Shown here piece by piece: positions 1 through 22,301 of a stretch of DNA of 22,301 bases. The first letter of the stretch is position 1; each line of letters starts with the position of its first letter. A program made the position numbers and the translations under genes. The notes below the pieces were generated by a model. It had not been told where the DNA came from, ran no database searches, and saw only the letters and a list, made by a program, of their open reading frames with translations. This DNA is from a virus. Location of the stretch: positions 1-22,301 of the IMG/VR virus record IMGVR_UViG_3300031236_000048. One strand, 5' to 3'.

Positions 1-381
1 GTACCCATTCGCGGCGCTTGGGAGCGCGTGCAGTACCGCGCGCTGCGATCTTCGCGTAAAGCGATGCAGCGAGTTTTTCGACAGCGCGGTCTCATAGACT
101 TCGCTGAGCGCATGGAAGACTTGCGCAAGAATCCACGTTTAAACGGCGCCGAGAAGCGCCTTGTGTTTGAAGGCATCCTCAATGACTATGCCAAGTTTGT
201 TACCGAGCAACAGGCGCCGACGGCTGCCGCCGAAGCCGACGCTGTGGAAGTTTCCGGGAATCCAGATGTGGTTGTGCCAAGTGGGGAAGGCGGCGGGACC
301 GAGGGGCCGGGGCAAGACGCCGCAGTTGGCGTACCAGAATTGGAAAGATCGTTTGTCAATGACGGCGAGTCGATAGCTTGA
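1..381 (+). CDS. Phage protein of unknown function, 5' end cut by window edge
   Basis: The reading frame is open from base 1. A GTG at 28 would give 117 residues, but the codons before it (VPIRGAWER) read as protein, so the gene most likely starts outside the window. The visible N-terminal part is basic and helical (YRALRSSRKAMQRVFRQRG), followed by a mixed-charge helical stretch to about residue 60 counted from the GTG. The last 55 residues are low complexity (Ala, Gly, Glu, Pro) and net acidic, so probably a disordered tail. I recognise no family. A role in replication, for example as a DNA-binding accessory, is only suggested by its place directly before the DNA polymerase. Its stop codon overlaps the TTG start of the polymerase gene (TTGA, 378-381), so the two are probably translationally coupled. 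Confidence 0.7.
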   Translation, partial: VPIRGAWERVQYRALRSSRKAMQRVFRQRGLIDFAERMEDLRKNPRLNGAEKRLVFEGILNDYAKFVTEQQAPTAAAEADAVEVSGNPDVVVPSGEGGGTEGPGQDAAVGVPELERSFVNDGESIA

Positions 382-2606
382 AGTTCTGCTTTCTCGATAC
401 TGAGACCAAATCCGAAACGGACATAGGTCTAGGCAACGATCTATATACGCGCGACGCCGCGTGTCTGATCGTGACTTACGCCTATAGTATCAAGAGCGCC
501 ACGGGCGCGTGGCATGATCTGCCGACACAAATATGGGAGCCGTGGTGCGAGCCCGCCATACCCAAAGATTTGCAGGACTTGATTGACGATCCGGAAGTCA
601 TCTTCGTAGCGCATAACGCGGTGTTCGACCGCTTCATCCTGCTTCGCGCCCTGGGAATCAGGATCCCAATTCATCGCTGGATGTGTACGCGCGCGATGGC
701 CTACTCGGCTGGTCTTCCTGGCTCGCTTGAAACACTTGGGATTGTGCTAGGATTGCCTGAAGATCAGCAAAAACTGATCGACGACAAGAAGTTGATTGAT
801 ACGTTCTGTGTCCCGCAAGGTACGGGTCGCTTTATTGAACCTGGAGATGCCCCAAATGAATGGCAGCGTTTTAGATTGTACGCGATTCGGGATACCGATG
901 CGCTCCGTGAGATCTTCAAACGACTACCCACGTGCAACTACACCGGACTCAATCTCCGCTTGTGGCACCTCGACCAACTCATTAACGAGCGAGGATTTCA
1001 GTTTGATGCTAAGCTCGCTCAAGCAGCGGTTACCTTCCTTTCTAGCGCGAAGGTTACCAGTGACGCAAACGTTAAGAGTCTTACTGACTCCGAAGTTCAT
1101 GCGGCGACTCAACGCAATCGGCTCCTGAGATACTTGCAGGAGAAGTTGAACATAAACATAGAATCATTACGCGCGGCAGAAGTCCGCGATTGGCTAGAAC
1201 ATGACGACCTTGACCCTATCGTGCGGCTGCTGCTTGAGCAACGTCTCGAAGCCGCTAAATCTTCGGGCTCTAAGTATACGCGCGGACTGCGCATGCTTGG
1301 CCCTGGAGATCGCATGCGAAACACCATTCAGTTTAACGGTGCCGGACGTACTGGCCGCCATTCCGGCCGAGGATTCCAGCCGCATAACATGGCACGACCC
1401 GTGCTCACAGTGCGCCGCGAAACGGGTCGCATTGAGCTTTCTCCAGTTAAAGCGACCTACATAGATGATGTCATACTACCGGGAATATATAGCGGCGCGG
1501 CGCTCTGCAACCCGCTAGTGTTTGGCGGTCCTAATGAGGCCTGCGCTTTGGCACTTCGCCATGTTATCACGGCTGCACCCGGCAACGAGCTTGTCGTCGC
1601 CGACTTCCGAAACATCGAGTCGGTAATCACGGCGTGGATTTCGGACCAAGCTGATGAGCTGGCCGCGTTCGCCGACGCATTCGCTAACCCAAAGGATAAA
1701 ACGAAAGATGTCTACCGCATCCAATGGTCGCAATTCTTCGGTACGCCGGTCCTTGAAGTTAACGACACAGAACGGCAAGGCGGCAAGGTTAGCAAGCTCG
1801 CGTTTGGCTTTGGCGGGGGAGTTGGAGCGCTCGTTACGATGGCAGCGGGATACCAAATGGATCTGGCGCCTCTTGCAGACATCATCCTTCCTCGCGCCAC
1901 GGCCGAGCAGAAAGCCAAAGCCTATAAAGCGTGGCGCCGCGCGTTCTTACTCGGCGAAGACTACGAACTTGAGCCCAAAGTCTACCAGGCGTGCGACATC
2001 CTCAAGCAAATCTATAGAGCCACGAACGACAAGATCGATCAGATGCGACACGACGTCGACACCGCTATCAAGGAAGCAATCAGGGCGCCGAATCAGAAGG
2101 TTTTCAATGTCGCGCGTTGCAAGATCTGGAGTACGGGCGCGTTCCTGATCATTGAGCTGCCGAACGGCGACCGACTGCTGTACGCGCAGCCGAAGATTTG
2201 GATCGAGGAGCAGCCGAACCCCGAGGGAGAGAAGCCGTGGATCACAGAGACGGTCACATACGTGACGGCCAGGGGTCGGAGCTGGAGGCGAGAGCGGGCC
2301 TGGTCCGGGTTGTTTATAGAAAACGTAGTTCAGTCAATAGCCAATAGAGTTTTGCGCGCCGCGATGCTGCGAGTGCATGAGGATACACTGACGGTGCCGG
2401 CGGTGGCGGCGTATTTGAACACACTGCCGCCCGAGGCACGTACTGCCATTTGTCTCCACGTGCACGATGAGATCGCGCTCGACGTCCCGGTTGGATCGTA
2501 CTCGAAAGAGCGGCTGATGGAGGTCGCTTGCAGGCCGGAGCCTTGGATGGCCGGGCTGCCGATGGCGGCAGACGGTTGGATCAACTTCAGATACGGAAAG
2601 AGGTGA
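378..2606 (+). CDS. Phage family A DNA polymerase with 3'-5' exonuclease
   Basis: The 742-residue protein should copy the phage genome. Exonuclease motifs are complete: Exo I D7-T-E9, Exo II N80 to D84 (HNAVFD), Exo III Y168 to D172 (YAIRD). In the polymerase domain, the stretch around 318-341 (GRTGRHSGRGFQPHNMARP) binds the primer/template in this family. Motif A is D409-FRNIE414, motif B runs R466-QGG-K470 to F478-GGG, and motif C is H696-D697-E698. The segment LFIENVVQSIANRVL (645-659) is typical of the phage-type subgroup. Motif A differs from the usual DYSQIELR: Ser is replaced by Arg411 and the final Arg by Val416. The residues matching Klenow F762 and Y766 appear to be L474 and F478. 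The start is a TTG overlapping the previous stop; it is the only start that keeps the LDTET strand at the N-terminus. The length fits the family and the frame is intact. Confidence 0.95.
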   Translation: MKFCFLDTETKSETDIGLGNDLYTRDAACLIVTYAYSIKSATGAWHDLPTQIWEPWCEPAIPKDLQDLIDDPEVIFVAHNAVFDRFILLRALGIRIPIHRWMCTRAMAYSAGLPGSLETLGIVLGLPEDQQKLIDDKKLIDTFCVPQGTGRFIEPGDAPNEWQRFRLYAIRDTDALREIFKRLPTCNYTGLNLRLWHLDQLINERGFQFDAKLAQAAVTFLSSAKVTSDANVKSLTDSEVHAATQRNRLLRYLQEKLNINIESLRAAEVRDWLEHDDLDPIVRLLLEQRLEAAKSSGSKYTRGLRMLGPGDRMRNTIQFNGAGRTGRHSGRGFQPHNMARPVLTVRRETGRIELSPVKATYIDDVILPGIYSGAALCNPLVFGGPNEACALALRHVITAAPGNELVVADFRNIESVITAWISDQADELAAFADAFANPKDKTKDVYRIQWSQFFGTPVLEVNDTERQGGKVSKLAFGFGGGVGALVTMAAGYQMDLAPLADIILPRATAEQKAKAYKAWRRAFLLGEDYELEPKVYQACDILKQIYRATNDKIDQMRHDVDTAIKEAIRAPNQKVFNVARCKIWSTGAFLIIELPNGDRLLYAQPKIWIEEQPNPEGEKPWITETVTYVTARGRSWRRERAWSGLFIENVVQSIANRVLRAAMLRVHEDTLTVPAVAAYLNTLPPEARTAICLHVHDEIALDVPVGSYSKERLMEVACRPEPWMAGLPMAADGWINFRYGKR

Positions 2607-2609
2607 TGA

Positions 2610-2939
2610 ATGGACAAGACTGACTTCGACGCAAAGGCGAAATTCCTGGCGACGCTACCGCAGGAAGAGAACGTTCTGCCGCGTACGCTGGTGATCAAGC
2701 CGCTGGTGTACAAACAGCCGGCGCCGGCAAACGACCTGATGTTCAGCGGTGTGTACGGCGGTCAGGATGGTGATATTTGGACCGCGACGTTCTATGACAA
2801 CAATGAAGCTCAAGCCTTCATCATTGGCAGTAATCATTTCGGGCGTCCAGTCAAAGGCGTCAAGGTGACGCTCTCGCCAGATGAAAAACCCGCTGAATAC
2901 GTGGCGCCAAAGAACGCTGACGGCGAGACGATACACTAA
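2610..2939 (+). CDS. Small phage protein of unknown function (109 aa)
   Basis: A good Shine-Dalgarno sequence (AAAGAGGTGA) lies just before the ATG and overlaps the end of the polymerase gene, and the stop overlaps the next ATG (TAATG, 2937-2941). Both make this a genuine operon member. The protein begins with a charged helix, has a central part rich in aromatic residues and beta strands (about 40-75, with GVYGGQDGDIWTATFYDN), then FGRPVKGVKVTLSP, and a hydrophilic end. There is no signal peptide, membrane segment or recognisable catalytic motif. The position between polymerase and nuclease suggests a replication or recombination accessory, but that is inference from context only. Confidence 0.8.
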   Translation: MDKTDFDAKAKFLATLPQEENVLPRTLVIKPLVYKQPAPANDLMFSGVYGGQDGDIWTATFYDNNEAQAFIIGSNHFGRPVKGVKVTLSPDEKPAEYVAPKNADGETIH

Positions 2940-3250
2940 TGGCTCAACGCGAATATAAGGTTGAAGACTATCTAGTCGAGCGCGTGGGGTTAATGGGCGG
3001 CGCGTGTGAGAAATACACGAACCCAGGACATCGCGGTGATCCAGATAGGTTGCTATCCTTTCCCTGCAGATATCATTGCTTGGTTGAGACGAAATGGGCG
3101 CAGGGAGTAAAACCTATGGGGCATCAGCTTCGAAGGCATGATTTCTGGCGCCTAAGAGGCATGGACGTCTATGTTGTCGGCTCAGAAGGTGAAGTGGACG
3201 TACTACTGCAACACCTCCATGTTCATCACAACGTTCCGTTTGATCCATGA
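2939..3250 (+). CDS. VRR-NUC domain nuclease (PD-(D/E)XK type)
   Basis: The 103-residue protein is essentially a single VRR-NUC domain, the stand-alone PD-(D/E)XK nuclease common in phages. The catalytic pattern is visible: G33-D-P-D36 on the first core strand, the E50-T-K52 pair in LVETKW, then Q63 in GHQLRRHDFW and a final strand MDVYVVGS (75-82). Glu9 and Glu14 in the N-terminal helix fit the family as well. Members act as structure-specific nucleases; stand-alone phage versions are usually predicted to work with a helicase. Here the SNF2-type helicase follows at once with a 4-base ATGA overlap (3247-3250), a frequent phage pairing, which suggests joint action on recombination or replication forks. 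The ATG start overlaps the previous stop. Confidence 0.88.
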   Translation: MAQREYKVEDYLVERVGLMGGACEKYTNPGHRGDPDRLLSFPCRYHCLVETKWAQGVKPMGHQLRRHDFWRLRGMDVYVVGSEGEVDVLLQHLHVHHNVPFDP

Positions 3251-4632
3251 TTGAGCATTTCGAACCGCGCCCCTGGGGCAGGATCGCAACTAAGTTCCTG
3301 ATCGATAACCCACGCGCTATGCTGGTGGCTGACCCTGGGCTCGGGAAAACCAGCATGACATTGTCGGCTCTGGATCTTTTGAAGATGGGGGGCTCGTCGT
3401 ACTTCCCAGCGCTGGTGCTCGCACCGAAGCGTGTGGCAGATGTGGTGTGGACCGGCGAACGCGACAAGTTTGACGCGTTCCAGGGCATGAGCATCGTGAA
3501 GGTGATGGGCGAACGCGACCAGCGAGTCGCAGCGCTGCGGAAGTCGATTGCAGACATCTACGTCATCAACTACGACAACATTCCGTGGCTGGTGCAACAG
3601 TTCGGGGGCGATAAATGGCCGTTCAAGATAGTGGCAGCGGACGAGAGTTCGAAGCTCAAAGGTCACCGGATGAACAAGGGCGGCGTGCGTGCGAACGCAT
3701 TGTCACAGATAGCGCGCTTTACCGGGCGATGGTGGAACCTCACTGGCACACCTTGTCCGAACGGGCTGCAAGATCTGTGGGGTCAGATGTGGTTCGTGGA
3801 CTTTGGCGAACGCTTGAAGCGGACCTATTCCGCCTATCTAGAGGCGTACTTCATGGAGAATCAGTACACCCGAAAGATAGTGACACAGCATGGATGCGAC
3901 GAACTGATTCACAACCTGGTGGCGGACCGGATGCTTGTGCTGCGTGCCGAAGATTGGTTGGACATTCAGAAACCGCAGGAGATTCCAATCGAGGTTCAGC
4001 TCTCGCCCGAAGCATACGCCCAGTACCGGGGGATGGAAAAGAACTACTTTCTGTCGATTAGCGATCACGAGATAGAAGCCGGCACAGCGATGGTGAAGTC
4101 CACGAAACTTCTGCAGATGGCTAGTGGCGGCATCTACGACACGAAGACTGAGACCGAGCACTGGATACATGACGCGAAGATCGAGGCACTGGAAGACATC
4201 GTCGAGCAGATAGGCAACGAGCCGCTGTTGGTCTCGTACTGGTGGAAGTTTGATGTACCAAAGATCCTGAAGGCGTTCCCACAGGCGCGCGTCTACAACG
4301 GGCAGAAGGAAGAGGATGAATGGAACGCGGGCAAGATCAAGATGCTGCTACTGCATGAGCAGTCTGCATTCGGATTAAACCTACATGGACCATGCCGCAA
4401 TCTCTGTTTCTACAGCTATTTCTGGAACGCGGAATTGTGGACACAGATGATCAATCGCATCGGCCCTACGCGTCAGGCGCAGGCGGGATTTAAACGCGTC
4501 GTGCGAGTGTGGAGCATACGCACGGTGGGTACTATAGAGGCCGACGTTGTAGAGAGTAACGAAGGTAAGATTTCAATTGAAGGGGCCTTAAAAAGGGCGC
4601 GAGCCCGCAGGAGACTACTGAATGAGTCCTAG
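3247..4632 (+). CDS. SNF2-like DEAD/DEAH-type helicase
   Basis: The 461-residue protein is an ATP-dependent DNA translocase/helicase of the phage SNF2-like group. Seen in order: an N-terminal Q-motif-like region with PRPWGRIATKFL (8-18), Walker A D29-PGLGKTS (K34), motif Ia VLAPKRV (57-63), Walker B A131-DESSK (D132, E133), motif III TGTP (166-169), then the second RecA-like domain with LLVSYWWKFD (327-336), motif V SAFGLNLHGP (373-382) and motif VI Q400-MINRIGPTRQ (R404, R409). The single-chain length and lack of extra domains are usual for phage versions. It starts within the stop of the VRR-NUC gene and no separate Shine-Dalgarno is evident, so coupling is likely. It probably works with that nuclease in strand processing or recombination. 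Confidence 0.92.
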   Translation: MIEHFEPRPWGRIATKFLIDNPRAMLVADPGLGKTSMTLSALDLLKMGGSSYFPALVLAPKRVADVVWTGERDKFDAFQGMSIVKVMGERDQRVAALRKSIADIYVINYDNIPWLVQQFGGDKWPFKIVAADESSKLKGHRMNKGGVRANALSQIARFTGRWWNLTGTPCPNGLQDLWGQMWFVDFGERLKRTYSAYLEAYFMENQYTRKIVTQHGCDELIHNLVADRMLVLRAEDWLDIQKPQEIPIEVQLSPEAYAQYRGMEKNYFLSISDHEIEAGTAMVKSTKLLQMASGGIYDTKTETEHWIHDAKIEALEDIVEQIGNEPLLVSYWWKFDVPKILKAFPQARVYNGQKEEDEWNAGKIKMLLLHEQSAFGLNLHGPCRNLCFYSYFWNAELWTQMINRIGPTRQAQAGFKRVVRVWSIRTVGTIEADVVESNEGKISIEGALKRARARRRLLNES

Positions 4633-5404
4633 TGAAAGCAAACGAATTCTAGTGATCCCTGACACCCAATGCCGTCCCGGCGTTCCACTTGAACACTTGG
4701 ATTGGTTAGGTCAGGCAATTGTTGACTACAGGCCGGACATCGTCGTACACATTGGCGACCATTTCGACATGCCGAGTCTGTCCAAATACGAGTCTCCCGG
4801 TTCAGCATACATGGAAGGGAAACGTATTCTGAACGACATAGCCACGGGCAACGAAGGATTCGCACGACTCAACGCACCCATGGCTGCCGAGATCGCACGA
4901 CGCCGCGAGAAGCATCGCAAACGCTGGGAGCCGCGTCGCGTGTTCCTGATGGGCAACCACGAGAACAGGATAGTACGCGCCGTACACGAAGAACCTAAAC
5001 TCGACGGGCTATTGTCCCTGGACATGCTGAAGGTGCCCGAAGGGTGGGAAACTCACCCGTTTCTGGAAATTGTCGAGATTGAAGGCATCCTTTTTAGCCA
5101 TTACTTCTCCAACACGCAGAGCGGCAAGGCTATCGGCGGCAGCATCGATAACCGGCTGAACCGGATAGGGCGCTCGTTCGTGATGGGGCATCAGCAGGGT
5201 CTGCTCTACGGGATTCGGCAATTTCCTGGAAGCTTGATGCGTCACGGGCTGGTGTGCGGCAGCTTCTATCAACACGATGAGCACTATCGCGACGCCCAAT
5301 CTAACGGAGAATGGAGGGGTATAGTAGTTTTGAACGAAGTGCGAGATGAAGGCTACGACATCATGCCTCTCAGCATGAACTACCTACGAAGGAGATACAG
5401 CTAA
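4622..5404 (+). CDS. Calcineurin-like metallophosphoesterase
   Basis: A 260-residue phosphoesterase of the calcineurin-like fold. Metal-binding motifs: D14-T-Q16 (the DTQ variant of DxH), G45-D46-H-F-D49, G111-N112-H113-E114, H160 (ILFSHYF), and G189-H190-Q-Q192 in place of the usual GHxH. So the second histidine of the last motif is not conserved. Phage members are often predicted to hydrolyse nucleotides or nucleic acid phosphodiesters, but the substrate cannot be read from the sequence. The ATG lies 11 bases before the helicase stop, with AGGAG 8 bases upstream (4609-4613) just after a small GGGC-GCGA-GCCC hairpin (4595-4606). It sits in the replication operon with the nuclease and helicase, fitting DNA processing or nucleotide turnover. 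Confidence 0.88.
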   Translation: MSPSESKRILVIPDTQCRPGVPLEHLDWLGQAIVDYRPDIVVHIGDHFDMPSLSKYESPGSAYMEGKRILNDIATGNEGFARLNAPMAAEIARRREKHRKRWEPRRVFLMGNHENRIVRAVHEEPKLDGLLSLDMLKVPEGWETHPFLEIVEIEGILFSHYFSNTQSGKAIGGSIDNRLNRIGRSFVMGHQQGLLYGIRQFPGSLMRHGLVCGSFYQHDEHYRDAQSNGEWRGIVVLNEVRDEGYDIMPLSMNYLRRRYS

Positions 5405-5664
5405 TGCCATACATCAAACAAGATGACAGAGCGCGCGTGCTGCGGGATGGTCCGCGCACGCCGGGCGAACTGAATTTCTTGATCAGCTTCCACGCGAATC
5501 AGATGTTGCGGATGGTGACGCACGGTAAGCCGCCTAGCTACCACGAGCGCAGCGCGATCCGCGCCGCAATCACAGACGCGTCGGACGAATTCTATCGTCG
5601 CAAAATGGCTGACTACGAAGACGGTGCCAAGCACCGAAACGGAGACTGCTATGACCCTGAATAA
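5404..5664 (+). CDS. DUF6899-like small phage protein
   Basis: The 86-residue protein starts MPYIKQDDRARV, then PRTPGELNFLISFHANQML, and ends EFYRRKMADYEDGAKHRNGD. This pattern (MPYIK..., TPGELNY.I, EFYRR..APYED.K...NGD.Y) is that of a small phage and bacterial family I remember as DUF6899, whose function is unknown. It has no membrane segment or catalytic motif. It overlaps the previous stop by one base (TAATG, 5402-5406) and has a strong Shine-Dalgarno AAGGAG at 5389-5394. A GC-rich hairpin falls in its first codons (see 5435-5461). The 3' end overlaps the beginning of the next gene by 14 bases if that gene starts at 5651. Confidence 0.8.
   Translation: MPYIKQDDRARVLRDGPRTPGELNFLISFHANQMLRMVTHGKPPSYHERSAIRAAITDASDEFYRRKMADYEDGAKHRNGDCYDPE
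5435..5461 (+). other. Strong GC-rich hairpin in the 5' coding region
   Basis: GCGTGC (5435-5440), a bulged T, and GCGG (5442-5445) pair fully with CCGC (5452-5455) and GCACGC (5456-5461) across a six-base loop GATGGT. That gives ten base pairs, nine of them G-C. It starts about 31 bases after the ATG of the DUF6899-like gene. There is no T tract, so it is not an intrinsic terminator. It could slow ribosomes or mark an RNA processing site, or be a by-product of Arg/Gly/Pro codons. Confidence 0.4.
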
Positions 5665-6097
5665 AGACCTGGTTTGGTATTGCGCCGGCCCGATGACGGG
5701 CTACGCACGCTTCAACTACCCGATGTTCCGAGCCGCCGCAGAATATATGCGCGGGCTCGGGCTCACAGTCATCTCGCCAACAGAACTGGACAGCGAGTTG
5801 ATGCAGCAGGTGGCTTGGGATTCGCCGGATGGCGATGCGTCCACGTTGACGAAGGCGACCGGCGAGACCTGGGGCGACGTGCTCGCGCGCGACGTGAAGG
5901 TCATCTCTGATACGCTGGGCGGCATCGTCGTGCTGCCGGATTGGTTTAAGTCTCGTGGCGCGCGCCTAGAAGTGTTCGTGGGCCTGCTGACTGGCAAAGA
6001 ATTCGGCGCGTTCTACTTCAATCACGCGAATGACCCGGTGCTCGAAGTGGCGCCCGTCGGGTGGATTCGCAAGGTGATGCGAGAGCACATTCCGTGA
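5651..6097 (+). CDS. DUF4406-like protein, nucleoside 2-deoxyribosyltransferase-type fold
   Basis: I place the start at the ATG at 5651 (148 residues) because GGAG lies six bases upstream (5641-5644). A GTG at 5624 would add nine residues without a Shine-Dalgarno. The N-terminus WYCAGPMTGYARFNYPMF is the signature of DUF4406 and related deoxyribosyltransferase-fold proteins (strand, then GPMTG, then N-P-F). It is followed by the helix AAAEYMRGLG and strand LTVISPTELD. The second half has W-GDVLARDVKVI, the strand GGIVVLPDW, and SRGARLEVFVGLLTG, where Glu of LEV matches the family's conserved acidic position. Relatives cleave or transfer N-glycosidic bonds of nucleosides or nucleotides; activity here is predicted only. 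With the MazZ-like gene close by it suggests control of the nucleotide pool. Confidence 0.85.
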   Translation: MTLNKDLVWYCAGPMTGYARFNYPMFRAAAEYMRGLGLTVISPTELDSELMQQVAWDSPDGDASTLTKATGETWGDVLARDVKVISDTLGGIVVLPDWFKSRGARLEVFVGLLTGKEFGAFYFNHANDPVLEVAPVGWIRKVMREHIP

Positions 6098-6246
6098 TTT
6101 CACTGGTGGTAGTAAAGGCCGCGCTGAACGTGGTCATCGCCTGTACGCTGCGTAAGGATCCGCCTTACGCGGCATTTTTTCTGTGCCTGGCGCTCGCAGA
6201 TTGCGCTAGTATCTGGGTGCTAGTCACCCGAGGATGTAAATTATGA
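6094..6246 (+). CDS. Two-helix membrane miniprotein (50 aa)
   Basis: The proposed GTG start at 6094 overlaps the stop of the previous gene (GTGA, 6094-6097) and its stop overlaps the next ATG (ATGA, 6243-6246). Exact coupling at both ends argues for a real gene. The product has two hydrophobic stretches, ISLVVVKAALNVVIACTL (2-19) and YAAFFLCLALADCASIWVLV (25-44), separated by the polar turn RKDPP, and ends RGCKL. It is probably an inner-membrane hairpin. Many phages carry such small membrane proteins with unknown roles. A strong intrinsic-terminator-like hairpin (6147-6180) lies inside it, so the alternative reading is that this is an untranslated spacer. No Shine-Dalgarno is obvious at the GTG. 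Confidence 0.55.
   Translation: MISLVVVKAALNVVIACTLRKDPPYAAFFLCLALADCASIWVLVTRGCKL
6147..6180 (+). terminator. Rightward intrinsic terminator-like hairpin inside a coding frame
   Basis: Bases 6147-6157 pair with 6163-6173: eleven pairs including one G-T wobble, with CGTAAGG/CCTTACG as the core. The loop is five bases (ATCCG). One A and then six T residues (6175-6180) follow directly. This is the strongest terminator-like structure noticed in the window. On the opposite strand the hairpin forms too but lacks a T tract. It lies between the DUF4406-like and MazZ-like genes, within the membrane miniprotein. Active translation through that frame would be expected to block the hairpin, so it may act as a conditional (polarity-type) terminator. 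Confidence 0.65.
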
Positions 6247-6755
6247 GTAGTATCTATGGCGGTGATCCTGCCGAGCGAAAGATGCTCCGTGTATTCACAG
6301 TGCTCTGTCACTACTTCCCAAAGGCTATGCGCGAAGTCACACGCGTTTGTGTTGCCGGAAACGCGCAGCACAATCCTGGCGAGCCGCTTCACTGGGTTCG
6401 GGGCAAAAGCATGGATCAGATGAACGCATTGTTTCACCACATGATGGATCACGAGATGGGGGAAGTGTTTGATCAGACCGATCCGCCAGAGATTTTGGCG
6501 GCGGTAGGTGGCAAGCCGCTTTACTCGATGGCAAAGGGTGCCTGGCGGGCGCTCGCGGAGTTGGAGCTAACCATTGAGCGCGAGGAAGAGAAGGATACTG
6601 CTGAACCGCACCGTAATCCTGATTGCCGCAGCGGTGTATTGGATTGTGACGTGCAAGGTGTACACGAGCATAGGGGTGGTGTTTTTCCTTGGAACGTAGA
6701 CCCTGCACAACCGCTACCTGAGAACGTCTGCCGCGTCATTGATTTGAAGGATTAG
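6243..6755 (+). CDS. MazZ-like protein, dATP/dGTP diphosphohydrolase N-terminal domain
   Basis: The 170-residue protein carries the phage domain formerly called DUF5664, now named after MazZ, the MazG-like dATP/dGTP diphosphohydrolase of cyanophage S-2L. Features seen: ERKMLRVFTVLCHYFPKAMREVTRVCVAGNAQH in two parts (11-43, with HYFP and the H43-N-P turn), LHWVRGKSMDQMNALFHHMMDH (49-70), and AKGAWRALAELELTIE (97-112), the helix that normally closes the domain. The last 55 residues (121-170) are Cys/His/Asp-containing, less structured and not recognised. In S-2L the enzyme supplies precursor for 2-aminoadenine DNA, but the domain is widespread in phages with ordinary DNA. No purZ or datZ is visible here. 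GAGGA precedes the ATG at suitable spacing (6230-6234). Confidence 0.78.
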   Translation: MSSIYGGDPAERKMLRVFTVLCHYFPKAMREVTRVCVAGNAQHNPGEPLHWVRGKSMDQMNALFHHMMDHEMGEVFDQTDPPEILAAVGGKPLYSMAKGAWRALAELELTIEREEEKDTAEPHRNPDCRSGVLDCDVQGVHEHRGGVFPWNVDPAQPLPENVCRVIDLKD

Positions 6756-6757
6756 CC

Positions 6758-7315
6758 ATGTTTGACAAACTGTTTGAGATCATCCAGGCGATCTTCACGT
6801 CCCTACTGCCGTTCGTGGTGCTGCAACCGTTCGAGGAAGGGTGCCTCTGCCGTCTAGGGGTGTTTAAACGGGTGCTGAAGTCCGGCTTCCACTGGTGCAT
6901 CCCGCTCGGCGTCGACGTCGTATGGCATGAGCACACGACGCCGACGACCGCGCATTTGCATGGGTTATCAACTACCACGAAAGATGGAAAAAGTGTCGGG
7001 TTCGATGCAATCGTGACCTATCAGATCAACGACATTCAGAAAGCTCTATTGGGCGTGACGACAGTGCGAGATGCAATCACAGACGTCTGCATGGGTATTA
7101 TAGGTACTGAATTGACGGGTTCAACGTGGGTTGAGGTGGCACATGGTGATACGCTAGAGGGCTTGACCAAAGCGTGCCGGGGGAAGGGATGGAAGTGGGG
7201 GATCGAGGTGATTCAGGTACAGCTAGCGGGGATCTGCCAAGTGAAAAACATCCGCCTCTCTGGAAGCGGCGCGACTTCTTTGGCACATGGAAGTGGGCCC
7301 TCGACATCTGGATAA
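6758..7315 (+). CDS. SPFH/Band 7 domain protein
   Basis: The 185-residue protein begins with a hydrophobic helix (LFEIIQAIFTSLLPFVVLQP, 5-24) that would anchor it in the membrane. It continues as a compact SPFH/Band 7 domain: EEGCLCRLGVFKRVLKSGFHW (26-46), the strand pair around LHGLSTTTKDGKSVGFD, then AIVTYQIND (84-92) and IEVIQVQLAGI near 148-158. Phage versions of this length are common; they lack the long coiled-coil C-terminus of cellular stomatins. Their role is unknown; proposals include membrane microdomain organisation or superinfection effects. The last 20 residues (SGSGATSLAHGSGPSTSG) are low complexity. It ends the rightward operon, three bases from the stop of the convergent late operon, and an AAGGA Shine-Dalgarno lies at the end of the preceding gene. 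Confidence 0.87.
   Translation: MFDKLFEIIQAIFTSLLPFVVLQPFEEGCLCRLGVFKRVLKSGFHWCIPLGVDVVWHEHTTPTTAHLHGLSTTTKDGKSVGFDAIVTYQINDIQKALLGVTTVRDAITDVCMGIIGTELTGSTWVEVAHGDTLEGLTKACRGKGWKWGIEVIQVQLAGICQVKNIRLSGSGATSLAHGSGPSTSG
7244..7269 (-). terminator. Candidate leftward intrinsic terminator of the late operon
   Basis: Read on the minus strand, CCGCTTC (7269-7263), loop CAGA, GAGGCGG (7258-7252) form seven pairs with one G-T wobble, then ATG and five T residues (7248-7244). On the plus strand the same wobble becomes a C-A mismatch, so the stem favours leftward RNA. It is about 50 bases beyond the stop of the last late gene, inside the 3' end of the convergent SPFH gene. The three-base gap before the T tract and the short T run make it a moderate, not strong, terminator. 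Confidence 0.42.
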
Positions 7316-7318
7316 CTC

Positions 7319-8128
7319 CTACTGAAGTTGACGCACTTTAAAGTAGCTGCCAGCACTCATGGTTGTTGAAGTTGCGTTGCTGGTTTGCTGGGCCCAATAA
7401 ATAGCAAGTGTACCTGGACTCATGGCTGAGAAGCATCCGCGCGCGCTGAGCTGGTTAAGCGCGCTGCCGCCGGTTAAACTGAAATCTATACGGCCGCCCG
7501 TTGCTGGACCGTTGCCGCCAACATTCATGGCCTCAGTTGGAGGGGAGTTGAATACCGCTCCATCCATGCCGCCCATGTACATCCAGCACGAGGCTGCGTG
7601 GTCGAGGAACGCACCACTGAATTCAGGCAGAAAGGAAAATCCGGGATTCGGTCCCGAGGCGCCGGTCGTAGTGACTTCTACTAGAGCTTCCCATTCATAT
7701 ATCCCAGGACCAGGCAAATAGAACTGAAGCGCCGGATCTATAGTCATGACGTTGCCGTCGGGCGCGCTTGTAGCTACGGGCTTCACGGCGTAACCGATAA
7801 ACTTCGACGGCTGTGGCACATATGGATCCACGTCCATAAGCTTCTGGCCGTACACGTTGAACAGCTGCACGCGGAGTGCGCCCAGAAGTGACGCCGGGTT
7901 CAGGTATATAGGTGGAAAGCGGCCATTGTTGTCTGATGTTATTACGTTCGAGGCAAACGGAGTCGTCAAATATCCGTCCTGGTATACCGTCATTGGCAAC
8001 TCTATAGGACCGGACGATTTTGCCTGTAGGAATACTAAGTAACATGACGGTTGAATTAATCCGTACGGTGATAACGGCTTCAGCTGCGGCTCCGCGAACA
8101 GCACGCCGACTGGGTTGACGACCGTCAT
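7319..8128 (-). CDS. Fibre/decoration-type structural protein, paralogue 2 (269 aa)
   Basis: Last gene of the late operon. Residues 1-106 form a domain shared with the preceding gene: VGVLFAEPQLKPLS, VYQDGYLTTPF, NNGRFPPIYLNP, VDPYVPQP. The remainder is a beta-rich domain with ASCWMYMGGMDGA and the terminal pattern GTLAIYWAQQTSNATS...SAGSYFKVRQLQ, resembling the trimeric beta-sandwich heads of phage fibres. It is most likely a virion surface protein, either a receptor-binding fibre/spike or a head decoration; the sequence cannot decide between them. It starts one base after the stop of the paralogue (TAACATG), consistent with tandem duplication followed by divergence. No catalytic or membrane features are seen. 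Confidence 0.8.
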   Translation of the reverse strand: MTVVNPVGVLFAEPQLKPLSPYGLIQPSCYLVFLQAKSSGPIELPMTVYQDGYLTTPFASNVITSDNNGRFPPIYLNPASLLGALRVQLFNVYGQKLMDVDPYVPQPSKFIGYAVKPVATSAPDGNVMTIDPALQFYLPGPGIYEWEALVEVTTTGASGPNPGFSFLPEFSGAFLDHAASCWMYMGGMDGAVFNSPPTEAMNVGGNGPATGGRIDFSLTGGSALNQLSARGCFSAMSPGTLAIYWAQQTSNATSTTMSAGSYFKVRQLQ

Positions 8129-8129
8129 G

Positions 8130-8897
8130 TTACGCGACTCTTTGCAGTGTCATCACGCAACCGGCACTCAACGTAACACCATTCGAACTCGCGTTGGCCT
8201 GACCCCAGTTGAAGGAGAACGTGCCTGACGTAGAGGTAGTGAAGACACCACGAATGAAAAGTCCGTTCAACGCACCTGCGCCCGTTAGGCTGTTATTAGG
8301 TGTCGCCTGGTTGACGAATCCGCCGTTCGCATCCGCGCCATCGAGGTTGCCAACCCAACCAAACGACTTCGCCCAGTTCGGAACCAATGTGCCGCTGTAC
8401 TCGACTTCCCAATCAAGACCAGGAGTTACACCCGTAGATCCCACTGTGGTAAACTCAAGAAAGAGTTCAAACGCATAAGTCGCTTGAGTAGCAGGCTGCG
8501 GGACCACTATCTGAAGGTCTGGGTCAATGTTATAACCGGTCGTAGTGAAAGTGGTGGCCGCAGCTTTAAAGACCGCTTGCAGATTATAGGGAGCCGGAAC
8601 GTACGGATCCACGTTCTCAAGAATCGTGCCTGCGGAATTCTTCAACACCACCTGATAGATCTTAGACGGGTCCAAATAGATTGCCGGGAAGCGGCCATTG
8701 ATGTCCGCTGTGATTGGCGTCGGGCTCTGGGAGAACGGCGTCGTGAGCGCGCCATCCTGATATACGTTCTGCAGCGTGCCCATCGCCGAGCCCGTCACAT
8801 AGAACGTGCGAGTGCAGAGCGGCTGGACGGCGCCGGTCGTTGAGAGCGGGGTGTTGCGGGGCTCAGTGAAGAGTACGCCAATCGGTAGTGCTGACAT
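8130..8897 (-). CDS. Fibre/decoration-type structural protein, paralogue 1 (255 aa)
   Basis: Residues 1-102 carry the same domain as the following gene: IGVLFTEPRNTPLS, VYQDGALTTPFS, INGRFPAIYLDPS, VDPYVPAP. The C-terminal half (about 130-255) is a predicted beta-sandwich: YAFELFLEFTTVG, LDWEVEYSGTL, FIRGVFTTSTSGTFSFNWGQ and an ending SAGCVMTLQRVA. N-terminal domains of this type recur in structural proteins of proteobacterial podoviruses. It probably attaches to the virion through the N-terminus and exposes the C-terminal head, but its target is unknown. The ATG overlaps the stop of the 1468-residue ejection protein by one base (TAATG on the minus strand, 8899-8895). Confidence 0.82.
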   Translation of the reverse strand: MSALPIGVLFTEPRNTPLSTTGAVQPLCTRTFYVTGSAMGTLQNVYQDGALTTPFSQSPTPITADINGRFPAIYLDPSKIYQVVLKNSAGTILENVDPYVPAPYNLQAVFKAAATTFTTTGYNIDPDLQIVVPQPATQATYAFELFLEFTTVGSTGVTPGLDWEVEYSGTLVPNWAKSFGWVGNLDGADANGGFVNQATPNNSLTGAGALNGLFIRGVFTTSTSGTFSFNWGQANASSNGVTLSAGCVMTLQRVA

Positions 8898-11800
8898 TAG
8901 AATGGAACCTCGTCTTCGTCGGTCGCAGAAGCTGCGTTACCCATCATCGCGTTTCGGCCGCGCTCCTGGCGCAAACTCTCTAGACGGTTTGCTGCTGAAA
9001 TGAGGGAAGGTCGGAGAGACTTTTCAGCAGCCGCGCTCTTTTTGCTTGGACCGGCTGCGTTGGCGCCTTCGCCTTGCCTGCTAGCCAACTGTTCAGCATT
9101 TCGTGCGTAGCGGCTATCTGCGATGAATCCACGGTGCTCTGGGGAGCTAAAGAGTTGGTGGAAGTCGGGAGTGCTCCGGATGAGTTCGTCTGTGAGTTTG
9201 CCATGTTTCACCAATTCGGGAATCGTCATGTCGCCTTGCTCCGCGTGTTCGTAAGCGGTCTTCGCCCACGACCACACGGTTTCTTGTACTTCACGCGGCG
9301 TCCAGGAATCGCCGGTCATGTGCGTCAACATTTTGGCCGCCGCACGCACTTTTGCGCTCAGCGCCATATAGGTTGGCGACTTACCTGGACCGGCTTTATT
9401 GAGCGCGCCGCCCAACTTTGCAGGATCAATTTTCGCGAACGCAGCCATCCAGGCATCGTTCGTCACTTCGTTGACGTTGTCGTGCAAATTCTGGTAGAAG
9501 CTGTGGACCTTCGGGCCGGACAGCGTGAGTTTATCCGGGTTCTCGCTCGTCAGAGCGCGCACCGAGTTGTTGATCCACGCGCCGAGCACGTTGCCGGTGC
9601 CCGGCGTCTCCGGACCTTTCAATGAGGAGTCGGACAGGATCTTTGTGATCGCGGCCGGATCCTGCGGGCGCCCAGCCTTATCCCAATTGATGAACGACCG
9701 CAACGCGTTGTGGAAATTCATCTGTACGGAAGTCTGCGGGCTCATGGCCGCGAGGAGCGCGCTGAAGCGTGGCGCATCGGCGCCGAAGACATTTGCGATA
9801 GCCTTCGCACTGTCGCGATACCAGCCTTTCTTTGCTTTGCCGCCCAGGGCTGCCGCCGCGTACTCTTCAGTTGCCGGGGCACTGTGGAACGCGTCAACGA
9901 GCCGCTTCGAGGTATCGGTGCGCAGCTGAGCACGTTCCTGATCGGTCAGATGACTGAATACCGGATGGTTCTCGGTAGCCGTGTTGCCATTGTGCTCGCG
10001 GAAGAAGTCCGGATTATACTTGCCGCCCCAATCTTTGGCCTGCGGACCCGCAAGGATGCCGGTGCCGTCAGCATTCCGCTGAGCTATGGCGCCCTGTTCT
10101 AGCTTCGAGCTGAGCGCGTGGAGATCCTTGGGAGCGAACGGTTTGTCGACATCGGCGACGAGCGTGGGCTCAGTGTTTGAGTTGACGACGCTCGTCTTGC
10201 CGACGTTCGCACCGGCATCCTTCATTGCCTGGATAGCCTCTTCAGGCGCCATCACGCGGCCGCCGTTCGCGGGATCGCCGACGTGCAGTCCAATATTTAC
10301 CCTGGCGGCCGGTTCCTCGCCAGGAGCTTCGGGCTCCATCTTCGGGCCGCCGCGCTGCCGGGCGCCGCCGATGATCTGGCCCAGAGGTGCGGGTGTGCGA
10401 TCCTGTTTGACTGGCACGCGACCCCAGATGTCCGGGAGCTGGCCTTTCTCATACGGATTGCCACCACGCGGCTCAGCTGGCGCGGGCTCAGCTTTCGGGC
10501 CGCCGCGCTGCCGCCCGCCTTGGATCGCCTCGCCTAATGTGGAGGGTTTGCGACCTTCAGCCTGTGCGCGTGCGTTCTCTTCAGCCAAACGATTCGGCAC
10601 CGTGCGCTCATTACCCCAGGCATCAACGACCTTGGCGCCGCTGTTGTAAGGGTTGCCGGTCTCAGCTTTCGGGCCGCCGCGCTGACGAGCGCCCGCGAGT
10701 GATTGACCGAGCGGCGTGACTTCAGGAGCGCCACCGCCGGGACCAGGAGTCGGGGGCGGTTGTTCGCCGCCGAGCTGCGTGATGCGGCCTTCAACATCTT
10801 TGAGTCGCGCTCTCTCGGCCGCTTTCTCAGGATTGCCACCGACGAGCTTGCCGATCTTCGCAGCAACGCCAGAGCCTTCAGCGACAATAGGTCCGAGGAC
10901 CGGCGCCACATGATGGGCCGCTAAATCGACGGTAGCATGAGCGCCCTTGCCGAGCTGTTCTCGAATACCGGCCGCGACGCCAGTGTTGTAGGTCTGCGCT
11001 CCAGCACCAGGATAACGGTTGTCCATGCGCAGCATGTTGCTGGCATCGTTCAACGTCTTGTAGTGACCCATCTCCGTGGAGTCAAACACGGCGGGCATCT
11101 TCGTGCTGTATTTGTTCAGCTGCTTATAGAAGTTCTGCGGGCTCCACGCACCTTTGCCGCCGCCAGCATCGGCCAGGCGATCAGCCATGTGGCCTTTGAG
11201 CGCGCGGATCGCGCCCGCCGCATCTTCGGCCAGCTCACCGTTGCCGAGGTGCGCGGCTGAGCGCAGCACATTCACGACATGGTTGAACTGCTCCGTCGGC
11301 AGGTTGGCAATATAATCCGGTATCGCACCAATTGGCACGTCGCGGTTGATGCCGCTACGGTTGTCAAGGAGCTTTGCTATGCCGGTCGGGTTTTCGAGGA
11401 GTGCCGCTTTACGAGCACGCAGTGCTCGCGCATCTTTGAAAGTCTTTTCGCCGCCAGCTTCAGCGACATCCGTGTCGAGCGCGTCGCGGAGCTTGCCGAT
11501 GATAGGCGCTGTTTCGTGGTTCCATTTGCTGCCGAGGAACTTACGCATAGTCTCGGCTTGCTCGACGGTGGCCGGATGGAATGTACCGTTGTCACCCATC
11601 AAGCCGAGCTTCTTCGCGAGCGGGATGACGCCCTTCTCAATAAGTGGAGCGCCCGCGAGGCTGCTCTGCCATTCGTGACCCTGGTTGTTGATGTAGTCCG
11701 AGAAGCGAGGCAGCTGGGTGATCGGCTGGCCTTTCGCCACCGTCTTCGCATCTTCGTACGTGCCGTGGATCGCATTGTCGAACCAATCCGAGATCTTGCC

Positions 11801-13303
11801 GACAGTGCTATCGAGGATGCCGCCGCGCTCCTCCATCGCATGCTGATCCACGCCGGACGCAGAATCGCCGACGTTGCTCGCTATCTGGCCGGCGCCTTTC
11901 TTCAGTGCATCCTGTTCGTTACCGATGACCGCCTGCATGCGTTTGCCGCCCGCGTCATTGATCTTCGCGTGGTTGGCATCGACGCTGGTGTCGGCATAAT
12001 CGCCAGTGATGGCGCTCGTGCGAACCTCGCCGAGCGCGCCGTTGGTCATCTGATCGAGCTTGTTCAGCGCATCGAGGCGCGTTTGCTGATCGGCCGCCGG
12101 TACGGCGCCGCTCTGGGATCCTTCAGCCGCTGGCGCCGTGAATCGCACCGGAGCCGGTTCGGCAGCGGCGGGCGGCGCGCCAGCGGGAGCAGGCGTCGTC
12201 GCGGCCATGGGAACTGATTCAAGGGAACCGGGCTCGCCGGGGGCGGCCGGCGGCGGGACTTCGCGCGGCGGGGGCATGACGTCCGGGCGCGGCGCGCCGG
12301 GAGTCTCCAATCGAAGATCCTCAGTCGTGGGAGGGTTGGCTCGAATATCGGCCGCTTTAGCCTGTAGCGCGTCCTGTACGGTCTGCCGGCGATCCGGTAT
12401 ACCGCCCGGAGGCGTTCCCTGGGCGGCTTGTCGGCGCTCCACTGCGGGAGCCGGGGCGGCTTCTTCTGCGGGCGCGGCGGCCGGTGCCAGCGGGTCAGGC
12501 TGAGCTTTCAAATCTTCGCCAGTAACCGGCTTGCCACCAGTCTCGGGCGGCGCATTCTGGGCTTGGGGCGGCGTGGCCGTCTTCGCCATGCCGTTCTCGT
12601 CGTACTCGGTGCCCGTAGGCACCTTGGGATTCAGCTCCAAAGCCGGACCGCGAGCGCCCGCGCGTGCCAGTCCCTCGGCACCAGGAAGCGCCATGGCGGC
12701 TTCACCCGCCATCTGGAGCCCGGACTTCGCATACTCAGTGAAATCATCGCCGAAGATCTGGCGCGCCGCCTTGTCGACGGCAGCCATTGCTTCCGGACCC
12801 TTGGCGGCCTGGAATGCGCCCTGGAGCATGCGAGTCGGACCTTCCGTAGCGCGGCGGCCGCTCTCAGAGGTCGGATCGATGGTGAACGAGCTTTCTACCG
12901 CGTCGCGCACTGCCTTGGCAGCTTCAGGATCCTGGGTCGCTAGCAGCGCGCCGACATGCGCGAGGAATCCGCCAGTCATCGCGGCCGCGCCGCCGAACGT
13001 GTTGTTCCAAGCGCCCACGCCGAGACCCTTCAGCACTGTGCCATAGTCGCCAGCGGTCCAATCAGGATTCGCGGTCTGCGTGCTGCGGTCGGGGAAGGAG
13101 TTCGGCTGCGCCATGAAGTTCTGCACTTCGGCTGGGCCTTGCGGATCGCGGCCGACACGCTGTTTAAACAGCGTGGCCGGATCCGGCATCGAGGAGATGT
13201 CGGGCGAGGTTGACGCGGGCGCGGGCGCCGATGCCGTGGGATCCATCCACGTAGACGGATCCGGCATCGCTGAAATATCTGGAGCTGCGGCAGCAGACGC
13301 CAT
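8897..13303 (-). CDS. Very large internal virion/ejection protein with enzyme-like C-terminus (1468 aa)
   Basis: Third of three large consecutive ejection-type genes (compare P22 gp7-gp20-gp16), so probably injected with the DNA. Residues 8-16 and 34-42 repeat PDIS.MPDP. Residues 80-220 are Ala/Gly-rich helical with hydrophobic patches. About 225-440 is a Pro/Ala-rich disordered linker. About 560-700 is a helical region (TMRKFLGSKW, FKDARALRARK, NRDVPIGAIPDYI) of a kind often seen in big phage virion proteins. Three RQRGGPK repeats occupy about 865-990. A module at about 1003-1100 (GLHVGDP, NTEPTLVADVDKP, LAGPQAKDWGGKYNPDFF) and another at about 1155-1355 (W1161-YRDS, FGADAPRFSALLAAMSPQTS, LSGPKVHSFYQNL, VTNDAWMA with D1283, TPREVQETVWSW) recur in phage proteins. 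The second resembles HhH-GPD DNA glycosylases in layout; I infer this and cannot prove it. The reading frame is intact. The ATG overlaps the previous stop (TAATG). Confidence 0.85.
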   Translation of the reverse strand: MASAAAAPDISAMPDPSTWMDPTASAPAPASTSPDISSMPDPATLFKQRVGRDPQGPAEVQNFMAQPNSFPDRSTQTANPDWTAGDYGTVLKGLGVGAWNNTFGGAAAMTGGFLAHVGALLATQDPEAAKAVRDAVESSFTIDPTSESGRRATEGPTRMLQGAFQAAKGPEAMAAVDKAARQIFGDDFTEYAKSGLQMAGEAAMALPGAEGLARAGARGPALELNPKVPTGTEYDENGMAKTATPPQAQNAPPETGGKPVTGEDLKAQPDPLAPAAAPAEEAAPAPAVERRQAAQGTPPGGIPDRRQTVQDALQAKAADIRANPPTTEDLRLETPGAPRPDVMPPPREVPPPAAPGEPGSLESVPMAATTPAPAGAPPAAAEPAPVRFTAPAAEGSQSGAVPAADQQTRLDALNKLDQMTNGALGEVRTSAITGDYADTSVDANHAKINDAGGKRMQAVIGNEQDALKKGAGQIASNVGDSASGVDQHAMEERGGILDSTVGKISDWFDNAIHGTYEDAKTVAKGQPITQLPRFSDYINNQGHEWQSSLAGAPLIEKGVIPLAKKLGLMGDNGTFHPATVEQAETMRKFLGSKWNHETAPIIGKLRDALDTDVAEAGGEKTFKDARALRARKAALLENPTGIAKLLDNRSGINRDVPIGAIPDYIANLPTEQFNHVVNVLRSAAHLGNGELAEDAAGAIRALKGHMADRLADAGGGKGAWSPQNFYKQLNKYSTKMPAVFDSTEMGHYKTLNDASNMLRMDNRYPGAGAQTYNTGVAAGIREQLGKGAHATVDLAAHHVAPVLGPIVAEGSGVAAKIGKLVGGNPEKAAERARLKDVEGRITQLGGEQPPPTPGPGGGAPEVTPLGQSLAGARQRGGPKAETGNPYNSGAKVVDAWGNERTVPNRLAEENARAQAEGRKPSTLGEAIQGGRQRGGPKAEPAPAEPRGGNPYEKGQLPDIWGRVPVKQDRTPAPLGQIIGGARQRGGPKMEPEAPGEEPAARVNIGLHVGDPANGGRVMAPEEAIQAMKDAGANVGKTSVVNSNTEPTLVADVDKPFAPKDLHALSSKLEQGAIAQRNADGTGILAGPQAKDWGGKYNPDFFREHNGNTATENHPVFSHLTDQERAQLRTDTSKRLVDAFHSAPATEEYAAAALGGKAKKGWYRDSAKAIANVFGADAPRFSALLAAMSPQTSVQMNFHNALRSFINWDKAGRPQDPAAITKILSDSSLKGPETPGTGNVLGAWINNSVRALTSENPDKLTLSGPKVHSFYQNLHDNVNEVTNDAWMAAFAKIDPAKLGGALNKAGPGKSPTYMALSAKVRAAAKMLTHMTGDSWTPREVQETVWSWAKTAYEHAEQGDMTIPELVKHGKLTDELIRSTPDFHQLFSSPEHRGFIADSRYARNAEQLASRQGEGANAAGPSKKSAAAEKSLRPSLISAANRLESLRQERGRNAMMGNAASATDEDEVPF
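10341..10712 (-). repeat. Triple RQRGGPK repeat in the ejection protein
   Basis: Three copies of the coding unit for LG(Q/E)xIxGxRQRGGPKxE occur at about 10667-10712, 10493-10545 and 10341-10384 (the minus-strand order of the protein). The plus-strand core TTCGGGCCGCCGCGCTG is identical in all three. Between copies lie Pro/Gly/Asn-containing spacers with GNPY twice and D.WG twice. The period is about 150-175 bases. It looks like an internal repeat of a basic peptide motif, plausibly for nucleic acid or protein contact. Confidence 0.75.
13156..13175. repeat. Perfect 20-bp palindrome with central GTTTAAAC
   Basis: CACGCTGTTTAAACAGCGTG equals its own reverse complement over all 20 bases. It lies in the N-terminal coding region of the 1468-residue protein, where it encodes TLFKQR. 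The symmetry without a loop fits a dimer-binding site better than an RNA hairpin. A perfect 20-bp palindrome is not expected by chance in a window of this size, but coding coincidence is possible. Confidence 0.6.
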
Positions 13304-15171
13304 TACTGGGCTCCGAATTGTTTGCGGACCTGATCCAATGTCAGACTAGGATAGTTGGCTTTGTGCGTGTTGTAATATGATTGGATCTGCGCATCGCTGT
13401 ACGTCGGCTTCGCAGCTGGCGCGGCCGGTGCGGCGGATTTAGTTGTTGCGGCTGACGCGACTGACGCGGCTGGCTTCGCATTGACTATATCTTCTTGCGG
13501 CCAATACTTCTGATTCCACTGAGGAAATTTCGCGGGGTCGTTCCCAATTTTCGTATAAGCGGCTGCGCGCTTAGCAGTATCTATAGTGTACTGCGCGCTA
13601 CGCATGTTGGTGGAAAGCAGATCTTTGACGGTGTCATCGTTCATTGACACGGACGGGCTAAGTTCATGCAACTGCAGCATGACTTCAGACTGCGTCATCT
13701 TAGGACCGTAAATACCCTTGGCGTTGGCGAGAGCAGCATTGCCGAGATACTTCGCCAGTTCCTGATAGTTTGATGTCGCAGGAACCTGCACGCCGGGCAA
13801 CCATCGCGCGGCTTGTGCGATAACCGACTGCCAAGCGCCGGTCGTGCCACCCTTCGAGTTCATGACATCTTGCGCGGCGCGCAAATAGGTCAACGCCTGT
13901 GAAGCGGCTTTAGTTGCGTCACCAGAATCCTTGTTCAGATTATTAGTATTCTCAGTGTAATTGTCGTACACCTTCTGCTCGTCGGGCGAACGTGTTGCGT
14001 TGGCTGGCGTCTTCGGACCTTGGAATCGGAAGCTGCTATCCTGCATCGCCTTCGTAGTTTGCGGATCTATAGGCGCGGTATTGCCGGGCGTGTTCGTAAC
14101 AGCACCAGGTTGAGCAGCGACACCCGTAGCATCGGGCGTATTCTGCGCTTGCACTTTCTGCACAGCTGTAGCGACTTTGGCACGTGTATCAGCTTTTGGC
14201 GCACCTGTAATAGTGCTCTGCGCTCCAGGGTGACCTTGATTCGAAAGACCCTGCATGACCATAGCATCCGGTGACGGAAAGCCGTTCGCTTTGTACGCCG
14301 GAACCGAAATTACATGACCCTGGCCATCCGGCACAGGTACTAACTTCACAGCTTCTTGCACAAGTTTTGAATATTGCTCGTCACTCATGCCGCTACGTTC
14401 ACCAGGAACAGTCATCCCAGTAGTCTTGTCAATGTAAGTGCCATCCGGGCGCGCCACAACTTCACGACCAGTGTATTGATGAACGGTCTGCGCCACGTGC
14501 TCTGCATATTGACGTGCAGCTTGATCTTCGTCAGCTGAGTCAGGAATCATTGCCCGAATACGTTTCGAGGCGTTTGGTGCCACGGCGTCAAGCTGGGCGA
14601 GCGCGTTACCTTCATCAGCGTCCGACACTGTGTGCATGGCTTCGAACAGTTGCTGTGAGCCCTGTTGAGATTGTGCGGACTGAGACTGAATACGCTGCTC
14701 TCGGCGCATCTGTTCCAACTGTACGAGGCTAGGATCACCTGTTAATGCGGCGCGTTGCATGCGCTGCATTTCTTGCTGGGTTACCGGAGGAACGAAAAAA
14801 GCTGAGCGAAGACCCGCATCAGTTTGATTAGGATCCCACCAGCTGTTCTCTGGTGTAGCTCCAGAAGCATTGCTGTCATCCGCGCCAGAAGTCCTAGTAG
14901 AGCCGCCAGCACCGCCGTTAGCAGCGCTGCTAGTGCTAGTAGGAACACCACCAGCTGCAGAAGCATTCGAATCATTAGTATAATCCGCCAATGCGTGCAT
15001 GATCAGCGGCATCTTCGCGCGCATGATCTGATTAGACATCTGTTTTTGCTGAACGTCTTGTTGAGCGCTCTGGGATTGCTGCTGGGCGAGCCCGGTCTGC
15101 GCTTGCGTCAGACCAGTGCCTGCTATCATGTTACCCCAATCAACTACCGGGCCTGGATTGATGTCAGCCAC
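13303..15171 (-). CDS. Internal virion/DNA-ejection protein (622 aa)
   Basis: Middle member of the ejection trio. The N-terminus (VDWGNMIAGTG, then a Gln-rich helix 24-48) is amphipathic. A Ser/Gly/Asn-rich low-complexity segment follows (about 65-105), then helical Gln-rich sequence (MQRMQRAALTGDPSLVQLEQMRREQRIQSQ in parts, about 135-170). A mixed domain contains VHQYTGREVVARPDGTYID (about 230-250). A helical C-terminal half includes YLRAAQDVMNSKGG, LAKYLGNAALANAKG and SVSMNDDTVKDLLSTNMRSA (about 425-540). An Ala/Pro linker and a small helical end (YSDAQIQSYYNTHKANYP) close the chain. No catalytic site is seen. It is probably packaged in the capsid and ejected with the DNA. The GTG start has GGGAG six bases upstream; the stop overlaps the next ATG (TAATG, 13305-13301). 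Confidence 0.78.
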   Translation of the reverse strand: MADINPGPVVDWGNMIAGTGLTQAQTGLAQQQSQSAQQDVQQKQMSNQIMRAKMPLIMHALADYTNDSNASAAGGVPTSTSSAANGGAGGSTRTSGADDSNASGATPENSWWDPNQTDAGLRSAFFVPPVTQQEMQRMQRAALTGDPSLVQLEQMRREQRIQSQSAQSQQGSQQLFEAMHTVSDADEGNALAQLDAVAPNASKRIRAMIPDSADEDQAARQYAEHVAQTVHQYTGREVVARPDGTYIDKTTGMTVPGERSGMSDEQYSKLVQEAVKLVPVPDGQGHVISVPAYKANGFPSPDAMVMQGLSNQGHPGAQSTITGAPKADTRAKVATAVQKVQAQNTPDATGVAAQPGAVTNTPGNTAPIDPQTTKAMQDSSFRFQGPKTPANATRSPDEQKVYDNYTENTNNLNKDSGDATKAASQALTYLRAAQDVMNSKGGTTGAWQSVIAQAARWLPGVQVPATSNYQELAKYLGNAALANAKGIYGPKMTQSEVMLQLHELSPSVSMNDDTVKDLLSTNMRSAQYTIDTAKRAAAYTKIGNDPAKFPQWNQKYWPQEDIVNAKPAASVASAATTKSAAPAAPAAKPTYSDAQIQSYYNTHKANYPSLTLDQVRKQFGAQ

Positions 15172-15173
15172 GA

Positions 15174-17201
15174 TTAGCTCCCGTATCCGCTACTGTTAAA
15201 AGAATTTCCGGTGCCGCTATCGTCCCAGTTCGGTGGGTTCTGATAACTACCATATGACACTACAGAGCCGTTCGGAATTGTGTTATCGTACGTGGGTCCA
15301 TTGCCGCCATAGCCGCTGCCGTTGGCGTTGGTAGAACTATTGTTTGAGTTACTACCGCCGCCGAACAGATTGCCTAGCGCACCGGCACCGTAGCTGCCAG
15401 CGCCCAGCAGGGATGATGCGAGGCCACCTAATGCGCCTGTCACGCCTGCTGTGCCGCTCGCCGCCGCGTTACCACCGCCAATCTGCGCGTTGCTTATGTT
15501 CGCGCTCGTCTTGAGCATGGCGTTGGAAAGGTTTCCGGTAGCGTTCTCACCTATACCAGCTTCACCCATGAGTTGATTTACGTAGTTGTTATAATTTTGG
15601 GAAGCAGTGCCTGTGACGTATTGACCAACTGAAGCTAATGTATTTGGTGTGTACGCACTACCGCCAGCTGCGGCCTGCCGATCAATCGCCTGTGTGCCCT
15701 GTTGCACGGCGAATTTATAGCCGGGAGTATTATCCAAGTAAGTGCTAGGATTGCTGGTTCCGTTCAACAACCCTTCTAGAGAAGTAAAGGCGGCGTTGCC
15801 CGTATTCAACTGATTACCGTAGAGCGCGCTAATGTTGCCCATAGCGGTTTGCTGAGTAGCACCCGCTTCACCGTAACCCGCTTGTTGCTGCTCCGAAGCG
15901 TTTTGCGCGCCGTATGCGCCAATACCACCAGATATCAGAGACCCTAACGCGCCGCCGCCCACCAATGAGCCAAGTACGCCATCTATGCCGCCTGAAGATG
16001 CGGCACCAGTTGCAAGAGCGCTGCCACCGCCGTTGCTATTGAATGCAAGGGCGCTGCCGCCGCCGTTGTCGCCGTATGCCATATTTGATCCACTATTGTT
16101 GCTGAGCGCTGAAGTGATGCCGCCAGTAGCGAGCCCTGAGCCCGCACCAAGAACTGCACCGCCCGCGTTTCCAAACATACTTGAGGCGCCGGATTGAGCT
16201 GTTTGTGAACCAACAAGTCCACTAACAGCGCCACCCACTGCGCCACCGATTGCGCCGTTAGCCGCGCCTTCGCCGTTTATCGCGCCCTTAAGCGCGCCTG
16301 CACCCGCGCCAGTGACGATATGTCCACCAACATTACCAATGCCTAGTTCACTACCGACAGTGTTGCTGAGCCCGTTCGTGATGCCGCCACCAATAGCTCC
16401 AAGTAGTGTGTTCTTGCCGAGACTACCTTGACCTGACAGTTCTGTTTGTACAGCGCCAAGCCCTGCACCTACTGCTGCGCCGCCAGCTACGCCACCAGCT
16501 ACACCACCACCGAGAGCGGCACCTGCTACTGGAGCTAGCGCGCCACCAGTGAAAGCTATCATGCCTGCTAGACCGATGTCGTTTATGTCCGCGCCCAGGG
16601 TCTTATCAGGCTTAGCCTGTATGATGCCGCCACTCTGACTTGAAGCCAGAATATTCGGATCAAACGAAACCGTGGCGCCCGGCAACGGAGACGTGCTGCC
16701 TATTCCGTATTGATTCGTCTTGCCGACAGAAGCGTTATACGCTGATGTCGCGTTGCTTGCGTTCTCTTGCGCAGAGTTCTTCGTACCGCTGCCGCCAAAC
16801 GAACCGCCGTAAGTGGTAGGGGTAGCTTTAGCAGTAGATTCTGCCGCTTGTGCTGCGCGCAATTTCTGATCTGATGCGTATTGCTGATCCGCCAGTTCAT
16901 TAAGCTGCGCTATAGTCTTCGGGGCACCAAACTGCATGTTCGCATTGCCAGCTTGCGCCTGCGGCACGGTCTTACCAGCAAGCTCACCCTGGTAAGGCGC
17001 AAACGCTGCGTAATATTGTTGGAACTGACTCTGCGACATTCCTTTCGGAAAAGCCGTTGCTAGCATCGAGGGCGCATTACCTAAGAAGCTCTCAAGATCA
17101 CCTTGCTGGTTGGCAAGTTGGAACGCGCCTGCAAAATTACCCTGCGACAAAAGGGTTTGATACGTCGTCGCAGACGTGGCGGTTGGTGCCGAATTCGCCA
17201 C
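15174..17201 (-). CDS. Internal virion/DNA-ejection protein with glycine-zipper region (675 aa)
   Basis: First of the ejection trio. Residues 1-120 are helical and soluble (LLSQGNFAGAFQLANQQGDL). About 209-345 is a long Gly/Ala-rich stretch with many GxxxG and GGxxxG steps (for example ALAPVAGAALGGGVAGG and GAIGGAVGGAVSGLVG), able to insert into or line a membrane channel. Residues 380-405 contain two near-identical 33-base repeats coding GGGSALA. The segment around 490-560 (NTPGYKFAVQQGTQAIDRQAAAGGS, in parts, and TASQNYNNYVNQLMGEAG) is a conserved motif of phage ejection/structural proteins. The C-terminal 100 residues are Gly/Ser/Asn/Tyr-rich and disordered. It probably forms part of a trans-envelope conduit during infection. 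The GTG start has GGAG seven bases upstream, and the gene begins four bases after the endolysin stop. Confidence 0.8.
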   Translation of the reverse strand: MANSAPTATSATTYQTLLSQGNFAGAFQLANQQGDLESFLGNAPSMLATAFPKGMSQSQFQQYYAAFAPYQGELAGKTVPQAQAGNANMQFGAPKTIAQLNELADQQYASDQKLRAAQAAESTAKATPTTYGGSFGGSGTKNSAQENASNATSAYNASVGKTNQYGIGSTSPLPGATVSFDPNILASSQSGGIIQAKPDKTLGADINDIGLAGMIAFTGGALAPVAGAALGGGVAGGVAGGAAVGAGLGAVQTELSGQGSLGKNTLLGAIGGGITNGLSNTVGSELGIGNVGGHIVTGAGAGALKGAINGEGAANGAIGGAVGGAVSGLVGSQTAQSGASSMFGNAGGAVLGAGSGLATGGITSALSNNSGSNMAYGDNGGGSALAFNSNGGGSALATGAASSGGIDGVLGSLVGGGALGSLISGGIGAYGAQNASEQQQAGYGEAGATQQTAMGNISALYGNQLNTGNAAFTSLEGLLNGTSNPSTYLDNTPGYKFAVQQGTQAIDRQAAAGGSAYTPNTLASVGQYVTGTASQNYNNYVNQLMGEAGIGENATGNLSNAMLKTSANISNAQIGGGNAAASGTAGVTGALGGLASSLLGAGSYGAGALGNLFGGGSNSNNSSTNANGSGYGGNGPTYDNTIPNGSVVSYGSYQNPPNWDDSGTGNSFNSSGYGS
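16011..16067 (-). repeat. Two-copy 33-base tandem repeat
   Basis: On the plus strand, 16011-16034 and 16044-16067 are near-identical (TGCAAG.GCGCTGCC.CCGCCGTT, differing at two bases). They code NGGGSALA twice in the disordered part of the 675-residue ejection protein. This is a local duplication in low-complexity sequence. Confidence 0.65.
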
Positions 17202-17205
17202 TAAA

Positions 17206-17718
17206 TTACTCCACGCTAGGGTATTGGCCCGTCAACAGGTAATTCGCGATGCGATCTACACGCGTCGCGTGAATTTCAACTTCCCACTTCGTTGGGATAC
17301 CGACGACGCCATTCGCAGGATCCGGCACAACGTTCCATAGCAACTGATCATGCGCGCCCTGCCAGTCCTTAACTTGGATAGAAGCGCGGCATTTGGCGAA
17401 ATACATCCAACGACTACCCATATTAAAGACAAGCTCGACGACTGCATTCTGTCGGCAGTCAGTATCGAGCGCGTTAAATTCTGGTAGCTTCTGCGCATAT
17501 GCCGTGGCGATGCGCAGATCCGAATCTAGCCAGCCATCAGCGGTAGATTGGATCACTGTAAATCCGGCCCAGCTTTTGCCAGGCGCGAGGGCAGGCAGTT
17601 TGTGCCCATATCCACACGTCCAGTTACCGAACGTATCCGGATAGGCGGTTAGGCTGAACCCTTCAGAACCTTTTATATCCGCCACCAACTCTACGTCGAA
17701 ATCTGTGAGCCCAGCCAT
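17206..17718 (-). CDS. Endolysin, GH24 (T4-type) lysozyme
   Basis: The 170-residue enzyme should cleave the MurNAc-GlcNAc bond of peptidoglycan. The catalytic triad of the T4 lysozyme family is present with the same spacing: E19 (GSEGFSLTAYPD), D28 and T34 in the D-x5-T pattern, followed by CGYGHK (35-40). The second lobe has CRQNAVVELVFNMGSRW (88-104), the usual conserved helix with N and G, and a final helix ATRVDRIANYLLTGQY. There is no signal peptide or signal-anchor, so release through the holin-like protein encoded just upstream is expected. GAGGAG lies five bases before the ATG, and the gene starts one base after the holin stop. The length is close to T4 lysozyme. Confidence 0.95.
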   Translation of the reverse strand: MAGLTDFDVELVADIKGSEGFSLTAYPDTFGNWTCGYGHKLPALAPGKSWAGFTVIQSTADGWLDSDLRIATAYAQKLPEFNALDTDCRQNAVVELVFNMGSRWMYFAKCRASIQVKDWQGAHDQLLWNVVPDPANGVVGIPTKWEVEIHATRVDRIANYLLTGQYPSVE

Positions 17719-17719
17719 A

Positions 17720-17989
17720 TTAACTCCTCGCCCAACGCTCGATTAGATATCCAACACCAGCGCCAACCGCTGTGCCGACGGCGCCCAAAGCGCTGATGAA
17801 TCCTCTTTGTTTGGCTCCAGCAATACGTAGTGTGTCTACTTTGCTAGATATCTCCTCAAACTGAGTTTTATCATCTAACGCGTGCTGATGCATCCACGCG
17901 GATGTGCCGTCTACTTTCTGCTCTATGCGTCCAAGAGACTGTTGAATATCGCCCAGCACGCCAGAAAGTTGAATGTCAATGTCGCCCAT
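17720..17989 (-). CDS. Holin-like membrane protein with N-terminal coiled coil
   Basis: The 89-residue protein has a helical, heptad-like N-terminal part (IQLSGVLGDIQQSLGRIEQKVD, in parts 6-27, and FEEISSKVDTLRI 44-56). It ends in one hydrophobic segment (GFISALGAVGTAVGAGVGYLI, about 63-83) with a short charged tail ERWARS. Coiled coil plus a C-terminal membrane helix is the layout of XhlA-like holins and related lysis accessory proteins. Its place directly before the endolysin gene supports a role in permeabilising the inner membrane at the end of infection. With a single membrane segment it could instead be a lysis regulator rather than the pore itself. No second holin and no Rz/Rz1-type spanin was found nearby. 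Confidence 0.75.
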   Translation of the reverse strand: MGDIDIQLSGVLGDIQQSLGRIEQKVDGTSAWMHQHALDDKTQFEEISSKVDTLRIAGAKQRGFISALGAVGTAVGAGVGYLIERWARS

Positions 17990-17992
17990 TCG

Positions 17993-18166
17993 TTATTCCG
18001 TTGCTGTCAAGGTTGGCCCGGTTGGCACGGCTGGCGACGTTTTCTCAAGTGATTGTATCATGCTTAGCAGCATGGTATGTGCTTCCACGTACGCATATGC
18101 CTCGCCGCCTTTCAACTGTGTGCGCTCCAAAAAACCTAGAACGTTCTTCAAAATTCGGATTGTCAT
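17993..18166 (-). CDS. Small phage protein, 57 aa
   Basis: An ATG at 18166 opens a 57-codon frame ending at 17993, three bases before the holin-like gene (TAA CGA ATG). A very good Shine-Dalgarno (AGGTGAGG) sits four bases upstream of the ATG. The frame fills what would otherwise be the only gap of about 200 bases in the operon. The product reads MTIRILKNVLGFLERTQLKG, then GEAYAYVEAHTMLLSMIQSL, and a Pro/Thr-rich end. Small phage proteins beginning with a helix of the form LxxVLxFLxRxxLKGxE are common near lysis and structural genes; I know no function. No membrane helix is seen. Confidence 0.8.
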   Translation of the reverse strand: MTIRILKNVLGFLERTQLKGGEAYAYVEAHTMLLSMIQSLEKTSPAVPTGPTLTATE

Positions 18167-18187
18167 AAACCCTCACCTGTTTGTACT

Positions 18188-18571
18188 TTATGCGAAGCCA
18201 ATTTCGGCGTTATCTATATTTAAAGTCATGCCGGTAGCACTTGCTCCCCCGCATATCGCCGATGCAGTTGTGGTGCCGTCTAGACGCAACTCACCAACCC
18301 AATCGAGATAGCTATTAGCTGGAACGCTGGTAGCGCTCCAAGCGAATTCAGTCCCGGCTACCGCAGAAGCGGCGGCACCTTTGTATAGCGATAAAGTCAA
18401 TGCGCCAGAAGTGGTGTTAACCGCGCGCATATGACGAACCAAGATATACGCCTTTGTAGCTGTGTACCCTGTATTACCAGACTCAGCGGTGGTGCCTGGT
18501 TCCAACAACGTAGTAGCGTTCGTTGTGGTCAACGCGATTGGCGGAATGGAAAGTCGTTTATTTTGCATCAT
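18188..18571 (-). CDS. Small beta-rich virion structural protein (127 aa)
   Basis: The protein reads as alternating short beta strands rich in Thr, Ala, Ser and Gly: ILVRHMRAVNTTSGALTLSLYKG (46-68), then TSVPANSYLDWVGELRLDG, ending ATGMTLNIDNAEIGFA. This pattern (strand with r-V-x-N-T-T, L-T-L-x-L-Y-K-G, A-N-S-x-x-D) is typical of small phage beta-sandwich proteins at the virion surface, but I cannot name its exact position. The start is the first of two adjacent ATGs (18571), nine bases after AAGAGG. That Shine-Dalgarno overlaps the stop of the tail fibre gene (TAAGAGG), so the two are likely coupled. A decoration protein or short fibre component are both possible. Confidence 0.7.
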   Translation of the reverse strand: MMQNKRLSIPPIALTTTNATTLLEPGTTAESGNTGYTATKAYILVRHMRAVNTTSGALTLSLYKGAAASAVAGTEFAWSATSVPANSYLDWVGELRLDGTTTASAICGGASATGMTLNIDNAEIGFA

Positions 18572-18584
18572 GTTGAAAAACCTC

Positions 18585-20087
18585 TTATCCTATTTTAGTA
18601 GCCGTCATATATGAACCAGCCATGACGTGCAGGGTGCTACCTGAAGATGCTGTGTTCTGCGAGGCTTCGAAAATTAACGTTCCGGTAGCGGTGACCGTAA
18701 GATTGCCACGGATCATCAAAGTGCTAGGACCAGTGGATGATGTGCTAACAGTTGCGAACGCAAAGCCGTTAGTCCACGCGGTCGCGACCGCAGATACTAT
18801 TGTGCCCGATACCGCTTCACCTACGTAAGTGAAAAACCCAGTTTCGGTCGCGGTGCCGCCGAATAGGGTTTTTATTCCGTCTGTGGCTGTAGCCGATTCA
18901 TAAAACAACACCCACATCTCGACTTCATACGTTCCTGTTTCATTAAACGTTAACGATAGTCCTGTGGCCGCTGGAGTAGCGTTGTTTGTGATCGTGAAAT
19001 CAGCGGTCAAATGAGAAGAAACTCCAGTCTCTACTTGCGTTAACGTTCCTGTTAACGGACTGGAGGTTGCAATAATGTGTCCGTCACCACGCACGCCGAG
19101 ATATTCTGCTGTTTCACTATAGTTTTGAACGTATAGCGCATAATCAGACGCGTTAAAACCAGCGTTGATCTGCACGCCGTAGGATTCTCCACCAGCGCTG
19201 CTGCCTATGAATTGAGCTGCGTACTGCTCTGCGCCTCCTAGCACTTGTAAACCGAACAGACCACCCGAATCTGAGGCGGTTATGATGACAGCAGTATTAC
19301 TTGCGTTACCAAAAAAGTTTATGGCGCCAGAAAAAGGTTCGAAAATCCAAGGCGCACTCACTACAACGCCCGTAGCGGGATCCGCGCCTAGCGCGATAGT
19401 GGTCGGCGGATCTGGATCATCGCAGTCGTACTGAACGAAACCAGCGCCAGTTGGTGTAGTAGAGCTACCACCGCCACCAGAAGGGACATCCCACGTACCG
19501 TCGGCACGCAAAAAGTTGACTGTTCCACCACCGCTAGCGGGCACCATACCCTGCAAGGAGCTGGTGAATAAATTCAGCATCGCAGTCACTTGCGTTTCAG
19601 TCAAGTCCTGCGGAACGGCGATAGCTGCCGTGTCGTTCCCTATAATAGTGAACGCCGGAATTGGTGATATGGCGCCGGTTGGCACCGGCACCCACATACC
19701 GTCAGCATTCAAGAAGTCAATCGATGTGGCTGCGCCTGATGGCGGCACTGCGCCGGACGTCGTGCTGGTGAACTCCTGAATCATAGCCGTAACCTGAGCT
19801 TCGCTCAAGGTTTGCGGCGTAACAGTGAATGCTGTATTGTTCCCTATAATAGTGAACGGAGGGATCGGCGCCAACGACGTCACCGGCACACCTGACGCAC
19901 TTATGGTGCCAGGGTAAGGCGAAGTGCCCGTAATCGTTATGCCGGGTCCAGCTATCGTATTGCGCGCATCAGCAGCTTTGAGGTGCGCGGATATGAAGTG
20001 ACGAAACCACTCAGGATCCCAGTTCTTCGGGATGTGTTTGACCGTAGCGGAGGCCAAACCTTGCCTGATCGGCAGCGGCAGCGTCAT
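18585..20087 (-). CDS. Tail fibre protein
   Basis: The N-terminus (ATVKHIPKNWDPEWFRHFIS, 14-33, then AHLKAADARNTIAGPGITI) is the tail-attachment type found in short fibres of proteobacterial podoviruses. Residues 74-135 and 142-203 are two copies of a common fibre repeat: I(P)xFTIIGNxTA, L(S/T)E.QVTAM...FTS...G.VP.SG, then FL.ADG.W. The middle (205-340) contains beta repeats and GSSAGGESYGVQINAGFN. The last 130 residues form a beta-sandwich-like head ending GTLIFEASQNTASSG and MAGSYMTATKIG, related in pattern to the ends of the two small fibre-type proteins. It is probably trimeric and receptor-binding. It follows the gp10-like gene where P22 has its tail needle gene, and the ATG overlaps the gp10-like stop (TAATG). 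Confidence 0.85.
   Translation of the reverse strand: MTLPLPIRQGLASATVKHIPKNWDPEWFRHFISAHLKAADARNTIAGPGITITGTSPYPGTISASGVPVTSLAPIPPFTIIGNNTAFTVTPQTLSEAQVTAMIQEFTSTTSGAVPPSGAATSIDFLNADGMWVPVPTGAISPIPAFTIIGNDTAAIAVPQDLTETQVTAMLNLFTSSLQGMVPASGGGTVNFLRADGTWDVPSGGGGSSTTPTGAGFVQYDCDDPDPPTTIALGADPATGVVVSAPWIFEPFSGAINFFGNASNTAVIITASDSGGLFGLQVLGGAEQYAAQFIGSSAGGESYGVQINAGFNASDYALYVQNYSETAEYLGVRGDGHIIATSSPLTGTLTQVETGVSSHLTADFTITNNATPAATGLSLTFNETGTYEVEMWVLFYESATATDGIKTLFGGTATETGFFTYVGEAVSGTIVSAVATAWTNGFAFATVSTSSTGPSTLMIRGNLTVTATGTLIFEASQNTASSGSTLHVMAGSYMTATKIG
19479..19868 (-). repeat. Two-copy fibre repeat, 68-codon period
   Basis: The coding sequence for the FTIIGN...ADGxW unit occurs twice, offset by 204 bases. 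Bases 19635-19654 and 19839-19858 are identical (GTTCCCTATAATAGTGAACG on the plus strand). The surrounding codons have diverged, so the duplication is old or the identical core is kept by selection or gene conversion. The TATAAT within it faces rightward but has no matching -35 element. Confidence 0.75.
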
Positions 20088-21586
20088 TAATACTTCCCGC
20101 CTGCAAGAGTCGCCTGTATATCTACAGTGAATAGTGGCGTCGCATCCGTGATGCGAAATTTATACACGCGATTGCGACTCTGTCCTAACTGCCACCATAC
20201 AGCGCGCTGGCCGGTGCCTTCATCCTCACCTTGAGTACCGAGGGTCTGCGGATCCGACCATTCCTCATACGTCTTGCCAGAGTTGTCAGATACGTAAAGC
20301 GAAGCCGTGGGTGCAACCGTCTGATTTGAACCGCCACCCATCGTAGTTATCAACTCCAGACGCCGATGTTGTATACGATTGTTTTTGTCGTATACCGGCT
20401 GCGTGGTAATTTCAACTATTTGCGTGGCGCCGAATTCCGTACCTACCGTCGCGTCGAGCACACCGACCTGACTGCTCTGACCGTCGCCCATTAGCTGAAC
20501 GCCAAGGCCGTTGTGATAGGCTTGCGGACGGTAGAACGCCGTCGCCCCGGACGAGGTTAGATTGAACCACTTCTGCGTGAGACAATCGTATGCAATAGTC
20601 TGAGCACCTTGCGGCATCACCAGGATCCACATCGGATGTCCGTAGACAGTTGGCGTCAGTGCATAGCATCCTGTCAGATTGGTTGTCTGCAGAAGGTTCT
20701 CGATGCCACTATTCGACACGCGTATTGGTGTCTGACCGTTGCGACGCCGCACCGTAAGATCATTTCCAACCCAGAAGATTGATTGATCCTGTAGAGCAAT
20801 GGCGTACGGGCAGAGCGGATGTGCGCCGATCTGCATGAACGTATCCGGTGCGCTGCTGAAAGGCGTGCCCGTCGGATTGCCGACGTTAAGGTAGCCTTCC
20901 GACGTGCGTCGACCAAAGACCATGACTTCTCGATGATCTACCGTGCCGCCGACGAAAAGATCGGTGCCGAATTCACGCGTGAAGCTCGCGGCCGTGGTGA
21001 ACGTGATCTGGTTGTTACCAGAAATCTGGCGACCATCGTCATTGAAGAACGTCGTGCCGTTCAGCGCCAGGAAGACGATGTATGTGTCGACGAACCAGCA
21101 ATCTATGGCACCGAGCGCCTGAAAGAACGGCTGCGCGTCCAACGTGTTCCAGGTTGTGCCTGACAGCGGTGTGTACGTCCAGCAATTAACGGTGCCAGGC
21201 TCCAGAATCACCATACACGCGCCGTTGTCTGTCATTCGCACGAACTGAAAGCCGGTGATAGGCGTGTTGTTCAGCGGCGCGCTCATGAGCGCGACTTGCG
21301 TGATCGGGCTCATCTGTACGGAGTACAGGTTTGGGCCGATCACGACATACTCGATGCCGTTCATCTCCCAAAAGCCGCGCACCGGCAGACCGCTGCCATC
21401 ATTGAAGCCGGGAATATCGCGGATGCCAGGCATGCGGCGCAGAGTTGCCGGCGGTTGCTGGCCTTTCACATCGGCAGTGGTGTCTTGATCCAGCAGTTCG
21501 CTGAAGCAACCGATGAGACGCTTCGAGCTAGCGCGAGGGTCTTGAGAAACGTACGAGCCGAGAGCGAGAGGTATGGTCGTAGCCAT
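20087..21586 (-). CDS. P22 gp10-like tail hub / packaged DNA stabilisation protein
   Basis: The 499-residue protein matches the P22 gp10 type in length and pattern. It starts MATTIPLALGSYVSQDPRAS, followed by RLIGCFSELL and PATLRRMPGIRDIPGF (46-61). Repeated WD-like beta blades follow (GFWEMNGIEYVVIGPNLYSV, in parts 71-90; AIDCWFVDTYIVFLAL around 157-172; FGRRTSEGYLNVG; SIFWVGNDLTVRRRNG), and it ends ATLAGGKY. In P22, gp10 binds beneath gp4 on the portal and closes the tail channel, keeping the packaged DNA inside. The gp4-like gene lies upstream with only a tiny HNH frame between. The ATG overlaps the HNH stop by one base (TAATG, 21588-21584). There is no sign of a frameshift. Confidence 0.9.
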   Translation of the reverse strand: MATTIPLALGSYVSQDPRASSKRLIGCFSELLDQDTTADVKGQQPPATLRRMPGIRDIPGFNDGSGLPVRGFWEMNGIEYVVIGPNLYSVQMSPITQVALMSAPLNNTPITGFQFVRMTDNGACMVILEPGTVNCWTYTPLSGTTWNTLDAQPFFQALGAIDCWFVDTYIVFLALNGTTFFNDDGRQISGNNQITFTTAASFTREFGTDLFVGGTVDHREVMVFGRRTSEGYLNVGNPTGTPFSSAPDTFMQIGAHPLCPYAIALQDQSIFWVGNDLTVRRRNGQTPIRVSNSGIENLLQTTNLTGCYALTPTVYGHPMWILVMPQGAQTIAYDCLTQKWFNLTSSGATAFYRPQAYHNGLGVQLMGDGQSSQVGVLDATVGTEFGATQIVEITTQPVYDKNNRIQHRRLELITTMGGGSNQTVAPTASLYVSDNSGKTYEEWSDPQTLGTQGEDEGTGQRAVWWQLGQSRNRVYKFRITDATPLFTVDIQATLAGGKY

Positions 21587-21765
21587 TACGGCATAAACCT
21601 CGAACCTTTCGAGAGATTGTCTAGTTTTGGTATCACTCTCAGGTTCTCCGCTACGTGTAGTCCGCTGACACGCTTACCTCTTAACGGTATCTCGTGATCA
21701 ACGTGATGTTCAATCCCCGTCCGCTTCGTCAGCGCCAGAGCGAGCCTGTAAAAAACTACCACCAC
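21586..21765 (-). CDS. Miniature HNH endonuclease
   Basis: The frame codes the core of a phage HNH nuclease: LTKRTGIEHHVDHEIPLRGK, then VSGLHVAENLRVIP and NLSKGSRF. The HHVDH.IPL strand, the GLHV.xNL helix and the closing N...KG are all present, so the beta-beta-alpha metal fold could form. Only about 12 residues precede it, against far longer sequences in homing endonucleases. Several GTG starts are possible (21780, 21765, 21762); I use 21765, which still leaves the frame overlapping the gp4-like stop by a few bases. No clear Shine-Dalgarno is seen. It may be a compact functional nuclease or the remnant of an intron-less homing gene between gp4-like and gp10-like genes. Confidence 0.72.
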   Translation of the reverse strand: MVVVFYRLALALTKRTGIEHHVDHEIPLRGKRVSGLHVAENLRVIPKLDNLSKGSRFMP

Positions 21766-22187
21766 CCCGGTCCACCCCACGGCGAAGCTTGTGCGCGCGA
21801 CAGCTCGCCGAGATCACACTCCACGTATTGGAGGGATCGTTTATTCAATCGGCGAAACGCGTCCTTGATCTGATTTGAGAGCGCGGACGTGTCGTTCGGA
21901 TCCTGCGCCGGCTCGATAGTGACACCATACTTAGCTGCGAGCCACGAAGCCAGGCAAAGTTTGATGTCGCCAATATCCTCGTCGCGCAGCGGCGCGTTTT
22001 GAGCAAGATTAGCCACACTTTGCGGATACCAGCCAAGATTCCACCCATCGCGCTGCTGCGTCAGGATGTTGTCGTTCATTACGGTCATAGCCGTAGCGGA
22101 CTGAGTAGGCGTGGGCGCCTTTCCGTCAGCGACAACACCAATGTTTTGAAACGCTTCAGTGATGATCTGCTGATTGGTAGCGGTCAC
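21756..22187 (-). CDS. P22 gp4-like tail accessory/head-tail adaptor protein
   Basis: I set the start at the GTG at 22187 (143 residues), seven bases after GGAG; its first bases overlap the preceding stop (GTGA). A TTG at 22226 would give 156 residues but has weaker support. The protein begins TATNQQIITEAFQNIGVVADG, with the helix-loop PTPTQSATAMTVMNDNIL (about 27-44), then DEDIGDIKLCLASWLAAKYG (about 73-92), and a helical C-terminal part. This is the pattern of the gp4-type adaptor family (P22 gp4, 166 residues), which binds the portal ring and provides the platform for gp10. Its position before gp10-like confirms the assignment. The C-terminal tail WGGPGWW is encoded by the bases that overlap the mini HNH frame. 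Confidence 0.85.
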   Translation of the reverse strand: MTATNQQIITEAFQNIGVVADGKAPTPTQSATAMTVMNDNILTQQRDGWNLGWYPQSVANLAQNAPLRDEDIGDIKLCLASWLAAKYGVTIEPAQDPNDTSALSNQIKDAFRRLNKRSLQYVECDLGELSRAQASPWGGPGWW

Positions 22188-22301
22188 GCATACTCTCCAA
22201 ATAAATGTCGTCTCTCCGACTGCCAAGCCTTCTTAAATCCGTGGGCTTTCACGTTGCGCGCGATCAGGGTGAGGGCTGTCGCGCTTTTTCTTTTTCTCTT
22301 A
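22184..22301 (-). CDS. C-terminal end of an unrecognised late gene (cut by window edge)
   Basis: A 38-codon open frame runs from the window edge to a TGA at 22184, which overlaps the GTG of the gp4-like gene (GTGA). The product ends KRKRKSATALTLIARNVKAH, then GFKKAWQSERRHLFGEYA: strongly basic followed by a helix with aromatic residues. The neat overlap, typical of this operon, and the protein-like composition support a real gene end, but the piece is too short to identify. It would lie between the capsid region and gp4 in P22-like order. Confidence 0.55.
   Translation of the reverse strand, partial: KRKRKSATALTLIARNVKAHGFKKAWQSERRHLFGEYA

Follow-up and report, generated by a model that had tools for sequence, protein, structure and literature searches.

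A predicted OGG-like HhH-GPD domain of the DUF7178 family in a probable ejected protein of a virus

The DNA analysed here, referred to as the window, is the whole 22,301-nucleotide stretch of IMG/VR record IMGVR_UViG_3300031236_000048. Its minus strand carries a run of structural genes, four of which define the setting of the protein under study:

20087..21586, minus strand: head closure protein Hc3 (phrog_578, E 4.8e-62), at the start of the structural gene run
15174..17201, minus strand: DNA ejection protein (phrog_598, E 2.1e-14), two genes upstream of the gene for the 1468-residue protein
13303..15171, minus strand: 622-residue protein, whose gene separates the ejection gene from that of the 1468-residue protein, a position conserved in 10 relatives
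8897..13303, minus strand: 1468-residue protein, a single open frame, probable ejected (internal virion) protein of the polyvalent type

The order on this strand is Hc3, two further genes, holin-like and lysozyme genes, the phrog_598 gene, the 622-residue and 1468-residue protein genes and two tail genes. No break was found in the frame 8897-13303, which encodes 1468 residues throughout. Gene order and strand from the ejection protein to the DUF7178 protein described below were kept in eight relatives, with head closure ahead in seven. In the window and in these eight relatives the gene thus lies between the head-closure and ejection genes and the tail genes, as expected of a P22-type ejection protein, and occupies the position of the final ejection protein gene of P22. 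The 622-residue product is probably another ejection protein. Phage-collection searches with the 675-residue and 622-residue neighbours found no isolated phage with virion proteomics, and the full 1468-residue query returned only partial matches in the same kind of collection.

Some features of the neighbourhood were recorded in their own right. The adjacent tail-fibre-like genes at 7319-8128 and 8130-8897 (minus strand) both match phrog_24062 weakly and look like tandem paralogues. On the plus strand, the product of 6758-7315 is a membrane protein of the stomatin-like SPFH/Band 7 type (Pfam E 1.6e-11), and 5624-6097 encodes a DUF4406 or nucleoside 2-deoxyribosyltransferase-like product, possibly a nucleotide-salvage or conflict enzyme. 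PADLOC gave no match. The head-closure gene of one relative (G355:C1:13057-14568, the source record of L003) contains one in-frame TAG, which may reflect amber reassignment or a sequencing error.

The C-terminal part of the 1468-residue protein contains two modules with the following elements:

9995..10300, minus strand: module 1, residues 1002-1103 (phrog_11722, E 8e-9)
9134..9961, minus strand: module 2, residues ~1115-1390, DUF7178, predicted OGG-like HhH-GPD domain (Pfam, 47-sequence alignment, model and profiles)
9818..9823, minus strand: W1161-Y1162, a pair without variation (55/55 in alignment A5), close to the beginning of the core
9728..9742, minus strand: SPQTS (1188-1192), positional counterpart of the LSxQ of HhH-GPD enzymes (collinear hhalign placement)
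9485..9523, minus strand: LSGPKVHSFYQNL (1261-1273), degenerate HhH hairpin with predicted catalytic K1265 and stacking F1269 (K and F 55/55; aligned to the GPK of OGG2)
9443..9466, minus strand: VTNDAWMA (1280-1287), predicted catalytic D1283, codon at bases 9457-9455, and phosphate-contacting W1285 (D 55/55)
9272..9286, minus strand: QETVW (1340-1344), putative pocket Gln and stacking Trp (both 55/55; aligned with LDxxIW of OGG2)

Residues 1128-1345 matched Pfam DUF7178 (PF23802) with an E-value of 1.1e-10 and 42.1 bits against a curated cut-off of 27, rising to 46.8 bits with the domain alone, and phrog_3842 with an E-value of 1.1e-13. DUF7178, phrog_3842 and phrog_11722 are all families without an assigned function, and a literature search on DUF7178 found no paper. 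These matches, together with motif residues that are mostly invariant across 47 relatives, confirmed that the two conserved modules proposed by the sequence-only reading are real, the region given there as ~460 residues being ~471 residues long. Module 1 is strongly conserved in its own motifs (NxGL, TEPT, QxAIxQ and GP..W..F) and may be an enzyme in its own right; searches with it (9995-10300, minus strand) returned no solved relative and no known fold or function. An NCBIfam tyrosine transaminase match on residues 1002-1030 (E 0.0018) was discarded, being far below the cut-off of that model.

The 47 relatives are 44-68% identical to the query and keep most motif residues, K1265 and D1283 included, unchanged; judged from these sequences, such conservation is far beyond chance. 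A broader alignment of 55 members (A5), most of them 25-43% identical to its first row, contained only eight invariant columns, W1161, Y1162, S1188, K1265, F1269, D1283, Q1340 and W1344. The window domain keeps all eight, in addition to scoring above the family cut-off. K1265 and D1283 are separated by 18 residues, as in OGG2, and the position two residues past the Asp (W1285) is occupied by W in 45 members and by H in 10, with nothing else. The invariance of D1283 in every relative aligned bears out the expectation of the sequence-only reading, for which loss of this residue would have counted against a glycosylase.

Relatives of module 2 were encoded by at least 231 viral-contig stretches, whereas the genome collection contained three, so the domain is essentially viral. 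It occurs in phages that infect actinobacteria, cyanobacteria, roseobacters and Bacteroidota, and in those of many hosts that are uncultured. In 80 contigs, carrier frames of at least 1000 residues numbered 54, with 33 reaching at least 2000, and 22 carriers had no more than 700 residues, some frames being shortened where they run beyond the flank taken; separate proteins of ~600 residues make up about a quarter of the window-type relatives. The long carriers also contain ART-PolyVal, LPD22, LPD38 and LPD39 domains and, in one case, a zeta-toxin domain, while DUF7178 and phrog_11722 are the only recognised domains of the window protein. Module 1 lies ahead of DUF7178 in some relatives and behind it in others, which indicates domain shuffling. 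In one close relative (L001:4379-7065) the two modules occupy two successive frames, which suggests that a long gene was split or that separate genes were fused. In a further relative (L164:696-1604) an in-frame TAG of the DUF7178 frame coincides with the Ser of LSGPKV; this is either a decayed copy or the gene of a phage in which TAG encodes an amino acid.

DUF7178 members of isolated phages are mostly standalone proteins of ~200 residues, whereas the window domain carries an insert and is fused to an 1100-residue virion-type protein. These standalone members are common, one of them matching 128 records, and in 21 of 28 records lay no further than 10% of the genome length from one of its ends. 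The records are partly related and their start is arbitrary for circular entries, so that a nominal p-value for this count should not be read literally. The end of the genome is a region where early genes often lie. Some standalone members are annotated by actinophage annotators as "glycosylase" or "N-glycosylase/DNA lyase", so that this label is already public; it coexists with one "glycosyltransferase" and one "portal protein", which makes the annotation inconsistent.

The relationship of DUF7178 to known enzymes was explored by profile-profile comparison. Alignment A2 or A5 compared by hhalign with a six-sequence OGG2 profile returned a score of 43 (P ~7e-6) and a collinear alignment in which K, D, Q and W of the family fall on K, D, Asp and Trp of OGG2, respectively. 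The nulls were considerably lower, with a maximum of 16.8 for 40 column shuffles, 13.6 for the reversed alignment and a maximum of 22.0 for 30 unrelated phage families. Profiles of the other subfamilies remained near these values (endonuclease III 20.5, HP0602-type 19.7, MutY 18.3, AlkA 12.7) and a pooled HhH-GPD set was intermediate at 26.3, OGG2 alone standing out; hhalign of HhH-GPD with the narrow alignment A1 (Neff 2.7) produced no informative match. An hmmsearch of the PDB sequences with A2 listed nine chains at E ≤10, six of them OGG2, with a best E-value of 0.033; the matches are singly sub-significant and several of the OGG2 chains are variants of one protein. With the larger and broader A5, OGG2 was no longer listed. 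A short-chain oxidoreductase (3wtc) that recurred as a weak match was rejected, as it has a Rossmann fold while the model of the domain is all-helical.

Established family models did not recognise the domain. Pfam HhH-GPD (PF00730) had no match among the 47 and 29 members scanned, and neither Ogg-HhH (PF22175) nor the NCBI N-glycosylase model PRK01229 matched the members scanned, although both recognised an OGG2 positive control (L222). The lack of a Pfam HhH-GPD match is explained by the hairpin, which reads LSGPK and is thus degenerate ("GPK" instead of "GVGxK") with respect to the canonical LPGVGxK. Owing to the reduced hairpin and the unmatched family models, we describe DUF7178 as an OGG-like divergent HhH-GPD family and do not file it under OGG2 or PF00730. 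The control gene itself lies in a bacterial genome (L222:357-2130), adjoining a QueC-like gene and with a TIR-like-looking gene beside it, a locus that resembles a defence island built on base modification and excision.

Structure prediction was performed on the window domain and on a compact family member. The AlphaFold2 model of the window domain was all-helical with a pLDDT of 91.6; Foldseek found for it no relative in the PDB, only all-helix noise, and in BFVD recovered DUF7178 proteins and polyvalent proteins; the fold relatives in BFVD also comprise phage entries labelled as cell wall hydrolase SleB and as helicase. The compact member, gp115 of mycobacteriophage Kumao, was modelled with a pLDDT of 92.9. 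Its top PDB match was Pa-AGOG (probability 0.97, TM 0.53), with a weak E-value of 0.29, and its fifth was SsOgg (probability 0.75, TM 0.53). Among the 50 matches listed, only these two, mouse OGG1 and the Pyrococcus protein 1xg7, which we take to be probably AGOG-type, reached a TM of at least 0.4. The structural check suggested for the sequence-only reading therefore had a divided outcome, positive for the compact member and negative for the window domain, to which the HhH-GPD fold extends only through its family, since its own model has no PDB relative. Taken over the family, we consider it very probable that DUF7178 has the HhH-GPD fold.

The invariant residues were then compared with the active sites of known 8-oxoguanine glycosylases. 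In hOGG1 the catalytic residues are Lys249 and Asp268; the residue at K+4 is Cys253 (once printed as Cys235), for which OGG2 has His and AGOG has Phe; in OGG1 and OGG2 the residue at D+2, His or Trp, makes the phosphate contact; the base is contacted by Gln315, equivalent to Asp194 of MjaOGG2 and to Asp218, and stacked by Phe319, equivalent to Trp198 of MjaOGG2 and to Trp222, four residues past the Gln315 equivalent (PMC3397491). In DUF7178 the K is followed by F at K+4 and by D at K+18, position D+2 is always W or H, and the Q has its W at Q+4; the family thus matches all six pocket positions in residue class and spacing, Q1340 and W1344 being the counterparts of hOGG1 Q315/F319 and MjaOGG2 D194/W198. 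The residues known to discriminate 8-oxoG, which differ among OGG1, OGG2 and AGOG (PMC3397491), are not evident in DUF7178, and the substrate may therefore be another damaged or modified base. Q1190 of SPQTS would be the residue inserted into the duplex, and the W1161-Y1162 pair may have a role in base recognition.

Each of the known families shares a part of this pattern. OGG2 (PF22175; PDB 3fhf, 3fhg, 3n0u, 9o00) is the closest by profile, with K and D 18 residues apart, D or Q followed by W at +4 and His or Trp at D+2, whereas DUF7178 has Gln in place of Asp194, Phe instead of His at K+4 and a shorter hairpin. AGOG (PDB 1xqp) provides the best fold match of the compact member, the equivalent Phe at K+4 and the stacking Trp, but its K-D linker is much longer (K140, D172), the identity is 18% and the TM is ~0.5. 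Endonuclease III and MutY (PF00730) show the same motif order LSxQ, K, D, and the K-D spacing of E. coli Nth is also 18, whereas DUF7178 scores weakly against their profiles, has no HMM match to them, lacks the LPGVGxK hairpin and shows no trace of a motif for an iron-sulphur cluster. The resemblance to endonuclease III-like glycosylases from which the proposal had started was accordingly redirected to the OGG branch, the profile match to endonuclease III being weak (20.5). The broader proposal, an HhH-GPD-like domain with D1283 as the catalytic Asp, is sustained by the OGG2 profile match, the AGOG/OGG fold neighbours of the compact member and the alignment of the invariant D1283 to the OGG2 Asp, while its expected GVGxK hairpin is degenerate. 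Profiles and models together give good support to DUF7178 as a divergent HhH-GPD branch nearest OGG2, AGOG and OGG1.

On these grounds we consider that residues ~1115-1390 form a base-excising HhH-GPD domain near the 8-oxoguanine glycosylases within a virion-delivered protein, with a probability of roughly 0.6. It is improbable that the similarity to OGG is convergent or spurious and that DUF7178 is an unrelated all-helical fold; the window model without a PDB match, the weak E-values of hmmsearch with A2 and of Foldseek and the absence of OGG2 from the A5 hmmsearch speak for it, but the profile-profile scores judged against their nulls, the fold search and the six pocket positions with their published spacing converge on one narrow enzyme group. 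Somewhat less remote, though still unlikely, is a domain that retains the fold as a non-catalytic DNA-binding or structural element serving ejection or genome binding. Its location within an ejection-region protein, the degenerate hairpin and the fact that DUF7178 has no known activity would suit such a role; the invariant residues are, however, exactly the catalytic and base-pocket positions, and standalone members of ~200 residues encoded outside virion gene clusters keep all of them.

Phages use the HhH-GPD fold for base hypermodification, in enzymes proposed for hypermodified thymines, and the same fold might here serve another chemistry, exchanging or finishing a modified base of the phage DNA or acting on nucleosides or RNA. 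The invariant W-Y pair is specific to the family, and the pocket is conserved yet the 8-oxoG-discriminating residues (PMC3397491) are not evident, both of which would fit. All members nevertheless keep the K and D of bifunctional glycosylases and the window genes scanned include no base-hypermodification gene, and we regard this alternative too as having a low probability.

For the preferred reading, a base-excising glycosylase domain, the following mechanism can be proposed. The protein carrying the domain in its C-terminal part would replace a P22-type ejection protein and, taking that place, would reach the cell interior together with the genome, where it would act on DNA during the first minutes. 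F1269 and W1344 would hold the flipped-out base between them, Q1340 would contact or read it, and W1285 would contact the phosphate; cleavage of the N-glycosidic bond would be promoted by D1283, whether or not K1265 also attacks. The presence of K1265 makes nicking conceivable, since a Schiff base at this residue could lead to a cut in the strand, and the predicted DNA N-glycosylase possibly has AP-lyase activity. The oxidised or otherwise modified base would be removed from incoming phage DNA, either to repair damage that accumulated in the virion or to take off a host mark, or alternatively from the host chromosome.

Delivery with the genome is supported by the conserved gene order and by the polyvalent architectures of the relatives, both pointing to it from sequence; the separate proteins of ~600 residues among the window-type relatives weigh against it. 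Polyvalent proteins of phages and plasmids are considered to accompany the DNA into the cell (Iyer et al. 2017, PMC5512222), and the long relatives resemble them in being multidomain, with shuffled modules and ART-PolyVal, LPD22, LPD38 and LPD39 domains. The word "glycosylase" is absent from that survey and a DUF7178-type domain appears not to be listed in it. Placement in a virion-type protein and placement near a genome end would both allow early action, suggesting an enzyme active at the start of infection; given the early position and the polyvalent partners, we slightly favour a role in early conflict over house-keeping repair. We advance only tentatively, as a possibility below even odds, that an injected glycosylase/AP lyase attacks a specific base or mark early, stripping a host mark or damage from phage DNA or riddling the host chromosome with abasic sites. 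Removal of DNA bases as a weapon between host and phage is known from the defence glycosylases Brig1 and Brig3 (PMC11078745, PMC13160076); unlike the phage-encoded DUF7178 these are bacterial and anti-phage, and Brig1 belongs to the uracil-glycosylase superfamily, with a different fold.

Placing DUF7178 near the OGG glycosylases, with its residues named, makes many "hypothetical" early and virion proteins testable by standard glycosylase assays. The occurrence of the domain in proteins that probably enter with the DNA would extend the known activities of polyvalent proteins to base excision, and it raises the question of whether the target is the damaged or marked DNA of the phage itself or that of the host. 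If this reading is true, these proteins would represent a class of virion-delivered base-excision effectors within polyvalent proteins that is new to description.
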